From the NCBI RefSeq assembly GCF_019331695.1, contig NZ_JAHBBI010000002.1, positions 62,001-126,000 on the forward strand: a stretch of 64,000 nt of DNA. Reading direction: 5' to 3'. Made by a program: the position numbers and the translations under genes. Position 1 is the first letter of the stretch; every line of letters begins with the position of its first letter. Shown here one piece after another: positions 1-64,000 of the stretch. The notes below the pieces were generated by a model. It was not told the DNA's origin and searched no databases. It saw only the letters and a program-made list of their open reading frames with translations. The stretch comes from Bifidobacterium pluvialisilvae (lineage in GTDB: Bacteria; Actinomycetota; Actinomycetes; Actinomycetales; Bifidobacteriaceae).

Positions 1-153
1 GCAGATCGTCCCCGAGGAATCCTCCGCGCCGTCGTCCACCAGAATGATCTCCAGATTCCGGTATGACTGACCGACGATGGAATCCAGACAGTACCGCAGA
101 TACTTCTCCGCGTTGTACACCGGCACGATGATGCTCACGAGTTCATTCGACAT
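1..153 (-). CDS. Family 2 glycosyltransferase, N-terminal fragment
   Basis: Only the first 51 residues lie in the window; the gene runs off the left edge. The reading frame from the ATG at 153 gives a classic GT2 (GT-A fold) N-terminus: an [13 protein letters not shown] nucleotide-binding strand followed by [15 protein letters not shown], in which the VDDG aspartates are those that bind the sugar nucleotide. GT2 enzymes transfer a sugar from a nucleotide donor to a growing surface glycan on the cytoplasmic membrane face. The acceptor and donor cannot be told from this fragment. It opens very much like the GT2 gene at 23296 (PLISVIVPVYKVEQYL), so it probably belongs to another surface polysaccharide cluster to the left. 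Confidence 0.85.
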
Positions 154-232
154 GGGAATCAGTCTAGCGGGGATGCGTCATACGACGTCAATCGACGTCG
201 CACGACATTGACGGAATCCGCTCACACCACGC

Positions 233-1117
233 TCATACCACAAATCGTACGTACGTGCGGTCGTCGAAGGATTCGAGCGTGGGGGAGAAGCCCTTGGTGT
301 CTTTGAACTCGCGGATGAGCAGCGGGTCCTTGCGGCGCAGGCGCAGCAGTTCGGCCTCGGAGGCGTCACGGGTGCGTCGCAGCACGGGATAGCCGTCGCT
401 GGCGAGCACGACCTCGTCACCGTCATGCACGGGCGCCACGTAGATCGGATACTGCGGGTCGGTGAAGCCGTCGAACACGAAATACCCGTATTCGCCGCGT
501 TGGTTGGCGAAATTCGTCTGCATCTTGAGGAACGGCATGATGGCGTCGCGGCCCGGATCGGCGAACACCGCAGTGGACGTGGCGCTTGGCGGCGGGGGCA
601 CGGGGGCTTCGCCGCCGGTGGCGGCACGGCCGGCGGACTGTGCCTGGAAGACGAAACTGCGCAGTTCGGCCAGCAGAATGTCGACCTTCTTCGTCGTGGG
701 GATGCGTTTGCCGTTGATCATCGCCTGGCAGTCGCCGAACAACCAGATCTCATGCCGTGCCTCGCTATAGACGACGACGTTGGCCTGCAGACGTTCCGTG
801 GGATGCTGGCGGAAGAACGCGGGAGACAACGGCGACGCCTCATAGCGGGCATGCAGCGCGGCATCGAGCCGATGCTGCATCTCACGCATGGTGATTGCGT
901 TCGGTCTACCGGCCGGCTGTTCCTGGACGATGCCGTCCAGGGCGGCAATCAGCGTGTCCTTCGCGACTACGCCCGGCGCGGGCATCCAGATGCGTTCCGA
1001 CGCCTTGCTAGTCACCCCGTCGATGACGGCGGCGAAACCGCCGCCGATGTAGTACCCGTCCTCGTTGAGCGACTGATCCCGGTGCTTGCCGTGCGTAAAC
1101 TCCTCAATGACGTCCAT
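233..1117 (-). CDS. PP2C-like serine/threonine phosphatase domain protein
   Basis: A 294-residue soluble protein with no signal peptide or membrane segment. The N-terminus has the pattern of PP2C (PPM) phosphatases: a KHRDQSLNEDGYYIG stretch, then GGFAAVIDGVTSK (residues about 27-39), matching the metal-binding DG of the family, and late in the protein EVVLASDGYPVLR (about 237-250), matching the conserved SDG block. The middle is less conserved and includes a Pro/Ala-rich loop. It would remove phosphate from Ser/Thr residues if active, but the usual third acidic motif (DN/GGxDN) is not evident, so it may be a diverged or inactive member. A GAGGG ribosome site precedes the ATG at 1117. It stands alone and is divergent from the surface protein at 1354. 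Family assignment is by motif only. Confidence 0.6.
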   Translation of the reverse strand: MDVIEEFTHGKHRDQSLNEDGYYIGGGFAAVIDGVTSKASERIWMPAPGVVAKDTLIAALDGIVQEQPAGRPNAITMREMQHRLDAALHARYEASPLSPAFFRQHPTERLQANVVVYSEARHEIWLFGDCQAMINGKRIPTTKKVDILLAELRSFVFQAQSAGRAATGGEAPVPPPPSATSTAVFADPGRDAIMPFLKMQTNFANQRGEYGYFVFDGFTDPQYPIYVAPVHDGDEVVLASDGYPVLRRTRDASEAELLRLRRKDPLLIREFKDTKGFSPTLESFDDRTYVRFVV

Positions 1118-1124
1118 GACCCTC

Positions 1125-1157
1125 TATTGTGTCACGATGGCGGATATTGTGTCACGA
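1125..1157. promoter_or_regulatory. Direct repeat in divergent promoter region
   Basis: The 13-mer TATTGTGTCACGA occurs twice, at 1125-1137 and 1145-1157, exactly 20 bp apart, just upstream of the PP2C-like gene and in the divergent region shared with the surface-protein gene at 1354. Two half-sites on nearly the same helical face suggest a regulator site. No matching repressor gene is seen nearby. Confidence 0.4.
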
Positions 1158-1302
1158 CGACGGCCGCCGATTCACCGGGATGCCGAATCGTGATACGTCA
1201 ATCGAATGACGCCTGCGTTGTTCGCCAAGAGTTCATGTTTCCGGCCCGAGGGCTCGGCGATCCGTTTGGATTCCCCTCCTACTATGGAAACTGGTGAAGA
1301 TT

Positions 1303-1327
1303 CATCCCCACGACGTTGGTGGGGATG
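1303..1327. promoter_or_regulatory. Hairpin in 5' leader of surface-protein gene
   Basis: CATCCCCAC at 1303-1311 pairs perfectly with GTGGGGATG at 1319-1327 around a 7-nt loop. It lies 26 bp before the preferred start codon of the gene at 1354 and would shield the alternative starts at 1294 and 1336. It could control translation or mRNA stability. Confidence 0.4.
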
Positions 1328-1353
1328 GGACTTTCATGAGGAAGGATGCGAAT

Positions 1354-2997
1354 ATGACACGGAATACGAATGATGATTGGCGTCTGGGCAAGCGGGTTGG
1401 ATCGGTGGCGCTTGCCGGACTGTTGACTGTGGGAATGATCGTACCGGCGTTCGGCATGACGATTGCGGCGAACGCGGCCGAGACCGAAACGTCGGAAGCT
1501 GCGACGAGCGCGACGACGTCGGCTCCGTCGCAGACGGGTGCCGCGGCGACGCAGAGCGCGAAGACCGCCGCATCGGCCGCCGAAAACAAGACTCCGGCCG
1601 CAACGGCTACTCCGAAGGCCACCGAGCCCGCCGCTCCGCAGACTCCTGCCGAGCCGACGACGCCGACCGAATCTCAGTCCGCCGCCCCGAAGACCCCTGC
1701 AACCGAAGCCCAGACCACGGCCCCGCAGCAGACTCCCGCCGCCAAGACCGAAACCCAGTCGAAGAGCGGCGAGCAGCCCGAGACCAGTCCGGCCGCCACC
1801 GCGCCTGCCGTCAACAAATACAACCTCGCCGGACAGGACGGCACCGTGGTCGTCGTGGCACCGGATGCCAACAACGCGCAGATTGAAACGAACCTTAATA
1901 TGTTCCTCGGCGGCTATGATTTCGCGGAGCCTGCGGAATCGAACGGTGCATGGACGATACAGGCCACGCTGAAGTCCGACCACCTGTCCAGCGGCTGGAC
2001 CATGGTGATGAGCAAATTCTCTTGGCTGAATCCGCCGGTCAAGGCCACCGATTTCGACAAGACGTGGGCTGGTACCAACTACACGGCCACCTTCACTTAC
2101 GACAACACCACTCAGAAGTGGACGCTCACCACGCCGGTCAAGCTCGCCGTCAAGACCGAAGCACAGCCCATCAAGAAGACCTACACGCTGACGTTCGAGT
2201 CGAACGGCGGTTCTGAGACTCAGGCCCAGAAGGTCGAAACCGGCAAGAAGGCCAGCAAGCCCGCTGATCCGACCCGTCAGGGCTACAAGTTCGCCGGCTG
2301 GTACACCGATGCGGCGCTGACCAAGGCCGTTGACTGGAGTGACTTCACGCTCACCGACGACACGACCGTCTACGCCAAGTGGACGCAGGAGGCCAACCCG
2401 CAGCCGGCCCCCGAAGTCAAGCTCACCATCACCGGCAAGGACGTGAAGAACGGCAAGCTCACCCTCAAGGTGGGCGAATCGCGCAACCTCGTCGGCACCA
2501 TCGACGTGAAGAGCCTGCAGGGCACCAACGGCAAGACGTCCTCCGACGCCAAGTCCGGTCAGGACGTCAACATGGGCAACAACTTCCGAATCCCCACGCG
2601 GTGGACGTCCTCCAACGCGAAGGTCGCCGGATTCGACCAGACCGCCAAGTTCGCCGACAAGGAGCTGCAGGACACCCAGAAGCTCGTCGCCGTCGCCCCC
2701 GGCAAGACCACGGTCACGTTCTCGGTGCTCGATCCCGACACCAGGAAGCCCGTCGAAGGCCTTGCGCCGACGACGCTTGAAGTGACGGTGGTGCCCGGCG
2801 GCACCGCTCCGAAGACCACGGCGGCCGCCTCGGCGAAGTCCACCGCCACCGCCGCCAAGAAGACGGCCGTGAAGCGGACGGCCGTCAAGCAGCCGCTCGC
2901 CAAGACCGGTGCCGAGATCACGACGATCGCCACGGCGGCCATCGTGATCGCCGCAGCCGGCGCCGCGCTCGCCATCGCCCGTCGCAGGGAGATGTGA
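1354..2997 (+). CDS. Sortase-anchored surface protein with InlB-type repeat and Ig-like domain
   Basis: A cell-wall protein of 547 residues. Residues 1-41 are a signal peptide (charged start, VALAGLLTVGMIV core, ANA cleavage). Residues about 42-150 are an Ala/Thr/Pro/Glu-rich, probably extended stalk. A Listeria-Bacteroides (InlB B) repeat occupies about 272-345 (YTLTFESNGG ... FAGWYTD ... VYAKW). A BIG2-like immunoglobulin domain follows to about 490 (RWTSSNAKVAGF, APGKTTVTF). The C-terminus has a sortase signal, LAKTG at about 517, a hydrophobic helix and the tail ARRREM. The start was set at 1354 because AGGAAGGA lies seven bases upstream; ATGs at 1336 and 1294 are in frame but less well placed. 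It should be covalently anchored to peptidoglycan; its ligand is unknown. A strong hairpin follows at 3021. Confidence 0.85.
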   Translation: MTRNTNDDWRLGKRVGSVALAGLLTVGMIVPAFGMTIAANAAETETSEAATSATTSAPSQTGAAATQSAKTAASAAENKTPAATATPKATEPAAPQTPAEPTTPTESQSAAPKTPATEAQTTAPQQTPAAKTETQSKSGEQPETSPAATAPAVNKYNLAGQDGTVVVVAPDANNAQIETNLNMFLGGYDFAEPAESNGAWTIQATLKSDHLSSGWTMVMSKFSWLNPPVKATDFDKTWAGTNYTATFTYDNTTQKWTLTTPVKLAVKTEAQPIKKTYTLTFESNGGSETQAQKVETGKKASKPADPTRQGYKFAGWYTDAALTKAVDWSDFTLTDDTTVYAKWTQEANPQPAPEVKLTITGKDVKNGKLTLKVGESRNLVGTIDVKSLQGTNGKTSSDAKSGQDVNMGNNFRIPTRWTSSNAKVAGFDQTAKFADKELQDTQKLVAVAPGKTTVTFSVLDPDTRKPVEGLAPTTLEVTVVPGGTAPKTTAAASAKSTATAAKKTAVKRTAVKQPLAKTGAEITTIATAAIVIAAAGAALAIARRREM

Positions 2998-3020
2998 GCT
3001 GGACGCTAAGTAGCTTCATC

Positions 3021-3056
3021 CAATTGGCTCCCCTCATGATTGAGGGGAGCCAATTG
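3021..3056. terminator. Perfect 16-bp hairpin downstream of surface-protein gene
   Basis: The arm at 3021-3036 (CAATTGGCTCCCCTCA) is exactly complementary to 3041-3056 with a 4-nt loop. There is no long T tract. It lies 23 bp after the stop codon at 2997 and probably ends that transcript. The GGCTCCCC/GGGGAGCC stem recurs in other hairpins of this window. Confidence 0.65.
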
Positions 3057-3065
3057 CTGAGCCCC

Positions 3066-3156
3066 TGTCATTCTGAGCGGAGCGCGTAGCGCGGAGTCGA
3101 AGAATCTGGAGTTGGTGGAAAGATCCTTCGACTCGCTGCGCTCGCTCAGGATGACA
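3066..3156. repeat. Dispersed palindromic repeat, family A copy 1
   Basis: An intergenic element bounded by TGTCATTCTGAGCG on the left and CGCTCAGGATGACA on the right, which are inverted copies, with inner arms GAAGAATC / GATCCTTCGAC. The same ends recur at 7088, 9573, 35860 and 39002. No coding content. The small CDS-like frames inside it are not believed. Confidence 0.8.
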
Positions 3157-3183
3157 AAAGGGGCTGCTCGTCAGAGGGAGCTT

Positions 3184-4344
3184 TTATTGCACCTCGAGTT
3201 TGACGATGAGGGCGAGGTGATCGGTGCGGGGCACTCGTGCCGTCCGCACCGATTTCGCCACTATGCCCGACGAATGCAATACGTGGTCGATTTCAATCAA
3301 CGCCGGGAACGTCGGCCAACTGGCGGGGAACGTCGGATGCCATCCATGATGCAGTTCCAATGACGAATCGGCTAATCCCGACCCGTGACGCAACGCGTCA
3401 CGAAAACTCGGGTGGAACACGCTGGAATTCATGTCGCCCATCACCACGGCCGCACAATGCGGGGCCGTGGAATACTGCTTCGGAGTTCCGTCGGCGTCGG
3501 TCGGCAGTTTCGGATTATCCGACGAATCAATGTCATGACGAAGGCCGGAAGTGCCGCTCATCTCCCGCAGCGTCGTCGCCGTATTGCATGCGTCGGCACG
3601 GTTCGCGAATTCGCCGAGCGCACGGACGCCGTCGCTCCAATCCTGTCCGCTGCGTGGCGGCGACTTCGGATGCACGGACGCGAACTCCACCAACTGCCCG
3701 CCGATACGAACCTTCGCCACGGGAGCCGCGGCAGCTCTGATATCCACCGATGAATCGGCGTATTCGACCGGTCGGAACCGCATGAGCAACGCATTCGAGC
3801 CGGCATTGTCGTCCGCCCTTGCCTTGCCGAGAACGCGGTAGGGAAGTTCATCGTCGATATGCGACTGTTCAAGACGATGGATGAGATCGCCATGAACCTC
3901 CTGCACGGCCAGCACATCGACATGCTCCTGCTTCACCAGATGCATGATGGTGCCCGTGTCCGCGCGGCCGTACCGCGTATTCACCGTCATCACGCGGATG
4001 GTCGTCGGCGATTGGCCGGCGGATTCCATGGATCCGGAATCACGCAACGTCGTGCCGGCGACCGACTGGAGGGGAACGCCGAGCATCGCGGTCGTAAATC
4101 CGGGCAGGGGAACGACGTACGGCAGCTGCCACAACAGTTGGATAACCAGCAGCACGACGGCCATGACTGCCTGTGGCCACGCACGGACGACCAGCGCAAC
4201 CACCAGCAGCAGGATGATTGGCGCGACAAGCAGCGGGACCAACGCGATGGCCTCCGGCAGGGGACGATGATGGTCCCAGCCAGCCGGTAGATACTTCAAC
4301 GCCATCCACAGGGCGACGACGACAAGCGGAATCCACAGAATCAC
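3184..4344 (-). CDS. Membrane-anchored endonuclease/exonuclease/phosphatase family protein
   Basis: A 386-residue protein with three hydrophobic helices in the first ~100 residues (ILWIPLVVVALWMAL; VPLLVAPIILLLVVALVV; AVMAVVLLVIQLLW), then an extracellular EEP (DNase I-like) domain. Motifs seen: VMTVNTRYGRAD, VLAVQEVHGDL (catalytic Glu), VVMGDMNSS (Asp/Asn pair) and the C-terminal TDHLALIVKLEV (catalytic Asp-His). The family hydrolyses phosphodiesters in nucleic acids, lipids or sugar phosphates; the substrate here is unknown. The start is placed at the GTG at 4344 because AAGGAG lies seven bases before it; upstream in-frame ATGs (for example 4413) lack a ribosome site and would run towards ffh. 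It lies after ffh on the same strand, with a hairpin between them. A family A repeat follows the stop. Confidence 0.8.
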   Translation of the reverse strand: MILWIPLVVVALWMALKYLPAGWDHHRPLPEAIALVPLLVAPIILLLVVALVVRAWPQAVMAVVLLVIQLLWQLPYVVPLPGFTTAMLGVPLQSVAGTTLRDSGSMESAGQSPTTIRVMTVNTRYGRADTGTIMHLVKQEHVDVLAVQEVHGDLIHRLEQSHIDDELPYRVLGKARADDNAGSNALLMRFRPVEYADSSVDIRAAAAPVAKVRIGGQLVEFASVHPKSPPRSGQDWSDGVRALGEFANRADACNTATTLREMSGTSGLRHDIDSSDNPKLPTDADGTPKQYSTAPHCAAVVMGDMNSSVFHPSFRDALRHGSGLADSSLELHHGWHPTFPASWPTFPALIEIDHVLHSSGIVAKSVRTARVPRTDHLALIVKLEVQ

Positions 4345-4434
4345 GGTACGGCTCCTTGGAACAGGGAACGGAGGAATTGACGGAATGCGTGAAGGACGGT
4401 TCTTCGCGGGCATGAGATGAGAGGGAAAGCAGAC

Positions 4435-4460
4435 GGCTCCCCTCCGCTGGAAGGGGAGCC
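4435..4460 (-). terminator. Hairpin after ffh
   Basis: GGCTCCCCT at 4435-4443 pairs with AGGGGAGCC at 4452-4460. It follows the ffh stop by about 40 bases on the minus strand. No T tract, so termination is only likely. Same GGGGAGCC stem as the hairpin at 3021. Confidence 0.5.
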
Positions 4461-4501
4461 GATAACGAAACGGACGAAATTGGCTGAAGAAAATGCTACC
4501 G

Positions 4502-6142
4502 TCAGCGACCGAACAGGCCGCCGAGGCCACCGCCAAGATTCGGCGGAAGCTCGGGCATGCCGTTCTCGCCCATCTGCAGACCCGCGGGCAATGCGGGATT
4601 CTGTGGCTGCTTCTGGAACGCCGAGCCGCCGTTGGAGCCGCTCCTGCCCTTGCCGGCCAGCCGCTCGCGCAATGCCCTCTCCTCGGCCTCGCGCTTCATC
4701 GGGTTGCCGGAACGGCCCTTCTTGTTCTTCCTGTTCTTCTTGGCCTTGCGGCTGCTCTTGCCGCCGCCGGGGCCACCCATGCCGGGGATGCCGCGCGAGC
4801 CGTTGCTCATGCGCTTCATCATCTTCGCGGCCTGCTCGAACCGCTGCAGCAAGGCGTTCACCGCGGAGACCGTATTGCCGGAACCGTAGGCGATGCGTGC
4901 GCGGCGCGAACCGTCGATGATCTTCGGATTGCGACGCTCCTCGGGGGTCATCGAGCGGATGATGGCCTCCGTGCGGTCGACCTCCTTCTCGTCGAACATC
5001 TCGAGTTCCTTGCGATGCGCCGCCATGCCCGGGATCATGCCGAGCAGGTTCTTCATCGGGCCGAGCTTGCGCACCTGCTGGAGCTGGTCGAGGAAATCGT
5101 CGAGGCCGAAGCTGCCGTCGGAGATCTTCGTGGCGGCCTTGCGGGCCTCCTCCTCGTCGAACTCCTTCTGCGCCTGCTCGATGAGCGTGAGGATGTCGCC
5201 CATGTCGAGGATGCGGGAGGCCATGCGATCGGGGTGGAAGACCTCGAAGTCCTTGAGACCCTCACCGTTCGAGGCGAACAGGATCGGCTTGCCGGTGACG
5301 CTCGCCACCGACAGCGCGGCGCCGCCTCGGGCGTCGCCATCAAGCTTGGACAGCACCACGCCGGTGAAGTCCACGCCCTCGTCGAACGCCTTCGCGGTCT
5401 TCACCGCGTCCTGGCCGATCATCGCGTCGATGACGAACAGGATCTCGTTCGGCTGCACGGCGTCGCGGATGTCGCGGGCCTGCTTCATCAGCGCCTCGTC
5501 CACGCCGAGACGGCCGGCGGTATCGATGATTACCGTGTCGTAAAGCTTCTCCTTGGCCAGCGTGATGGAGTCACGGGCCACCTTCACCGGGTCACCGGTG
5601 GTCTGGTCGGGGGAGGTCACATCGTCACCGGCCGCCTGCACGCCCGGTTCGGGGGCGTACACGGGCACGCCGGCGCGCTCGCCCACCACCTGCAGCTGGG
5701 TGACGGCGTTCGGGCGCTGAAGGTCGGCGGCCACGAGCAGCGGCGTATGGCCGGCGTCCTTGAGCCAGTAGCCGAGCTTGCCGGCCAGCGTGGTCTTACC
5801 GGCACCCTGAAGACCGGCGAGCATGATGATCGTCGGCGGGTTCTTGGCGAAGTTCAGCGGGCGGTCCACGCCGGCGCCGAGGATGTTCGTCAGCTCGTCG
5901 TTGACGATGGACACCACCTGCTGCGCCGGATTCAGCGCCTGCGAGACCTCGGCGCCGAGCGCGCGCTCGCGCACCTTGGCGGTGAAGGCGCGCACCACCT
6001 CGAGCGCCACATCGGCGTCGAGCAGTGCGCGGCGGATCTCGCGGATCGTGCCGTCGATATCCGCTTCGGAAAGCTTGCCCTTCGAACGCAGGTTCTTGAA
6101 CGCGCCCGAAAGACGGTCAGTCAAAGAAGTAAAAGCAGCCAT
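4502..6142 (-). CDS. ffh: Signal recognition particle protein Ffh
   Basis: A 546-residue SRP54 GTPase. It binds 4.5S RNA and signal peptides of nascent membrane proteins and docks with FtsY. Order: N domain (residues 1-~90; LTDRLSGAFKNLRSKGKLSE), G domain with P-loop GLQGAGKTT (about 107-115), DTAGRLGVDE, and SKLDGDARGG, then the Met-rich M domain from about 330 (MKNLLGMIPGM). The C-terminus extends into a basic and Gly/Asn-rich tail (KSSRKAKKNRKNKKGRS ... LGGGLGGLFGR), longer than in E. coli but common in actinobacteria. The start ATG at 6142 gives the standard MAAF N-terminus; an ATG three codons upstream (6151) is possible. It is transcribed divergently from the toxin-antitoxin pair at 6310. 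Confidence 0.97.
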   Translation of the reverse strand: MAAFTSLTDRLSGAFKNLRSKGKLSEADIDGTIREIRRALLDADVALEVVRAFTAKVRERALGAEVSQALNPAQQVVSIVNDELTNILGAGVDRPLNFAKNPPTIIMLAGLQGAGKTTLAGKLGYWLKDAGHTPLLVAADLQRPNAVTQLQVVGERAGVPVYAPEPGVQAAGDDVTSPDQTTGDPVKVARDSITLAKEKLYDTVIIDTAGRLGVDEALMKQARDIRDAVQPNEILFVIDAMIGQDAVKTAKAFDEGVDFTGVVLSKLDGDARGGAALSVASVTGKPILFASNGEGLKDFEVFHPDRMASRILDMGDILTLIEQAQKEFDEEEARKAATKISDGSFGLDDFLDQLQQVRKLGPMKNLLGMIPGMAAHRKELEMFDEKEVDRTEAIIRSMTPEERRNPKIIDGSRRARIAYGSGNTVSAVNALLQRFEQAAKMMKRMSNGSRGIPGMGGPGGGKSSRKAKKNRKNKKGRSGNPMKREAEERALRERLAGKGRSGSNGGSAFQKQPQNPALPAGLQMGENGMPELPPNLGGGLGGLFGR

Positions 6143-6214
6143 AATGCACATAAGTCTACCGATGCGGCGGGAAAAGGAACACCGGGAATCGGCGGACCTT
6201 CCGTTTGTTTTTCG

Positions 6215-6260
6215 TGCTAGCAATATGCTAGCATAGAAAATGACAGCATAATGACAGCAT
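6215..6260. promoter_or_regulatory. Iterated operator before the fitAB pair
   Basis: Two copies of the palindrome TGCTAGCA (6215-6222 and 6226-6233) and two copies of ATGACAGCAT (6240-6249 and 6251-6260) are each spaced 11 bp, one helical turn. They lie 50-95 bp before the antitoxin start, where ribbon-helix-helix antitoxins bind to repress their own operon. The region is AT-rich and probably contains the promoter. Confidence 0.6.
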
Positions 6261-6309
6261 GGCGGCTGCCTGAGAATGAGGCGGTCCGCATTGGAACAGG
6301 GAGGTTGAT

Positions 6310-6594
6310 ATGGGGACGATGACAATTCGCAGGCTGGATGACGATGTTATCGAGCAGTTCAAGACAGTGGCGAAAGCCAACAATCGCTCGGCGGAGGCGG
6401 AGGCCCGTTCTCTGATTGAGGATTACATTGCCGGGCGTCTTGTGCAGAGGGATATGGAGGACACCAATTTTTATGATCGGGTGCGTTCCTTTATGGGACA
6501 GCATGATATTGAAGGCTTTACCGAAGAGGAATTTTCTGTACCGGAGCGAGAGCATGGGTGTGGATTGACCGGGGCAAGAGGAGGGCTCTCGTGA
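6310..6594 (+). CDS. FitA-like ribbon-helix-helix antitoxin
   Basis: A 94-residue protein. The N-terminus MTIRRLDDDVIEQFK is the DNA-binding beta strand plus helix of Arc/MetJ-type (FitA/VapB) antitoxins, followed by NNRSAEAEARSLIEDYI, the helix typical of FitA, where the small-residue and acidic pattern is conserved. The acidic C-terminal half (GFTEEEFSVPERE) would wrap the toxin and occupy its active site. It is expected to neutralise the PIN-domain protein encoded by the overlapping downstream gene and to repress the operon through the repeats at 6215-6260. GGGAGG precedes the ATG at 6310; an in-frame ATG at 6319 is an alternative. The stop overlaps the toxin's GTG (GTGA). Confidence 0.85.
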   Translation: MGTMTIRRLDDDVIEQFKTVAKANNRSAEAEARSLIEDYIAGRLVQRDMEDTNFYDRVRSFMGQHDIEGFTEEEFSVPEREHGCGLTGARGGLS

Positions 6595-7013
6595 TTATTC
6601 TGGATACGAATGTCATTAGCGAGACAGTACGTCCTCATCCGAATCCCGAGGTTGTTTCGTGGTTTCGACGGCAGTCGATGGATGATTTGGCGGTCACCTC
6701 GATTACCGTGGCCGAATTGTTTTGGGGCATCTGTCGTATGCCGGCGGGTAAGAGGCGCAATCAGTTATCGTCGGTCATCGACTATCAGTTGACGTTGTTC
6801 GGTGACGGAATCTATGCGTTTGATGGCAGTGCGGCAATCGATTACGCGGAGATATGCGCCATGCGTGAACGGTCGGGGCATCCCATTGGCGTGCAGGATG
6901 CGATGATTGCGGCGATAGCGCGGTCGCGTGGAGCGGCGGTGGCCACGCGGAACGTAAAGGATTTCGAAGGAACCGGCGTGGACGTGGTGAACCCGTGGGA
7001 AGATGCTGGCTGA
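6591..7013 (+). CDS. FitB/VapC-type PIN-domain ribonuclease toxin
   Basis: A 140-residue PIN domain. It starts IILDTNVISE, carrying the first catalytic Asp; SITVAELFWG carries the conserved Glu; and GVQDAMIAAIARSRG carries the later Asp. These acidic residues bind metal for RNA cleavage, usually of tRNA or mRNA. The closest pattern is FitB of gonococcal FitAB (plasmid stability StbB group). The GTG at 6591 is the start because AGGAGG ends six bases upstream and the codon overlaps the antitoxin stop, so the two are translationally coupled. Upstream in-frame ATG 6558 would lie inside the antitoxin gene with no ribosome site. All catalytic residues are intact, so the system looks functional. Confidence 0.9.
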   Translation: MIILDTNVISETVRPHPNPEVVSWFRRQSMDDLAVTSITVAELFWGICRMPAGKRRNQLSSVIDYQLTLFGDGIYAFDGSAAIDYAEICAMRERSGHPIGVQDAMIAAIARSRGAAVATRNVKDFEGTGVDVVNPWEDAG

Positions 7014-7043
7014 GGGGAGCCGGGTTGCTGAGTCGCTCCTACT

Positions 7044-7268
7044 CGCTGGCTCCCTCATGAATGAGAGGAGCTGGAGCTGTGCTTTGTTGTCATCCTGAGC
7101 GAGCGTGGACTCGTTATGTCATCCTGAGCGAGCGGAGCGAGTCGAAGGATCTGCTCGCCGGGTGGTCAAAGATCCTTCGACTCCGGACTACGTCCTTCGC
7201 TCAGGATGACATGGGTTGAGACGTTTCGTCCTCCGCTCAGGATGGCAAAAGGTGGCTCGCTCGGGATG
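7044..7268. repeat. Degenerate hairpin and family A repeat copy 2
   Basis: A 357-bp gap between the toxin and the ABC-F gene. At about 7048-7072 a decayed GGCTCCCTC/GAGAGGAGC hairpin occurs, possibly the toxin terminator. From 7088 to 7211 there is a family A element with its left end duplicated (TCATCCTGAGCGAGC at 7091 and 7120) and the right end CTCAGGATGACA near 7211. Two further decayed right ends (CTCAGGATGGC, CTCGGGATGGC) follow to 7268. No credible gene. Confidence 0.7.
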
Positions 7269-7370
7269 GCGGGCATGTGGGATGTCATGTGTTTCGCGAT
7301 CGTAAAGACTTGGCCTGAGCGGCCCGGAGCGTATCGAGAAACACATGACACCCCCGCCCTTCTCAGCCGG

Positions 7371-9473
7371 CTACTCGATCTGTTCGCTGAGGTCCATCCA
7401 TTCCGCTTCGAGGTCGTCGTTTTCGGCGGTGAGGGCCTTCATCTGCTCATTGAGCTTGTTCAGTCCCTCGAAGTCCGTCGGGTCGTGGGCGGCCATCTGC
7501 TCCTCCAGCTTGGTCTTCTGCTCCTCGAGCTTGGCGAGCTTGCGTTCGATGGCCGAGATGCGGCGCGTGACCTGATGGTATTCCTTGCCCGACAGCTTCG
7601 GTTTGGCGTCGTCGGAATCCTTGCCGGAACCGGCCTCGCCGGAGGGCTTGCCGCTGCCATTGGAGGTTCCGTTTGCGGCCTCCTTCTGCATATGCTCGAC
7701 CATGTCGAGATAATCCTGCACGCCGCCGGGCAGATGCCGTACCTTGCCGTCGAACAATGCGAACTGCTGATCGGTCACACGCTCCAGCAGATACCGGTCG
7801 TGGGAGACCACGATGAGCGTGCCCGGCCAGGTGTCGAGCAGGTCCTCCATCACGGCGAGCATATCGGTGTCGAGGTCGTTGCCGGGCTCGTCCATGACGA
7901 GCACGTTCGGTTCGTCCAACAGAATCAGCAGCAGCTGCATGCGACGCTTCTGGCCGCCGGACAGGTCGCGGATCGGCGTCATCAGCTGCGCGGACGAGAA
8001 CCCGAGCCGCTCCATCAGCTGTCCGGGCGTCACCTCCTTGCCCTCCACGATGTAGCTCGGCTTATAGCGGCTCAGCACTTCCTTGATCTTGTACTTGCCG
8101 AGCTTCTCCAACTCGTCAAGCCGTTGCGAAAGCACCGCGAACTTCACCGTCTTGCCGATGTTCACATGACCCACGGTGGGTGTGATCGACCCGTCGATGA
8201 GCTTGAGCAGCGTGGACTTGCCGGCGCCGTTCGCGCCGACGATGCCGATACGGTCGCCAGGGCCGATGAGCCACGTCACATCGTCGAGAATCTTGCGGCC
8301 GGAGACGGTCACGCGTTGCGCCGCGGACGTGACCTCCGGCTTCACCGCCACCTCGGCCACGCCCTGCTCGCGGGCCAGTGCCTCCGCCTCGGCACGCGCC
8401 TTGGCGGCGGCCTCCACGGCCTCGGGCACACCGGCATCCACCAGACGCGGATCGGCCAGCGTATCCACGGCCACCTCGACCGAACCCCGCGGCTGCGGCT
8501 CCGCATACATGGCGTCGACGACGTCGGGGGCGGCATGCCCTTCGCCGGCGGCTCTCTCCGACAGTGCGTGCTCGCGGGACGAGAAGATCTGGGTGACGTC
8601 GATGAGATCCACCACCTGCTTGCCCAGACGCGACGTCGCCATCTGCTTCAATTCCAGCGTATTGCGCATCGGAGGCACGTCGGCGATGAGTTCACGCGCG
8701 GCCTTCACGTGGAACTTCTGCTTCGTCGACCGCGCACGGGCACCGCGCGTCAGCCACGCCAGCTCCTTGCGGGCCAGATTGCGGCGCTTCGTCTCACGCA
8801 CATCGGCCTGACGGTCACGCTCCACACGCTGCAGCATATACGCCGAATAGCCGCCCTCGAACGGCTCGATCGTGCCGTCATGGACCTCCCACATCGACTC
8901 GCACACCTCATCGAGGAACCAACGGTCGTGCGTCACCAGCAGCAGTGCGCCGGCGTTCGACGACCAACGGTTCTTCAGATGCTCGGCGAGCCAGTGGATC
9001 GTGACCACGTCCAAATGGTTCGTCGGCTCGTCAAGCGCGAGAATATCCCAATCCTTGAGCAGCAGGCGGGCGAGGTCGGCGCGGCGGCGCTGGCCGCCGG
9101 ACAGCGATCCCACGCGCGCGTTCAGGTCGATGCCGCCCAGCAGCGCCTCCACGATCTCACGTGACTTGGTCTCCGCCGCCCACTCGTAGTCCTCGCGGCC
9201 CTCGAGCGCGGCCTCGCGCACGGTGGCGTTGTCGTCAAGCGGGTCGCGCTGGTCGAGCATGCCGAACGTGAGTCCGCCGCGAATGGAGACGCGGCCTGAA
9301 TCCGGCTCCAACGTGCCATTGAACAGATGCAGCAGTGTGGACTTGCCGTCGCCGTTCCGGCCGACGATGCCGATGCGGTCGCCCTCGAAGACGCCCTGCG
9401 TCACGTCGGTGAAAATCGTTTTGGTGGCAAAAGCAAGCGAAACGTGTTCAAGTCCCAAATCAAAAGTCGGCAT
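7371..9473 (-). CDS. ABC-F family ATPase, Uup-type
   Basis: A 700-residue soluble protein with two ABC domains and no membrane segments, hence an ABC-F protein acting on ribosomes or DNA rather than a transporter. Domain 1 has Walker A GRNGDGKST, signature LSGGQRRRA and Walker B LALDEPTNHLD. Domain 2 has GANGAGKST, LSGGQKRRM and VMDEPGNDLD. The linker between them is long. The last ~80 residues, after an acidic/Ser-rich stretch, form a coiled coil (ISAIERKLAKLEEQ ...), the hallmark of the Uup subgroup. The second Walker B has PGND instead of PTNH, a natural variant in actinobacterial homologues. The ATG at 9473 gives the usual short MPTFDLGLEHVSLAF start; there is no strong ribosome site. Monocistronic between repeat clusters. 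Confidence 0.88.
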   Translation of the reverse strand: MPTFDLGLEHVSLAFATKTIFTDVTQGVFEGDRIGIVGRNGDGKSTLLHLFNGTLEPDSGRVSIRGGLTFGMLDQRDPLDDNATVREAALEGREDYEWAAETKSREIVEALLGGIDLNARVGSLSGGQRRRADLARLLLKDWDILALDEPTNHLDVVTIHWLAEHLKNRWSSNAGALLLVTHDRWFLDEVCESMWEVHDGTIEPFEGGYSAYMLQRVERDRQADVRETKRRNLARKELAWLTRGARARSTKQKFHVKAARELIADVPPMRNTLELKQMATSRLGKQVVDLIDVTQIFSSREHALSERAAGEGHAAPDVVDAMYAEPQPRGSVEVAVDTLADPRLVDAGVPEAVEAAAKARAEAEALAREQGVAEVAVKPEVTSAAQRVTVSGRKILDDVTWLIGPGDRIGIVGANGAGKSTLLKLIDGSITPTVGHVNIGKTVKFAVLSQRLDELEKLGKYKIKEVLSRYKPSYIVEGKEVTPGQLMERLGFSSAQLMTPIRDLSGGQKRRMQLLLILLDEPNVLVMDEPGNDLDTDMLAVMEDLLDTWPGTLIVVSHDRYLLERVTDQQFALFDGKVRHLPGGVQDYLDMVEHMQKEAANGTSNGSGKPSGEAGSGKDSDDAKPKLSGKEYHQVTRRISAIERKLAKLEEQKTKLEEQMAAHDPTDFEGLNKLNEQMKALTAENDDLEAEWMDLSEQIE

Positions 9474-9572
9474 AAGCGACAATGTACCGCCAAGCGGGGT
9501 CAAATAGGCCAAAGAGACGGACAATTCCCACGGTCCGTCCCGTTGACGTCTTGAGAGAGCGTGCCGTCCCAA

Positions 9573-9941
9573 GTCATCCTGAGCGAAGCGTAGTGTCCTT
9601 TTGCCGTTCTGGAGGAGCGTGGTCCTTATCGTTCTGGAGGAGCGTAGTTCTTTTGTCATCCTGAGCGAAGGCCGCAGGCCGAAGTCGAAGGATCCTCTTC
9701 GCCACCTCAAGATCCTTCGACTCGCTACGCTCGCTCAGGATGACAAAAAGGGGAAGGCGGCCTTCGCTCAGGATGACAAAAAGGGAGGTCGGCCTTCGCT
9801 CGGGATGACAAAGGGAGAGGGTGGGCCTTCGCTTGGGATGACAGTGGAGAAAGGGGCTCCGGCCTTCGCTCGGGATGACATCTGGCTGACGCCATGTCCA
9901 ACGCGAGCAGAAGGGGGCTCCGGCCTTTACTTAGGATGACA
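9573..9941. repeat. Family A repeat cluster with iterated right ends
   Basis: The 690-bp gap between the ABC-F gene and the polysaccharide operon is largely made of family A repeat DNA. One full element (GTCATCCTGAGCGAAG at 9573 to CTCAGGATGACA near 9744) is followed by a ladder of partial right ends GGCCTTCGCT(C/T)(A/G)GGATGACA at about 9762, 9793, 9825, 9866 and 9926, each separated by 20-60 bp of purine-rich spacer. The ladder suggests slipped-strand or recombination amplification. No gene. Confidence 0.75.
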
Positions 9942-9951
9942 GAGGGTGGTT

Positions 9952-9984
9952 GGTCACGTGGTCGTACCTGGTCACATGGTTGTG
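9952..9984. promoter_or_regulatory. GGTCACGTGG-type repeats upstream of polysaccharide operon
   Basis: GGTCACGTGGTCGT at 9952 and GGTCACATGGTTGT at 9970 are 18 bp apart, about 180 bp before the priming transferase gene. The same word in GGTCACGTGGTTGT form is tandemly repeated at 31313-31387 upstream of the opposite transcription arm of this locus. This looks like a regulator-binding site; no DNA-binding protein was found in the locus. Confidence 0.5.
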
Positions 9985-10015
9985 CGCTTAGTTCACCCCC
10001 TTTTGGTGGCGATGT

Positions 10016-10110
10016 GTTGGATAATATAGAGGGGTTGTGAAGTGTTATCACTAACATCATGTAGAACGTTTTTTGTAAGGCTTATATCGTATAGTTATCG
10101 AATGGTGCAT
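10016..10110 (+). promoter_or_regulatory. AT-rich probable promoter of the polysaccharide operon
   Basis: This stretch is much richer in A/T than the surrounding DNA and contains TATAAT-like words (GATAATATA at about 10019 and TATAGT at 10090). A small inverted repeat around AGTGTTATCACTAACA lies between. The exact -35 and transcription start cannot be fixed by eye. Confidence 0.4.
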
Positions 10111-10162
10111 ACCCCCAATATGAAGAGAATGCGGGTATGACGGCGTCGAGGAAGGGTGGCGA

Positions 10163-11785
10163 TTGAAACAGGACCGTCAGCGGTATTTGCGGGACCGCAG
10201 CCAATCCCCGAACACATCCCCCGCATCGGCGTCGGGAACGTCCGATGGCAACGTCGCCGTCGCCGAAACCGCGCCGGACGTCCGATACTGCAATCCCATG
10301 GAACTCACCGGCGCCCGACAGGCGTCGCAGGTGCTGTATTGGCGGTTCTTCGTCAACCTCGTGCTCATGGTCGTGGACGGGTCGATGCTGGTGTTCGCGA
10401 ACCTCATCATGTTCGCATACGAACCGTTCTCCTACATGCCCGACGACGACGGCATGGTCAGCGAACTGCTCGCCGGCATGCTGATGGTGCTGTGCGCCCT
10501 GATATACGTGGCGTGCCTGCACAGCGCCGGAATCTACCATCGCCACATCATGGGCGACGGATATCAGGTCAACTACCGGATCGTGGAGGGCGTCGTCAAG
10601 CTGCTCGTCGTCCAGGCCGCGTTCAACTACGTCGCCGGTCTGCCCCTGCCATTGCACATCATGGCCGCCTCTGCCGCACTCACGCTGGCGTTCACCGTCG
10701 CCGCCCGGTTCGTCGCGCGCCGCGTCATCGTGCGGCGTCGCGGCGACGGAAGGTTCGCCTACGCGACCATCGTCATCGGTTCGCCGGCCTGCATCGCCAG
10801 GACGCTGGGACGGCTCCGCGAGCGCACGCAGATGAACTACCGTCCGGTGGCCGTATGCCCCATCGGCATCGATCCGAAGACGAAAACCGTCATGTCGATG
10901 CCGATTCCCGCCGACGTCGACATCGACGACGGTCTGACCGTGCTGCCGTACAACGCGAACCTCGGCGTCGTCGCCGTCGACATGAACGTACAGACGCTGC
11001 TCATCTGCGACGTGATCCGCCGCGACTCCGTGGAATTCAACGTGCTGTCGTTGGCGGTGGAGTCGCTGGGCATCGAGATCGCGCTCAGCGCCGGAGCGGC
11101 CGACATGGGCGCGCACCGGTTGTACTTGCGCAACATCCAGGGCATGCCCGTGCTGACGCTGCGACTGCCGCAATACGGATTCGGCACGCGCATGGTCAAA
11201 CGCGGCCTCGACCTCGTGCTCGCCACGCTGGCCATCATCGTCGCCTCGCCCATCATGGCGGCGACGGCCATCGCCATCAAACTCGACGACGGCGGGCCGG
11301 TGTTCTACGGGCAGCGACGCATCGGACTGCGCGGCAAGCCGTTCCATATGATCAAATTCCGGTCGATGGTCACGAATGCGGACGAATTGAAGGCGAAACT
11401 CGCCGAGGAGACCGGTCAGACCGACCGGTTCATCTTCAAGATGAAACGCGATCCGCGCATCACCCGCGTCGGATCGTTCATCCGCAAATGGAGCATCGAC
11501 GAACTGCCGCAGTTCCTCAACGTGCTGCGCGGCGACATGAGCGTCGTCGGGCCGCGCCCGCCGCTGCCCGAGGAGCACGCCCGATACAACCGGCTGTACG
11601 CCACGCGCATGTACGTCAAGCCCGGCATCACCGGCCCATGGCAGGTCTCAGGCCGCAGCAACCTGACCGCCGAGGAATCCGAACAGCTCGACGTCTCCTA
11701 CGTGCAGGACTGGTCCATCACCGGCGACCTCACCATACTGTTCAAGACCATAGGCGTGGTCATCACGCATAAGGGTGCCTACTGA
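10163..11785 (+). CDS. Undecaprenyl-phosphate sugar phosphotransferase (priming transferase)
   Basis: A 540-residue polyprenyl-phosphate hexose-1-phosphate transferase that starts polysaccharide synthesis by linking the first sugar phosphate to undecaprenyl phosphate. Residues about 55-200 carry four hydrophobic helices (VLMVVDGSMLVFANLIMF; ELLAGMLMVLCALIYVA; etc.), a CoA-binding-like central region follows, then one helix (LVLATLAIIVASPIMAATAIAIK) leads into the catalytic domain from about 380: GQRRIGLRGKPFHMIKFRSM, IRKWSIDELPQF and MSVVGPRPPLP. The start is TTG at 10163, seven bases after GAGGAAGGG; the first in-frame ATG would lose conserved sequence. First gene of the operon; its stop overlaps the next start (TGATG). 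Which sugar it transfers (galactose or glucose) is not decidable here. Confidence 0.93.
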   Translation: MKQDRQRYLRDRSQSPNTSPASASGTSDGNVAVAETAPDVRYCNPMELTGARQASQVLYWRFFVNLVLMVVDGSMLVFANLIMFAYEPFSYMPDDDGMVSELLAGMLMVLCALIYVACLHSAGIYHRHIMGDGYQVNYRIVEGVVKLLVVQAAFNYVAGLPLPLHIMAASAALTLAFTVAARFVARRVIVRRRGDGRFAYATIVIGSPACIARTLGRLRERTQMNYRPVAVCPIGIDPKTKTVMSMPIPADVDIDDGLTVLPYNANLGVVAVDMNVQTLLICDVIRRDSVEFNVLSLAVESLGIEIALSAGAADMGAHRLYLRNIQGMPVLTLRLPQYGFGTRMVKRGLDLVLATLAIIVASPIMAATAIAIKLDDGGPVFYGQRRIGLRGKPFHMIKFRSMVTNADELKAKLAEETGQTDRFIFKMKRDPRITRVGSFIRKWSIDELPQFLNVLRGDMSVVGPRPPLPEEHARYNRLYATRMYVKPGITGPWQVSGRSNLTAEESEQLDVSYVQDWSITGDLTILFKTIGVVITHKGAY

Positions 11786-13698
11786 TGCCGACGAACGATA
11801 CGAAGAACACCGACAACGACATCGTGCAGCCGAACCTCGAGGGCTTCTCCCAGGACGTGCTGAACGACACCAGCCAGGGGGCCAGGCCGCGACGCCGGCG
11901 CATGAGCGCCGAACACGTGGCCCGCATCCGGCGGCGCCGACGCGTGCGCCGCATACTGCTCGCCATACTCGCCCTGCTGCTCGCGCTCGCCGCATACGGC
12001 GCGTACATGGGCTACTCCGCGCTGCAGGTGAAGCGCGCCGTGGCCGAAGCCTCCCAAGGGGCGTCCGCCATACCCGCCGCCATCCGCAGCGGGGATGCGA
12101 ACGCGGCGAAGGCCGGCATGACGCGGCTGTCTGACGGCGTCGACAAGGCCTATGCGCAGACCAGCGGATTCGGATGGCGCGTGCTCGGCATGGTGCCCGT
12201 GCTCGGCGACGATGTGAACGCCGTGCGCGAGACCGTCGGCATCATGCACGACGTATCCGTCAACGCGCTGCCGCAGCTGGGCCGCGCGGCCGGGAACCTG
12301 TCGGTGACGTCCATCAGCGTGCGCGACGGCGCGGTGTCGATGCCCGGCCTCGCCGATTCGGCCGACGACCTCGCCCAGGCCAGCCGCGTGATCGGCGACG
12401 CCGAAATCGACCTCGGCCGCGTGCCCGCGCCGCACATCGCGCAGGTCGCCGACGCGCTGGACAACGCGCGCGGCAGATTCGCCGACCTCGCCGACCAGGT
12501 GGACGTCGTCGCCCGCATCGCCAACGCGGCGCCGTCCATGCTCGACCTCAACGACTCCGGCCCGCGCACGTACCTCGTCATCGCGCAGAACAACGCCGAA
12601 GTGCGCCCGACCGGCGGACTGCCCGGCTCATGGGGCACGCTGACCGTGAACAACGGCCGGTTCACGCTCTCCGACTTCGTCTCGGAAAGCACGCTGCCGC
12701 AGCTGTCGTCCCCCGTGCTGGAGGCACAGGACGACGAGACCGCCCTGTTCGGGAGGAACCTGCTCACCAAGCCGCATGACGTGAACTTCACCCCCGACTA
12801 CCCGCGCGCCGCCGCCATCGCCAAGGCCATGTGGGAGAAGGAGCACAAGCAGCCCATCAGCGGCGTCGTCATGATCGACCCATGCCTGCTGCAGAACCTG
12901 CTCGCCGTGACCGGCGGCGTGAAGACCAGTGACGGACTCACGCTCGACGGCTCCAACACGACACGGTACCTGCTGCACGACGCCTACATGGAGAACCGCA
13001 CCCCCGACGAACAGGACGCCCTGTTCTCCACCGTGGCCAAACAGTCGTTCGACCACATCCTGCACGCGGCCGACGGCGGCAACTCCGCGGCGCTGCTCAA
13101 CGCCGTCATGCGGTCGACCACACAGGGCCACCTCAAGGTCTGGTCGGTGCGCAGCGCCGAACAGGAGCAGCTGCACGACACGGCCATCGCCGGCGAACTC
13201 GCCACCAAACCCGCCGAACCCAACACCGGCGTCTACCTCTCCGACGGCACCCAGGGCAAGATGAGCTGGTACCTCGACCGCACCGTGGCCAGCCGCAAGA
13301 CCCGTACGCTCGCATCCGGCGCGCAGCAGTGCGTCGTGGACATACGCCTGACCAACACCGTCAACGCGGCCGACGTGGCCTCGCTGCCCGACTACGTGAC
13401 CGGCAAAGGCATGTCGGAAGGATACGACGTCACCCCCGGCGACATCGCCACCGTCGTCTACGTGTACGCGCCCGCCGGAGGACGCCTCGTCAACTGGACG
13501 ATAAGCGGCGGCTCCAATGCGGGCAAGGGCTTCGACACCATCGCCACGCACAACGGACTGACCGTCGGTGCCAAGAAGATCACCCTCAAGCCAGGCGGGA
13601 CCGCAACGCTTTCGGTGACCGTGCAGACCTCCGAAAAGGCCGCCGGCACCGCCATGACCATCCATCAGACTCCCCTGATCAAGGAGAACGACCAATGA
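11785..13698 (+). CDS. DUF4012 membrane-anchored extracellular protein
   Basis: A 637-residue protein: an Arg-rich cytoplasmic start (residues 1-50, with RPRRRRM and RRRRRVRR-like clusters), one membrane helix (ILLAILALLLALAAYGAYM, about 52-72), then a large extracellular region. The part around 245-420 (YLVIAQNNAEVRPTGGLPGSWG, FTPDYPRAAAIAKAMWE) matches DUF4012, a family of unknown biochemical role found in actinobacterial exopolysaccharide loci. By position between the priming transferase and the BY-kinase it could help attach or assemble the polymer outside the membrane, but no catalytic motif is recognised. It overlaps both neighbours by a few bases, so it is co-translated with them. Confidence 0.8.
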   Translation: MPTNDTKNTDNDIVQPNLEGFSQDVLNDTSQGARPRRRRMSAEHVARIRRRRRVRRILLAILALLLALAAYGAYMGYSALQVKRAVAEASQGASAIPAAIRSGDANAAKAGMTRLSDGVDKAYAQTSGFGWRVLGMVPVLGDDVNAVRETVGIMHDVSVNALPQLGRAAGNLSVTSISVRDGAVSMPGLADSADDLAQASRVIGDAEIDLGRVPAPHIAQVADALDNARGRFADLADQVDVVARIANAAPSMLDLNDSGPRTYLVIAQNNAEVRPTGGLPGSWGTLTVNNGRFTLSDFVSESTLPQLSSPVLEAQDDETALFGRNLLTKPHDVNFTPDYPRAAAIAKAMWEKEHKQPISGVVMIDPCLLQNLLAVTGGVKTSDGLTLDGSNTTRYLLHDAYMENRTPDEQDALFSTVAKQSFDHILHAADGGNSAALLNAVMRSTTQGHLKVWSVRSAEQEQLHDTAIAGELATKPAEPNTGVYLSDGTQGKMSWYLDRTVASRKTRTLASGAQQCVVDIRLTNTVNAADVASLPDYVTGKGMSEGYDVTPGDIATVVYVYAPAGGRLVNWTISGGSNAGKGFDTIATHNGLTVGAKKITLKPGGTATLSVTVQTSEKAAGTAMTIHQTPLIKENDQ

Positions 13699-15131
13699 AC
13701 ATATTCGACCTGCTCAACGTACTGAAAAAGTACCTGCTGCTCGAACTCGCCATCCTCGTGGCGGTCACCGGCGGCGTCACCTGGGCCGTCAAATCCGAGA
13801 CGCCGGTGTACACGGCCAGCACGCAGGTGTTCGTGCGCCTGCAGACCCAGACCACCGACCTCGGGTCGGTGAACAACGACTCCCAGGCCATCCAACGGCA
13901 GATGAGCACCTACACCAGCCTCGTCAAGACCGAATCCGTGCTCCAGCCCGTCATCGACAATCTCGGCCTCGACATGACCACCGAGGAGCTCGCCGCCAAC
14001 GTGGCCGCCGTGGCCAACGGCGACACCACGCTCATGACCATCAGCGCCAACAGCAGCGACCCCAAGGAGTCGGCGCAGATCGCCAACGAGGTGGCCACCA
14101 CGCTCAACAACCTCATCATCAACAACCTCTACACCGACGACGGCGGCAAGCTCACCACGCCCATCAAGTTCTCCGTGGTGCAGAAGGCCTACGCGCCCAG
14201 CACACCCACCTCGCCGAACGTGAAGAGCGGGGCGTTCAAGGGCGCGCTCGCCGGATTCGTGCTCGCCGTCATCGTGGCGCTCGCGCTGAACTTCATGGAC
14301 AAGAAGATCCGCCAGGTCGCCGACATCCAGATGTACGTCAAGGCGCCGGTCATCGGCAACCTGCCGAAGAACCAGCTGCTCGCCGGCAGCGCGCCCGTCA
14401 TCGTGGCGCAGCCCGCCGGCGCGATCGCCGAGGACATCCGCCGCGTGGCCGTGAACCTTTCGTTCGTCATCCCCAAGGACATGGCCGGAGGCAATCTCGT
14501 GGTCGTCTCCTCCGGCGGCCCCAACGAAGGCAAAAGCACCCTGGCCGTGAACCTCGCCGCCGCCTACGCCGAAAAGGGCGAGAAGGTGCTGCTCATCGAC
14601 GCCGACCTGCGCAAGCCGTCCATCGGCCAGTACCTCGGCATCAGCGACGCCGTGGGACTCACGAACCTCGCCACCGGCCAGGTGGAGGCCGACCTGGCCA
14701 TCCAGAGGTACTGGAAGGAGAACTTCCACGTGCTGCCCGCCGGCAAGAAGTCGCCGAACCCGAGCCTGCTGCTCGGCTCCAAGACCATGCTCGCGCTGCT
14801 GGAGCGGTTCGCGCTCGAATACGACCATGTGATTGTCGACACCTCGCCCATGGACGTGGCCAACGACGCCGCCATCTTCGCGAAGGAAGGCGCCAAGCTC
14901 GTGCTCGTCGTCGGACAGAACGTGGCCACCAAGAAGTCGCTGCGTGGCGTGGCCGCCGAACTCGAGATGGTGAACGTGCCCGTGATGGGCGTGGTCGTCA
15001 ACTACGCCGAGGCCGGCAAGCGCAGCAAATCGAAGTACTACTACTACGCCGACGCGGACGGCGGGAAGTCCCCGGCCGGAGGCAGGCCGGGCAAGGGCCG
15101 CCGGCACCGCAAGGACGCCGAGGCCGAGTAG
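13695..15131 (+). CDS. Wzz/CpsD-type polysaccharide co-polymerase with tyrosine autokinase domain
   Basis: A 478-residue fusion. The N-terminus has a membrane helix (about 14-35, YLLLELAILVAVTGG), an extracellular Wzz-like loop with TASTQVFVRLQ, and a second helix at about 178-200 (LAGFVLAVIVALALNF). The cytoplasmic part is a bacterial tyrosine kinase with Walker A SSGGPNEGKST (about 272), Walker A' VLLIDADLRKPS and Walker B HVIVDTSPMDVANDA (about 378). The tail holds a KYYYYAD tyrosine cluster, the expected autophosphorylation site. Such proteins set polymer length and amount. The ATG at 13695 follows AAGGAG and overlaps the previous stop (ATGA); the longer open frame upstream is inside the DUF4012 gene. 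The opposing phosphatase is encoded at 31404. Confidence 0.92.
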   Translation: MNIFDLLNVLKKYLLLELAILVAVTGGVTWAVKSETPVYTASTQVFVRLQTQTTDLGSVNNDSQAIQRQMSTYTSLVKTESVLQPVIDNLGLDMTTEELAANVAAVANGDTTLMTISANSSDPKESAQIANEVATTLNNLIINNLYTDDGGKLTTPIKFSVVQKAYAPSTPTSPNVKSGAFKGALAGFVLAVIVALALNFMDKKIRQVADIQMYVKAPVIGNLPKNQLLAGSAPVIVAQPAGAIAEDIRRVAVNLSFVIPKDMAGGNLVVVSSGGPNEGKSTLAVNLAAAYAEKGEKVLLIDADLRKPSIGQYLGISDAVGLTNLATGQVEADLAIQRYWKENFHVLPAGKKSPNPSLLLGSKTMLALLERFALEYDHVIVDTSPMDVANDAAIFAKEGAKLVLVVGQNVATKKSLRGVAAELEMVNVPVMGVVVNYAEAGKRSKSKYYYYADADGGKSPAGGRPGKGRRHRKDAEAE

Positions 15132-15150
15132 GGGAGTCCGGAGGCACATC

Positions 15151-16356
15151 ATGAGGAAGACGAAGGTGGTGATGGTGCTGGAGTCCCAGGGCGGGACGCG
15201 CCGGCACGTCGTCGATCTGATCCGCGGACTCGACCAGGAACGGTTCGACGTGACGCTCATCCACGGCACATCACGGCTCGACGCATCATTCATCGAGGAC
15301 CTGCCCGACCTGCGGCACCGCGCCCGGCTGATCCCGTGCGACGCGCTCGTGCGCAGCATCAGCCCCCTGCGCGAGCTGGCCGCCCTGCGCCAGGTGCGCG
15401 CCGTGATCCGCGAGATCCGCCCCGACGTGGTGCACTGCCACAGCTCCAAGGCCGGCATCATCGGACGCCTCGCCGCCAGGCTCGAACGCACGCCGCTCGT
15501 CTTCTACACGCCGCACGCCTACTCGTTCATGGCCCCCGAGTTCTCCGGCGGGAAACGCATGGTGTTCACCGCGCTGGAACGCTGGTTCAGCCGCCACGCC
15601 ACCACGCTGACGTTCAACGTCTCGGCGGGGGAGAAGCGCGCCGCGCTCGCGGCCCGGCTCGACGAGCCCGGCAAGTTCCGCGTGATCGTCAACGGCATCC
15701 CCGACGTTCCCGTGCCGTCGCGCGCCGACGCCCGTGCGGCCCTCGGATTCGGCGGGCTCGGCATCCCCGATTATGCGCCGGTCGTGGGCGTGACCGCCAG
15801 ACTGGTCGAGCAGAAGGATCCGATGACGTTCGCGCGCATCGCCGCCGAGGTCGTCCGCCGCCGCCCCGACGTCCACTTCGTGTATATGGGCGACGGTCCG
15901 ATGGAATCCGACGTCCTCGCATACTGGCGTGGATGCGGCGACGCCGTGGCCTCACATACGCATGTGCTCGGCTACCGCGCCGACGCCGAGACCATGGTCG
16001 CCGCGTTCGACGTGTATCTGCTGACGTCGTTGTACGAGGGCATGCCGTATTCGCTCATCGAATCGCTGCGTGCCGGCGTACCCGTGGCGGCCACCGACGC
16101 GGTCGGCAACAACGAGGTCGTGAACCCCGGCATCAACGGCTCGCTGTTCCCCGTCGGTGACGCGGAGGCGGGCGCGGCCGCGGTGACGGCCCTGCTGGAC
16201 GACCCGCCGGGCCGCGATGTTACACGTGAAACATTCCTCCGACGGTTCCTCGCCTCGCAGATGGTGCGCGACATCGCCCGCCATTATCGCGGCGAACTGC
16301 TGCCCTCCGCGGCGGAACTGCGTTCGGAGGACGCCGTCAAGGAGGTCCGACGATGA
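15151..16356 (+). CDS. Family 4 glycosyltransferase
   Basis: A 401-residue GT-B fold retaining glycosyltransferase. The N-domain begins KVVMVLESQGGTRRHVVDLIRGL, with the acceptor-side Gly-rich loop, and contains DVVHCHSSKAGIIGR. The C-domain has GVTARLVEQKDPMTF, HVLGYRADAETMVAAFDV and the donor-binding EGMPYSLIE (E-x7-E) motif at about 300, followed by GVPVAATDAVGNNEVV. It is similar in layout to GalNAc- or glucosyl-transferases of exopolysaccharide loci; donor and linkage cannot be told. GGAGG lies eleven bases before the ATG at 15151. The stop overlaps the start of the fusion gene that follows. Confidence 0.9.
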   Translation: MRKTKVVMVLESQGGTRRHVVDLIRGLDQERFDVTLIHGTSRLDASFIEDLPDLRHRARLIPCDALVRSISPLRELAALRQVRAVIREIRPDVVHCHSSKAGIIGRLAARLERTPLVFYTPHAYSFMAPEFSGGKRMVFTALERWFSRHATTLTFNVSAGEKRAALAARLDEPGKFRVIVNGIPDVPVPSRADARAALGFGGLGIPDYAPVVGVTARLVEQKDPMTFARIAAEVVRRRPDVHFVYMGDGPMESDVLAYWRGCGDAVASHTHVLGYRADAETMVAAFDVYLLTSLYEGMPYSLIESLRAGVPVAATDAVGNNEVVNPGINGSLFPVGDAEAGAAAVTALLDDPPGRDVTRETFLRRFLASQMVRDIARHYRGELLPSAAELRSEDAVKEVRR

Positions 16357-18119
16357 TCATCATCAAGGCATGGTACCGGTTCACCGGCCTGCTGCTGAAG
16401 GCGCTGTACCGCGTCGTATACGGCCGGCACATGCGTTGGGGCAAGGCGTTCCACATGCGCCGCGGCTTCCAGGCCACCGTGGAGAACGGCGGCGAGATCG
16501 TCATCGGCGACAACGTGTTCTTCAACAACGGATGCGGCCTGCATGCACGCAGACGCATCGCCGTCGGCAGCGAGACCATTTTCGGCGAGAACGTGCACGT
16601 GTACGATCATAACCACCGGTTCGCCGACCCGTCCCTCGCCATCAAGGAGCAGGGATATTCCGAGGCGGCCGTGACCATCGGCCGCCATTGCTGGATCGGC
16701 AGCAACGTGACGATCCTCAAGGGCTCGACGATCGGCGACAACGCCGTCATCGGCGCCGGCTGCGTGATCTCCGGCGACGTGCCCGCCGACTCCGTCGTCC
16801 GTATGGACGCGACGTTCCACGTGGAACCCATCCGTCGCGACGGGGCGTCCGCCACGGTCGCCGATTCCTCCACGTCCCCTCAGACGAGGGGACCGTCGGC
16901 GAAGCCGGCCGGGGGAGAGGTCGAAACCTCCGCAGCAGCATCATCCCCGACCCGCGTGCTCGTGCTCGACACCGTCATGGACCGCGGCGGCGCCGAGACC
17001 ATGATGATGAACTACATGCGTCATATGGACCGAAGCAAGGTCACGTATGATTTCCTCGTCAACCGCGAGTACCGCGCCGCCTACGAGGACGAGATCGAGG
17101 CGATGGGTGGCCATATCTACCGCATGTGCCCGATGTATCCGCAGTATTTCGGCAGATACAAGCGTCAGATCCGCGACTTCCTGCGCAAACACCCCGAATA
17201 CCGCATCATCCATTCCAATCTTGAGGAGCGCAGCTATTTCGGCCTGCGCGAGGCCGCGAAGCTCGGCGTGCCCGTACGCATCGCGCACGCGCACAACCGT
17301 CCGGTCGGCTTCGACGTGAAGTCGGTCTTCCGCGAGTACTTCCGCTTCCGCCTGCCGAAATACGTGACGCATATGTTCGCGTGCGGCGAGGAGGCCGGTG
17401 ACTGGCTGTTCGGTGAGAGGAACCGTGGCCGCGTGATCCAGCAGCGCAACGCCATCGACACCGCGCAATACCGCTACGACCCGGCCGTCGCCGCCGCAGT
17501 GCGCGCCGAGATCGGCACCGGCGACGGCACGTTCGTCCTTGGCCATGTGGGCCGCTTCTTCCCGCAGAAGAACCACGAGTTCCTCATCGACATCTTCGCC
17601 GCGGTGCATCGCATGCGTCCGGACAGCGAACTGTGGCTGGTCGGCGGTGGCGAGCTTAACGACGAACTGAAGAACCGCATCCGCGCCAAGGTCGACGGAC
17701 TCGGCCTGCATGACGCCGTGCGCTTCCTCGGCGTGCGCGAGGACGTGGACCGTCTCATGCAGGGCATGGACGCGTTCGTGCTGCCAAGCCTGTTCGAGGG
17801 ACTGCCCGTCACGATGATTGAGGCGCAGTCCGCCGGCCTGCCGTGCACGATCTCCGACCGCGTGCCCGCCCAGTGCGACGTGACCGGCACCGTGCAGATC
17901 GTGCCGTTGGACGCCGAACCGGCCGAATGGGCGAGGCGCATCCTCGCCCAGGCCGAGGCGCCGAAGGTCGCCGACCGCACGCAGGGCCCTGAACTGGTGA
18001 CGAAGGCCGGCTTCGACATCGTCGCCAACGCCACGTGGCTGCAGAAGTTCTATCTGACGGCATTGGCGAAGGCGGAACGTTTGGCGGAACCGGCGAAGGC
18101 GGGCGGGAGCCGCGCATGA
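16353..18119 (+). CDS. Fusion: hexapeptide acetyltransferase + family 4 glycosyltransferase
   Basis: A 588-residue protein made of two normally separate enzymes. Residues 1-~160 are a left-handed beta-helix O-acetyltransferase (IVIGDNVFFNNGCGL, GRHCWIGSNVTILKGSTIG, GAGCVISGDVPAD). Residues ~197-588 are a complete GT4 (VLDTVMDRGGAETMMMNYM at its start, VGRFFPQKNHEFLIDIF, EGLPVTMIEAQSAGLP). The linker (about 172-195, STSPQTRGPSAKPAGGE) is encoded by DNA at 16874-16923 that matches the intergenic palindromic repeat found at 36010 (36 of 50 bases by hand alignment). So the fusion may have arisen by read-through of a repeat between two genes. GGAGG precedes the ATG. The GT half resembles the GT4 gene at 24326. 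Confidence 0.88.
   Translation: MIIIKAWYRFTGLLLKALYRVVYGRHMRWGKAFHMRRGFQATVENGGEIVIGDNVFFNNGCGLHARRRIAVGSETIFGENVHVYDHNHRFADPSLAIKEQGYSEAAVTIGRHCWIGSNVTILKGSTIGDNAVIGAGCVISGDVPADSVVRMDATFHVEPIRRDGASATVADSSTSPQTRGPSAKPAGGEVETSAAASSPTRVLVLDTVMDRGGAETMMMNYMRHMDRSKVTYDFLVNREYRAAYEDEIEAMGGHIYRMCPMYPQYFGRYKRQIRDFLRKHPEYRIIHSNLEERSYFGLREAAKLGVPVRIAHAHNRPVGFDVKSVFREYFRFRLPKYVTHMFACGEEAGDWLFGERNRGRVIQQRNAIDTAQYRYDPAVAAAVRAEIGTGDGTFVLGHVGRFFPQKNHEFLIDIFAAVHRMRPDSELWLVGGGELNDELKNRIRAKVDGLGLHDAVRFLGVREDVDRLMQGMDAFVLPSLFEGLPVTMIEAQSAGLPCTISDRVPAQCDVTGTVQIVPLDAEPAEWARRILAQAEAPKVADRTQGPELVTKAGFDIVANATWLQKFYLTALAKAERLAEPAKAGGSRA
16874..16923. repeat. Palindromic repeat (family B) inside a coding region
   Basis: The sequence GTCCCCTCAGACGAGGGGAC followed by CGTCGGCGAAGCCGGC and GGGGGAGAGG corresponds step by step to the intergenic family B element at 36010-36058 (GCTCCCTCTGATGAGGGAGC, TGTCGGCGGAGCTGAC, GGGGGAGGCC). 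The hairpin arms stay complementary. It is read in frame as the linker of the fusion protein at 16353. Confidence 0.65.
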
Positions 18120-19336
18120 GCCAGAGCCAATCCCGGTCCCTCCCGGCCGAAGCCCCGAACACGGGCCGCCGGCATCACCACCCGACACGCAAGGCCACGC
18201 AGCTGGCCCTGCGCCGCCGTGCCGCACGCGACAAGAACGTCGTGCTCGCATTGGTGCCCATCGTCGCCATCGTGGCGAAGATCATGGTCGCGTATGTGCT
18301 GCCGGACAAGTACTTCTACGACAACAACCGCATCGTGGGCATGTCCATCGACTCCGCCACCGTGGATGAGTGGGAGGGTACATATCGCGTTGCCGCCGAC
18401 CTGTTCAAGTCGCTGAACGTGTTCGGCTTCCGGACCATGCTCGACTGGTCGTTCACGCTCGGCGTCATCTTCACCATCCTGGTGTTTGTGATGGTCATCC
18501 GCGTGGACAGCCCCGACTTCCTCCAATCGGTGTTCATTCTGGCGGCGACGGGCCTGTTGAACATCTACGTGTTCAACATCGGCAAGGACATCATCCAGTT
18601 CGCGTTCTTCTTCGCCGTCTATATCATCCTCATTTTGCCGATCGACAGTTCGATACTGAAGATCGGCCTGAGCTGTGCGGTGCTGTATTACGAGAGCACG
18701 TTCTTCCGCGAATATTACGTGCTGATAGCCGCCCTGGTGCTGTTTGTGTTCGTGCTGCTTTCCGTGTTCCGCCTGAGCAGGGGCGATTTCAACGCGCCGA
18801 CCGTCGCCGCCATCTGCGTGATCTGCTTCCTGGGCATCTACGCGATAATGGTGGTCGCACAAGCCGTCATGCCGAGTGAATACCAGCAGATGATTGGTCT
18901 GCGTGCCGGCTACCTTACGGCCTTCGACGGCAGCGCCGATTCGCAGACGTTGATCAAGAACTGGATTCCAGGCGACGGCCTGCCGATCTTCATGGCGAAT
19001 TATCTCGTCAACGCCATACGCATGCTGCTGCCGGTCGAACTGATGGTCAAGGGCCTGTACTACCTGCCGTTCTTCTGCTTCCAATTGCTCATCACGTTCT
19101 ATATGATCCGTCTGCTGCGGCAGATCAACAAGGTGCGTGACAAGTCGCAGTTCCTGGCGTTGTGTGTGTTCATCGGCTATGCGTTGGCGTCGTTCATTTT
19201 CGAGCCTGACTTCGGTTCGTGGGTGAGACACGAGTCCGCCACATTCCCCGTATTGCATCTGCTGATTCTGAGCGGTAACCAGCGACTGCCGTTCTTTGCG
19301 CCGAAAAGCGACGACATCGTGGAAAGGGCGGTATGA
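18116..19336 (+). CDS. Multi-spanning membrane protein, candidate polysaccharide polymerase (EpsG/Wzy-like)
   Basis: A 406-residue integral membrane protein with a basic, His/Arg-rich cytoplasmic start (about 40 residues) and roughly nine or ten hydrophobic segments (VLALVPIVAIVAKIMVAYV; FTLGVIFTILVFVMVI; FAFFFAVYIILILPI; YVLIAALVLFVFVLLSVF; TVAAICVICFLGIYAIMVV; and others). It is the only protein in the locus of this type besides the flippase, so the role of polymerase joining repeat units on undecaprenyl carriers is inferred by elimination and by its similarity in layout to EpsG. No sequence motif proves this. ATG at 18116 overlaps the preceding stop (ATGA). Confidence 0.65.
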   Translation: MSQSQSRSLPAEAPNTGRRHHHPTRKATQLALRRRAARDKNVVLALVPIVAIVAKIMVAYVLPDKYFYDNNRIVGMSIDSATVDEWEGTYRVAADLFKSLNVFGFRTMLDWSFTLGVIFTILVFVMVIRVDSPDFLQSVFILAATGLLNIYVFNIGKDIIQFAFFFAVYIILILPIDSSILKIGLSCAVLYYESTFFREYYVLIAALVLFVFVLLSVFRLSRGDFNAPTVAAICVICFLGIYAIMVVAQAVMPSEYQQMIGLRAGYLTAFDGSADSQTLIKNWIPGDGLPIFMANYLVNAIRMLLPVELMVKGLYYLPFFCFQLLITFYMIRLLRQINKVRDKSQFLALCVFIGYALASFIFEPDFGSWVRHESATFPVLHLLILSGNQRLPFFAPKSDDIVERAV

Positions 19337-19337
19337 C

Positions 19338-19967
19338 ATGGGTGATTCCACACGGCTCGACGTCAAACAGCTGATTGGCACCGACGCACGACGATACGGG
19401 TGCAAGCCGGGCTTCTGTTTCCATCTGAAGCTCCGGCTCGTGCAGCAGGGATTCCGCTATACGACCGTTCTGCGCAAGGCGCAGGCGCATCCTCGTGGCC
19501 CGCTCCACTACTGGTATCGGTGGCGGTTGCTGGTCCTGTCCAAGAAGACCGGTTTCCAGATCGGATACGGTACGGATATCGGATACGGTCTGTTCATCGG
19601 CCATCGTGGTACGGTCATCGTCAACGGCAAGGCCACGCTTGGCAGCAACGTGAATCTCAGTCCTGGCGTGGTTATCGGACAGGAGAACCGCGGCCGCCGC
19701 ATCGGCGTGCCGACGCTTGGTAACCGCGTATGGGTCGGCTCCAATGCGGTCATTGTAGGCAACGTCCGTATCGGCAATGACGTACTTATCGCGCCGAACG
19801 CCTACGTGAACTTCGACGTGCCCGACCACAGCATCGTCGTCGGTAATCCCGCCCGTGTGATGCATCGGGATGATGCGACCGCGGGCTATTGCCATAACCT
19901 CGGCGAGTCCCGTACTCCCGATGAACGGTACGCTGTGCAGCCCGCGCGGGAAGGAGCCTCCCGATGA
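19338..19967 (+). CDS. Serine acetyltransferase-like hexapeptide O-acetyltransferase
   Basis: A 209-residue protein whose second half is a left-handed beta-helix of hexapeptide repeats (GTVIVNGKATLGSNVNLSP, LGNRVWVGSNAVIVGNVRIG, DVLIAPNAYVNFDVP) ending with the typical VVGNPARV turn. The N-terminal half is helical, as in CysE-type and EPS serine-acetyltransferase-like enzymes. In a polysaccharide operon it most likely acetylates a sugar hydroxyl using acetyl-CoA. The ATG at 19338 lies one base after the previous stop; a longer frame from 19296 would run inside the polymerase gene. Its own stop overlaps the next gene by four bases. Confidence 0.85.
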   Translation: MGDSTRLDVKQLIGTDARRYGCKPGFCFHLKLRLVQQGFRYTTVLRKAQAHPRGPLHYWYRWRLLVLSKKTGFQIGYGTDIGYGLFIGHRGTVIVNGKATLGSNVNLSPGVVIGQENRGRRIGVPTLGNRVWVGSNAVIVGNVRIGNDVLIAPNAYVNFDVPDHSIVVGNPARVMHRDDATAGYCHNLGESRTPDERYAVQPAREGASR

Positions 19968-21091
19968 CCCGTCGTATCGCGTTCTTCTCCGGTGACATCA
20001 CCCGTTCCGGAGGCACCGAAAACGTATCCATCATGATTGCCAACGCGTTGGTCGATTCGTCACGTCATGCCGGGCGAGGCGATGGCCGGGCCGAAGAATC
20101 CTTTGCCATCTGCTTCATCAGTCTTTTCGAGGAGCGTGCCGAACCGTTCTTCGCCATCGACGAACGCATCGCACGCCATACCGTGTACCCGACCGTCACC
20201 CACGGCATCCAGCATTACTTCGACACGGTCCGACGCCTGCGAAAACTCGTCGAACGTCACGACATCGACGTGCTCGTCGACATCGACGGCATCCTCGACA
20301 TGTACTCCCTGCCGTTGCGACGCGGAACCGGCGTGAAGGTCATCTCGTGGGAGCACTTCAATTTCAATCAGAATCCCGGTGTGCCCTACCGCAAGCTCAC
20401 GCGACGGTGGGCGGCGCGCCGGGCCGACGCCATCGTCACGTTGACGGAGGCCGACAAACGCTTGTACGGCAGCAATCTCAGACTGCGTTGTCCGATCGTC
20501 GCCATTCCGAACCCGATGCAGACGATTACGCCGGAACCGCAGTACGACGCCGACTCCCGCATGATTCTCAGCTCCGGACGCCTGACCTATCAGAAGGGTT
20601 TCGACATGCTCGTGGACGTGGCCGCCAAGGTGCTGCCACAGCATCCCGGCTGGCGCTGGGTCGTGCCCGGCGAAGGCGAGGACCGCGCAATGCTCGAACG
20701 CAAAACCGAACAGGCCGGATTGGCCGGACGGCTGGTTTTCCCCGGCCGTGTGGACAACATGGGGGATTACTACCGCAAGGCCGCCATGTTTGTCATGACG
20801 TCACGGTTCGAGGGATTGCCCATGGTGCTGCTCGAAGCCAAGGCGCACCGGCTGCCCATCGTGAGCTTCGACTGCGAGACCGGCCCCGCCGAAATCGTGG
20901 CCGACGGCGTCAACGGCGTCCTGACCGCCGTCGGCGACATCGACGCGACCGCCGCCGCCATCAACCGGCTGATCGACGACGCCGAACGACGGAAGACCTA
21001 CGCCGCCCACGCCCTCGACGACGCCGACCGCTTCGGCAAGCCGGCGATCATCGAACAGTGGCGAACACTGTTGAACAACGTCAGCAAGTAA
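19964..21091 (+). CDS. Family 4 glycosyltransferase
   Basis: A 375-residue GT-B enzyme. The start RIAFFSGDITRSGGTENVS carries the N-domain Gly-rich loop; the C-domain begins with LSSGRLTYQKGFDMLVDV, then FPGRVDNMGDYYRKAAMFV and the donor motif EGLPMVLLEAKAHRLP, followed by GPAEIV. This pattern is shared by many capsule GT4 enzymes acting on GalNAc, Glc or Gal donors. The ATG overlaps the previous stop (ATGA), so it is coupled to the acetyltransferase gene. The stop is followed by a 25-bp gap to the next gene. Confidence 0.9.
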   Translation: MTRRIAFFSGDITRSGGTENVSIMIANALVDSSRHAGRGDGRAEESFAICFISLFEERAEPFFAIDERIARHTVYPTVTHGIQHYFDTVRRLRKLVERHDIDVLVDIDGILDMYSLPLRRGTGVKVISWEHFNFNQNPGVPYRKLTRRWAARRADAIVTLTEADKRLYGSNLRLRCPIVAIPNPMQTITPEPQYDADSRMILSSGRLTYQKGFDMLVDVAAKVLPQHPGWRWVVPGEGEDRAMLERKTEQAGLAGRLVFPGRVDNMGDYYRKAAMFVMTSRFEGLPMVLLEAKAHRLPIVSFDCETGPAEIVADGVNGVLTAVGDIDATAAAINRLIDDAERRKTYAAHALDDADRFGKPAIIEQWRTLLNNVSK

Positions 21092-21116
21092 CAACCCACC
21101 CGAGTAAGGACCGTCC

Positions 21117-22265
21117 ATGACCAGGAAAACAGCGCTCATCACCTATCATGCCGCGCACAACAACGGATCGTTTCTGCAGGCATATGCCACGCAGCGCAAG
21201 ATTCAGCAGCTCGGCCACGGCTGTGACATCATCAACTTCTCCACACCGCGCCAGCAGTACCTTTACGACGTCTACAAGAAGGTCTCGGGCCCGAAGGACA
21301 TCGCCAAGAACCTCTATGCGTTCCTCCATCACAGGCTGATTCAGCGACGCCACGACGACTTCACCAGTCTGATTGATACGGCGCTCACGCTCACACCGAA
21401 GTTCTACGAGGACCCGTCGCAGATGGGAGACCTCGAATCGCAATACGACGTGTTCGTCTCCGGCAGCGACCAGATCTGGAACATGGACGCCTGGGACTAC
21501 AGCGACGCCTATTTCCTCGACTTCGTGCATACGAAACCGAAGATCTCCTACGCTTCCAGCATGGGCGGCCACATCCTCGACAAGCAGGGCGATACGGCGC
21601 TCGCCGAACGGTACCGCAGCCTGCTTGCGGATTATCAGGCCGTCTCCGTCCGCGAGAAATCGGCCCAGGAATATCTCCAGCCACTAATCGACCAGCAGGT
21701 GACGCAGGTCATCGACCCGACGTTGCTGCTCGAACAGGCTGACTATGAGGAGATCACCGCGCCGCGACTGGTCGACGAGCCGTACATCTTCTACTACGCC
21801 ATCGACTCCATCGAACTCAACGACAGCGCCGCCAAGGCCGTGCAGGCGTACGCCGAGGAAGCCGGACTGCCTGTATACGTGATGTTCACCGGCAACAAGT
21901 CGTATGGCTTGGAGAAATACGGCTTCCACATGCTCGATGTGGCCGCACCCAACCATTACCTGAGTCTCATCCGTCACGCCGACCATGTGTTGACGGCATC
22001 ATTCCACGGCACCGCGTTCTCCATCCTGTTCGAGAAACAGTTCCACGTGGTCCGTGGCATCCACAACGGCAAAGTGAACATGGACGATCGCATGAGTTCG
22101 CTGCTCGCCACCTGCGGATTGGAGCGGCAACAGCTCATCGAAGGCGTGCAGTGGTCCGATGAGGCCATTGACTTCACGGATGTACGTCCGAAACTCGCCG
22201 TCGAGAAGGAGCGATGCGCGGAATTCCTCGCCGAGGCGCTGAACTCGGGCAGTGACGTCGAATAA
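21117..22265 (+). CDS. Polysaccharide pyruvyl transferase family protein
   Basis: A 382-residue protein of the CsaB/WcaK family, which ketalises sugars with pyruvate from phosphoenolpyruvate. Seen: ALITYHAAHNNGSFLQAYAT at the start (the N-domain loop of the family), FVSGSDQIWNMDAW (about 105-118; the conserved SGSDQIW block), SVREKSAQEYL (about 178) and HADHVLTASFHGTAFSILF (about 285-303; the conserved S-FHG motif). The GT-B-like fold is typical. Pyruvylation would make the polysaccharide acidic. AAGGAC lies before the ATG. It is followed closely by a nitroreductase gene, a pairing seen in other capsule loci. Confidence 0.88.
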   Translation: MTRKTALITYHAAHNNGSFLQAYATQRKIQQLGHGCDIINFSTPRQQYLYDVYKKVSGPKDIAKNLYAFLHHRLIQRRHDDFTSLIDTALTLTPKFYEDPSQMGDLESQYDVFVSGSDQIWNMDAWDYSDAYFLDFVHTKPKISYASSMGGHILDKQGDTALAERYRSLLADYQAVSVREKSAQEYLQPLIDQQVTQVIDPTLLLEQADYEEITAPRLVDEPYIFYYAIDSIELNDSAAKAVQAYAEEAGLPVYVMFTGNKSYGLEKYGFHMLDVAAPNHYLSLIRHADHVLTASFHGTAFSILFEKQFHVVRGIHNGKVNMDDRMSSLLATCGLERQQLIEGVQWSDEAIDFTDVRPKLAVEKERCAEFLAEALNSGSDVE

Positions 22266-22285
22266 CCACGGTTTGGAGCACATGA

Positions 22286-23299
22286 ATGAAGGAAACCATC
22301 AAACGACTTATCCCCGAAAGCCTCATCGCGCGGTTGCGCGGACTCGAAGCCGACATGAAGCTGCGACATGAGACCATCCACCAGATGAAGCGGTTCCGCC
22401 GCAGTTACGCCAGACGTGGTTCCATGCGGCGGGAACACTTGGAGACGCGCATCATCTTCTTCACCCATCAGATTGAGAAGGGTCTGAGCCATACCGACTT
22501 CCGCTACGGATTCGGCAAGGGCGTGCTCGCCCAGATGGCACCGCTCATGGCTTCCCTACGGAAGACCGACACCGATATCGCCCATAACGACGTCTACCAG
22601 ACGGCGATCTCGGCGTTGCATGAATACCGTACCCGTCACGAGGAAGCGCACGTCGACCTGGCATATATGCGTGAACTGTTCGATGCGGCGATATGGAACG
22701 ATATCGCCACGACGGAGAACACGACCGGCGGGGCCATGACCATCAGGGCGGCCGACAAGCGGCATAACGGCTCCCTCACCTTCACCAGGCTCATGGAGGA
22801 ACGCCACTCCGTCCGTGAATTCGCCGACGAGCCGGTATCCGCCGCGGAAATCACCAAAGCCGTGGACGCCGCCATGCGTACGCCATCGGTCTGCAACCGA
22901 CAGCCCACCCGCGTGCACATCATCACCAACCCGCAGCTCATCCGCCACGCCATGCCGCTGCAGGGAGGCTTCCGTGGATATCCGATGCCGCCGGCACTGG
23001 TGCTCATCACCGCCGACAACCAGGCATTCATGAATCAGGACGAACGCAACGAAGGCTACACCGACGGCGGCCTGTTCGGCATGTCCCTGCTGCTGGCCCT
23101 CGAGGAACAGGGACTGGCCGCCTGCCCGCTCAACACCATGCTGCCCATGAAACGCGACGAAGCCACCCGAGCGCTGCTTGGCATCCCCGACAGCGAGTTC
23201 CTCGTCATGTACATCGCCGTGGGACATTTCCGCGACGAGGTGAAGACCTGTAAATCGCAGCGGTTCCCCGCCGACGGCATCGTGACGGTGCACGCATGA
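22286..23299 (+). CDS. Nitroreductase family protein
   Basis: A 337-residue protein. The first ~160 residues are helical and not recognised. From about 170 it is a flavin-dependent nitroreductase domain: MEERHSVREFADEPVS (FMN phosphate contact), AAMRTPSVCNRQPTRVHI, YTDGGLFGMSLLLALEEQGLAACPLN, and MYIAVGHF near the end. Members use FMN and NAD(P)H; in surface-glycan loci their substrate is unknown. The pairing with the pyruvyl transferase upstream (20 bp gap) hints at a redox step in decoration. GGAGC lies upstream of the ATG. The stop overlaps the next GT2 start by four bases. Confidence 0.85.
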   Translation: MKETIKRLIPESLIARLRGLEADMKLRHETIHQMKRFRRSYARRGSMRREHLETRIIFFTHQIEKGLSHTDFRYGFGKGVLAQMAPLMASLRKTDTDIAHNDVYQTAISALHEYRTRHEEAHVDLAYMRELFDAAIWNDIATTENTTGGAMTIRAADKRHNGSLTFTRLMEERHSVREFADEPVSAAEITKAVDAAMRTPSVCNRQPTRVHIITNPQLIRHAMPLQGGFRGYPMPPALVLITADNQAFMNQDERNEGYTDGGLFGMSLLLALEEQGLAACPLNTMLPMKRDEATRALLGIPDSEFLVMYIAVGHFRDEVKTCKSQRFPADGIVTVHA

Positions 23300-24312
23300 G
23301 CGAGAAGAACATCATGACCGGCGGCCAAGCGCCGGCGCCGGAACCATTGATCAGCGTCATCGTGCCCGTGTACAAGGTCGAACAGTATCTCGCCGACTGC
23401 GTCATCAGCATTGTCAATCAGACCCACCGCAATCTGGAGATCATCCTTGTGGACGACGGTTCGCCCGACCGATGCCCGGAACTCTGTGAGCAGTGGGCCG
23501 AGCACGACAGCCGAATCCGTGTGGTGCACAAGACCAACGGCGGATTGTCGTCCGCCCGCAATGCCGGGCTTGATGTCGCCAAGGGCGATTACATCGCCTT
23601 CGTGGACAGCGACGACGTCATCGAGCCCGACATGATCGCGACGCTCCACGAATGGATCCGCAGCCATGATGGCGTGGACGTGGCCATGTGCGGCACCGTC
23701 AAAGTATTCGACGACGGCAGCGAGGACCACATCGACGCCACCCTGCCGGACAAGACCTTCACCCGTGCCGACGCCCTGCGTTCGTTCCTCTACCATCACG
23801 AGCGCATGGCCAGCGCCGTATGGAACAAGCTGTTCGTCGCAAGGTTCTTCCGCGGTCCCGAAGCCATACGCTTCCCCGAAGGGCTCAACAGCGAGGACTA
23901 CTTCGTGCTCAGCCGTGTCTACAACACCATGAGCGGACTGTATTTCAGTGCCAGACCGCTGTACCGTTACCGCATCCGGGAGAACTCCATCACCACGGCA
24001 TCGGTGAACGAACACAGTTTCGACAAGGCGCGCATCGCCGACCTGTGCTGCTCATATCTGGAATCGCAGGGCTACGAGGACACGGCGGCGCTCGCATACT
24101 GCCGCATGCAGGGCTGGTACGACGTGCTGTACGACCTGCTTGACAAACGCGCCGACACGGCGACCATCCGGCGGTGCCGCAAGGCGCTGGCCACGACTGT
24201 GCCACCGGTGCTACGAGACCGTTCGCTACCGTTCGGCCGCAAGGCCCGAATCCTGCTCATGGCCGCAGCGCCACGAGCGTATTATCGCATCTCCAGCCGT
24301 TCGACGCGGTAG
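23296..24312 (+). CDS. Family 2 glycosyltransferase
   Basis: A 338-residue GT-A inverting glycosyltransferase. N-terminal SVIVPVYKVEQYL and [13 protein letters not shown] bind the nucleotide sugar; NGGLSSARNAGLDVAKGDYI and the metal-binding FVDSDDVIEPD follow at about 90-115. The C-terminal third holds RYRIRENSITT, an acceptor-side pattern common in capsule GT2 enzymes. Its C-terminus is basic and may touch the membrane. ATGA overlap with the nitroreductase gene. Donor and acceptor unknown. Confidence 0.9.
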   Translation: MSEKNIMTGGQAPAPEPLISVIVPVYKVEQYLADCVISIVNQTHRNLEIILVDDGSPDRCPELCEQWAEHDSRIRVVHKTNGGLSSARNAGLDVAKGDYIAFVDSDDVIEPDMIATLHEWIRSHDGVDVAMCGTVKVFDDGSEDHIDATLPDKTFTRADALRSFLYHHERMASAVWNKLFVARFFRGPEAIRFPEGLNSEDYFVLSRVYNTMSGLYFSARPLYRYRIRENSITTASVNEHSFDKARIADLCCSYLESQGYEDTAALAYCRMQGWYDVLYDLLDKRADTATIRRCRKALATTVPPVLRDRSLPFGRKARILLMAAAPRAYYRISSRSTR

Positions 24313-24325
24313 ACAAGGATTTCAC

Positions 24326-25495
24326 GTGACAGCTTCAATGCGACAGCAAACACCGATACATATCGCCCAGTGGGGACTGCTCGGCGGCCGCGGAGGCATC
24401 GAGTCGTTCATCATGGACTGCTACCGTCATATCGACAGATCCTTGGTGCAGTTCGATTTTCTGGAATCGCATGATGAGGGGCCTCTGGCATACGAGGACG
24501 AAATCAAGGAACTGGGCGGTGTCGTATACCGTGTCATGTATTCCGAGCGGGAGTCGTTCCACAAATCCCGATCCGAACTGTCGCGATTCTACCGGAACCA
24601 TCGGGAGATAGCCGGTGTGCATGTGCATGCGAATTTTCCGTATGCGTTGCCGCTGCGGATCGCCCAAAACGAGGGAATCGCACTGAGGATTCTCCACTCT
24701 CATAACTCCGGTGCGGCCAGCCGGTCCGGTTCGGTCCCATTGCCGAAGCGTTTGATCCAATCCATGCGTTCGATGGTGGTGGGCAGGCAGATCGACCATG
24801 CGCCCACGCATTATTTCGCATGTTCGGATATCGCCGCCGATTATATGTTCCGAGGAAAGCCGTTCCAGTGGATAAAAAACGGCATCGACACGCGTCGGTT
24901 CGCGTTCGATGATTCGGTACGAACCACGGTCCGGTCCGCACTGGGCATAGGAGACACCACCACGGTCATCAGATTCTGCGGGCGATTCCGTCAGCAGAAG
25001 AATCCGTTGTTCCTGATGCGGATTTTCGCACATTACAGGACACTCCAGCCGGATAGTCTGTTGCTGCTGGTCGGCGACGGTGAACTGCGTTCGGACATGG
25101 AGGATGCCATCGAGGCCCTCGGCATCGGCGGCCATATCCGTTTCCTCGGGGAACGGGCGGACGTTCAGAGCCTGTATCAGGCGATGGACGCCTTCGTTCT
25201 GCCGTCTCGGTATGAGGGCCTGCCGATAGTCTGCGTCGAGGCGCAATGCTCCGGCCTGCCATGCCTGGTGTCACGCGAGGCGGTGACGGAACAGGCCCGT
25301 CTCACCGATCTGATGACGTACCGGTCGCTTAATGATGCGCCGGAGACGTGGGCCACGACATTGCAAGACATGACGGAGGATCGACGCGACCGTCGTCGAT
25401 ACGTCGGACGGATTCGCGCGGCAGGATTCGACATGCAGGACGTGGCCGGGGAATTGCAACGATTCTATCTCGCTCATGCAGGGAGGCAATCATGA
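24326..25495 (+). CDS. Family 4 glycosyltransferase
   Basis: A 389-residue GT-B enzyme. Landmarks: IHIAQWGLLGGRGGIESFIMD, CGRFRQQKNPLFLMRIF, LLVGDGELRSDMEDAIE, FLGERADVQSLYQAMD and EGLPIVCVEAQCSGLP. Its N-domain (HIDRSLVQFDFLE, YEDEIKELGGVVYRV) closely parallels the GT half of the fusion protein at 16353 (HMDRSKVTYDFLV, YEDEIEAMGGHIYRM), so the two are paralogues. The start was set at GTG 24326 because AAGGA precedes it and it follows the upstream stop by 14 bp; ATG 24338 is an alternative. The open frame continues upstream into the previous gene without a ribosome site. Codon usage shows more A/T here than in the first half of the operon. Confidence 0.88.
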   Translation: MTASMRQQTPIHIAQWGLLGGRGGIESFIMDCYRHIDRSLVQFDFLESHDEGPLAYEDEIKELGGVVYRVMYSERESFHKSRSELSRFYRNHREIAGVHVHANFPYALPLRIAQNEGIALRILHSHNSGAASRSGSVPLPKRLIQSMRSMVVGRQIDHAPTHYFACSDIAADYMFRGKPFQWIKNGIDTRRFAFDDSVRTTVRSALGIGDTTTVIRFCGRFRQQKNPLFLMRIFAHYRTLQPDSLLLLVGDGELRSDMEDAIEALGIGGHIRFLGERADVQSLYQAMDAFVLPSRYEGLPIVCVEAQCSGLPCLVSREAVTEQARLTDLMTYRSLNDAPETWATTLQDMTEDRRDRRRYVGRIRAAGFDMQDVAGELQRFYLAHAGRQS

Positions 25496-26484
25496 GAACA
25501 TGCGCTTTCATTCTGCCCTATTACGGGCGTTTCCCGGAATATTTCCCGGTGTTTCTGCGGTCATGCGCAGCCAATCCGGATTTCGATTGGCTGATTTTCA
25601 CCGACGACCATACGGATTACGACTATCCTGCGAACGTCCACGTGCATTACGAGACATTCGCGGATATGCAGCAGCGGGTCCGGTCGGCGTTCGACTTCCA
25701 TCCGCAGCTGCGGACACCGTACAAGCTCTGCGATCTCAAACCCATGTATGGGTATCTGTTCGAGCGGTATCTCGCCGATTACCGGTTCTGGGGGCACTGC
25801 GACTGCGATGTGGTGTTCGGACGGCTCTCGCACTTCATCACCGATGAACTGCTGGAACGGTACGACAAGATATTCCCGCTGGGACATCTGTCGTTGTACC
25901 GCAACACCGAGGAGAACAACCGCCGGTTCATGCTCCCCCTGGACGGAGACCCCCTGTATCGTCGGGTGCTGGAGTCGGAGACCATATTCACGTTCGACGA
26001 AAGCTATCTGCCGACCAACGTGAACCGTATCTATCAGGAGAACGGCTTCCCCATATACATGACCGACCTTTCCGGCAACACCAGCGTGCGCAGCCTGACA
26101 TTCGCCATCACCCGCTATGATGACGGTCTGGGCTCATACCTCGTCGAAAAACCCGTTCATGCCATCTACATATGGGACGACGGCCGATTGTCGCGATACC
26201 GGCGCAGGTTCGGACGATTGGAGACCGATGAGCTGATGTACATGCACTTCCAACGGCGTCGGATGCGATTGGGTGACGGCGTGATCGGTTCGTCACGGTT
26301 CAAGATACTGCCCGGCTCCTTCGAGACGCTGGAAGCGGAGCGGATCACCAACGATAACTTCTCCTCGATTCGATGGAAACGCGACGGCGACCTGCGGCAT
26401 CACCGGCGCAGCCTGTGGCGGGGCGACATCATATTCCGGCTGAGGCGAATCAGGGACATCATCTCACGAAAGGGCAGAGCATGA
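25492..26484 (+). CDS. DUF6625 family protein, probable glycosyltransferase
   Basis: A 330-residue soluble protein. The start FILPYYGRFPEYFPVFL and DWLIFTDDHTDYDYP recall DUF6625, a family found in capsule and O-antigen loci and thought to be GT-A-like. A GHCDCDVVFGRLSHF stretch at about 98-112 contains the DxD-like pair expected to bind metal and nucleotide sugar. The C-terminus is basic. Its activity is unproven; context and the DCD motif suggest sugar transfer. ATGA overlap with the GT4 before it and with the HtrL-like gene after it, so the three are co-translated. Family name recalled from memory. Confidence 0.7.
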   Translation: MRTCAFILPYYGRFPEYFPVFLRSCAANPDFDWLIFTDDHTDYDYPANVHVHYETFADMQQRVRSAFDFHPQLRTPYKLCDLKPMYGYLFERYLADYRFWGHCDCDVVFGRLSHFITDELLERYDKIFPLGHLSLYRNTEENNRRFMLPLDGDPLYRRVLESETIFTFDESYLPTNVNRIYQENGFPIYMTDLSGNTSVRSLTFAITRYDDGLGSYLVEKPVHAIYIWDDGRLSRYRRRFGRLETDELMYMHFQRRRMRLGDGVIGSSRFKILPGSFETLEAERITNDNFSSIRWKRDGDLRHHRRSLWRGDIIFRLRRIRDIISRKGRA

Positions 26485-27416
26485 ACGACGGCATCGCAGT
26501 ATCCAATGGCGTCACGCTGCGTGACGGCATTACGCTGGTGACGGAATTCTTTCCCATCGGACGGGACGGATGGACGACCTTCACCCGTTCGGACGACAAA
26601 TATTTCGATTATTTCGAAGTATGGGCGCGTATCCGCAACGATCTCGTCGTCTATACCATTCCCGAATATGCCGATCGGGTAATGGAGATCCGACGCCGGT
26701 TCGGGCGTGACAACACCACGGTGGTTCCCGTTCCGGATTATATGGAAATCGATCGTCCACTGCTGACGATGATGGAGAACGTCTGCAGGACGTACCGTCC
26801 GTTCAGCATGTTCCCCGACAAGCCGGAACCGGCACAGCCGCTATACAACTATGTGACCTCGCTGAAATACTGGTGCATGAAGGAGGCCGCCAGGCTGGCG
26901 AAGACGGACAAGCTCGCATGGATCGACTTCGGATTCGACCACGGCGGCAGCTCCCACAGTCCCGAGGAATACGACTTCGAATGGAACTACCCCTTTGAAG
27001 GACCGGTGACGTTCTTCCAGATTCATGAGCTCGGCGACGACCCGTTGTTCGAGATTATCCGTCGTACGGATACGTATTTCCAAGGCAAGTTCGTGTGCGA
27101 CACCGCCTTCGCCGAACGGTTCTATCAGGACATCCGCTCCTGCTACGTCAGCATGATCCGCTGCGGTCTCATTGACGACGACCAGACCCCTCCCATCATG
27201 TGCGTCCGCGAACAGCCGGATGTCTACCATCGTCTACCGAGCTCCTGGTTCTCCAACATGGATGATTACTGCACGGGGCGTGAGCCGAAGCGGCGTCCGC
27301 GGCTCGAACCGCAATTCCTCAGGGTCGGAGCGGTGCTTCGTCTCGCATGGGCGAAACGCTGCCTGAAGACGTTGTGGCGCGAATTCAAGTATCAGGTGAA
27401 ACGGTATCCGCTGTGA
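26481..27416 (+). CDS. HtrL/YibB (WlaTC) family protein
   Basis: A 311-residue protein resembling the WlaTC/HtrL family, found in lipo-oligosaccharide and capsule loci: TLVTEFFPIGRDGWTTF at the start, YFDYFEVWARIRNDLVVYT, and LAWIDFGFDHGG at about 150, where the DFGFDHG block is the family signature and a probable metal site. The biochemical role of the family is unsettled; some members are annotated as glycosyltransferases. Starts at ATG 26481, overlapping the previous stop by four bases, and its own stop overlaps the GTG of the acyltransferase gene. No membrane segment. Confidence 0.75.
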   Translation: MNDGIAVSNGVTLRDGITLVTEFFPIGRDGWTTFTRSDDKYFDYFEVWARIRNDLVVYTIPEYADRVMEIRRRFGRDNTTVVPVPDYMEIDRPLLTMMENVCRTYRPFSMFPDKPEPAQPLYNYVTSLKYWCMKEAARLAKTDKLAWIDFGFDHGGSSHSPEEYDFEWNYPFEGPVTFFQIHELGDDPLFEIIRRTDTYFQGKFVCDTAFAERFYQDIRSCYVSMIRCGLIDDDQTPPIMCVREQPDVYHRLPSSWFSNMDDYCTGREPKRRPRLEPQFLRVGAVLRLAWAKRCLKTLWREFKYQVKRYPL

Positions 27417-28603
27417 CCCGCGAGATGACGAAAGACCACACCCTGATGAACGATTCGGGCAAGTACCCCATAACCTCATCCACACGCCGCGATACACGGT
27501 TCGACATACTGCGCATCGCGGCCATGCTGCTGATTGTCGCCTGCCATTTCATCGCCAACATAGGCTGGCATCTGGAATCACCGGAGGCATGGCTGCACGG
27601 AGGCCCTGCCATGGCCGCCGATCAGCTGCTCGGTCAGGTCGGCTCATGCCTGTTCTTCATGATCACCGGGTATTTTCTGGTGGCCAAGCCGTTCCGCGCT
27701 CGCCGCATCATCGACACGGTGGTGCAGACGTTCCTGTATTCCGCGCTGTTCCTGTTGTTGCAGGCGATGCTGCTGATGGTGCATCCCACATCGGGCGTGG
27801 TCGCCATGTTCTCTGCCGAACGGCTGCCCGTTACCCTGTACGGTACCCTGCTGCCGGTGTTCAACGGCGCATACTGGTTCATCACCGCCTATGTGCTGAT
27901 GCTGGCCGTTTCCCCGTATCTGAACATGGTGGTGACATCGTCGAGTCGCAGGACGTTGACGCTCATCAGGCTGCTGCTGGGCATCAGCGTGATGGCGCTG
28001 CTGTCGATGACGCAGTTGTTCTGGAACAACTGGTGCTATGCCGTCACCGGGTATCTCATCGGCGGATGGATTCGGACCTATGGCATGGACTCCGCGATGC
28101 TCCGGCGATTGCGATGGGGGCATGTCGTCGTGGCGGCAGTGGCGGCGTATGGCGTCCTGGCGGTGTTCGACTATCTCGCTGTGGAATTCGACGTCATGGA
28201 TTGGCTGAAATCGGATGCCCGATACGTGACCGGTATGATTCCGGCGTTGTCCATCATCGTGGCCTCCACGATATTCATGATGGTGGCCAAGCGAGTGCCG
28301 CACCGACGGCGGGCCGCCGTGCGAGAGACATCGCATAGACGAGCGGGGACGGGGAAGACCCTCAGCGCCACTGTCTTCGGCGTGTATCTCATCCACAACA
28401 ACCCATACGTCCGTCCGAATCTGTGGCAGGCTGTGACCTCGATGCTGCCTGAGCCGGATTCGTTCGTCGTCGGGGCCGGCATGGGCGTCGTGGTCGTGGT
28501 GGCGGTGTTCCTGACGTGCGCCGTATGCGCGTTCGTCTACGATGCGGCGGTCGTCCGTCCGGTGCAGCGCGTCGTCGGGCGATTGCTGCGGCTGCGAGGC
28601 TGA
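27413..28603 (+). CDS. Acyltransferase family 3 membrane protein
   Basis: A 396-residue integral membrane protein with about ten hydrophobic segments. The first helix has RFDILRIAAMLLIVACHFI, in which the Arg near the membrane and the His in the helix are the conserved catalytic features of OafA/WecH-type O-acyltransferases. Later: CLFFMITGYFLVAKPFRARR, AYWFITAYVLMLAVSPYLNMV and FGVYLIHNNPYVR, all typical. It would transfer an acetyl or other acyl group to a lipid-linked sugar. Start chosen at GTG 27413 for the GTGA overlap that follows the operon's pattern; ATGs at 27425 and 27446 are alternatives. Last gene of the plus-strand run, convergent with the GT2 gene 20 bp away. Confidence 0.88.
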   Translation: MTREMTKDHTLMNDSGKYPITSSTRRDTRFDILRIAAMLLIVACHFIANIGWHLESPEAWLHGGPAMAADQLLGQVGSCLFFMITGYFLVAKPFRARRIIDTVVQTFLYSALFLLLQAMLLMVHPTSGVVAMFSAERLPVTLYGTLLPVFNGAYWFITAYVLMLAVSPYLNMVVTSSSRRTLTLIRLLLGISVMALLSMTQLFWNNWCYAVTGYLIGGWIRTYGMDSAMLRRLRWGHVVVAAVAAYGVLAVFDYLAVEFDVMDWLKSDARYVTGMIPALSIIVASTIFMMVAKRVPHRRRAAVRETSHRRAGTGKTLSATVFGVYLIHNNPYVRPNLWQAVTSMLPEPDSFVVGAGMGVVVVVAVFLTCAVCAFVYDAAVVRPVQRVVGRLLRLRG

Positions 28604-28623
28604 ACCGCGGCCGCAGCGTCAAT

Positions 28624-29493
28624 TCAGCGGTCGAACCGGAAAGCCTGACGAACCTGTTCGGTCGGCATCTTCGCCAGCTTCTGCGCGATGGACCGGCTTT
28701 CGATCTGCCGACGATGCTGCACCTCCTCGGCGTCCTGCCTCCACGCCATCTTGGCACTGCCCCGCTCCTTGTGCAAGACTTTGTATTCGGGGAAGTACAT
28801 CTCCCTCAGCCCGGTCTTCTGGCAGAGGATGGACAGGCAGTCCTCCTCGTAATACAGGAACGTACCGGGATAGAATCCGTCGTAGTCTTTGAAGAAGTTC
28901 TCGGTGAACAGCAATGCGGCACCGTGCAGTGTCTCGCTGTTCGGGTTGAGGATGCGGGGGGAATCGTCATGTTGGGTCACGGCTTTTCTGACCGTGCTGA
29001 CGATTGGCTTGCTGGTGATGTACTTGTTCTTGAAACCGCCCAGCGTGGTATAGATGTCGCGGAATATGGTGACTCCCGAACGCACGGTCACGTTACGTGG
29101 CGTGGAGTTGCGGCCCTCATCGTTTTCGGTGCGGAATCCGACGATACCCACATTGTCGGGGATTTCCAGACGTTCCAGTTTGCCGGCCAACGTCTCGTCG
29201 GTGAGCACGATATCGCTGTTCAGCACCAGAATGCGGTCAAGCCCCTGGCGGCGCAACGCGGCGATGCCGACGTTGTTGCCCCGTGCGAAACCGAGATTCT
29301 CATCGTTGGCGATGAATTCGACGTTGGGAATGCCGCTGCAGAAGTCAGACAGCCGGGCGGCCGAATCGTTCGACGAACCGTTGTCCACCACCACGATTCG
29401 CGTGGTGACGTCACGTTGGCGCAGCACTGATTCCACGCATTCGATGGTGCAGGAATAATTGAGGTAATTGAGCACTACTATGCCCAGGGTCAT
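28624..29493 (-). CDS. Family 2 glycosyltransferase, rhamnosyltransferase-like
   Basis: A 289-residue GT-A enzyme. It begins TLGIVVLNYLNYSCTIECVESVL and has VVVDNGSSNDSA and DENLGFARGNNVGI, the pattern of the WbbL/RfbF rhamnosyltransferase group, with the DxD-like LNSDIVL at about 95. YPGTFLYYEEDCLSI at about 225 is the acceptor/base region of this group. The donor could be dTDP-rhamnose, although no rml genes are in the window. AAGGAG lies six bases before the ATG at 29493, which decides against the ATG at 29511. It is transcribed towards the plus-strand operon. Confidence 0.85.
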   Translation of the reverse strand: MTLGIVVLNYLNYSCTIECVESVLRQRDVTTRIVVVDNGSSNDSAARLSDFCSGIPNVEFIANDENLGFARGNNVGIAALRRQGLDRILVLNSDIVLTDETLAGKLERLEIPDNVGIVGFRTENDEGRNSTPRNVTVRSGVTIFRDIYTTLGGFKNKYITSKPIVSTVRKAVTQHDDSPRILNPNSETLHGAALLFTENFFKDYDGFYPGTFLYYEEDCLSILCQKTGLREMYFPEYKVLHKERGSAKMAWRQDAEEVQHRRQIESRSIAQKLAKMPTEQVRQAFRFDR

Positions 29494-29546
29494 ACTGTTC
29501 TCCTTGTCCATGGGATCATGTCGGTGTTATCGGTGGTTATCGGTGG

Positions 29547-31031
29547 TTATCGGTGACGTCGGGGAAGCAATCGGCCGCAGACCTCCATGACCAACTGGTC
29601 CCTGACGATTAGCAGGGTTCCCCCGTAGGCGATGGAGAATCCCAGACCCAGACAGACCAGCTGTGGGAACGTGGCCATGTGGGGGACCGCGAACACCCAA
29701 ACCAGCCCCGCGACGACCGATCCCGTCACCGATGCCATAAGGATCTTCGGCAGGTTCAACAGCTTGATGATGCTGCGCATACGGGAACGGAGCAGCCATG
29801 CACGCACGATGAATGTGCCGATTTCCGCGCAGATGTTGCCAAGGGCGGCGCCGTTGGCGCCGAGTACCGGAATCAATGCGAGATTGACCGCCAATGCGAT
29901 GAAGAGGCCGATGAACGTGGCTGCCGAAGCCTGTTTCTCTCCGCCGTCGGCCAGCAGCGTCTGCTGCAGGATGGCATTGACCGCGGCAAAAGGCAACGCC
30001 GTGACCGCGATGGCCAGTGGAATCGCCGATGCCGTGAACTGTGCCCCGCCGATGATGATGACGAGCTGGGGGCTGCATACGATGCCGAGCAGACTCGCGG
30101 CCACGCTGATGATCAATGAGAAGTGCAGAAAGCGTCCGAACAGATTATCCGCATTGTCCTCCCTGCCATTGGCGTAGTAATACGACAGACGAGGCAGCAG
30201 CACGCCTCCCAGCGAATTGATGCAGGTAAGCAGCAGGGTCTTGATCTTCACGGCAAGCTGATAGATGCCAACCATCGTGTTACTGCTCATCAGGCCGAGA
30301 ATCAGCATGTCGATCTGCAGGTATACGCCGGACGAGATGCTGATGACGATGAACGACAGCATCGGTCTGAAATGGCGACGTATGTTCAACTTCCCGCCGG
30401 CCGTGAACGAAACGAAACGATGCAGTCGAATCAGATTCAATATGTTCGAGCCATAGCTGGCAATGACGGTGATAAGCGCGTATATGCGGTAATCGTTGGT
30501 GTCATGGACGAACGCGAGCATCAGCGCCAGCCCGGTGATCTTGAATGCGATGTTACGCACGGTGATATAGCCATACTGCTCTATCGCCTGATAGAACCAT
30601 TCGACACCAAACGACGACAATACGATCATCGCGCTGCAGATCAGCATGAGCGGTCTATCCTGCGACAGGCGGGGCACCGTGAACAGGCAGACAAGGAACG
30701 TGGCGTACATAATGGTGGACGACACCGCCAGAATACACAGGAGTTCCCTGACCAGAGTGCTGAGCTTTGCGGAATCGTCACGGACCTTGGCGCATTCGCG
30801 AATGCCGTACTGCGGTATGCCGAGCAGTGCGATTGTGGCGAAATATCCACCGATGCTCTGCCCGAACGCCACAGCGCCGGTGCCGGTGGGGGAAAGCACG
30901 CGAGACACATATGGGACGGTGATCAGCGGGAAGATGAACGCTGATGACGTAAGAATCATATTCATCAGCACGTTGAATTTCACCGACCGTATCTTCGGTT
31001 TCCGGGTCTCTGGCTGATTGGTGTCGGGCAT
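29547..31031 (-). CDS. Polysaccharide flippase (Wzx, MOP superfamily)
   Basis: A 494-residue membrane protein with about 12-14 helices. It starts VKFNVLMNMILTSSAFIFPLITVPYVSRVLSP-like (the Phe-Pro-Leu and PYVSR patterns are typical of Wzx) and continues with GTGAVAFGQSIGGYFA, GVEWFYQAIEQYGYI and VGIYQLAVKI. Wzx moves undecaprenyl-linked repeat units across the membrane before polymerisation. The start ATG at 31031 follows GTAGGACC; the frame continues upstream through the repeat region at 31200-31390, which is not coding. It lies 53 bp before the GT2 gene on the same strand, so the two are probably cotranscribed. Confidence 0.92.
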   Translation of the reverse strand: MPDTNQPETRKPKIRSVKFNVLMNMILTSSAFIFPLITVPYVSRVLSPTGTGAVAFGQSIGGYFATIALLGIPQYGIRECAKVRDDSAKLSTLVRELLCILAVSSTIMYATFLVCLFTVPRLSQDRPLMLICSAMIVLSSFGVEWFYQAIEQYGYITVRNIAFKITGLALMLAFVHDTNDYRIYALITVIASYGSNILNLIRLHRFVSFTAGGKLNIRRHFRPMLSFIVISISSGVYLQIDMLILGLMSSNTMVGIYQLAVKIKTLLLTCINSLGGVLLPRLSYYYANGREDNADNLFGRFLHFSLIISVAASLLGIVCSPQLVIIIGGAQFTASAIPLAIAVTALPFAAVNAILQQTLLADGGEKQASAATFIGLFIALAVNLALIPVLGANGAALGNICAEIGTFIVRAWLLRSRMRSIIKLLNLPKILMASVTGSVVAGLVWVFAVPHMATFPQLVCLGLGFSIAYGGTLLIVRDQLVMEVCGRLLPRRHR

Positions 31032-31204
31032 AATGGTCCTACGGGCTGTCTTTCGTTTCGTTGGTGCGTTGGTGCGTTGATGCGGCGTCCGGCCGGACTG
31101 TCGCCGGCGGCGTCTTCGTCCCACACCCTTACTACGAGGGTGTGGATGCGATGAATTTATTATATATGGGGGTGTGGGTCGGCTGTGGCCGGGAACGTTG
31201 TGGT

Positions 31205-31387
31205 GTGACCGGGTGCATGGTTCTGTGACCGGGTGCATGTGCACCGAGTCACGTATAGGGCGAAAACGTTGGAATTGCAACGATTGCGTGACTGGCGTGA
31301 CTTGGTGCATCCGCACCCGGTCACGTGATAGTTGCACCCGGTCACGTGGTTGTTGCACCCGGTCACGTGGTTGTTGCACCCGGTCAC
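31205..31387. repeat. 21-bp tandem repeats GGTCACGTGGTTGTTGCACCC upstream of the flippase
   Basis: The word GCACCCGGTCAC starts at 31313, 31334, 31355 and 31376, exactly 21 bp apart. The inverted word GTGACCGGGTGC occurs at 31205 and 31225, and decayed copies at 31241 and 31298, so the array has two arms facing each other. The region lies 170-350 bp before the flippase start and contains no gene. The GGTCACGTGGT core is also found at 9952-9984. It could bind a regulator or vary in copy number. Confidence 0.75.
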
Positions 31388-31403
31388 GCCCACGCCACAA
31401 GGC

Positions 31404-32018
31404 CTACGGGAGGATACTGACGATGTCGGCGATGCATTCGCGGATGGCGTCGTAGGCGTTGCGGTAGTCGTTGAGCGAACGGTGGAACGGGTCGGGGACG
31501 TCCGCGGCGGGCGGCAGGCCCGGGCGTAGGAACGGGGCGTTGCGCATGACCGTCAGCAGCCGCGACGCCGCATCGTCCGGACTGTCGGGGTCGATGGCGT
31601 CGAAATCGCCGCGCCGCCTGGCCGCCGTGCACAATTCGGCGAATTCGGTCATCAGGAACGTCGACCGGACCAGCGACGGATTCGCCAGCAGAATCTCGTC
31701 GATATGGTCGCGTTCGAAGCACAGGACGAGGATGTTCGTGCCGGTCGAACGCATATACGGCGTGTCATAGATCGGCGTGGACAGGTGCATCGCGGGATCG
31801 ACGCCGTTGGAGCCGTCGATGCGGGACTCGTCGGCCAGCATCCGCATGCAGGTCCCGTCCATCGGACGGGGGCTCAGTCGCAGCAGACCGGCGCTGGATA
31901 CGGCGATGCCGTCGCCGTCGATGTCGCTGACCCCGCGCCGGCGCAACGCGTCGCGCATCATATACTCCGCCATGGGGGAGCGGCAGACGTTACCGGAGCA
32001 GACCATCAGAATATGCAT
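31404..32018 (-). CDS. Low-molecular-weight protein tyrosine phosphatase
   Basis: A 204-residue soluble phosphatase. It begins ILMVCSGNVCRSPMAEY, the P-loop C-x5-R-S with Cys7 and Arg13, and has DVPDPFHRSL near residue 170, corresponding to the DP motif with the general-acid Asp. In polysaccharide loci this enzyme (Wzb/CpsB role) removes phosphate from the tyrosine tail of the BY-kinase, here encoded at 13695. At 204 residues it is longer than the usual ~150; the middle has an insertion around TPIYDTPYMRSTG. GAGAGGAA precedes the ATG at 32018. It ends just before the 21-bp repeats. Confidence 0.92.
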   Translation of the reverse strand: MHILMVCSGNVCRSPMAEYMMRDALRRRGVSDIDGDGIAVSSAGLLRLSPRPMDGTCMRMLADESRIDGSNGVDPAMHLSTPIYDTPYMRSTGTNILVLCFERDHIDEILLANPSLVRSTFLMTEFAELCTAARRRGDFDAIDPDSPDDAASRLLTVMRNAPFLRPGLPPAADVPDPFHRSLNDYRNAYDAIRECIADIVSILP

Positions 32019-32049
32019 GGAATTCCTCTCTATCGGGAGGTCATGGTGC

Positions 32050-32091
32050 GAAATACAAAACGGAGGTGAGAGTGTATCACTCCCACCTCCG
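32050..32091 (-). terminator. Intrinsic terminator of the surface-protein gene at 32155
   Basis: On the minus strand CGGAGGTGGGAGTG pairs with CACTCTCACCTCCG and is followed by TTTTGTATTT. Position 64 bp after the stop of the gene at 32155-32931. Confidence 0.85.
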
Positions 32092-32154
32092 TGTGGACAA
32101 GTCGTGTATGGGCCGCGAATGAGCGCAGGCCCATACACGGGCGTCGGCCCGTCG

Positions 32155-32931
32155 TCAGCGCCGGATGCGGCGGCGGGCGACGAACACGGAGCCGGCGGCC
32201 AAGGCGATCACGGCCAGTGCCACGCAGTACGGCAGCATGGCGGTGCCGGTCCTGCTCAGCGTGGAACGACCGGTCGCGCCGGAGGCGCTCGCATCCTCGG
32301 TGCCGCCCTCGCCGGTCTTCGGCAGGTCGGCCGAGGCGGAGTACAGCACGCCGGACATGCCGGAGCTGCGCAGCTGCGAAAGCTGGGCGGCGGTCAGGGC
32401 CTTGCCGCCGTTGTCGATCTTCACGGGGCTGAGGAACACGTCGTACTTGAGTTCGCCGCCCTGGGCGATGGCCTTCTGAGTGAGCTTGAAGATGAAGGTG
32501 ATGGAGTTGGCGTCCTTGGTGACCTGGCCGGCGTAGAAGTAGGCGTCGGCGTTGACGCTGGCCACGGTGCGCACCGCGGCGGGGGAGGCGGCGGTCTCGG
32601 CGTCCTTGCCGGTGGCGCGGAAGACGCCGTCCGAGAACGTGACGGCGTCGTCGTCGCCGGCGGCCGCGGCACGGGTGGAGCCCTGCGGCGAAACCGCGGA
32701 GACCAGCGTGCCGTCCACGCGTACGTAGGCGTAGGCCACGCCGTCCGCGTTGGAGTACTGGGCGATGTCGTTGCTGCTGAACGTAGCCGTGCCGGTGGCG
32801 GTGTTGCCGTTGACGATGATATCGGCGCCGTAGCCGGCGGCGGATGCGGCCGGGGCGAATCCGATGACGGCGGCGATGGCCGCGACGATTACGAACAGTG
32901 CCTTGAGGTATTTGGGGGTGGTGCGAGTCAT
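32155..32931 (-). CDS. Small sortase-anchored surface protein with two LPxTG-like motifs
   Basis: A 258-residue protein with an N-terminal signal peptide (LFVIVAAIAAVIGFAPAASA, cleavage near 31), an extracellular region of about 170 residues of beta character (cohesin-like pattern TGTATFSSNDI ... ELKYDVFLSPVKIDNGGKAL, family not certain), and a C-terminal sorting signal. Unusually, a canonical LPKTG (203-207) is followed 22 residues later by LSRTG (225-229), and only the second is next to the hydrophobic helix (CVALAVIALAAGSVFVA) and the RRRIRR tail. AAGGGAACC precedes the ATG. It has its own terminator at 32050. Function unknown; adhesion or cell-surface structure is the obvious guess. Confidence 0.8.
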   Translation of the reverse strand: MTRTTPKYLKALFVIVAAIAAVIGFAPAASAAGYGADIIVNGNTATGTATFSSNDIAQYSNADGVAYAYVRVDGTLVSAVSPQGSTRAAAAGDDDAVTFSDGVFRATGKDAETAASPAAVRTVASVNADAYFYAGQVTKDANSITFIFKLTQKAIAQGGELKYDVFLSPVKIDNGGKALTAAQLSQLRSSGMSGVLYSASADLPKTGEGGTEDASASGATGRSTLSRTGTAMLPYCVALAVIALAAGSVFVARRRIRR

Positions 32932-33256
32932 GGGGTTCCCTTCGTCAATCTGCCCTTACGGCGTTGTCTCTCACCGCCGATGGCATCCTATACGTATGCA
33001 ACCAGATGGTAAGTGTACACCCCCGTTGTACGGAAAACTATTTACGGGTGTATAACGACGAGGGCAACATTGGGAAAACGGTGACGAGGGTCATGGGCAT
33101 GACATGCCAAACGTTTGACGGATGGTATGTCGGGGTTGTGTGGTCGAGCGTGATATTGATGGTACGGAGGAGGGGTGTGCATCGCTAACAACGATGTAAA
33201 CACGCCCTTATTGGGAGATGGCTGACGAGCGTCCCCGAAGGGGGTCGTGTCGCAAA
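32932..33256. other. 325-bp intergenic region with two palindromes
   Basis: No gene seen. It contains the palindromes GTCATGGGCATGAC (33090-33103) and CAAACGTTTG (33108-33117), an imperfect pair TACACCC / GGGTGTA near 33016-33052, and a small hairpin (GTCCCC-GAA-GGGGGTC, about 33231-33245) just after the stop of the amidotransferase gene that may be its terminator. The AT-rich part near 32990-33060 probably holds the promoter of the gene at 32155. Confidence 0.5.
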
Positions 33257-33979
33257 TCAGTCAGAAAGCGATTTCGCGTACGACGAGCAACGCGCCGCGA
33301 ACCCGGAGAACACCGACTCCGCCAACGGCTGCAACCGGGGATTATATTCCGCGAAATCGTCTCGAAGTTTGGACAAATCCGACTTCTTCATGCCCTCGAC
33401 CATCTCCGGCGTGCCCAGCCATTCCTCGAACAACGGCGCCGTCACCTCAAGATGGAACTGCATACCCAACGCCGACCCCACGCGGAACGCCTGGTTCTTC
33501 GTCAACGACGACTTCGCCAACAACTGGCCGCCCTGCGGCAGCGACACCACGTCGTTATGCCAATGCAGCACCGTCAGCTCCTTCGACCACATCGAGAAGT
33601 AATCATGGCGATCCACACGGTGAATCGGCAGGAACCCGATCTCCGGGGCCTTGCCCGACTTCAGCTTCGCACCCAACGCCGTCGCGATGATCTGATGGCC
33701 AAGGCACACGCCCAACACCGGCTTGCCCACCGAGATCGCCGCCTTCGCGATCTTGCCTTCGGCCTTCAGGCCCGGATACTTGTCATAATCCGTGGCCCCC
33801 ATCGGACCGCCCATGATAACCACGCCGGCCACCTCATTGAAATCAGGCAAATCGGGTTTCTTCTTCTTCGCGATGTTCAGGACCTGGGTGGGGACGTCCA
33901 TCTCGTCGAGATTATCGAGAATACGACCGGGCTTCTCCCAATCGACATGCTGAAAAATCAAAACCTGTGCCTTCGCCAT
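33257..33979 (-). CDS. Class I glutamine amidotransferase domain protein
   Basis: A 240-residue stand-alone GATase1 domain, like the N-terminal part of GMP synthase. The triad is complete: nucleophile Cys92 in GVCLGHQ, His176 and Glu178 in GMQFHLEV. The oxyanion-side loop VVIMGGPMGATD lies at about 53-64. Such free-standing proteins hydrolyse glutamine or gamma-glutamyl compounds; no synthetase partner is encoded nearby, so the substrate is unknown. The start ATG at 33979 gives MAKAQVLIFQH; a longer frame upstream is not supported by a ribosome site. It is divergent from cysS. Confidence 0.88.
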   Translation of the reverse strand: MAKAQVLIFQHVDWEKPGRILDNLDEMDVPTQVLNIAKKKKPDLPDFNEVAGVVIMGGPMGATDYDKYPGLKAEGKIAKAAISVGKPVLGVCLGHQIIATALGAKLKSGKAPEIGFLPIHRVDRHDYFSMWSKELTVLHWHNDVVSLPQGGQLLAKSSLTKNQAFRVGSALGMQFHLEVTAPLFEEWLGTPEMVEGMKKSDLSKLRDDFAEYNPRLQPLAESVFSGFAARCSSYAKSLSD

Positions 33980-34172
33980 GGTTCTATTGTGACACCGAAC
34001 GATGGACCGCCGGCGTGATTGGTCATATTCCCATGTAACAGATGGGTAAATAGCGGCGTCAGACGGCCGCGACGCGAGGTTATGGCCGGCTGAAGAAAAA
34101 CGGTATGACACGGCCGCGGACAACCCGGAGGCAACGCTTGCCGATGTCGGACATCACGCATATTCTCGAACT

Positions 34173-35771
34173 ATGACTAGTACCCCAAAACCGCTTGATT
34201 TCAACGATTCCGCGGCAAGCCAGCTGCGTCTGTACGACACGGCCACCCACAGCATCGCACCTTTCACGTCCATTCATCCCGGCGAAGTGGGCATCTACGT
34301 GTGCGGCGCCACCGTGCAAAGCTCGCCGCACGTCGGCCACATCCGCGCCGCCGTGGCGTTCGACGTCGTGCGCCGCTGGCTGCTGCGACTGGGATACAAG
34401 GTCACGTTCGTGCGCAACGTGACCGACATCGACGACAAGATCCTCGACAAGGCCCGCGCCGCAGGCCAACGCTGGTGGGAGCGCGCCTACATCTACGAGC
34501 GCGAATTCACCGCCGCATACGAGACACTCGGCGTGCTGCCGCCGACCTACGAGCCGCGCGCCACCGGCCACATGCTCGACATGATCGACCTCATCCAGCG
34601 CATCCTCGACAACGGCCACGCCTACGTCGTGCCCGGCCCCGACGGCAAGCCCAGCGGCAACGTCTACTTCGACGTGGCCAGCTGGCCCCGCTACGGCGAG
34701 CTGACGCATCAGGAGACCGGCACCAAGCCCGCCGCCGACGAAGCCGCCGCCATCGCCGACCGCATGGGCCCCAGCGTCGACGAGACCGGCCCCGACAAAT
34801 ACAACCCGGTCGACGCCGCCGACGCCTCGCCCGACAAGCACGACCCGCGCGACTTCGCCCTGTGGAAGGCCCCCAAGGACACCGACCCGCTCGACGCCCG
34901 CTGGCAGACCCCGTTCGGCGTGGGCCGCCCCGGCTGGCATCTCGAATGCTCCGCCATGAGCCACCGCTACCTCGGCGACGACTTCGACATCCACGGCGGC
35001 GGACTCGACCTGCGCTTCCCCCACCACGAGAACGAGACCGCGCAGTCCCGCGCCGCCGGCTGGGGATTCGCCCACCACTGGATGCACTCCGCATGGGTCA
35101 CCCAGAAGGGCGAGAAGATGAGCAAGTCGCTCGGCAACGGGCTCTCCGTGCCCACCGTGCTCGCCGAACACAGCGCCTGGGTGGTGCGTTACGCGCTCGC
35201 CTCCGTGCAGTACCGCTCCATGCTCGAATGGGGCGACCAGACGCTGAACGAGGCGCAAGCCGCCTACGACCGCGTCGCCAACTTCATCGAACGTGCGGCC
35301 GGCGCCATCGGCGAGCAGCCGTCGCGTGACGAGATCCAGGGCGTCGGCGTGGACGGACTGCCCGAGGACTTCGTCAATGCCATGAACGACGACATCAATG
35401 TGGCCGGGGCCGTCGCCGCCGTGTTCAGCGCCGTACGCGCCGGCAACACGCTGCTTTCCAAGCTCGAGGACGCCGCCGACACCGCCGCCGCCCGCGCCGA
35501 CATCCGCCGCCGGCTCGTCGCCGTGCGCGCCATGCTCGACACCCTCGGCCTCGACCCGCTCGCCGAGGAATGGTCCGCCGGCGGCTCCGACGGCGAAGGC
35601 GACAAGGAGCATGACGTGCTCGACACGCTCATCGCCGAACAGCTCGAGGCCCGCGCCGAAGCACGGAAGAACAAGGACTACGCTCGCGCCGACGCCATCC
35701 GCGACGCCCTCGCCAACGCCGGCGTGGCGATTGAGGATACCGCCTCCGGTTCGACTTGGTCTCTGAAGTGA
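34173..35771 (+). CDS. cysS: Cysteine--tRNA ligase
   Basis: A 532-residue class I aminoacyl-tRNA synthetase that charges tRNA-Cys. Seen: YVCGATVQSSPHVGHIRAAV, with the Zn-binding Cys and the HIGH-type motif (HVGH); VTDIDDKI; GWHLECSAMS, with further Zn ligands; HHENETAQS; and KMSKSLGN, the KMSKS loop. The C-terminal helical anticodon region is present. At 532 residues it is longer than E. coli CysS (461) because of an insertion at about 180-235 (AADEAAAIADRMGPSVDE ... PDKHDPRDF), usual for bifidobacteria. ATG at 34173 is kept; no clear ribosome site is seen, so it may be leaderless or weakly initiated. A strong terminator follows. Confidence 0.97.
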   Translation: MTSTPKPLDFNDSAASQLRLYDTATHSIAPFTSIHPGEVGIYVCGATVQSSPHVGHIRAAVAFDVVRRWLLRLGYKVTFVRNVTDIDDKILDKARAAGQRWWERAYIYEREFTAAYETLGVLPPTYEPRATGHMLDMIDLIQRILDNGHAYVVPGPDGKPSGNVYFDVASWPRYGELTHQETGTKPAADEAAAIADRMGPSVDETGPDKYNPVDAADASPDKHDPRDFALWKAPKDTDPLDARWQTPFGVGRPGWHLECSAMSHRYLGDDFDIHGGGLDLRFPHHENETAQSRAAGWGFAHHWMHSAWVTQKGEKMSKSLGNGLSVPTVLAEHSAWVVRYALASVQYRSMLEWGDQTLNEAQAAYDRVANFIERAAGAIGEQPSRDEIQGVGVDGLPEDFVNAMNDDINVAGAVAAVFSAVRAGNTLLSKLEDAADTAAARADIRRRLVAVRAMLDTLGLDPLAEEWSAGGSDGEGDKEHDVLDTLIAEQLEARAEARKNKDYARADAIRDALANAGVAIEDTASGSTWSLK

Positions 35772-35793
35772 GGTAACGGGACACCGGAATAAC

Positions 35794-35839
35794 GAAATGG
35801 CCGAACGACGGATGTGTCGTTCGGCCATTTCGTTTTTTG
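35794..35839 (+). terminator. Intrinsic terminator of cysS
   Basis: CGAAATGGCCGAACGAC (35794-35810) pairs perfectly with 35817-35833 around a 6-nt loop and is followed by TTTTTT. Confidence 0.95.
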
Positions 35840-35859
35840 GGGGTATACGTCTTGTCTTC

Positions 35860-35992
35860 TGTCATCCTGAGCGGGGATTGCGCGTTTGTCATCCTGAGCG
35901 GAGGGCTTGGCCCGGAGTCGAAGGATCTTGTGGCCTGTGTGGGGATTGGAGATCCTTCGGCTTCGCCGCAAGCGGCTCCGCTCAGGATGACA
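35860..35992. repeat. Family A palindromic repeat, copy 4
   Basis: Begins TGTCATCCTGAGCGGGG, has a second left end at about 35888 (GTCATCCTGAGCGGAGG), inner arms TCGAAGGATC / GATCCTTCGG, and ends CGCTCAGGATGACA. It is almost the same as copy 5 at 39002, including the unique centre (GTGTGGGGATTGGA), as part of a segmental duplication. Confidence 0.85.
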
Positions 35993-36009
35993 GGGGGGTG
36001 GGTTTTCTC

Positions 36010-36186
36010 GGCTCCCTCTGATGAGGGAGCTGTCGGCGGAGCTGACTGAGGGGGAGGCCGCGGTAAAGACAATGTCGCCGTGGGTGACTCCGTTGGGTGG
36101 AGTCGCCCACGGCGACACTTGGTTGTTCGGGTCTCTCCCTCCGTCACGCCTGACGGCGTGACACCTCCCTCGTCAGAGGGAGGCGG
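36010..36186. repeat. Family B repeat pair around a terminator
   Basis: GGCTCCCTCTGATGAGGGAG (from 36010) with TGTCGGCGGAGCTGAC, and in the opposite sense GTCTCTCCCTCCGTCACGCC (36131) ... CTCCCTCGTCAGAGGGAG (36164-36181). Between them lies the hairpin at 36073-36117. The whole unit recurs at 39122-39300. Confidence 0.8.
36073..36117 (-). terminator. Terminator of the beta-helix surface-protein gene
   Basis: TGTCGCCGTGGGTGACTCC (36073-36091) pairs with GGAGTCGCCCACGGCGACA (36099-36117), with one G-T-type mismatch; on the minus strand it is followed by TTGTCTTT. Identical stem at 39187-39231 after the paralogous gene. Confidence 0.85.
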
Positions 36187-36195
36187 GGGTGGGGC

Positions 36196-38781
36196 TTACG
36201 CCCTGCGGCGGCGGAGGGCCACGGCGATGCCGCCGATGGCGAGCAGGGCGATCGCGGCGGCGGAGATGCCGGCGATTGCGGTGCCGGTCTTGCTCAGCTG
36301 GCTTGTGCCCGTCGTGCCGTTCGCGTTCGTGGTGGTGCCACTGCTCGGCGTGGTCGTGGTCGGCTTGGTGCTCGGGTTCGTGCCAGGCTTGTCGCTCGGC
36401 TCCGGGTTCGGGGCCGGCTTCTCGGCCTTCGTCAGGGTGATGGTCGCGGTCGCGCTGACCGTATCGTCGGTCGTGCCGTCCTTGGTGGCGGTGAACGTCA
36501 GCTTGAAGTCGCCTTCTTCGCCGTTCTTGATGGCCTCGTTCAGCTTGGCGAGCTGATCCTCGTCAAGCTTCACCGTGTAGCCTTCCACATTCACCGACGG
36601 GTTGACGAGCTTCGTGGCGGCATCGGCCGTCAGTTCGCCCTTCGCCACGTCGTACGTGACCTTTTCGTTGCCCAGCGTCAGCACAGCCTTCTTGACGCCG
36701 AACGTGCCGTCCTCGTTCTTCACCAGGCCGGAGCCTTCCACCACGTACTCAGACTTCGGGGCCACGGTGAAGGTGCCGCCGGAGATCTGCGCATTGACGA
36801 GATCCTCGGCGAGCGCACCCTTGAACGTGCCGCCGGAGACCTTGACTTCGACCTTGTTGTCCTGGCCCTCGGTGAGCGCTCCGGTGTACTGGCCGATTGT
36901 CTTCTGCTCGCCGGTCGCCGTGAACGTGCCGCCGTTGATGGTGAGCTGGCCCACGTTTGCGCCGTCGGTGTCCTTGTCGACGCTGCCGCCGCCGTTCCAG
37001 ATGACGATGCCCTTCTCCGTGGTCGCCGAGAACTCGCCGCCGTTGATGGTGGTCTTGTTCCAGTTGAACACTGCTGCGGAGGTGCCCTTGACGGTGCCGC
37101 CGTTGATGGTCAGTTCGCCGTAGGAGTCGTTCTTGATGTAGTTGCCGCCCTCGAACGTGCCGCCGTTGATGGTCAGCGTGGCGTTCTTCCCGTTCGCCGG
37201 CTTGCCGGAGTACCAGCCGTTGTCGATCAGCGACGAGTAGCTGGCGTGCGAGCCGTCGGACTTGAGCAGCTGGACCGTCGTGCCTTCGTTGATGGTTATG
37301 TCGCCATGGTTGAGGAGCGTGTAGTAGGTGTTGTCCTTGGTGCCGGTCTCCTTGGAACGTTTGAACGTGCCGCCCTCCAGCGTGGCCGTGGCGCCTTCCT
37401 CGTTGCTGAGTGCGGCCTTCTGGTGCGTCACGTTGTCGACGACGCCGGTCTTCTTGGCCGAGGAGTCCTTAATGGTCAGCGTGCCGTTGTTGGTGATGGT
37501 GTGGCCGGCCTTGTTGGTCAGCGTGTGGCCCGCGAGATCCAACGTGATGGTCTTGCCGGCCGGGATGATGACGTCCTCGGTCACGTTCTGCAGCAGCGTG
37601 ACGGTGGTCGCCCCGGCCTCGATGGCCTTGGCGACGGAGGAATACGCCTTGCCGTCCTGATCGGTGACGTAGGTGGAAACGCCGTTGTAGGTGTACTTCG
37701 TCTCCTCACCGAACGTGTTGTTCTGGACGGTCAGGCCGCCTTCGGTGACGTAGCCGCCCATCAGGACGCCGACGAAGGCGTCAAGTTCGTTGCTCGTGAC
37801 CTTCAGGCCGTCGTTCGGGCCCTGCTGCGGCCAGACGCTGTAGGAGACGGCCGCATAACCCTCAGCCGTGTTGCCGTCGATGACCGTGTTCTTGGTGGCG
37901 GTGACGGCGAACGCGTAGGTGCGGGACGCGTCGGCGGAAAGACCGGTCCCGTTCTTCACCGTGTTGCCGGAGATCGTCGTGTCGACGATGCCGTAGGAGC
38001 CGGCCTGCGTGTTGCCGTTGCCCACCACGAACATCATCGAACCGGACGTGCCCTCGCCGGACTTCGGGCCGCTGGTCACGGTGTTGTCCGCGATCGTGGT
38101 GCCCGTGATCGGCAGGGTGCCGTTGCCGATGATGTTCACGCCCACGGCGGAGTTGTTGACGACCTGCCCGAGCTTGAACGTGTTGCCCTTGATGGACGTA
38201 TTCGTGGCGCCGTTCTCCAGCCACACGGAGCTCGGCTGCCAGTCCTTGTTCTTCGAGGCGCCCGTCGCCGGGTCACCGGCTGCAATCGTGAACGTGTTGT
38301 CGGTGATCGTCACGCCGGTGGCCTTGCCGCTCACGATAACGTTCTGCGCGTTCGTGTTGGTGGCCGGGTCAAGCGTGAAGGACACGCCCTTCACCGTCAC
38401 GCCGGAGGCGTTGATGCGCAGGGAGCCCGCGAAGGTGACATCCTTGGCCGCAGTGATGGTGACGCCCTCGTACGTGTTGGCGATAGACAGGCGCGCATCG
38501 GCGCCGACGGATTCGTTGATGGTGACCGTCTTGTCGTCGGCCTTCGCGGCCGCGGCGAGTGCGTCGTTGAACGAGTCGAAGCTCTGGCCGTTGGCGGTGA
38601 ACGCGCCGGCAGTGGCCTTCGCGCTCGCGGCCGCCACGGTCGTATTCGTCGTCGACGGTTCCGCCGCATTCGCCATGGGTGTGATGAAGGGGGCTGCCAG
38701 AGTGATGGCCGCCAGCCCCGCTATTGCCAGACGCGACGCCAGAACGCCGCACGAAGTCGATATGGAAATATGGTTTCTCAT
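36196..38781 (-). CDS. Large sortase-anchored surface protein with parallel beta-helix repeats
   Basis: An 861-residue cell-wall protein. Signal peptide to about residue 40 (LAIAGLAAITLAAPFITPMANA). Residues ~60-330 carry PbH1-like rungs (VTIKDNTF-type: GVTITDNTFTIAAGD, TSIKGNTFKLG, TTISGNTVKNG), then a rung with PAGKTITLDLAGHTLTNKAG, then NGGTF-type rungs (LTINGGTFEGGNYI, LTINGGTVKG, TTINGGEFSA) up to about 690. A beta-sandwich-like segment and a Pro/Ser/Thr wall-spanning stretch (PNPEPSDKPGTNPSTKP) lead to the sorting signal LSKTG, a helix and the RRRRA tail. AAGGAGAGG precedes the ATG. Paralogue of the next gene. Such helices often bind or cut glycans, but no catalytic site is recognised. 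Confidence 0.85.
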   Translation of the reverse strand: MRNHISISTSCGVLASRLAIAGLAAITLAAPFITPMANAAEPSTTNTTVAAASAKATAGAFTANGQSFDSFNDALAAAAKADDKTVTINESVGADARLSIANTYEGVTITAAKDVTFAGSLRINASGVTVKGVSFTLDPATNTNAQNVIVSGKATGVTITDNTFTIAAGDPATGASKNKDWQPSSVWLENGATNTSIKGNTFKLGQVVNNSAVGVNIIGNGTLPITGTTIADNTVTSGPKSGEGTSGSMMFVVGNGNTQAGSYGIVDTTISGNTVKNGTGLSADASRTYAFAVTATKNTVIDGNTAEGYAAVSYSVWPQQGPNDGLKVTSNELDAFVGVLMGGYVTEGGLTVQNNTFGEETKYTYNGVSTYVTDQDGKAYSSVAKAIEAGATTVTLLQNVTEDVIIPAGKTITLDLAGHTLTNKAGHTITNNGTLTIKDSSAKKTGVVDNVTHQKAALSNEEGATATLEGGTFKRSKETGTKDNTYYTLLNHGDITINEGTTVQLLKSDGSHASYSSLIDNGWYSGKPANGKNATLTINGGTFEGGNYIKNDSYGELTINGGTVKGTSAAVFNWNKTTINGGEFSATTEKGIVIWNGGGSVDKDTDGANVGQLTINGGTFTATGEQKTIGQYTGALTEGQDNKVEVKVSGGTFKGALAEDLVNAQISGGTFTVAPKSEYVVEGSGLVKNEDGTFGVKKAVLTLGNEKVTYDVAKGELTADAATKLVNPSVNVEGYTVKLDEDQLAKLNEAIKNGEEGDFKLTFTATKDGTTDDTVSATATITLTKAEKPAPNPEPSDKPGTNPSTKPTTTTPSSGTTTNANGTTGTSQLSKTGTAIAGISAAAIALLAIGGIAVALRRRRA

Positions 38782-38848
38782 GCCTCTCCTTTTTCCACTT
38801 TCCTAGGGGAAACCGGATAGTCGTACGTATACCTTACGTATACCCGTT

Positions 38849-38854
38849 ATTCTA
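38849..38854 (-). promoter_or_regulatory. Possible -10 box of the surface-protein gene at 36196
   Basis: On the minus strand CATAGAATAACGG contains TAGAAT 68 bp before the start codon. The paralogous gene has TAGAATAGCGG in the same place (41359-41364). The -35 region is not clear. ACGTATACC is repeated downstream of it (38834-38844 region). Confidence 0.35.
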
Positions 38855-39001
38855 TGACCCCCTATATAACAATAGCGCAATCACGAGGCCCCTATGCCTT
38901 CCGAGATGGGGAAAATCTCATGCATGCAGTCCTATGGGACTGCGTGTCGGGAACGTTCACATTCGTATTTGCCGGCCTGGGTGGAAGGAGTTGGATTGTT
39001 C

Positions 39002-39107
39002 TGTCATCCTGAGCGGAGGGCTTGGCCCGTAGTCGAAGGATCTTGCGGTCTGTGTGGGGATTGGAGATCCTTCGACTTCGCCGCAAGCGGCTCCGCTCAG
39101 GATGACA
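39002..39107. repeat. Family A palindromic repeat, copy 5
   Basis: TGTCATCCTGAGCGGAGGGC at the left and GCTCCGCTCAGGATGACA at the right, with TCGAAGGATC / GATCCTTCGA inside. Near-identical to 35888-35992. Confidence 0.85.
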
Positions 39108-39121
39108 GGGGGTGGGTTTTC

Positions 39122-39300
39122 TCGGCTCCCTCTGATGAGGGAGCTGTCAGCGGAGCTGACTGAGGGAGAGACTGCGATATAGAAAATGTCGCCGTGGGTG
39201 ACTCCGTTGGGTGGAGTCGCCCACGGCGACATTGTGGTGTTCGGGTCTCTCCCTCCGTCACGCCTGACGGCGTGACACCTCCCTCGTCAGAGGGAGGCGG
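39122..39300. repeat. Family B repeat pair, second copy of the duplicated unit
   Basis: Same order and sequence as 36010-36186: GGCTCCCTCTGATGAGGGAG, TGTCAGCGGAGCTGAC, terminator hairpin, then GTCTCTCCCTCCGTCACGCC and CTCCCTCGTCAGAGGGAG. Confidence 0.8.
39187..39231 (-). terminator. Terminator of the second beta-helix surface-protein gene
   Basis: Same stem as at 36073-36117; on the minus strand the hairpin is followed by TTTTCTAT. Confidence 0.87.
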
Positions 39301-39309
39301 GGGTGGGGC

Positions 39310-41268
39310 TTACGCCCTGCGGCGGCGGAGGGCCACGGCGATGCCGCCGGCGGCGAGCAGGGCGATCGCGGCGGCGGAGGCGCCGGCGATCGCGGTGCCG
39401 GTCCTGCTCAGTTGGCTTGCGGTGGCCTTCTTGCCGTTATCGGTTCCGGCGGGCGTGGTGGTCGTCGTCGGATTGTCGGACGGACCGGTCGGGTTCGTCG
39501 CCGGGGTCTCCGTCTTCGTCAGCGTGACGATGGCGGTCTCGCTCAGCGTATCGTCGGCGACGCCGTCCTTGACGGCGGTGAACGTCAGCTCGAACTCGCC
39601 CTCGGTCTTGCCGTCCTTGATGGCCTGATTGATGGCCGCGAGCTGTGTCGCATCCGGCGTGGCGTCGCCATAGCCCTCGACGTTCAGGGACGGGTCGACG
39701 AGCTTCATGGCGGCATCGGCCGTCAGCTCGCCCTTCGCCACGTCGTATGTGGCCTTCGCGTTGCCCAGCGTCAGTTTCGCCGCGGCGACGCCGAACGTAC
39801 CGTCCTCGTTCTTCACCAGACCAAGGCCCTTGGCCAGATAGGCGGCCTTCGGCGCCGTGGCGTACGTGCCGCCGGTGATGGTCAGCTTCGTGGCGGCATC
39901 GCCGTTGCCGACGACCTCGGCATCCTTGCCGCCGGCGAATGTGCCAGCCTCAAGGGTCGCCGTGCCCTGGTTGAACACGGCGGACTTGCCGTCAGCGGAC
40001 GTCGTCACCTTGCCGCCCTTGTCGGCGGAGGAGTCGACGACGGTCAGCGTGCCGTTGTTGACGATGGCATGCCCGGCGGCGTTCGACAGCGTGAAACCGG
40101 CCAGGTCGAGCGTGATCGTCTTGCCGGCCGGAATGGTGGCGCCGGCGGTAGAATCCGCCAGCAGTACGACGGTGCCGCCGTCCTTGGCCGCGGTGATCGC
40201 GGTGGAAAGCGTACGGTAGGCGACGACGGCATCGCCATCCTTCACGCCGGCGGGGAAGGCCGTGCGGTCGGCGGCGCCCGTATCCGGCGTCGTGATCGTC
40301 AGGCCGCTGCCGGTCGGCACGATGACGTTGTAGCCCAGCGTCGTGCCGGCGAGATTATTGCCGCCCACGGTGACGTCGGCGTTCGTCGTCGTCTGGCCCG
40401 GCAGCGCACCGTTGCCCAGCGCCTGATACATGCCGGTGAACGTGTTGCCGGTGAACGTCAGGCCCTGCACGCCCTGCACGACCACGCCCTGCACGTTGTC
40501 GCCAAGACCCTCGGGCACCTTGACCGTATTATCCGTCACCGCAAGATTCGTGATGCCATAACCCGCGCCGGAATTGCCGAACGCCTCGACCAGCAGGATG
40601 GACCCCTTGCCGGCATTGTCGCCGGTGACGTTCAGCGTATTGCCGGAAACCGTCACCGTGCTGATCGTCGGATTGCCTTGGATGTTCACGGCCACGCGGT
40701 CCTTGTTCTTTGCGACCGTACGGAAGTTGAACGTATTGTTTTCAATCGTCACACGGGCGGCACCCTGCGACAGATGGATGGCGTTATAGCTCTGCGACGG
40801 ATCGGCGTTATCGGCGACGCCGAACACATTGTCCTTGATGGTCACGTCGCCGGCGCCACGCACCGCAACGCTCGTCGTCGAACCATTCGCGCCGGTCAGC
40901 GAGAACGTCATCCCTGTGATCGTCGCGCCGTCATGCACCGACATCGTACCCGAATACACCGCGCCATTCGCCGACGTCACCGTGATCTTCTTCTCCACAC
41001 GGACCGTCTCCGACGAATCCGCCGTCAACGTCACCGTATCGCCGTTCTTTGCCGCGGCCAACGCGGCGGACAACGTAGCGTAGGACTGTCCGCCGACCGT
41101 GGCGACGCCTGCCGCGGCCTTCGCCGCCGCGGTCGTGCCGGTCGTGCCGGTCGTCTCGGCGTTCGCCGCAACCGGGGCAATGAAGGGGGTGGCCAGCGCG
41201 ACGGCGGCAAGCCCAGCCACCGCCATGCGCGCAATACCGCCCGTGATACGGGAATCACGCAAAGTCAT
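39310..41268 (-). CDS. Sortase-anchored surface protein, paralogue of the preceding gene
   Basis: A 652-residue cell-wall protein with a signal peptide (MAVAGLAAVALATPFIAPVAANA), PbH1-type rungs (DVTIKDNVFGVAD, VTIENNTFNFR, VTVSGNTLNVTG, LAVTDNTVKVPEG), the same core PAGKTITLDLAGFTLSNAAG, then a shorter C-part and the sorting signal LSRTG with an almost identical helix (AAAIALLAAGGIAVALRRRRA-like) to its neighbour. It lacks most of the NGGTF rungs of the 861-residue paralogue, so the pair differ by repeat expansion or loss. AGAGGAAAA precedes the ATG. The 3' end and downstream DNA are nearly the same as those of the gene at 36196, pointing to tandem duplication. Ligand unknown. Confidence 0.85.
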   Translation of the reverse strand: MTLRDSRITGGIARMAVAGLAAVALATPFIAPVAANAETTGTTGTTAAAKAAAGVATVGGQSYATLSAALAAAKNGDTVTLTADSSETVRVEKKITVTSANGAVYSGTMSVHDGATITGMTFSLTGANGSTTSVAVRGAGDVTIKDNVFGVADNADPSQSYNAIHLSQGAARVTIENNTFNFRTVAKNKDRVAVNIQGNPTISTVTVSGNTLNVTGDNAGKGSILLVEAFGNSGAGYGITNLAVTDNTVKVPEGLGDNVQGVVVQGVQGLTFTGNTFTGMYQALGNGALPGQTTTNADVTVGGNNLAGTTLGYNVIVPTGSGLTITTPDTGAADRTAFPAGVKDGDAVVAYRTLSTAITAAKDGGTVVLLADSTAGATIPAGKTITLDLAGFTLSNAAGHAIVNNGTLTVVDSSADKGGKVTTSADGKSAVFNQGTATLEAGTFAGGKDAEVVGNGDAATKLTITGGTYATAPKAAYLAKGLGLVKNEDGTFGVAAAKLTLGNAKATYDVAKGELTADAAMKLVDPSLNVEGYGDATPDATQLAAINQAIKDGKTEGEFELTFTAVKDGVADDTLSETAIVTLTKTETPATNPTGPSDNPTTTTTPAGTDNGKKATASQLSRTGTAIAGASAAAIALLAAGGIAVALRRRRA

Positions 41269-41358
41269 GAGTTTTCCTCTGTTATCTTTCTGTCTTTCCT
41301 GCGTTGCCTATACGTCGGCGAAGACGATCGGCAACATGCCTTCTCGTTTCCGTCCGCT

Positions 41359-41364
41359 ATTCTA
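41359..41364 (-). promoter_or_regulatory. Possible -10 box of the surface-protein gene at 39310
   Basis: TAGAAT on the minus strand, 91 bp before the start codon, followed by AGCGG as in the paralogous promoter at 38849. A TTTCGG lies 17 bp upstream as a weak -35. Confidence 0.35.
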
Positions 41365-41483
41365 CAGGCCCCATGCACCACCCGAAAACAACGACCCCCA
41401 TATACGCCATGCCATGGGCTCTCCCTCCCGGCACGGACGATGCCGTAAGCTGGACGCGAAGGGATCCCACGGAAAGGAACCGT

Positions 41484-42281
41484 ATGAGAATCTACAACTT
41501 CACCGACAACGACGACGTCGATATCGTCGCCCAGCAAGGCATCTTCCAAGTCGTCGAATGGAAACGCGACCTTTCCGTCGGATACGGCGACGCCATCAGC
41601 GCCTACTTCGCCTCCGAAATGAACGTTCGACGCCGCCAGGTCGTCTGCAACCTCGACGGCCGCGTCGGCGTCACCCTCCAAGCCGGCGCCATGCAATGGA
41701 CCGCCGGCCACGTCGAAGCCACCACCGGCGTCAAAGGCGTCGGCGACCTCATCGGTAAAATGGCCCGCGGCGCCGTCACCAAGGAATCCGCCATCAAACC
41801 CGAATACGTCGGCAGCGGCGTCGTCGTCCTCGAACCCACCTACCGCCACATCCTCCTCATCAACCCCGCACGCGACATGGGCGGCAGCATGGTCGTCAAC
41901 GACGGACTCTTCTACGCCTGCGAATCCCAGATCCAGCATCAGGCCATCATGGTCTCCCGACCCAGCGCCATGGTCGCCGGCGGCGAAGGACTCTTCAACC
42001 TCGGACTCTCCGGCGCAGGCGTCGTCGCCCTCGAATCACCCGTGCCCTACTCCGAACTCATCACCATCGACCTCCACAACGACGAACTCAAAGTCGACGG
42101 CAACTTCGCCATCGCATGGACCAACGGCCTCCAATTCACCGTCGAACGCTCCACCAAAAGCCTCATCGGATCGGCCGTCAGCGGCGAAGGCCTCGTCAAC
42201 GTCTACCGCGGCAGCGGCCGCGTGCTCCTCGCACCCATGGCGGGGGCGACGAGGGGTATCAACGCCGGCTCCGGCATCTAG
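41484..42281 (+). CDS. AIM24 family protein
   Basis: A 265-residue all-beta protein of the AIM24/TIGR00266-like family: YGDAISAYFASEMNVRRRQV, GVTLQAGAMQWTAGHVE, GSGVVVLEPTYRHILLI, SGAGVVALESPVPYSEL, AIAWTNGLQFTVERS and the closing GEGLVNVYRGSGRVLLAPM. The family forms double-stranded beta-helix trimers; bacterial members have no established reaction. No signal peptide, so cytoplasmic. GGAAAGGAACC precedes the ATG at 41484. It is divergent from the surface-protein gene and convergent with the small membrane protein; the structured element at 42284 separates them. Confidence 0.88.
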   Translation: MRIYNFTDNDDVDIVAQQGIFQVVEWKRDLSVGYGDAISAYFASEMNVRRRQVVCNLDGRVGVTLQAGAMQWTAGHVEATTGVKGVGDLIGKMARGAVTKESAIKPEYVGSGVVVLEPTYRHILLINPARDMGGSMVVNDGLFYACESQIQHQAIMVSRPSAMVAGGEGLFNLGLSGAGVVALESPVPYSELITIDLHNDELKVDGNFAIAWTNGLQFTVERSTKSLIGSAVSGEGLVNVYRGSGRVLLAPMAGATRGINAGSGI

Positions 42282-42283
42282 CC

Positions 42284-42535
42284 GATTCGGCCGCAATGGA
42301 GCGTCATCGGCCCGTTGGAAGACTCGACGTACCTTTGTACGCCTTCGCCTTCCATCGGACCGATGCCGCACGCATTGCGGCCGAATCGAGTCGAGGGCGT
42401 TGGCTGCCGTACCGATGACGCTCCATGGCTGATTCGTCGTAGGACGCGTGTGGATTCGGTGCAGCGCGATGCGAAGGCGTACGAAGGTACGTCGAGCTGA
42501 GCGATGCGCCGAAGACACACCGCCTCCGACGAATC
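42284..42535. repeat. Complex inverted-repeat element between convergent genes
   Basis: Four complementary pairs: GATTCGGCCGCAAT 42284-42297 with 42374-42387; ATGGAGCGTCATCGG 42296-42310 with 42412-42426; a 24-mer at 42325-42348 with 42471-42494 (one mismatch); GATTCGTCG 42431-42439 with 42527-42535. The first two pairs cross and share two bases, so they exclude one another. No gene. It begins directly after the AIM24 stop and ends five bases before the stop of the gene at 42540, so it may terminate both. Confidence 0.7.
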
Positions 42536-42539
42536 CGGG

Positions 42540-42917
42540 TCAGAGGAATAGCGTGATGAGGATAGCCACGGCGCCGGCCAACGTGCCGGCGGCGGCGACA
42601 ATGCGCGTGTGTGAATCGTGGAGCACGGTGGAGGAGAGGCAGTTGACGAGGCCGATGACGGTGGCGGCGATCGCCACGCCAAGCGCGATCATCAGCGACA
42701 CGTGCGGCACGAAGCAGAGGATTATCGCGGCGACGCCCAACACCACGGCGACGACGCTGAGCTGGCGGACGGCCTGGGAGCTGGTCCGTTCGTCCTCGTC
42801 CTCCGCATCGGGCGAGGACGTGATGGCATCGGCATCGGACGACAGGTCGTTCGCCGCGGTGTCGTCGTGCGTCGTCGTATCCATCACATCGTCGTCATCT
42901 GTCGTTTCATTCGCCAT
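42540..42917 (-). CDS. Small two-to-three-helix membrane protein, DUF4190-like
   Basis: A 125-residue protein. The first ~50 residues are very acidic and Thr/Ser-rich (NETTDDDDVMDTTTHDD; DAEDEDERTSS) and should be cytoplasmic and disordered. Then three hydrophobic stretches: LSVVAVVLGVAAIILCFVP, MIALGVAIAATVIGLVNC and IVAAAGTLAGAVAILITLFL. The spacing resembles DUF4190-type small membrane proteins of actinobacteria. No function is known. AAGGAAGGG precedes the ATG at 42917, which decides the start; the frame continues upstream without a ribosome site. Divergent from the surface protein at 43063. Confidence 0.75.
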   Translation of the reverse strand: MANETTDDDDVMDTTTHDDTAANDLSSDADAITSSPDAEDEDERTSSQAVRQLSVVAVVLGVAAIILCFVPHVSLMIALGVAIAATVIGLVNCLSSTVLHDSHTRIVAAAGTLAGAVAILITLFL

Positions 42918-43062
42918 ATCAACCCTTCCTTTGTCATGTAATCGTAACGATATTCCGCCCTTCGGGCATACGGCTGGATGTCGTCGGGCGGGGAGAGCGA
43001 TAATGCAGGAAAAGGGAATCGCCGGCGTCGATTGCCGACGGAGATGAGACTGCGAGGCGAAG

Positions 43063-44676
43063 ATGATGAGCGGAAAACGGGGTTCGCGACTGATCGGCAT
43101 GGCCGTGGCGGTGATGGTCGGACTGGCGTCGTTCATACCGGCTTCCGCCGCACTGGCCGCCGACGGATCGACGGCATCGGATGGGACGGCATGCACGACG
43201 TCCTGCACAGGGTCCGCGGAGTCCGCACATACGGACGGTACCGCATCGGACACCACGGCCACGACGTCGAACAACACCACATCCGATGACGCGACGACCG
43301 GTGATAATGGCGACGCGAACGGCGCCACGAACAGCGGCGACCACGCGGCCGGCGACACCGATAACGGCGCGGCCGGCAGCGGCGTCGAGGCATCCAGGCA
43401 GACGACGACCACGGTGACGTTCACGGTCGACGGCAAGACCGTGACGAAAACCGTGACCTACACCGGCTCCGTCGACGTGACCGTGTCGGACGACACGCAG
43501 CTCGCCGTGCCGAAGGGCTCGGTCATCGTGGGCTGGCGGTCGTCCGAGGGCAGGGTCTATTCCTCCGACCTGCTTGGCGCGAAACTCAGCGGGGAGACGT
43601 CCGTGACGTTCACCGCCATCCTCGCCGGACAGCTGCCGGAACTGCCGAACGCCAATACGCAGCAGGTGCAGGTGCGGTTCATCCTCCCCGGCACGCTGCA
43701 TGCCATCGTCACGACGACCGTCGACCGCGGCTCCTCCTATGCGGACGTCTACGTGGCCAAGCAGGGCGACATCGAGGCGCAGTTGCCGGCCAACCTGCAC
43801 ATCACCGGATGGCGTTCCGCGTTGAAGACCTACAAGGCCGATCTTTCCGACGCCGGCACGGCCGAACACGACACCACGTTCTTCGCCATGACCGACGTGC
43901 AGCCCACGACGACGGTGGTCATGTTCTCCGTCGGCACGCTGTTCGTCACCGAGAACGCGAAAACCGGCACGCCGCTCGCGGAAGCCTACGCGGCCAAACA
44001 GGGCGCCATCAGCGCCCTTGTGCCGTTGGGATACAAGATCACCGGCTGGACCGACGAACTGACCGGCACGAAATACGCGGCGGACTTCGCCGGCGCAGGC
44101 AATACGGAAGGTTGGACCATGCATCTCGTGGCCGATTTGGCGACCACGGGCGGTTCATCGACCGACAACAGCATCCATGCGACCGTCACGTTCAACTGGA
44201 CGGATGGGGCCGGCGCCAAGCATACGAAATCCGTGACGGTGCTCAAGGGCCTGTGGCTGCTCAGCAGTGACATCCCCTCGCCCAAGGCGCCGAGCGGCAC
44301 CGTGCTCAAGGGCTGGTATGCGGCCGACGGCACGCGGTTCAATCGGTTCCTGCCGGTGCGGGCCGACGCCACGTACACGGCGCAGTGGGTGAAGATCGGT
44401 ACGACGGCTGGTAGCGGTTCGACGAACGGTTCGGGTTCGGGGTCGGGCGCCGGAAGCACGACGACCGGCGGCAACGGGTCTGCGGCCGCGAACCGTACGG
44501 CGGAGCAGCAGTGGCTGGCCGATTCGCAGGGCAAGACGCCGGTCGCCGAACAGAACGGTACATTGGCGAAGACCGGCACGGCAATCGCCGCGGTCGCCGT
44601 GGTTTCGGCCGCGCTGCTGCTCGTCGGCACCGCGTTCTCGGCGTTGAAGCGTCGCGGGTCGTCGGAATCCGAGTGA
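43063..44676 (+). CDS. Sortase-anchored surface protein with InlB-like repeats
   Basis: A 537-residue cell-wall protein. Signal peptide to about residue 33 (LIGMAVAVMVGLASFIPASAALA). Residues ~34-105 are Thr/Asp/Asn/Gly-rich. Then about five tandem beta-grasp-like units of ~65 residues with the pattern TVTFTVDGK ... VPKGSVIVGWRSSEG ... VTFTAIL; FILPGTL ... LPANLHITGWRSALK; FSVGTL ... VPLGYKITGWTDELT; FNWTDGAG ... APSGTVLKGWYAADG ... YTAQWV. These resemble degenerate InlB B-repeats. A Gly/Ser-rich spacer leads to LAKTG, a helix and a basic tail. The start is ATG 43063 or 43066 (GAGGCGAAG upstream). Function unknown; likely adhesion. Confidence 0.85.
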   Translation: MMSGKRGSRLIGMAVAVMVGLASFIPASAALAADGSTASDGTACTTSCTGSAESAHTDGTASDTTATTSNNTTSDDATTGDNGDANGATNSGDHAAGDTDNGAAGSGVEASRQTTTTVTFTVDGKTVTKTVTYTGSVDVTVSDDTQLAVPKGSVIVGWRSSEGRVYSSDLLGAKLSGETSVTFTAILAGQLPELPNANTQQVQVRFILPGTLHAIVTTTVDRGSSYADVYVAKQGDIEAQLPANLHITGWRSALKTYKADLSDAGTAEHDTTFFAMTDVQPTTTVVMFSVGTLFVTENAKTGTPLAEAYAAKQGAISALVPLGYKITGWTDELTGTKYAADFAGAGNTEGWTMHLVADLATTGGSSTDNSIHATVTFNWTDGAGAKHTKSVTVLKGLWLLSSDIPSPKAPSGTVLKGWYAADGTRFNRFLPVRADATYTAQWVKIGTTAGSGSTNGSGSGSGAGSTTTGGNGSAAANRTAEQQWLADSQGKTPVAEQNGTLAKTGTAIAAVAVVSAALLLVGTAFSALKRRGSSESE

Positions 44677-44695
44677 TGCCGCGTCCGGCGTCGCA

Positions 44696-45090
44696 TGATG
44701 GATTACTCGGCAAAACGGCTGAATTGCGGAGTAATCCATCACGATTCGTCATTATCTGATGGAGCGGGCCGCGTTTCCGCGATTTTGCGGCGTAGTCCAT
44801 CGGAAAATCGCCGAGTCGATTGTAAGAACGTTGGAATCATGCGGTTTCTTTGAGCTGGATGAACGCTAGACGATGGACCGGACTGCATTTACGCAAAAAT
44901 GCGGTCCGGTCCATCAGAATGGGACCGATATCAGTGGAACGGCCTGCATTTCGACGATTTTGCGACGTAGTCCATCATAAAAACGTCGGGGCGATTATCT
45001 AAACGTTGGAATCATGCGGTTTCTGTGGACCGGGTTGTCATTCGATGATGGACTGTGACGCATTGACGTAAAACCGCATTCCCGTCCATC
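44696..45090. repeat. Array of five GATGGA...TCCATC palindromes with direct repeats
   Basis: Imperfect palindromes, each framed by GATGGA/GTGGA and TCCATC, at 44696-44741, 44757-44801, 44872-44916, 44934-44976 and 45047-45090. The centres share GCATTT...CG..ATTTTGCG. A 20-base direct repeat ACGTTGGAATCATGCGGTTT follows units 2 and 4 (44828 and 45003). The 519-bp gap from 44677 to 45195 shows no gene. Unlike the window's other repeats it is rich in A/T within the loops. Confidence 0.75.
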
Positions 45091-45195
45091 GGACATCATG
45101 GACGAGCGGGGCTTTGTATAAGAGCTCGGCCCAATTCGCGGGGAATTACCGTATCGTCGTCTGTTTTTTTGGCTGCCGTTTCCTCGCTGTCAATC

Positions 45196-45519
45196 CTAAC
45201 TGTTGGCAATCCTTTTCGCTGCTTCGTTGTAAACGGTGTAGTCGTCGCGGACGCTGACGATGATGATGCGCATCGTATGTTCGCTCCGTTCGAGCTTATA
45301 TACGATGCGGATGCCATCGCCGCGAAGTTTGACCTTCATAAGTCCAGTGAGGTTGTTGCCACGCTTGTTGCCAGGTGGTTTGCCATAGCCGCCTTCGGTG
45401 ACTGGCAGGGGATTGGCCGAGACCTTCTCGATTGCCTTGAAGACGTGCCCGATGATCGGCTCATGCAGTGATTTGATGTCTTTCTTCGCGGCTTTGGTGT
45501 ATTTGACATCCCATTGCAT
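45196..45519 (-). CDS. RelE/YoeB-type mRNA interferase toxin
   Basis: A 107-residue basic protein of the RelE/ParE fold: WDVKYTKAAKKDIKSL at the start, GYGKPPGNKRGNNLTGLMKVKL in the middle (the loop before the central sheet), RIVYKLERSEHTMRII and a C-terminal VSVRDDYTVYNEAAKR. RelE-like toxins cut mRNA in the ribosomal A site. Arg/Lys-rich strands and the terminal Tyr are compatible with that. The ATG at 45519 (or GTG 45522) overlaps the antitoxin stop, giving translational coupling; GGAG from the antitoxin gene is the ribosome site. There is no long insertion or frameshift, so the toxin appears intact. Confidence 0.87.
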   Translation of the reverse strand: MQWDVKYTKAAKKDIKSLHEPIIGHVFKAIEKVSANPLPVTEGGYGKPPGNKRGNNLTGLMKVKLRGDGIRIVYKLERSEHTMRIIIVSVRDDYTVYNEAAKRIANS

Positions 45520-45821
45520 CACTCGAACTCCGGCTCGTATCCGTCATCGGCGGGCTTGTAGTTCTTGCCAAATACTTCCTCGCTGGAAAGCAGGGTACCG
45601 TCATCGTTCTTGAGGCGTTCCTGCGCTTCGAGATAGAGGGCGAAATTTTCTTCGGCCTCAGTGAAGCGTCGATAGTCATCGGGCGAGATGATGACGGCCG
45701 AAGGCTTGTTGTTCTTCATGACGACGACGGGGTTGCCATCCCCGACACGGTTGAATGCGCGGCTGGCTCCGCCGTGGCTGAATTCGCTGACGGGAACAAG
45801 ATTATCCAGAATCGAAGTCAT
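45519..45821 (-). CDS. Phd/YefM-type antitoxin
   Basis: A 100-residue protein. The N-terminus SILDNLVPVSEFSHGGASRAFNRV is the DNA-binding part of the Phd/YefM fold, followed by GNPVVVMKNNKPSAVIISPDDYRRF, the family core. The acidic tail (EEVFGKNYKPADDGYEPEFE) should bind and neutralise the RelE-type toxin encoded directly downstream. AAAGGAG lies six bases before the ATG at 45821, deciding against the longer frame that begins at 45863. Antitoxins of this group repress their own operon. GC is lower than in neighbouring genes, a sign of recent gain. Confidence 0.9.
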   Translation of the reverse strand: MTSILDNLVPVSEFSHGGASRAFNRVGDGNPVVVMKNNKPSAVIISPDDYRRFTEAEENFALYLEAQERLKNDDGTLLSSEEVFGKNYKPADDGYEPEFE

Positions 45822-45912
45822 GAGATGCTCCTTTATGTGCTCTTGACGATTATAAAGCATCATGATTCGAATTCAAATTTGAATCATGATAATGATTTGC
45901 GGTACAAGCCAT

Positions 45913-45946
45913 CAAAAAAGGCTCCTCTCGGAGTTGAGAGGAGCCT
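45913..45946 (-). terminator. Intrinsic terminator of ilvBN
   Basis: AGGCTCCTCTC (45919-45929) pairs with GAGAGGAGCCT (45936-45946). On the minus strand the hairpin is followed by TTTTTTGAT. It ends the ilvB-ilvN transcript. Confidence 0.92.
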
Positions 45947-46012
45947 GGTTGCAAGGAAATATCCGTCGGCACGGCAAGAAGCCGATTCGTCGATTCGCCG
46001 TGCCGATGGGAT

Positions 46013-46567
46013 TCAGCGGCCCTTGATTTCGGAGCCGACGACCTTCTCGCTCAGCGCGCGCGGGCCGCGGGTCAGCGCCACGGAACCGGAACGCACGAGT
46101 TCGATGATGCCGTAGTCGTCAAGCAGGGCCAGCAGCGAGTCGAGCTTCTCGCCGGAGCCGGTGGCCTCGATGACCAGCGATTCGGGATGCATGTCGACCA
46201 CGCGCACGCGGAACGTCTGCACGATCTCCAGCACGTCGGAACGGGTCTTCGCGTCGGCGGCCACCTTGACGAGCACGAGCTCGCGGTTCACCGTGTTCGC
46301 GGAGTCGAGGTCCACGATCTTGAGCACGTGGAGCAGCTTGTTCAGCTGCTTGATGATCTGCTCGAGCGGGATCTGGTCGACGTCGGCCGTCACCGTCACG
46401 CGGGAGATGTCCGGGCGTTCGGTGGGGGAGACGGACAGTGAGTTGATGTTGAACGCGCGGCGGGCGAACAGGCCGGAGATGCGGGCCAGCACGCCGGGGC
46501 GGTTCTCCACCAGCACGGAAAGCGTGTGACGCTGGGAGCCGGGCTGCGAAGCGGGATAGTTTGCCAT
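46013..46567 (-). CDS. ilvN: Acetolactate synthase small (regulatory) subunit
   Basis: A 184-residue regulatory subunit of acetolactate synthase, which carries valine feedback control of branched-chain amino acid synthesis. N-terminal ACT domain: HTLSVLVENRPGVLARISGLFARRAFNINSL, including the NRPGVLAR valine-site loop; then VTVTADVDQIPLEQIIKQLNKLLHV. The C-terminal half (VNRELVLVKVAADAKTR ... LVIEATGSGEKLDSLLALL) is the second ferredoxin-like domain. It lies 21 bp after ilvB on the same strand and shares its terminator. GGAAGGAAA-type ribosome site precedes the ATG. Confidence 0.97.
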   Translation of the reverse strand: MANYPASQPGSQRHTLSVLVENRPGVLARISGLFARRAFNINSLSVSPTERPDISRVTVTADVDQIPLEQIIKQLNKLLHVLKIVDLDSANTVNRELVLVKVAADAKTRSDVLEIVQTFRVRVVDMHPESLVIEATGSGEKLDSLLALLDDYGIIELVRSGSVALTRGPRALSEKVVGSEIKGR

Positions 46568-46588
46568 GATTCTACGTTTCCTTCCCTA

Positions 46589-48478
46589 TCAGTCCTGAAT
46601 GCCCTTGAGCGGCTGGACGCCGGGCTTGTACGTCACGTCGCTGTTCGAGGCGCCGGCGGCGACCATCGGCCACACCATGGCGTCCTTCCACACGCGGAAA
46701 TCGATGAGCACCGGGCGGTCGTTGATCTCGTTGGCCTTCCTGATGGCCTCCTCGGCCTGCTCCTTGGTGAACGCGCGCATACCGATGCAGCCGTATGCCT
46801 CGGCGAGCTTGACGAAGTCGGGGACGTCCATGATCTCGTCCGCGCCCTCGCCGATGACGTCGCCCTGCCTGGCCTCGCCGTCCATGAGGTTGGTGGCCGA
46901 GTAGTGGTTCTTGTAGAACAGCGTCTGCCACTGGCGGACCATGCCGTACACGGAGTTGTTGAGGATGGCGATCTTCACCGGCAGATGGTTGAAGAACAAG
47001 GCGGCGAGTTCCTCGCTCGTCATCTGGAAGCTGCCGTCACCGTCGATGAGCCACACCGGCTTCTTGCCGTCGAAGTCACGGTCGGAGCCGACCTGGGCAC
47101 CGAGCGCGGCGGGCAGGCCGAAGCCCATGGTGCCGAGGCCGCCGGAGGAGATCCACGAATGCGGCTTGTGGAAGTCGATGAACTGGGCGGCCCACATCTG
47201 ATGCTGCCCCACACCGGAGACCCAGATGGTGTCCGGAGAGGCCTGGCGGCTCAATTCCTCGACCACCCACTGCGGGGCGAGCGTGCCATCGGGGGATTCG
47301 TCGTACTGCATCGGGTACTTCTCGCGCAGGTCGTTGACGGTGTCCCACCAAGCTTCGAGGTCGGGCTTGCCGTTGATGGCCTGGTAGCGTTCGATCTCGG
47401 GGATGAGGTCGTCGAGCACGGTGGACACGTCGCCGACGATCGGCACATCGACCTGGCGGTTCTTGCCGATCTCGGCCGGATCGATGTCGATGTGGATGAC
47501 GCGGGCCGCCGGAGCGAAGTCGGGCAGCGAGCCGGTCACGCGGTCGTCGAAGCGCGCACCGATCGAGACGAGCAGATCGCACTGCTGCACGGCGCCCGTG
47601 GCGGCGATCGTGCCGTGCATGCCCAGCATGCCGAGCACGGCCGGATCGGATTCGGGCACGATGCCGCGGGCCGGAAGCGTGGTGACGATGGGCGCGCCGG
47701 TCACGTCGGACAGGCGCTTCACCTGCTCGCCGGCGTCGGAACGCACCGCGCCGCCGCCGACGTACAGCACCGGACGGTACGACTGGCCGAACAGCTTGGC
47801 GGCGTTGGAGAGCACGCGGCCGTGGGCCTTCGTCGTGGGATTGTAGCCGGGCAGGATCATGCGCTGCGGCCACGAATAGAAGAGCTCCTCCGTCTGCGCG
47901 GTCTTGGTCAGGTCGACGACTACGGGACCGGGGCGGCCGGTGCGGGCGATATGGTACGCCTCGGTGAGCACGCGCGGGATGTCCTGCGCGCTGGTGACAA
48001 GATACGAATGCTTGACGACCGGGTAGGTGATGCCGACGATATCGGCCTCCTGGAAGGCGTCGGTGCCGATGGCGTTCACGCCCACCTGGCCGGTGATGAC
48101 GACCATGGGGATGGAGTCCATGTTCGCGTCGGCGATGGCGGTCACCACGTTCGTGGCGCCCGGGCCGGACGTCACGATGCAGACGCCCACCTTGCCCGTG
48201 GCCACGGCGTAGCCCTCGGCCGCATGACCGGCCGCCTGCTCATGGCGCACCAGCACGAAACGGAACTTCGTCTCGTCGTTGATGGCGTCGTACACAGGCA
48301 GGATCGCGCCGCCGGGAAGGCCGAAGACGTCCTCGACACCAAGGTCCTCCAACGCGCGAACCACTGCCTGCGCGCCGGTCATCTTCTCCCCGTTGACGAT
48401 GCGCTTGTCCGCCGACAGCTTCTCGACGGGGCCTTTGGGTACTGCACTGAATGCCTGCAGAGGTGTGGGCAATGCCAT
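46589..48478 (-). CDS. ilvB: Acetolactate synthase large (catalytic) subunit
   Basis: A 629-residue thiamine diphosphate enzyme that joins two pyruvates to acetolactate (or pyruvate and 2-ketobutyrate) for valine, leucine and isoleucine. Seen: VEDVFGLPGGAILPVYDAI with the catalytic Glu region (RHEQAAGHAAEGYA), TSGPGATNVVTAIADANMDS, a central FAD-type domain (IGARFDDRVTGSLPDFAP), and the TPP motif GDGSFQMTSEELAAL ... NNSVYGMVRQW. GAGAGGAAG precedes the ATG at 48478. The 220-base leader between rnc and ilvB is GC-rich; no leader peptide with runs of Leu/Val/Ile codons was seen. Confidence 0.97.
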   Translation of the reverse strand: MALPTPLQAFSAVPKGPVEKLSADKRIVNGEKMTGAQAVVRALEDLGVEDVFGLPGGAILPVYDAINDETKFRFVLVRHEQAAGHAAEGYAVATGKVGVCIVTSGPGATNVVTAIADANMDSIPMVVITGQVGVNAIGTDAFQEADIVGITYPVVKHSYLVTSAQDIPRVLTEAYHIARTGRPGPVVVDLTKTAQTEELFYSWPQRMILPGYNPTTKAHGRVLSNAAKLFGQSYRPVLYVGGGAVRSDAGEQVKRLSDVTGAPIVTTLPARGIVPESDPAVLGMLGMHGTIAATGAVQQCDLLVSIGARFDDRVTGSLPDFAPAARVIHIDIDPAEIGKNRQVDVPIVGDVSTVLDDLIPEIERYQAINGKPDLEAWWDTVNDLREKYPMQYDESPDGTLAPQWVVEELSRQASPDTIWVSGVGQHQMWAAQFIDFHKPHSWISSGGLGTMGFGLPAALGAQVGSDRDFDGKKPVWLIDGDGSFQMTSEELAALFFNHLPVKIAILNNSVYGMVRQWQTLFYKNHYSATNLMDGEARQGDVIGEGADEIMDVPDFVKLAEAYGCIGMRAFTKEQAEEAIRKANEINDRPVLIDFRVWKDAMVWPMVAAGASNSDVTYKPGVQPLKGIQD

Positions 48479-48698
48479 GGCTTCCTCTCATCCTTTGGCG
48501 GCCGCATGGGCGTGGCACGCCATAATTACGTAAACGGAAACAGGATATCCCGCAGACGTGCCGTGGGGGGGAGAGGTGCTCCGAATCGCGGACACGGCGG
48601 GAGGCCTGCCGCTGCACGCTTGTGACGGCAGCGGCGACGCTATGCGCTACAGTCTAGGCGCTGGTGTCGTCCGGCCGACGGTCCGCCGGCCAATCGGC

Positions 48699-49529
48699 TC
48701 ATTTGGCGTGGGCCTTGGCCGGTTTCTCGTCCAGCACATGCCAGGCGCGTTCGGCGGCGGCGAGCTGTGCCTTGCGCTTCGACGACCCGGTGGCGGAGGC
48801 CAATTCCCTGCCGCCGTCGCCGAGCAGCACGTGCGCGGTGAACTCCAGACGGTATTCGGGGCCGCCGACCTCCATGCGGTACACCGGTTCGGGCAGCCCC
48901 ATCTTGTGGGCCTTGACGGTCAGCGACGTCTTCCAGTCGAGTGCCGGCCCGGCCTGCGTGTACTTCGCCAGTTCGCCGTCGATGAGCCCATGCACCACCG
49001 TGCGAGCCACGTCGATGCCATGCTCCACGAACACGGCGCCGATCAGCGACTCCACGACGTCGCACAGGATGGAATCCTTGTCGGCGCCGTTGTCGTCGGC
49101 CTCGCCGCGGCCGAGCAGGAGGTACGGTCCGAGATGCAGCTTCGTGCGCGCGATCTCGGCCAGCGACTCCTCGGAGACGGTCTTGGCGCGGATCCTGGCC
49201 ATCTGGCCCTCGGAAAAGTCGGGGTGGTTGAAGAACAGCGTCTCCGTGGTGACGAGCTCCAGAACGGCGTCGCCGAGGAATTCGAGACGTTCGTAATGCG
49301 GCATGCCCTCGTGTTCATGGGCGTATGAACGGTGGGTGAGCGCGCGGATGAGCAGGTCGGGGCTGATCGTGGCGCCGATGGCGTTGAGCAGTCTGGCGGT
49401 GGCGTCGCCGGGACGGTAGTCGCTGGTCGTGTCGTAGGCCACGGTATCGGATTTGATTGCGGCGTCGGTGTCGAGTCCGGTGGTACGAGCGGCGTTCTTG
49501 TCGATGTGTGCAGCGTTCTTCTTCGTCAT
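48699..49529 (-). CDS. rnc: Ribonuclease III
   Basis: A 276-residue double-strand-specific RNase that matures rRNA. The nuclease domain has the signature ERLEFLGDAVLELV (about 85-98), ALTHRSYAHEHEG before it, and CDVVESLIGAVFVEHG with the second acidic cluster. The C-terminal dsRNA-binding domain covers about 195-265 (DWKTSLTVKAHKMGLPEPVYRM ... GSSKRKAQLAAAERAW). The ATG at 49529 is preferred; the ATG at 49556 has no ribosome site. It follows rpmF on the same strand, as in many actinobacteria. The N-terminus is about 30 residues longer than in E. coli. Confidence 0.96.
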   Translation of the reverse strand: MTKKNAAHIDKNAARTTGLDTDAAIKSDTVAYDTTSDYRPGDATARLLNAIGATISPDLLIRALTHRSYAHEHEGMPHYERLEFLGDAVLELVTTETLFFNHPDFSEGQMARIRAKTVSEESLAEIARTKLHLGPYLLLGRGEADDNGADKDSILCDVVESLIGAVFVEHGIDVARTVVHGLIDGELAKYTQAGPALDWKTSLTVKAHKMGLPEPVYRMEVGGPEYRLEFTAHVLLGDGGRELASATGSSKRKAQLAAAERAWHVLDEKPAKAHAK

Positions 49530-49585
49530 AATGTCTTTCAGTCTAATTCTCGCCATGCCCGATGAACAATGAAATAAGCAATGAA

Positions 49586-49628
49586 ATACAAAACGACCTC
49601 GCCACCCGTCGATGGCGAGGTCGTTGTT
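49586..49628 (-). terminator. Intrinsic terminator of rpmF
   Basis: ACGACCTCGCCA and TGGCGAGGTCGT form a 12-bp stem (about 49594-49625); on the minus strand it is followed by TTTTGTATTTC. It separates rpmF from rnc. Confidence 0.9.
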
Positions 49629-49671
49629 TAAACCGCTTGCCAGCGTGACGCCGGAATCATCCGGCGGCCAA

Positions 49672-49866
49672 TCACTTGGCGAACTTGGACTTCACGGCGG
49701 AGCCGTACACGCGGCCGCGGAACGAACCGCAGCTGGGGCAAGCCATGTGCGGGAGCGTGCGCTCGCCGCAGTTCGGGCAGGCCACCGTAGCGGCAGCGGA
49801 AGTCTTCCAGTTGGCGCGACGCGAATGGGTGTTCGCGCGCGAAGTCTTATACTTGGGCAGTGCCAT
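49672..49866 (-). CDS. rpmF: Large ribosomal subunit protein bL32
   Basis: A 64-residue ribosomal protein beginning [18 protein letters not shown], the typical bL32 start. Two Cys pairs ([18 protein letters not shown]) form a zinc ribbon, so this is the zinc-binding (C+) form, with no sign of the zinc-free paralogue used in zinc starvation. GAGGGTCC precedes the ATG. It sits between the DUF177 gene and rnc, the usual actinobacterial and firmicute order, and has its own terminator. Confidence 0.97.
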
Positions 49867-49998
49867 TTCGGACCCTCTGTTTCGATCGAATTTCTTATTG
49901 AGCTTAAGCCTTCGGTATTTTAGCGCACTTTGGTGACTTTGTCATCTTTCGTGGGCGAACCATCGAAGACCATGGCCGGAATCCGGCTGTCCCGACGG

Positions 49999-50652
49999 CT
50001 ATTCGGCGTCATGGCCGTCGGCATCGCCGCCCTGCTCGGCCTCAAGCTTGGCTTTCAGTCCTTCGAGCGCCGACCAGCGGATGTCGGCGACCTCGTGGCG
50101 ATGGTCGGGCTCCTCGTTGAGGTCGATGCCGCACTGCGGGCACAGGCCCTTGCAGTCGGGCCGGCACAGCGGCTTGAGAGGCAGCGATTCGACGAGGTTG
50201 TCGCGCAGCAGGGCCTCGATGTCGGCGAAGGTGTTGTTGCCGGCCAGCGGGTAGAAGTCGTCGGATTCCTCCTCGCCGGCGATGATGTCGACCTCCTCGT
50301 CGTTCCGCCCCTTGCCGCGGCGCTGCTCATGCGCGTCGGGCGCATAGGGGAAGAACGCCGTCACGTGGATGGTGTGCCGCGCGCTCAGCGGCTTGAGGCA
50401 GCGGGAGCATTCCGCGGTGACGGGCGCCGTGACCGCGCCGTTGAAGATCAGCCCGTCGACGATGGAGTCGAAGGAGCCGTCCACATGGACGTCGGCGCCC
50501 TCCCGGATGCCGATGACCTCGTCGCCGATGCCGTCGGGGGCGGGGAAGTCGTGGTCGATGGCCTTGCTCTGGCCCGGGCGGGTGGCGACCTGCGCCACGG
50601 GGATCGCCCACGGCGAGGATTCGGGATGGTTGTCGTTCATCGTATTCGTCAT
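49999..50652 (-). CDS. DUF177 (YceD) family protein
   Basis: A 217-residue protein of the DUF177 family, linked genetically to 23S rRNA metabolism and always close to rpmF. Seen: VDGSFDSIVDGLIFNGAVTAPVTAECSRC (about 55-85), then two Cys pairs: CSRCLKP and CRPDCKGLCPQCGIDLNEEPDH (about 165-187). The Cys pairs could bind zinc. An acidic/basic stretch (EQRRGKGRNDEEVD) occupies the middle. The start at 50652 is preferred (AGAAAGC upstream); ATG 50640 is in frame. It lies 133 bp before rpmF and 67 bp after the septation-protein gene on the same strand. Confidence 0.93.
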   Translation of the reverse strand: MTNTMNDNHPESSPWAIPVAQVATRPGQSKAIDHDFPAPDGIGDEVIGIREGADVHVDGSFDSIVDGLIFNGAVTAPVTAECSRCLKPLSARHTIHVTAFFPYAPDAHEQRRGKGRNDEEVDIIAGEEESDDFYPLAGNNTFADIEALLRDNLVESLPLKPLCRPDCKGLCPQCGIDLNEEPDHRHEVADIRWSALEGLKAKLEAEQGGDADGHDAE

Positions 50653-50719
50653 GCTTTCTGTCGATGTTGTCCGATGTCGTCTGTGTTGTTCGATGCCGGT
50701 GTTGTTCGACGTCGGCCGG

Positions 50720-51751
50720 TCACTGCTGCGGATAGTCGTCCGCCGAGAGGTGCGGCAGGTCCTCGGCGGCCTTGCGCTGACGTTCGGCCAGCACCGCCAG
50801 ACCGTTGTGCACGCCGTTCTGCGCCTTGGCCAGCTGGTCGCTCAGCTCGGTGAGCACGGCGGCGGAGTAGTTGTCCGCGCCCTGCGTGAGCTTGTCGGCC
50901 TTGGCCTGTGCCTTGTCGAGGATGGTGCGGGCGCGTTCGGTGGCGAGCGCCACCACGTTCTCCTGCCCGGCGAGGAACCGGGCCTGGTCGTTGGCCTCGC
51001 GGATGATGGTGGCGGCGCGGCTGTTCGCCGACGCCACGATGGCGCTGGCCTGCGACTGGGCGTTCTCCAGACGGCGTTCCGATTCGCGCATGAGTGCGGA
51101 GGCGCGTTCCAGCTGCACGGGCAGCTTGGATTTGAGCTCGTTGATGAGCGTGGTGACCTCCTCGCGGTCCACGCGGACCTGGGTGCTGTCGAAGAAGCTG
51201 GTCTTCGAGTCCTCGATGAGGCCCTCCAGCTGGTCGAGCAGGTCGTAGACGGTGGTGAACTGGTTCTTCGTGGTCAGGTCGACGTCGTCGTCATCGTCCT
51301 CCATGAGCATGCGCTGGAAGTTCTGCACGCTGGGGGCGACCGCCTGCTTGGGTTCGTTGGCGTTCGTCGAATCGTCCAGGTCGTAGGCGTATGACGCGGC
51401 CTCGGTGTCCGCCGGCCGGACGTCGGCCGTGGCGTTCGTTCCCGTCAGCGGGGCCGGCTCCGCTGACGGGAACGGGGCGGCGGCCGACTGCGCGGGAACC
51501 GCCCCCGTGCCCGTGTCGGTGTCCGCGGCGGGCGCGGCATGGGAGGCCGTGCGCGGCCGCGTGGCGATCGGCGAGGAGAAGATGCTCGGCAGCGGCCGGC
51601 GTACGGCGCTGTGCGTCGTCGTCACGTCGGACGGCTGTGCCGGCGTGTATGTGGTCTCGGTGCTGTCGAATCCGTGGATATCCGTGCGGTTGGATACCTC
51701 GGCCTCGCCGGTGTCGTCGGCGTCGTTCGTGTAATCCTTGGCGTCATCCAT
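50720..51751 (-). CDS. SepIVA/DivIVA-like coiled-coil cell division protein
   Basis: A 343-residue protein. The first ~150 residues are disordered (Thr/Pro/Ala/Asp-rich). Residues ~165-190 (FTTVYDLLDQLEGLIEDSK) begin a long coiled coil (TTLINELKSKLPVQLERASALMRESERRLENAQSQASAIVASANSRAATIIREAN-type heptads) reaching about 330, with repeated AxxxARxIL patterns seen in DivIVA/SepIVA proteins. In mycobacteria SepIVA is encoded in the same order with DUF177 and rnc, so synteny supports the call. Such proteins organise septal growth. The disordered N-terminal half is longer than in mycobacterial SepIVA. It is three bases downstream of coaD and should be cotranscribed with it. Confidence 0.75.
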   Translation of the reverse strand: MDDAKDYTNDADDTGEAEVSNRTDIHGFDSTETTYTPAQPSDVTTTHSAVRRPLPSIFSSPIATRPRTASHAAPAADTDTGTGAVPAQSAAAPFPSAEPAPLTGTNATADVRPADTEAASYAYDLDDSTNANEPKQAVAPSVQNFQRMLMEDDDDDVDLTTKNQFTTVYDLLDQLEGLIEDSKTSFFDSTQVRVDREEVTTLINELKSKLPVQLERASALMRESERRLENAQSQASAIVASANSRAATIIREANDQARFLAGQENVVALATERARTILDKAQAKADKLTQGADNYSAAVLTELSDQLAKAQNGVHNGLAVLAERQRKAAEDLPHLSADDYPQQ

Positions 51752-51753
51752 GA

Positions 51754-52245
51754 TTATCTCTTTTCGTTGCGCAGGGCCTCGATCAGCAGCGGTGCGACAT
51801 ATCCCGGCACCAATCCGTCGATCGTGCCGCCATGGCGGGCCACGTCCTTGACGATCGAGCTGGAGATATGCTCCTTGAGGGGGTTGGCCGGCAGGAACAT
51901 CGTCTCCACGCCGCCCAGCTGCTTGTTGACCAGGGCCATGCCTAGTTCCGCCTCATAATCGCCATTCTGGCGAAGTCCCTTGACGATTGCCTCCGCGCCG
52001 ACCTTGGCGCAGTAGTCGGTGATGAGGCCGTCGGTGCTGGTGACGACGATGTCGGGGAATCCGTCCTCGTTCAGTACCTCCCGGATCATGCGTACTCGTT
52101 GCTCTTCGGTGAACAGGGGGCTCTTCGCGGCGTTGACCGCGACGACCACATGGACCTGGTCGAACAGGTGCGCGCAGCGTTCGATGACGTCGATGTGTCC
52201 GGAGGTCACGGGGTCGAAAGAGCCGGGGCATACAGCTATAGTCAT
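51754..52245 (-). CDS. coaD: Phosphopantetheine adenylyltransferase
   Basis: A 163-residue nucleotidyltransferase that converts 4'-phosphopantetheine and ATP to dephospho-CoA. Motifs: [23 protein letters not shown], with the (T/H)xGH ATP site; [39 protein letters not shown]; and [14 protein letters not shown], the ISSTxxR-type C-terminal motif with Lys in place of Arg. Length is normal for the family (~160). The ATG at 52245 gives the standard start; a much longer open frame upstream reaches into the opposite DUF3039 gene and is not real. Heads the coaD - sepIVA-like - DUF177 - rpmF - rnc row. Confidence 0.96.
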
Positions 52246-52428
52246 GGATTCCAGACTACCGCGCCCGTTGGAGCGTTTCCGCGTGGTGCCGTGATGTGTC
52301 CCGGCACGCGGTCCGTGGTGTACGCGTCGTTTCGCGACATGCGAAATATATGGAATATACGGCCTTCTATCATTGGTATGACAGTTGTATGCGACTGGAT
52401 CGCACGATCGAAGAGCGAGGCAGGAACC

Positions 52429-52773
52429 ATGACCGCAATCATGAATGATGGGACGACGCCGACGACCGGCGCCGTCCGTATGGATTCTCGTATGGCATTC
52501 GTCGACGACGCCGTATCCCCGTTGTCGACCCCGGACACGGGCAGCGGCACCGCGGTGCTGGAACGCCCCGAGACCAAGACCGAGGGTCAGAAGACCGATG
52601 ACGGCGACGCCGACCGGTTCGCCCACTACGTCTCCAAGGAGCGCATGGCCGAGTCGCGTCTGACCGGCCGCCCCGTGGTGGCCCTGTGCGGCAAGGTCTG
52701 GGTGCCGAAGCGCAACCCCTCCGACTATCCGGTATGTCCCGACTGCAAGCGCATCTACGACGAAATGCGCTGA
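52429..52773 (+). CDS. DUF3039 domain protein
   Basis: A 114-residue actinobacterial protein of unknown function. After a ~55-residue variable start ([18 protein letters not shown], then [14 protein letters not shown]) it holds the DUF3039 core: [53 protein letters not shown]. One Cys in ALCGK and a CPDC pair, together with the His, could bind zinc. GGCAGGAACC precedes the ATG at 52429. In other actinobacteria the gene is a stand-alone unit. Divergent from coaD with 183 bp between, where no clear operator was seen. Confidence 0.88.
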
Positions 52774-52796
52774 CGATTCGGGCGTAGAGCGGACTC

Positions 52797-53012
52797 GGAA
52801 TCGGCCTTTGGCCGATGCGGTGTTTTTTAGCGGACTGACGTCCGCGGTCTCTCCCTCCGTCACGGCTTCGCCGTGCCACCTCCCTCGTCAGAGGGAGGCC
52901 CAAAGGGCACTGGCTCCCTCTGACGAGGGAGCTGTCGAGCGTCAGCGAGACTGAGGGAGAGAACGCGACCGCAAGGTCGCCGAGAACACAGCATCGGCCA
53001 AAGGCCGATTCC
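52797..53012. repeat. Nested inverted-repeat element containing family B repeats
   Basis: Outer arms of 22 bp (GGAATCGGCCTTTGGCCGATGC, 52797-52818) are perfectly inverted at 52991-53012. Inside, CTCCCTCGTCAGAGGGAG (52880-52897) is inverted at 52914-52931, and TCTCCCTC (52849) is inverted at 52953. The TTTTTT at 52823-52828 after the first hairpin makes the left arm a likely terminator for the DUF3039 gene. No coding content. Confidence 0.8.
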
Positions 53013-53061
53013 ATATCCACGCGACGTTCGCTTCCCGCTCCCGCCGACGGGGTCAGGGGCA

Positions 53062-54402
53062 TCACTCGAGGGTGAGGACCTCGGTGGGGATGGCCTGCTC
53101 GCCGTTGCTCAGCGAGAGGGCCGTCACCGGCAGCTCGTCCAACGCCTTCCTGTGATAGTCGCGGGCCGCAAGCAGCGCCTCCTTGCTGGCCAGCGACTCG
53201 TCGATGTCGCCGTGGTCCACGGCGGTGATGAGCAGGTCCTTCGTGTCGCCGTACTCGACCGGGGCCTGCCAGGAGGCGAGCTTGTCGGCCGAGCCGCACA
53301 GCACGAGCTCGCCCTGCGCCAGACCATACTGGTAGCAGCGCAGCGCACGCTTGCGCCAGCCATCGGTGCTCTTGCCGAACGACTTCTTGGCCACCGGATG
53401 CATTTCGCCGTCCGCGCCCTCGCGTTCCACCAGCTTGTACACCATCGCGCACGTGGAATGGCCGGAGCCGGTCACGAGCATGGTGCCCACGCCGTACGAG
53501 TCCACGGGAGCGGTCTGCAGTGCGGCCAGCGCGTATTCGTCGAGGTCGTTGGTCACGGTGATCTTCGTGTTCGTGGCGCCCAGCGAGTCGAGCTGCTTGC
53601 GGGCCTTCTGCGCCAGCGACGCCAGGTCGCCGGAGTCGATGCGGATGCCGCCGAGCTCGGGGCCCGCGACCTCCACGGCCGTGGTGATGGCCTTCTCGAT
53701 GTTGTAGGTGTCGGTGAGCAGCGTGGTTCCCGGACCAAGCGCGTTGACCTGCGAGACGAAGGCGTCGCGCTCGTTGTCATGGAGCAGCGTGAACGCGTGC
53801 GCGGCCGTGCCGATGCACAGCAGGTCGTACTTCTTCGCCGCCGCCAGGTTCGCCGTGCCCGCGAATCCGCCGACGATGGCCGCACGCGCCGCCGCCACGG
53901 CAGCGCCCTCGTTCGCGCGCCGGCCGCCCATGTCCATGCACGGACGGTTGCCGGCGGCCGACGTCATGCGCGACGCCGCCGAAGCGATGGCCGAATCATA
54001 GTTCAGCACCGACAACACCAGCGTCTCCAGCAGCGTGCACTCCGCGAACGTGCCCTCGACCTCGAGGATCGGCGAGTTCGCGAAGAACGCCTCGCCCTCA
54101 CGGTAGGCGCGGATCGTGCCCGAGAACGAGAAATCCTCCAGCCACTTCGCCGTCTTCTCGCTCACCACATGACGGTCGCGCAGGAACCTGAGATCGGATT
54201 CGCTCGGACGGAAATCCTTGAGCAGTTCCACGATGCGTCCCAGACCGGCCACGATGCCGTACCGACGTCCCGCCGGCAGATGACGGGTGAACACCTCGAA
54301 GACGCAGTGACGGTCCGCGGTGCCATCCTGCATGGCGGCGTCCAGCATGGTGTACTCGTACATGTCGGTCAGCATGGCGGAGGAATAATCGGTGTTTGCC
54401 AT
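53062..54402 (-). CDS. pncB: Nicotinate phosphoribosyltransferase
   Basis: A 446-residue NAD-salvage enzyme that makes nicotinate mononucleotide from nicotinate and PRPP with ATP. Seen: SSAMLTDMYEYTMLDAAMQDG and RHCVFEVFTRHLPAGRRYGIVAGL at the start; SRMTSAAGNRPCMDMGGRRANEG (about 150-172); GGIRIDSGDLASLAQKAR (about 275-292), the phosphate/PRPP site; and TNDLDEYALAAL. The phosphorylatable His of the family is likely in the FxxGRRxxE-like region. AGAAGGA precedes the ATG at 54402. It is followed by the nested repeat at 52797 and preceded by the Pr6Pr gene on the same strand. Confidence 0.93.
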   Translation of the reverse strand: MANTDYSSAMLTDMYEYTMLDAAMQDGTADRHCVFEVFTRHLPAGRRYGIVAGLGRIVELLKDFRPSESDLRFLRDRHVVSEKTAKWLEDFSFSGTIRAYREGEAFFANSPILEVEGTFAECTLLETLVLSVLNYDSAIASAASRMTSAAGNRPCMDMGGRRANEGAAVAAARAAIVGGFAGTANLAAAKKYDLLCIGTAAHAFTLLHDNERDAFVSQVNALGPGTTLLTDTYNIEKAITTAVEVAGPELGGIRIDSGDLASLAQKARKQLDSLGATNTKITVTNDLDEYALAALQTAPVDSYGVGTMLVTGSGHSTCAMVYKLVEREGADGEMHPVAKKSFGKSTDGWRKRALRCYQYGLAQGELVLCGSADKLASWQAPVEYGDTKDLLITAVDHGDIDESLASKEALLAARDYHRKALDELPVTALSLSNGEQAIPTEVLTLE

Positions 54403-54485
54403 ATCGTCCTTCTTTGGTTCACGAAATATCGGAATATGATTTCTGTTGTATGCGATTGTAGGCCGTCCACGACCAAACGGGAACG

Positions 54486-55112
54486 CTATTTGACGAGCTT
54501 CGCCGGCAACGCACGGTCGAGGGCGACCATCACCAGGCCCAGCACCAGGAACGCGGCCAGCCCCTCGCCCACGTTGATGCCCAGCTGCGTCCACCCGATC
54601 TTCGGCAGATTGAGAAAATCATACGGATACGGCGTGCCGTCCTTCAACGGTCCCGAATGCGGCCAGACGGCCGCACGGATCAGCACTCCCATCACATAGA
54701 CCGGAATATAGATGAGCCACGTCAGACAATACGGCCACTGGAATTTCCTATGTTCGTCGAACACAAGAAAATCGACGAACGCGGCGATCGGCACGATGAT
54801 ATGCGCATACGTGACCGTCATCAGACCGAACACGCGCGGCGTCGCCGGGTCGGGCGCCGGCAGGATGAACGCGGCCGTCAGACCCGCCACCACGATATAC
54901 AGCGTCAGACACCCCTTGAGCCACACCGGCGGTTCGATGCCCTTGAGCAGCGTGGCCGCCCCCGCCCACAGCATCACGACGCCAAGCAGCAGCACCGTCT
55001 GGAACGTGAAATACGTCAAGGAGGCGAACTCATGCAGATGCCAGATCTCATACGTGCCGGCGAAACAGCAGGCCGACGTGGCAAATCGGAAAATCGCGGC
55101 CAAAAATCTCAT
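54486..55112 (-). CDS. Pr6Pr family membrane protein
   Basis: A 208-residue integral membrane protein with six hydrophobic segments: FLAAIFRFATSACCFAG, FTFQTVLLLGVVMLWAGAATLL, CLTLYIVVAGLTAAFILPAP, YAHIIVPIAAFVDFLVF, LTWLIYIPVYVMGVLIRAAV and LAAFLVLGLVMVALDRAL. The conserved elements of the Pr6Pr / FAR-17a/AIG1-like family are present: H-E in WHLHEFASLTYFTFQT, then a conserved His in YAHIIVP, and PYPYDFLN. In eukaryotes AIG1-like proteins cleave fatty-acid esters using a Thr and a His; a lipid role here is only a guess. The start at 55112 is chosen by hydrophobic profile; the longer frame upstream lacks a ribosome site. Confidence 0.8.
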   Translation of the reverse strand: MRFLAAIFRFATSACCFAGTYEIWHLHEFASLTYFTFQTVLLLGVVMLWAGAATLLKGIEPPVWLKGCLTLYIVVAGLTAAFILPAPDPATPRVFGLMTVTYAHIIVPIAAFVDFLVFDEHRKFQWPYCLTWLIYIPVYVMGVLIRAAVWPHSGPLKDGTPYPYDFLNLPKIGWTQLGINVGEGLAAFLVLGLVMVALDRALPAKLVK

Positions 55113-55382
55113 GACACCCAGTGTATTGGCCACGATGAACGTCGGGCGCCGGCAGGCGGCGGACGTTCCGTACAATGGTCGTCGCCTCATCGGCACCATG
55201 GTTTTGTCGGCTAAGGCGGATACGGTCAAGACAGCGAAAAATCCGCAATATCACAACATATACGACGGCCACGGGAACCATATCCACGCCGGTATGGACG
55301 GCCGGTCGACGACGCGACCGACACAAGGCGTCGCCGGCGAAACGGCCGTGGACGAACGACCGTCGTGTTTTTGGAGGACACC

Positions 55383-56147
55383 ATGGTGCAGATCAAAGAC
55401 ATGCTCGACGTCGACCAGACGATTCGCCCCGACGGGCGCGCGGTGGACGAACTGCGTCCGGTGAAGATCACCCGACACTGGACCGACGCGCCCGAAGGCT
55501 CCGTGCTCATCGAATGCGGCAACACGCGCGTGATGTGCACCGCCACGTTCACCCAGGGCGTGCCGCGCTGGCGCAAGGACTCCGGACTCGGCTGGGTGAC
55601 CGCCGAATACGCCATGCTGCCGCGCGCCACATCCGAACGCACCGACCGCGAATCCGTGCGCGGCAAGATCGGCGGACGCACCCACGAGATCAGCCGCCTC
55701 ATCGGCCGCTGCCTGCGCGGCGTCGTCGACATGAAGGCGCTCGGCGAAAACCAGATCCAGCTCGACTGCGACGTGCTGCAGGCCGACGGCGGCACGCGCA
55801 CCGCATCCATCACCGGCGCCTACGTGGCGCTCGCCGACGCGGTGGCATGGGCCAAGGAGCACAAGGTGCTGCGCGCCAACCGTCAGGTGCTCAAGGACCA
55901 GGTGTCGGCCGTGTCCGTGGGCGTGATCGACGGCAAGCCGATGCTCGACCTGCCATACGTGGAGGACAGCCAGGCCATGACCGACATGAACGTGGCCATG
56001 ACCGGCGCCGGCGCGTTCATCGAAATCCAGGGCACCGCGGAGCACCGTCCGTTCACGCGCGTGGAACTCGGCGAGCTGCTCGACCTGGCCGAGAAGGGCA
56101 ACAAGGAGCTGCAGGCATTGCAGCGCAAGGCCCTGAACGAGGACTGA
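55383..56147 (+). CDS. rph: Ribonuclease PH
   Basis: A 254-residue phosphorolytic exoribonuclease that trims tRNA 3' ends. Seen: [15 protein letters not shown] at the start, [60 protein letters not shown] (phosphate/RNA site), [19 protein letters not shown] and [16 protein letters not shown]. All core motifs are present and the length is normal. GGAGG lies 6 bases before the ATG at 55383, preferred over ATG 55365. It is followed after ~250 bp by rdgB, the common rph-rdgB pair. A stretch of in-frame codons upstream is not part of the gene. Confidence 0.96.
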
Positions 56148-56394
56148 GCCGGGGAAGAGGACTGAGCCGGGTTCGGGCCAAGCCCCGTGCGGGCCGTCGG
56201 ACGGGCCGTTGCGCCACCTATGCATCATGACGATGGCGGCAACGGCGGCAACGATCGGCGGGACGTACGGGGTTTCCCATATATTGTGGGGAAGGACCGG
56301 GCGGCATGAAGGCGGCATGGAGGCATCGCGCCGCGATCGCAACGTGGCCCGTCCGGATCCGTACGGTTTTCACGGTTTCAGAGAGGTTACTGCA

Positions 56395-57075
56395 ATGAGC
56401 ACTACGATCAAGCTGGTGGTCGCCACCCATAACGAAGGCAAGCTGGTGGAGATTCGCCGCATCCTCACCGAGGACCTGGGGGCCGACGCCGACCGCATCG
56501 AGCTCGTGACCGCCGGACAGCTCGGGCTGCCCGACCCGGTGGAGGACGGCGTGAGCTTCGAACAGAACGCGCTGCTCAAGGCGCGCGACGTGGTTCGCCG
56601 CACCGGTCTGCCGGCCATTGCCGACGACTCCGGGCTGATCGTCGACGTGCTGGGCGCGGCGCCCGGCATCCTTTCGGCGCGTTGGTGCGGCCGTCACGGC
56701 GACGATGTGGCCAACTACGAGCTGCTGCTCGCCCAGATCGCCGACATCCCCGACCGCAACCGCACCGCGCGCTTCCGCTGCGCCGCCGCATTCGTCACGC
56801 CCGAGGAGGGACAGGACGGGGCGCCGTACAGCATCCACAACGAGAACGTGGAGCTCGGCGACATGCGTGGCGTGATCATCCGAGCGCCGCGCGGCGAGCA
56901 CGGCTTCGGCTACGACCCGATCTTCGTGCCCGACGACCAGCCGGCACGCTCCGGCGAAGGCGGTATGCCGCTGACCAGCGCCGAGATGACGGCCGAGGAG
57001 AAGAACGCCATCTCGCATCGATCCAAGGCCATCAAGGCGCTGACGCGCAGCATCCGCCGCGCCCTCATCGACTGA
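56395..57075 (+). CDS. rdgB: XTP/dITP diphosphatase (RdgB/HAM1)
   Basis: A 226-residue nucleotide-pool sanitising enzyme that cleaves non-canonical purine triphosphates to monophosphates. Seen: KLVVATHNEGKLVEIRRIL, with the T-N-x-K motif of the family; FEQNALLKARDVVRRTGLPAIADDSGLIVDVL; LSARWCGRHG; GEHGFGYDPIFVPDD; and MTAEEKNAISHRSKAIKAL (SHR). Slightly longer than average because of an insertion in the middle. AGAGAGG lies nine bases before the ATG at 56395. Pairs with rph upstream, as in many bacteria. Confidence 0.95.
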   Translation: MSTTIKLVVATHNEGKLVEIRRILTEDLGADADRIELVTAGQLGLPDPVEDGVSFEQNALLKARDVVRRTGLPAIADDSGLIVDVLGAAPGILSARWCGRHGDDVANYELLLAQIADIPDRNRTARFRCAAAFVTPEEGQDGAPYSIHNENVELGDMRGVIIRAPRGEHGFGYDPIFVPDDQPARSGEGGMPLTSAEMTAEEKNAISHRSKAIKALTRSIRRALID

Positions 57076-57127
57076 CGGCGTCGGCTGCGGCTGCGGGAAT
57101 CGGAGGCGGCTGCGGGGACCGGGGCGC

Positions 57128-58135
57128 TCAGGCGGGAATCAGATAGTTCGCGGCGGTCATGGCGACCATGCCCATCACCGCCGTGACGGAAAGGCAGAAG
57201 CCGGCCATCTTCGCGTTGCCGAGCACACGGTCGGAGAAGAGGGTGGCGAACACGGCGGTCGGCGCCATGCACAGCATGATGATGGCCTTGCGCGTGGGGG
57301 CGTCATACGGCAGCAGGAACCACGTGACCAGTCCGAACAGGACCGCGAACGGGATGCGGCAGGCCACCACGCGCAAGGCCTGCGCGACCTCCCTGCGGTC
57401 GTTCGGGAAGTCCATGAGCATGCCGACCATGAGCATCGAGCAGAAGCCGTTGGCGTCGCCCACCGGGCTGAGGACGTCCACCACGAAGCCGGGCAGCTTC
57501 ACGCCGGTGAACATCAGCACGATCATGAGCAGATAGGTGTCGAACGGCACCGACGTGAGGAAGCTCTTCGCGATGCCGCGGATCGTGGCGTGCCGGGCGA
57601 GACGCCGGGCGTCCCGGTCCTTCGGCTTGATGCGGGGCAGGCGCGTGACGGTCATGTCGCCATGGTTCTGCTCGCTCAGCGGCCTGTCGGGGTCGATATG
57701 CAGCAGCCGCTGCGTGAGCAGGTTGTTGCCGGCGGCCACCACCACGCAGTTGCCCATGTCGAACATGGCGCCGGTGACCAGGGACGCGGAGCCGAGCATG
57801 GACTGCATGACGGGGAAGCAGAAGTTGCCGATGTTGAACCCCGCGCCGTTGAGCATGAGGAACGCGCGCTCGTTCACCGGCTTGTGCCGGCTGAGGAAAT
57901 ACAGGATCGGCGTGGGGAAGAGCCCGCACGCCAGGCCGAACAGCGAGATCCACAGCAGCTTGGGGTCATGCGGGTTCGTGAGGAACGACACGATGATCGC
58001 CGCCGGCAGCGTGAGGTTGAACACGATGCGCTGCAGGATGCGGTAGTCCTTCTCACCGAAGATGTGCGCGCGCTTGAACCCATAGCCGACGAAAACGATG
58101 GCGAGCAGGGCAATAGGATGAATCAGTCCCGACAT
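57128..58135 (-). CDS. AEC family transporter (auxin-efflux-carrier-like)
   Basis: A 335-residue membrane protein with about ten helices in the AEC/BART arrangement: PIALLAIVFVGYGFKRA, ILQRIVFNLTLPAAIIVSF (unwound NLTLP site), SLFGLACGLFPTPILYFL, FCFPVMQSMLG, TYLLMIVLMFTGVKLPGFV, GFCSMLMVGMLMD and a C-terminal VTAVMGMVAMTAANYL. Members export or import organic anions such as malate or auxin; the substrate here is unknown. A charged loop of ~45 residues at about 155-200 (RLLHIDPDRPL ... RDARRLARHA) splits the two halves. GGGAGA precedes the ATG at 58135. Next to the tRNA-Leu gene. Confidence 0.9.
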   Translation of the reverse strand: MSGLIHPIALLAIVFVGYGFKRAHIFGEKDYRILQRIVFNLTLPAAIIVSFLTNPHDPKLLWISLFGLACGLFPTPILYFLSRHKPVNERAFLMLNGAGFNIGNFCFPVMQSMLGSASLVTGAMFDMGNCVVVAAGNNLLTQRLLHIDPDRPLSEQNHGDMTVTRLPRIKPKDRDARRLARHATIRGIAKSFLTSVPFDTYLLMIVLMFTGVKLPGFVVDVLSPVGDANGFCSMLMVGMLMDFPNDRREVAQALRVVACRIPFAVLFGLVTWFLLPYDAPTRKAIIMLCMAPTAVFATLFSDRVLGNAKMAGFCLSVTAVMGMVAMTAANYLIPA

Positions 58136-58270
58136 GGTCGTCTCTCCCGAATCCTCTGGTTCTTTCTCTCTGATGCCTCCGGCTCCCGTACCGGGCGCGG
58201 ATGCGAAAAATCCTCCCGGACGCGACGCGGCCGCGATAAGCAGGAAGCCACGTTGGTTCGGGAGGATGCA

Positions 58271-58354
58271 TGGTGCGCGAGATGGGACTTGAACCCACAC
58301 GTCAAAGACACAGGAACCTAAATCCTGCGCGTCTACCAATTCCGCCACTCGCGC
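58271..58354 (-). tRNA. tRNA-Leu (anticodon TAG)
   Basis: Acceptor GCGCGAG pairs with CTCGCGC; anticodon arm CAGGA-TTTAGGT-TCCTG gives the anticodon TAG; a variable arm of class II size (TGTCTTTGACG) and the T arm GGGTTCAAGTCCC are present. CCA is encoded (58271-58273). Read on the minus strand. Confidence 0.95.
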
Positions 58355-58395
58355 GAACCCCGGCGACGGCTCACGGGTGGGCGGGCGCGGGGAAA

Positions 58396-58426
58396 CAAAA
58401 ACCCTAGGCCGGGACCTAGGGTTTTC
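58396..58426 (-). terminator. Intrinsic terminator after tRNA-Thr
   Basis: On the minus strand AAAACCCTAGGTC-CC-GGCCTAGGGTTTTT forms a hairpin rich at its base, followed by a T run. It separates tRNA-Thr from tRNA-Leu. Confidence 0.85.
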
Positions 58427-58427
58427 A

Positions 58428-58503
58428 TGGAGCCACTTGACAGAATCGAACTGTCGACCTGCTCATTACGAGTGAGCCGCTCTACCGACTGAGCTAAAGT
58501 GGC
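58428..58503 (-). tRNA. tRNA-Thr (anticodon CGT)
   Basis: Acceptor GCCACTT pairs with AAGTGGC; D arm AGCTCAGTCGGTAGAGC; anticodon arm GCTCA-CTCGTAA-TGAGC with CGT; T arm with GTTCGATTC. CCA is encoded (58428-58430). Confidence 0.96.
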
Positions 58504-58813
58504 AATCCGTGGAGCATTGCAGCAGCAATGCGCACACAAGTAGATTAGCATACTGCATGATTTTCGATTGTGCAAATCAATCAGGTGCATGGCGTGGCGT
58601 GCGGTGGAGGGGCATCGGTCGGGTGGGAAAATCCTCGGTGCGGCAGCAAACTGCGAGTTCTGGGGGTGTGACGGGGTGTATTCGCGATATCGACGTTGCA
58701 ATGGCAACGCCGATACTTCCGATATCGCGTTTTCGGGCCCCAGAAGATGCGAATTGCCGTTCCCGCCGTGCGGGAGGCGTCGAATTCCGCGCGGACCGTG
58801 TGAGAATAGGACC

Positions 58814-59959
58814 ATGCAGCAGACCGATGAGCGATTCCAAGATTTCTATGCGCTGATTCCGGCGGGCGGCGTCGGCTCGCGCCTGTGGCCGCTGAGCCGC
58901 GGCGCCCGGCCCAAGTTCCTGTACGACTTCCTCGGCTCGGGGCGCACGATGATCCAGGCCACGTTCGACCGGCTCTCCGCAATCGCCGGCGGGGACCACG
59001 TGGCGGTGATGACCGGCGTGGCGCACGCGGATGCGGTCCGTGCGCAACTGCCCGGACTCGACGCGCGCAACCTGTTCGCCGAACCGGTGGGACGCGACTC
59101 CACGGCCGCCATCGCCCTGGCGACCGCGATCCTGGCGAAGCGCCACGGCCGCGACGTGGTGGTCGGATCGTTCGCCGCGGACCATGTGATCCGCGACGAC
59201 GAGGCGTTCCGCGAATGCGTGGCGCAGGCGGCCGCCGCGGCGCGCGCCGGATACGTGACCACCATCGGCATCGCGGCCACACGCCCCTCCACCGCGTTCG
59301 GATACATCAGGCAGGGAAGATCGCTGGCCGCCGACACGCCCGGCGCACCCGATGTCCGGATGGTGCGCGCATTCGTGGAGAAGCCCGATGCCGCCACCGC
59401 GCAGGGATACCTCATGACCGGTGAATACCGCTGGAACGCCGGCATGTTCGTGATGCGCGCCGGCGTGCTGCTCGACACGCTTGCGCGGCTCAAGCCGCGG
59501 ATCCACGAGACCGTGACCGCCATCGCCGACGCATGGGACGCCGACGACGACCGCCGCGCGTCGATGATGGAACGGCTCTGGCCCGGCGTGGAGAAAATCG
59601 CCTTCGACTACGCCGTCGCCGAACCGCTGGCGGCCGAAGGTGGCGTGGCCATGGTGCCCGGCGGATTCGGATGGGACGACATCGGCGACTTCAACTCCGT
59701 GGCCGCGCTCATCCCCAGCGCGGACCGGTACAACAACAAGATCATCGGCGACGGCGACCGTGTGGTGTGCCTCGACTCGGCCGGCAACGTCGTCGCGCCG
59801 GCCGGCGGGGAGGGGCGCGTCATCGCCCTGCTTGGCGCGGACGACCTCGTGGTCGTGGACACGCCCGACGCGCTGCTCGTCGCGCCGCGCGCCCGCAGCC
59901 AGGAGGTCAAGCGCATGGTCGCGGCGCTCGCCGCCCATGGGCGCGACGCCATCCTGTAG
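58814..59959 (+). CDS. manC: Mannose-1-phosphate guanylyltransferase
   Basis: A 381-residue nucleotidyltransferase making GDP-mannose from mannose-1-phosphate and GTP. Signature PAGGVGSRLWPLSRGARPKF at residues about 16-35; EPVGRDSTAAIALA; SFAADHVIRD (metal Asp); FVEKPDAATAQGYL; YRWNAGMFVM; and EKIAFDYAVAEPL / FGWDDIGDFNSV. The C-terminal part is short, with no isomerase domain, so this is the single-function type. TAGGACC precedes the ATG at 58814; the open frame continues upstream into non-coding DNA. GDP-mannose could feed the polysaccharide operon or wall lipoglycans. A terminator at 60054 separates it from pgi. Confidence 0.94.
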   Translation: MQQTDERFQDFYALIPAGGVGSRLWPLSRGARPKFLYDFLGSGRTMIQATFDRLSAIAGGDHVAVMTGVAHADAVRAQLPGLDARNLFAEPVGRDSTAAIALATAILAKRHGRDVVVGSFAADHVIRDDEAFRECVAQAAAAARAGYVTTIGIAATRPSTAFGYIRQGRSLAADTPGAPDVRMVRAFVEKPDAATAQGYLMTGEYRWNAGMFVMRAGVLLDTLARLKPRIHETVTAIADAWDADDDRRASMMERLWPGVEKIAFDYAVAEPLAAEGGVAMVPGGFGWDDIGDFNSVAALIPSADRYNNKIIGDGDRVVCLDSAGNVVAPAGGEGRVIALLGADDLVVVDTPDALLVAPRARSQEVKRMVAALAAHGRDAIL

Positions 59960-60053
59960 CACGTCGCCGGATTTCCCCAATTCGCACTGAACAGAACATG
60001 AACGGCGCGTTGCGGGCGTATGGCGTCGATAAATCGTATTTATTGCACGTTCT

Positions 60054-60086
60054 AACGCACAAATGACAACATTTATGTGCGTTTTT
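60054..60086 (+). terminator. Terminator of manC
   Basis: AACGCACAAATG pairs (with a two-base bulge) with CATTTATGTGCGTT, followed by TTTT. Located 95 bp after the manC stop and 80 bp before pgi. Confidence 0.7.
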
Positions 60087-60167
60087 CGCTGTCCGTCAAG
60101 CACAGTATCTTGGAAGTGGAACAGGACGGTTCTCATGAACCATTCCATAGTGATGAAAGGACCTCAC

Positions 60168-61868
60168 ATGGCCATTAATCCTCCCATCGACGCGACCGCC
60201 ACTCCCGCATGGGCCGCGCTGCAGAAGCATTACGATGAACTCCAGGCCGAGGGCATCAGCCTCAAGAAGTGGTTCGCCGAAGACGCTGACCGCGTGAAGA
60301 AGCTGAGCTTCGAGGCCGGTGACCTGCACTTCGACCTTTCCAAGAACCTCGTCACCGACGAAACGCTGCGCCTGCTGGTCAATCTCGCCAAGGAAGTCAA
60401 GCTCGACGAGCGCATCAAGCAGCAGTACACCGGCGTGCACATCAACAACACCGAGGACCGCGCCGTGCTGCACACCGCGCTGCGCCGCCCGGTCGAGGAC
60501 GAAGGCAAGTACATCGTCGACGGCCAGGACGTCGTCAAGGACGTGCGTGACACCCTCAAGAAGATCTACGCCTTCGCCGACGACGTGCGTTCCGGCAAGT
60601 GGACCGGCATCACCGGCCGCAAGATCGAGACCGTCGTCAACATCGGCATCGGCGGCTCCGACCTTGGTCCCGTCATGGCGTACGAGGCCCTCAAGCCCTA
60701 CGCCGACGCCGGCATCTCCGCCCGCTACATCTCCAACATCGACCCCAACGACCTCGCCGAGAAGACCAAGGGCCTCGACCCGGAGACCACCCTGTTCATC
60801 ATCGTCTCCAAGACCTTCACCACGCTCGAGACCCTCACCAACGCCCGCGAGGCCCGCACCTGGCTGCTCGAGGAGCTCACCGCCTCCGGCGCCATCTCCG
60901 ACGGCGACGAGGCCCAGAAGGCCGAAGCCATCAAGAAGCACTTCGTGGCCGTCTCCACCAACCTGGAGAAGGTCGAGGAGTTCGGCATCGACCCGGAGAA
61001 CGCCTTCGGCTTCTGGAACTGGGTCGGCGGCCGCTACTCCGTGGACTCCGCCGTCGGCACCTCGCTCGCCGTGGTCTACGGACCGGCGCAGTTCGAGGAG
61101 TTCCTGCACGGCTTCCACGAGATCGACGAATACTTCGCCAACACGCCGTTCGAGAAGAACGTCGTCGCGCTCATGGGCCTCATCAACGTGTGGTACCGCA
61201 ACTTCTTCAAGGCCGCCTCGCACGCCGTGCTGCCGTACGACCAGTACCTGCACCGCTTCCCGGCCTACCTGCAGCAGCTCACCATGGAATCCAACGGCAA
61301 GTCCGTGCGCTGGGACGGCACCCCGGTGACCACCGACACCGGCGAGATCTTCTGGGGCGAGCCCGGCACCAACGGCCAGCACGCCTTCTACCAGCTCATC
61401 CACCAGGGCACGCAGCTCATCCCCGCCGACTTCATCGCCTTCGCCAACACCCCGAACCCGGTGAAGGATGGCGACCAGGACGTGCACGAGCTGTTCCTCG
61501 GCAACTACCTCGCCCAGACCAAGGCGCTCGCGTTCGGCAAGACCGCCGACGAGGTCCGTGCCGAAGGCACCCCGGAGGAGATCGTTCCCGCCCGCGTGTT
61601 CAAGGGCAACCGTCCGACCACGTCCATCCTCGGCGTGGCCCTGACCCCGTTCTCGCTCGGTGAGCTCATCGCCCTGTATGAGCACATCACCCTCGTCGAG
61701 GGCACCGTGTGGGGCGTGGACTCCTACGACCAGTGGGGCGTCGAGCTCGGCAAGCAGCTCGCCAAGCAGATCACCCCGGCCATCTCCAAGGACGACGACG
61801 CCCTCGCCGCCCAGGACGCCTCCACCCAGGCGCTCATCAAGTTCTACCGTGAGCACAGGGAGTTCTAG
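60168..61868 (+). CDS. pgi: Glucose-6-phosphate isomerase
   Basis: A 566-residue enzyme interconverting glucose-6-phosphate and fructose-6-phosphate, essential for fructose-6-phosphate phosphoketolase metabolism and for mannose precursors. Seen: [18 protein letters not shown] (about 163-180), [20 protein letters not shown] (phosphate site), [33 protein letters not shown] (family signature 1 region), [23 protein letters not shown] and [17 protein letters not shown] (signature 2). Length normal. Very strong codon bias, as for a highly expressed gene. AAAGGACC precedes the ATG at 60168. The stop codon lies inside the first hairpin of the structured element that follows. Confidence 0.98.
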
Positions 61869-61994
61869 TCTTCGACTAGAACACAGTATTTCGCGACGCG
61901 AATCCTTGGCGGATTCGCTGCCACGAACAGTCCACTGGACTGTTCGTCACAGGGAGTTCTGATTTTCGTTAGGAAAATCAGAACCGTCGCGAAA
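61854..61994 (+). repeat. Multi-hairpin element flanked by direct repeats at the pgi 3' end
   Basis: CACAGGGAGTTCT occurs at 61854-61866 (the end of pgi) and again at 61948-61960. Four hairpins: 61862-61882 (9-bp stem over the stop codon), 61898-61918 (8 bp), 61923-61947 (12 bp) and 61956-61984 (12 bp). An outer stem, TTTCGCGAC at 61889-61897 with GTCGCGAAA at 61986-61994, encloses the last three. Function unknown. Confidence 0.8.
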
Positions 61995-62038
61995 CTGAGG
62001 GGGAGCCAGTCACACCCATGTGGCTGGCTCCCCCTCAG
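61995..62038 (+). terminator. Terminator of pgi
   Basis: CTGAGGGGGAGCCAG (61995-62009) pairs with CTGGCTCCCCCTCAG (62024-62038) and is followed by TTGTTTAT. The arm carries the GGGGAGCC motif seen in other terminators here. Confidence 0.9.
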
Positions 62039-62142
62039 TTGTTTATCATGGGGTCGATGACGTCGGGATGTCGTACAGTGGCGTAGAACGGTTCGTCAGA
62101 CGAGTCATATCGGCAGCCACGTCAAACACAACAGTCAATGGA

Positions 62143-63213
62143 ATGTCATCAATGAGAAGCAAACGCAGCAGTCAGCCATCCATCACCGACGTGGCGAAGC
62201 TGGCGGGCGTATCCACCGCAACGGTATCCCGATATTTCAACAACCGCAGTGTGGTGCGCCCAAAGACCGCCGAGAAGATCGAGGCGGTCGTCTCCAGACT
62301 CGGATACCAGCCAAATCCGTTGGCTCGCGCGTTCGTGACCGGAACCACCGACACCATTCTTGTATTCACATGGAATCTGCCGTTGTTCGGACCGTCGTCG
62401 GTCATCAACGGCATCATCGAGGAGGGCAGGGGGTCCGGCAACCTCATCTCCATATTTTCCGTCGATCCGTCGTCGTACGCCTCCGTGAACACCGCCATCG
62501 ACCACGTTCGCGAGGAACGGCCCAAAGGGCTCATCTTCACGGATTTCGAAAGCTACGGGCGCAAGACGCTCGACGCGATGCCATTCACCATCCCCGCGGT
62601 ATCCATCGTGGGTGACCTCACCGACGGCGACTACAACCAGGTGTCCGTATGCGACGAGGCCGGCGGCGAGCGGGTGACGTCGTATCTGCTGTCCCTCGGC
62701 CACAGGACCGTGCATTACGTGGCCGGCACATTGACCGGCATCTCGGGGGAGCGTCCGGTCTCCGGACGCGAACTTGGGTGGCGGCACACCCTGCTCAAAG
62801 CGGGAATCACGCCGCCGCTGCCGGTCTCCGGCGCCGATACACCGCGTCAGGCCTATGAAATCGGCCGTCGTCTCGCCCATGACGAGGATGTGACCGCCGT
62901 ATTCGCCGGCAACGACGTCATCGCGATGTCGGTCATCGGCGGCATCGTAGCTGAGGGAAAGCGTGTACCGGACGACATCAGCGTCGTCGGTTTCGACGAC
63001 ACGCCCATCGCCGAGGTGTATACGCCCGCGCTGACGACATATGCCGTACCGTTCGACCGGGTGGGGCGGGCGTTGTATTCGATGCTCATCGACGTGGCGG
63101 ACGGCGTCGGCGACGATGGCAACGGCGCGGCCGACGCCATCGCCGGTCGCCATACGCGCGAATTCACCGGCGAGCTGAAAATACGGCAGTCCGCCGCACC
63201 GCCGCGAGCATAG
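62143..63213 (+). CDS. LacI family transcriptional regulator
   Basis: A 356-residue repressor/activator. The helix-turn-helix is complete (SITDVAKLAGVSTATVSRYFNNRSVVRPKTAEKIEAVVSRLGYQPN, residues about 13-57), with the hinge helix after it. The sugar-binding core follows: IIEEGRGSGNLISIFS, IPAVSIVGDLTDGDYNQVSVCDEAGGE, PVSGRELGWRHTLLKAG, TAVFAGNDVIAMSVIGGI and DDISVVGFDDTPIAEVYTPALTT. The effector is probably a sugar. Its neighbour is an alpha-galactosidase, so control of raffinose-family sugars is likely. ATGs at 62143 and 62152 are both possible; ribosome sites are weak. Convergent with the galactosidase gene. Confidence 0.93.
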   Translation: MSSMRSKRSSQPSITDVAKLAGVSTATVSRYFNNRSVVRPKTAEKIEAVVSRLGYQPNPLARAFVTGTTDTILVFTWNLPLFGPSSVINGIIEEGRGSGNLISIFSVDPSSYASVNTAIDHVREERPKGLIFTDFESYGRKTLDAMPFTIPAVSIVGDLTDGDYNQVSVCDEAGGERVTSYLLSLGHRTVHYVAGTLTGISGERPVSGRELGWRHTLLKAGITPPLPVSGADTPRQAYEIGRRLAHDEDVTAVFAGNDVIAMSVIGGIVAEGKRVPDDISVVGFDDTPIAEVYTPALTTYAVPFDRVGRALYSMLIDVADGVGDDGNGAADAIAGRHTREFTGELKIRQSAAPPRA

Positions 63214-63272
63214 GCGGCGAAGCGGCGGACTGCCGGTCGGAAGGAAAAGAGAGACGTGAATTCCGATGGAAT

Positions 63273-64000
63273 CTAGTATGTGATTCTGTACAGGGCGCAG
63301 AACGGGTCGTCGCTGCTGCGGTCATCGATCGTCAGCGTGGCGTTGTCCGGTGTCCATGTCGCCGCGGAATCCGAGCCGAACAGCTGCGTGATGCCGCTGA
63401 ACCCGGCATCGTGTCCGCCCAGATGCAGCGTCAGCGGACTGTCGGTGGCCGGCGTCTTCTTCCATACGGCAAGATATCCATGGTCGCCGCCATCCACGCG
63501 CAGACCTAGCGCCAGCACGTCATCGTTCCACTTCGGCAGACCAATCGGCCAGAACGGCGTCGAATGCGCCACATCGTGGCGGATCGTCTTGTGCACATCC
63601 AATGCCTTCGTGACCAGCTGCAGCTGGCTGTCGTCCATCTGTGTGAGATACCCGGAGAGGTACAGTCGTCCGACGATGCCGGCCAGCATGGCATACCGGG
63701 TCTGCGCCGGCGTCATGAATTTGTTCGGATATGCCCAGTTGCCGGCCTGCTCGGGCAGCATGATCGCCGGGGCGCTCGCCGCGATGTTGGCGTACTGGAT
63801 GTAGTCGGTCTGGTCGCTCGTCGACTGGATCTGGCTGTGGGCGAGCGTGGCCCAGTCCGAACGCATCGCGCCCGACGAGCAGGTCTCGATGGTCAGGTCG
63901 GGGTGGCGGGCGTGCAGGTCGTCGATCCAGGCGAGATAGGCGCGTCCGGCTTCCAGCTGGCCCTCGCCACGGCTGGGCGCGTCGCAGTCGGTGCCGGCGC
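63273..64000 (-). CDS. Alpha-galactosidase (GH36), C-terminal part
   Basis: The last 242 residues of a glycoside hydrolase family 36 enzyme; the gene continues beyond the right edge. At the edge, LHARHPDLTIETCSSGAMRSDWATLAHSQ and then QSTSDQTDYIQ match the GH36 C-terminal half of the barrel, where the C-SSG motif binds galactose and the Asp of TSDQTDY is the acid/base. After this come MLPEQAGNWAYPN and a C-terminal beta-sandwich ending CALYRITY. It would release galactose from melibiose, raffinose and stachyose. No signal peptide can be judged. The LacI regulator next to it (60 bp, convergent) is the probable regulator. The stop codon is at 63273. Confidence 0.9.
   Translation of the reverse strand, partial: AGTDCDAPSRGEGQLEAGRAYLAWIDDLHARHPDLTIETCSSGAMRSDWATLAHSQIQSTSDQTDYIQYANIAASAPAIMLPEQAGNWAYPNKFMTPAQTRYAMLAGIVGRLYLSGYLTQMDDSQLQLVTKALDVHKTIRHDVAHSTPFWPIGLPKWNDDVLALGLRVDGGDHGYLAVWKKTPATDSPLTLHLGGHDAGFSGITQLFGSDSAATWTPDNATLTIDDRSSDDPFCALYRITY

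Follow-up and report, generated by a model that had tools for sequence, protein, structure and literature searches.

A single open reading frame of Bifidobacterium pluvialisilvae encodes an acetyltransferase (AT) and a glycosyltransferase (GT), and the linker that joins them resembles a palindromic repeat found elsewhere in the surrounding DNA, which raises the question of whether the repeat made the fusion or came to it later. A preliminary description of the 64,000-nucleotide stretch analysed here (the window) took the former view: an intergenic repeat between two adjacent genes would have lost its stop codons and become a linker. The comparison with related genomes points in the other direction, the repeat having quite probably landed in an AT-GT gene that was already fused and not created the fusion.

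The AT-GT gene and the repeat in its linker

The AT-GT open reading frame (16353-18119, forward strand, 588 aa) has the order acetyltransferase-linker-glycosyltransferase, as judged from the frame itself, family matches and fused orthologues. The AT half (aa 1-160, 16353-16832) matches the hexapeptide-repeat family, with the WbbJ-like PRK09677 as the top NCBIfam match (aa 21-149, under the curated cut-off), and its structure model is poor, with block pLDDT values of 34-63. The GT half (approximately aa 200-588, 16950-18116) belongs to group 1/family 4 by family matches. For the linker (approximately aa 161-197, 16833-16943) no secondary structure is predicted, and the pLDDT is below 50 across aa 161-196. 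The gene is tightly packed between neighbours on the same strand, with ATGA overlaps at both junctions: its start overlaps the stop of a glycosyltransferase-like frame, named by eye (15151-16356), and its stop overlaps the ATG at 18116 of the downstream frame (18116-19336), for which the program-made list of frames gives a GTG start at 18035. A tblastn search of plasmids returned no record with 80% query coverage.

The linker holds a copy of a scattered palindromic repeat in the reading frame. A covariance model of the repeat (R1), built from 27 copies of the window's genome (G000), three of them in the window and the linker copy excluded, matches the linker in forward orientation at 16873-16918 with 40.1 bits and an E-value of 2.9e-9 in a scan of the window; genome-wide the E-value is 1.2e-7, and the linker is one of the 144 matches with E ≤ 0.01. 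The copy would be translated as TSPQTRGPSAKPAGG(E). In a gapless alignment of the linker (16873-16922) with the repeat at 36010-36059, 35 of 50 bases are identical. The preliminary description had rightly noticed this match, although its hand count was 36 and its offset, 16874-16923, was one base off, where only 19/50 bases match. Also as described there, the hairpin arms are kept: both hairpins are preserved, and GTCCCCTC/GAGGGGAC form a perfect 8-bp arm whose second and third pairs, counted from the outside, depart from the consensus on both sides with the pairing intact. Given its base composition, the copy is predicted to form an RNA fold of ordinary stability (24/200 shuffles equal or better; z -1.19).

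The linkers of related AT-GT proteins are GC-rich and of low complexity, and an Ala/Pro/Gly linker of this kind could in principle look like the repeat with no shared origin. The probability of such a coincidence is practically nil, and it was rejected on the R1 E-value and a recoding test, in which 20,000 synonymous recodings of the linker peptide reached at most 34 identities and never 35. In addition, with the known repeat regions and the linker set aside, the closest of 125,768 alternative positions on the two strands shares 29/50 bases, and ten repeat-free fused loci scanned with R1 gave nothing above 8.7 bits.

The repeat family

The genome holds at least 144 matches to R1 with E ≤ 0.01, a lower bound since 150 candidates were scored. 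According to the model alignment, the unit is 43-50 bp long and forms two hairpins, the pairing of which is well conserved: 97.9% of cells are paired compared with 86.7% in shuffles, the covariation score is 0.295 against 0.092 (0/500 shuffles as high in both cases), and 6/15 stem pairs are changed on both sides (7/500 shuffles as high). Within the window, the comparison copy at 36010-36055 (forward, 68.4 bits) adjoins one of opposite orientation at 36134-36184 (reverse, 47.7 bits); further copies lie at 39124-39169 (forward, 71.2 bits), 39248-39298 (reverse, 47.7 bits) and 52850-52899 (reverse, 42.8 bits), the last opposite in orientation to that at 52912-52960 (forward, 58.3 bits). Among the 27 model copies the three forward frames are open in 5, 16 and 10, the linker using the frame open in 10, and the reverse frames in 26, 16 and 23. 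The Y1 transposase domain PF01797 was not found in G000 and was found in one of the nine genomes searched (G116). At gathering scores, Rfam models detect only two tRNAs in the window; sub-threshold fits to the inverted repeats at 35700-36300 involve unrelated models, mostly microRNAs and snoRNAs and one sRNA, and were discarded.

Fused and separate genes in relatives

Both halves are present in 25 surveyed genomes, G000 included, with G006 and deeper GT rows lacking an AT omitted. They are separate genes in eight of these, in keeping with the preliminary description, and fused in 17. One fusion, that of B. catulorum (G005), is only probable because the assembly breaks inside the linker, between contigs C47 (10,286 bases) and C88 (68,397 bases). 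The linker repeat is present in six of the 17 fused genomes, forward in G000, G004, G134 and G190 and reverse in G005 and G008, and the copies also differ in reading frame and subtype. The R1 match is decayed in B. saimiriisciurei (32.2 bits) and B. primatium (21.9 bits). The linkers of the other 11 are free of the repeat, as judged for ten by the R1 scan and for G108 by its linker being identical to that of G103; these two genomes, with the same linker DNA, are B. biavatii and B. amazonense in either order. The scan took in 20 of the 25 genomes, and G002, G108, G124, G140 and G146 were judged on junction sequence. In G003 the two halves are joined by a short linker that lacks the repeat and has an in-frame Met at the point at which separate GT genes seem to begin.

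In seven of the eight unfused genomes the AT and GT genes overlap and no repeat is found between them. The remaining one is B. leontopitheci, in which the AT stop codon TAA is followed by an intergenic repeat (55.8 bits) and then by the GT, the junction amounting to the repeat and approximately 100 bases. A second copy lies in frame within its GT domain (43.3 bits), and the sequence just 5′ of its AT reads ACGATGATAC, which is compatible with an ATGA junction.

In the AT-GT gene tree B. leontopitheci is placed among the fused rows (support 91/94), and in the rpoB tree, for which the bootstrap had not settled, it groups with B. jacchi and five fused repeat-free species (100/99). G005 is the sister of G000 in the rpoB tree. 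The two trees are in conflict, and several fusions, or fusion together with fission, are required. The AU test rejects none of four other groupings: B. leontopitheci with the overlapping-gene rows (p 0.098; p 0.090 with G006 added), the fused rows all kept to one side of the tree (p 0.098), one clade of the six fused repeat rows (p 0.116) and one clade of all repeat-bearing rows (p 0.323).

In-frame copies in other genes

In-frame copies are not confined to the AT-GT linker, which would be a single instance of something broader. Of the 144 copies in G000, 11 were placed in frame in seven genes, namely that of AT-GT and, with ten copies, six others; the other 133 are not all established as intergenic. 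At three of the seven genes, AT-GT, AmmB-AmmA and EcfA-EcfA′, the copy lies at the junction of fused domains. The EcfA-EcfA′ linker is in frame in all 26 genomes examined and carries the repeat in seven. The two halves of AmmB-AmmA share a reading frame in 17 of the 19 genomes; their linker matches the repeat strongly in G000 alone (66.1 bits) and weakly in G004 and G008, and no match was found in that of G005. A loop of LysA contains the repeat in four of 29 genomes. As far as the proteins that host such copies are concerned, their frames are open and their domains conserved. Part of the counts for these three proteins comes from default-filter searches, in which weak matches can be lost. Exact boundaries were sought in the LysA, AmmB-AmmA and EcfA-EcfA′ linkers and none could be fixed, insertion ends and target duplications not being definable because the flanking linkers are hypervariable.

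Copies were accepted as intragenic on profile matches and not on codon usage alone, which was not trusted since antisense frames outscored the fatty acid synthase frame. By codon usage, 25 of the 144 copies are positive on both sides in some frame, while four accepted copies, three in PglX and one in EcfA-EcfA′, have a negative flank score. All profiles of the fatty acid synthase are under curated cut-offs, and its second copy was taken on an open frame and codon score. In-frame open places at L194 (two), L248, L245 and L229 were left out, as homology is not seen on both sides. In one set of loci, none of 46 copies has clearly coding flanks on both sides; L087 and L093 are weakly positive.

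Origin of the linker

These data are best read as a REP-like element decorating tolerant linkers in frame, similar to what is described for the Rickettsia palindromic elements. Adjacent operon genes can fuse when an overlapped stop codon is lost. The AT and GT would have begun as neighbours in a tightly packed polysaccharide operon, where the overlap persists in seven of the 25 genomes, and would have fused, once or several times, through loss of the overlapped stop with no part played by the repeat. The resulting disordered linker would tolerate insertions, and the two-hairpin element, presumably by transposition, may have entered it later and in frame, either independently in several lineages or through repeated turnover. 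An insert of some 15 residues would then be translated, probably at little cost or benefit to the enzyme. Overlapping genes in seven genomes and fused ones in 17 fit fusion by an overlapped stop; unlike in such a fusion as generally understood, six of the 17 linkers hold a repeat.

The capture of an intergenic repeat as proposed in the preliminary description, with separate AT and GT genes joined once the repeat had lost its stop codons, is unlikely. The arrangement it predicts is exactly that of B. leontopitheci, and the AU test leaves standing both a single clade of repeat-bearing rows (p 0.323) and B. leontopitheci with the unfused ones (p 0.098). Yet in the rpoB tree B. leontopitheci sits beside species that are fused and lack the repeat, the repeat is missing from 11/17 fused genomes including G003, and 7/8 unfused pairs overlap, all of which speaks against an intergenic repeat as the cause of fusion. 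The variation of the linker copies in orientation, frame and subtype is likewise at odds with one captured repeat, AmmB-AmmA and EcfA-EcfA′ are fused in relatives that lack it, and LysA carries it inside a loop. As to the loss of stop codons, many copies have open frames to begin with (26/27 copies in one reverse frame, 10/27 in the frame of the linker). What stands of that account is the derivation of the linker from the repeat and the separateness of the halves in some relatives. It had named the same fusion with an unrelated linker in distant genera as the case against it; such fusions were found in relatives, all within the family Bifidobacteriaceae.

The layout of B. leontopitheci may instead have arisen by fission, the repeat and a stop codon having entered the linker of a fused ancestor and split the gene, a possibility that we place just short of an even chance. 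It is in line with the position among fused rows in both trees, with the further in-frame copy in the GT, and with ACGATGATAC fitting an ATGA junction upstream when the AT-GT junction consists of the repeat and about 100 bases; on the other side, the stretch after the repeat does not look by eye like a decayed linker, one half may have been replaced by transfer, and the AU p-value is 0.098. Fission supplements decoration and does not compete with it, and the element could therefore undo a fusion as well as lengthen a linker. Retention of the repeat for a function beyond that of a tolerated insert, such as an mRNA hairpin, pausing or domain spacing, appears improbable, slightly more so than capture. 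The intact hairpin arms of the window copy and the occupied linkers of several species would agree with it, but the repeat is absent from 11/17 fused genomes, the B. saimiriisciurei and B. primatium copies are decayed, and the fold is not unusually stable.

Under the decoration account a wider conclusion can be put forward with less assurance, although we lean towards it: a REP-like element of Bifidobacterium repeatedly enters genes in frame, favours junctions of fused proteins and disordered loops, and lengthens linkers, in one lineage coinciding with renewed splitting. It would thus behave like the Rickettsia elements outside Rickettsiales and rebuild interdomain linkers.

Comparison with known elements

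The Bifidobacterium repeat is likened to the Rickettsia palindromic elements (RPE), for which the literature cites Ogata (2000, 2002, 2005), by description and with no claim to membership in the RPE family: it lies in frame in the genes of LysA, EcfA-EcfA′, AmmB-AmmA and AT-GT and is absent from other orthologues. The RPE and their Wolbachia counterpart are described as short palindromes that are intergenic or in frame within conserved protein genes (PMC10969869, PMC2229807), with an RPE unit of 105-146 bp (PMC2229807). In contrast, the present unit has 43-50 bp with two hairpins, and the host is Bifidobacterium. REPs of the GTAG/CGTC families, as described in PMC3733652, are palindromes of 20-40 bp, mostly intergenic and in several species partly within genes; its main text mentions neither Bifidobacterium nor Actinobacteria. 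The Bifidobacterium repeat resembles them as a small palindrome with some copies inside genes, but the A1 consensus ends by eye without a GTAG or CGTC tag, and no Y1 transposase of the kind that goes with RAYT-mobilised REPs was found in G000. A literature search, judged at the level of its listings, surfaced no account of such repeats in Bifidobacterium. In the passages searched, the cases named are those of Rickettsia and Wolbachia and of a number of species rich in REPs or bearing MITEs, and not of Bifidobacterium.

Sites that carry the repeat in some species and lack it in their relatives illustrate how short palindromes may turn into protein in a gut commensal. They also caution that a repeat lying where two domains are joined is not necessarily what joined them. 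The EcfA-EcfA′ linker, in frame in 26/26 genomes examined and decorated in 7/26, makes the neutrality of these inserts, any benefit from them and a role in driving fusion directly testable.

A palindromic repeat in the AT-GT linker

The 588-residue acetyltransferase-glycosyltransferase ORF (AT-GT; 16353-18119) shares an ATGA overlap with its neighbors at both ends, its start with the upstream stop codon and its own stop with the downstream ATG. A Pfam hexapeptide-repeat match covers residues 107-141, and the glycosyltransferase matches fall within residues 212-531. In an AlphaFold2 prediction from an input alignment of 13 fused proteins, the GT half is mostly well predicted, the AT half poorly, and the linker at residues 161-196 shows no structure, with pLDDT values below 50.

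The preliminary description had proposed both that this linker contains a repeat and that the repeat created the bifunctional enzyme. The repeat itself is real: the covariance model R1, derived from 27 repeat copies with three from the window and the linker copy left out, matches positions 16873-16918 with 40.1 bits (E 2.9e-9). Six strong copies lie in the window outside the AT-GT ORF (42.8-71.2 bits), and the next-best match scores 15.7 bits. The proposed role in creating the enzyme is unlikely, and arrival in frame within the linker of an already fused enzyme accounts for the data better.

A 66-base repeat query matches 48 places in the window genome, and the aligned copies, sorted by eye into three subtypes, contain a pair of hairpins, GGCTCCCTC..GAGGGAGC and GTC[..]GAC, the latter with TGAGGG after it. 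The hairpins are paired in 97.9% of cells vs 86.7% in shuffles, the covariation score of 0.295 vs 0.092 is reached by none of the 500 shuffles, and 6 of 15 pairs have changed on both sides, a value as high being seen in 7 of 500 shuffles. R1 finds at least 144 matches in the window genome at E ≤ 0.01 and, at E ≤ 0.001, at least 150 each in leontopitheci and stellenboschense and 70 in jacchi. In a family sample searched with stricter filters, considering at most the best 51 candidates per genome, 25 of 121 genomes bear the repeat at E ≤ 1e-6, and these fall in two of the 16 genera.

Distribution of the fusion and the repeat

Relatives of AT and GT were sought in 99, 9 and 189 genomes and in GTDB contigs, and both halves are present in 25 genomes with a GT identity of at least 67%. 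The halves are fused in 17 (the window genome G000, G003, G004, G008, G020, G101, G103, G108, G131, G134, G136, G141, G149, G159, G160, G190 and probably G005), the genes overlap in seven (G001, G002, G007, G116, G124, G140, G146), and in one, B. leontopitheci (G137), a repeat and approximately 100 further bases separate AT from GT. The loci of 20 of the 25 genomes were scanned with R1 with filters off, which located linker repeats in G134 (49.5 bits), B. catulorum (G005, 41.4), the window genome (again 40.1), saimiriisciurei (G004, 32.2), G190 (26.7) and primatium (G008, 21.9). In leontopitheci the AT/GT junction scores 55.8 bits and a copy internal to GT 43.3 bits; the loci of the remaining 13 scanned genomes gave no repeat match above 8.7 bits. 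The linker repeats are forward in G000, G004, G134 and G190 and reverse in G005 and G008, and they also vary in reading frame and subtype.

The insert in the leontopitheci GT domain (locus L064, 2846-2890) comprises one clean repeat unit plus two that look decayed by eye. The catulorum assembly breaks within the AT-GT linker (end of locus L042, start of L040), and on its GT side a repeat-like unit, given only 20 bits by R1, is arrayed in tandem with the frame open.

Order of events

Other proteins with in-frame copies provide both occupied and empty sites. LysA is matched in 29 of 30 genomes and bears a repeat in its variable loop in four of the 29 (G000, G003, G159, G190). AmmB-AmmA is matched in 19 of 30, with the halves, by our check, in one frame in all except G190 and G159 (17/19); its linker repeat is near-consensus in the window genome (66.1 bits) and weak in G004 (16.9) and G008 (18.7), and none was found in the linker of G005, the rpoB sister of the window genome. 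The Ecf fusion is matched at E ≤ 1e-100 in 26 of 30 genomes, and its first linker, EcfA-EcfA', is in frame in all 26 examined, with repeats, in both orientations, in seven: G000, G001, G002, G004, G008 and, more weakly, G005 (22.0 bits) and G190 (21.5). Copies are also present at the second Ecf junction of G004 and G008. Since the AmmB-AmmA and Ecf proteins are fused also in relatives lacking the repeat, the repeat is there most simply the later arrival, and by analogy the AT-GT fusion likely preceded its repeat as well. EcfA, EcfA' and EcfT are joined in the window genome as a single three-domain protein; the Ecf observations concern loci L193 and L318-L346.

In the AT+GT tree rooted on G006, a row without AT, the repeat-free fusions G160, G020 and G149, then G003, are the earliest branches. 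The seven overlapping-gene rows cluster (support 78/61), and leontopitheci lies inside a clade of 13 otherwise fused rows (91/94). In the rpoB tree, leontopitheci joins jacchi and five species whose AT-GT is fused without a repeat (100/99, the bootstrap being not fully settled), and the conflict between the two trees suggests operon transfer. The G003 linker contains an in-frame Met followed by PSAPLRVL at the place where the G116 GT, a separate gene, appears to begin MPEHSPLRV, pointing to a fusion that, at least in G003, involved no repeat. Against the fusion-first reading, several arrangements are not rejected by AU tests: leontopitheci placed beside the overlapping-gene rows (p = 0.098, or 0.090 when G006 is added), the fused rows kept together on one side (p = 0.098), a single clade of all repeat-bearing rows (p = 0.323) and one of the six fused repeat rows (p = 0.116). 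The tests do reject as clades the window genome with saimiriisciurei, both forward, and primatium with catulorum, both reverse (p = 0.002 each); thus the linker in this group either underwent repeated change or originally contained a forward and a reverse copy paired as at 36010/36134. Taken together, creation of the bifunctional AT-GT by a captured intergenic repeat seems rather improbable, and we favor with fair confidence that a REP-like element would have come in frame, more than once, into the linker of an already fused protein.

In-frame copies in other genes and known systems

Each of the 144 window-genome copies was tested for an open, coding frame in its two flanks, and the candidates were checked against Pfam and NCBIfam. 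Both flanks score positively in some frame for 25 copies, and 11, in seven genes, were accepted: one each in AT-GT, LysA, the AmmB-AmmA fusion, the EcfA-EcfA'-EcfT fusion and BREX-1 PglZ, four in BREX-1 PglX and two in a type I fatty acid synthase, whose profile matches do not reach their cut-offs and whose second copy is accepted on its open frame. AT-GT would be one case of a process affecting, by our count, seven genes of this genome. The BREX-1 defence genes (loci L234 and L233 on contig C17) hold five of the 11 copies, four in PglX and one in PglZ.

Palindromic elements in frame within genes are known from descriptions in Rickettsia and, through the title of a cited work, in Wolbachia (PMC10969869, PMC2229807); intragenic REPs are reported from several other species in PMC3733652, the main text of which names neither Bifidobacterium nor Actinobacteria. 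Judging by search results alone, no literature on such repeats in Bifidobacterium was found. The element resembles Rickettsia palindromic elements in its behavior, as a decoration of proteins, and membership in any family of those elements is not claimed. A Y1 transposase was not found in the window genome and is present in one of nine genomes searched; this sole match (locus L317) is in G116, a genome in which the repeat was matched once at E ≤ 1e-6.

A second repeat family, GTCATCCTGAGCG...TCGAAGGATCT, occurs in the window at 9651-9748 and 35860-35995, and also at loci L234 (minus-strand ORF) and L343. By eye it seems to be read in frame too, giving VILSERSESKDL within the window-genome PglX and VISTERSERRNL within the G101 linker between EcfA and EcfA'.
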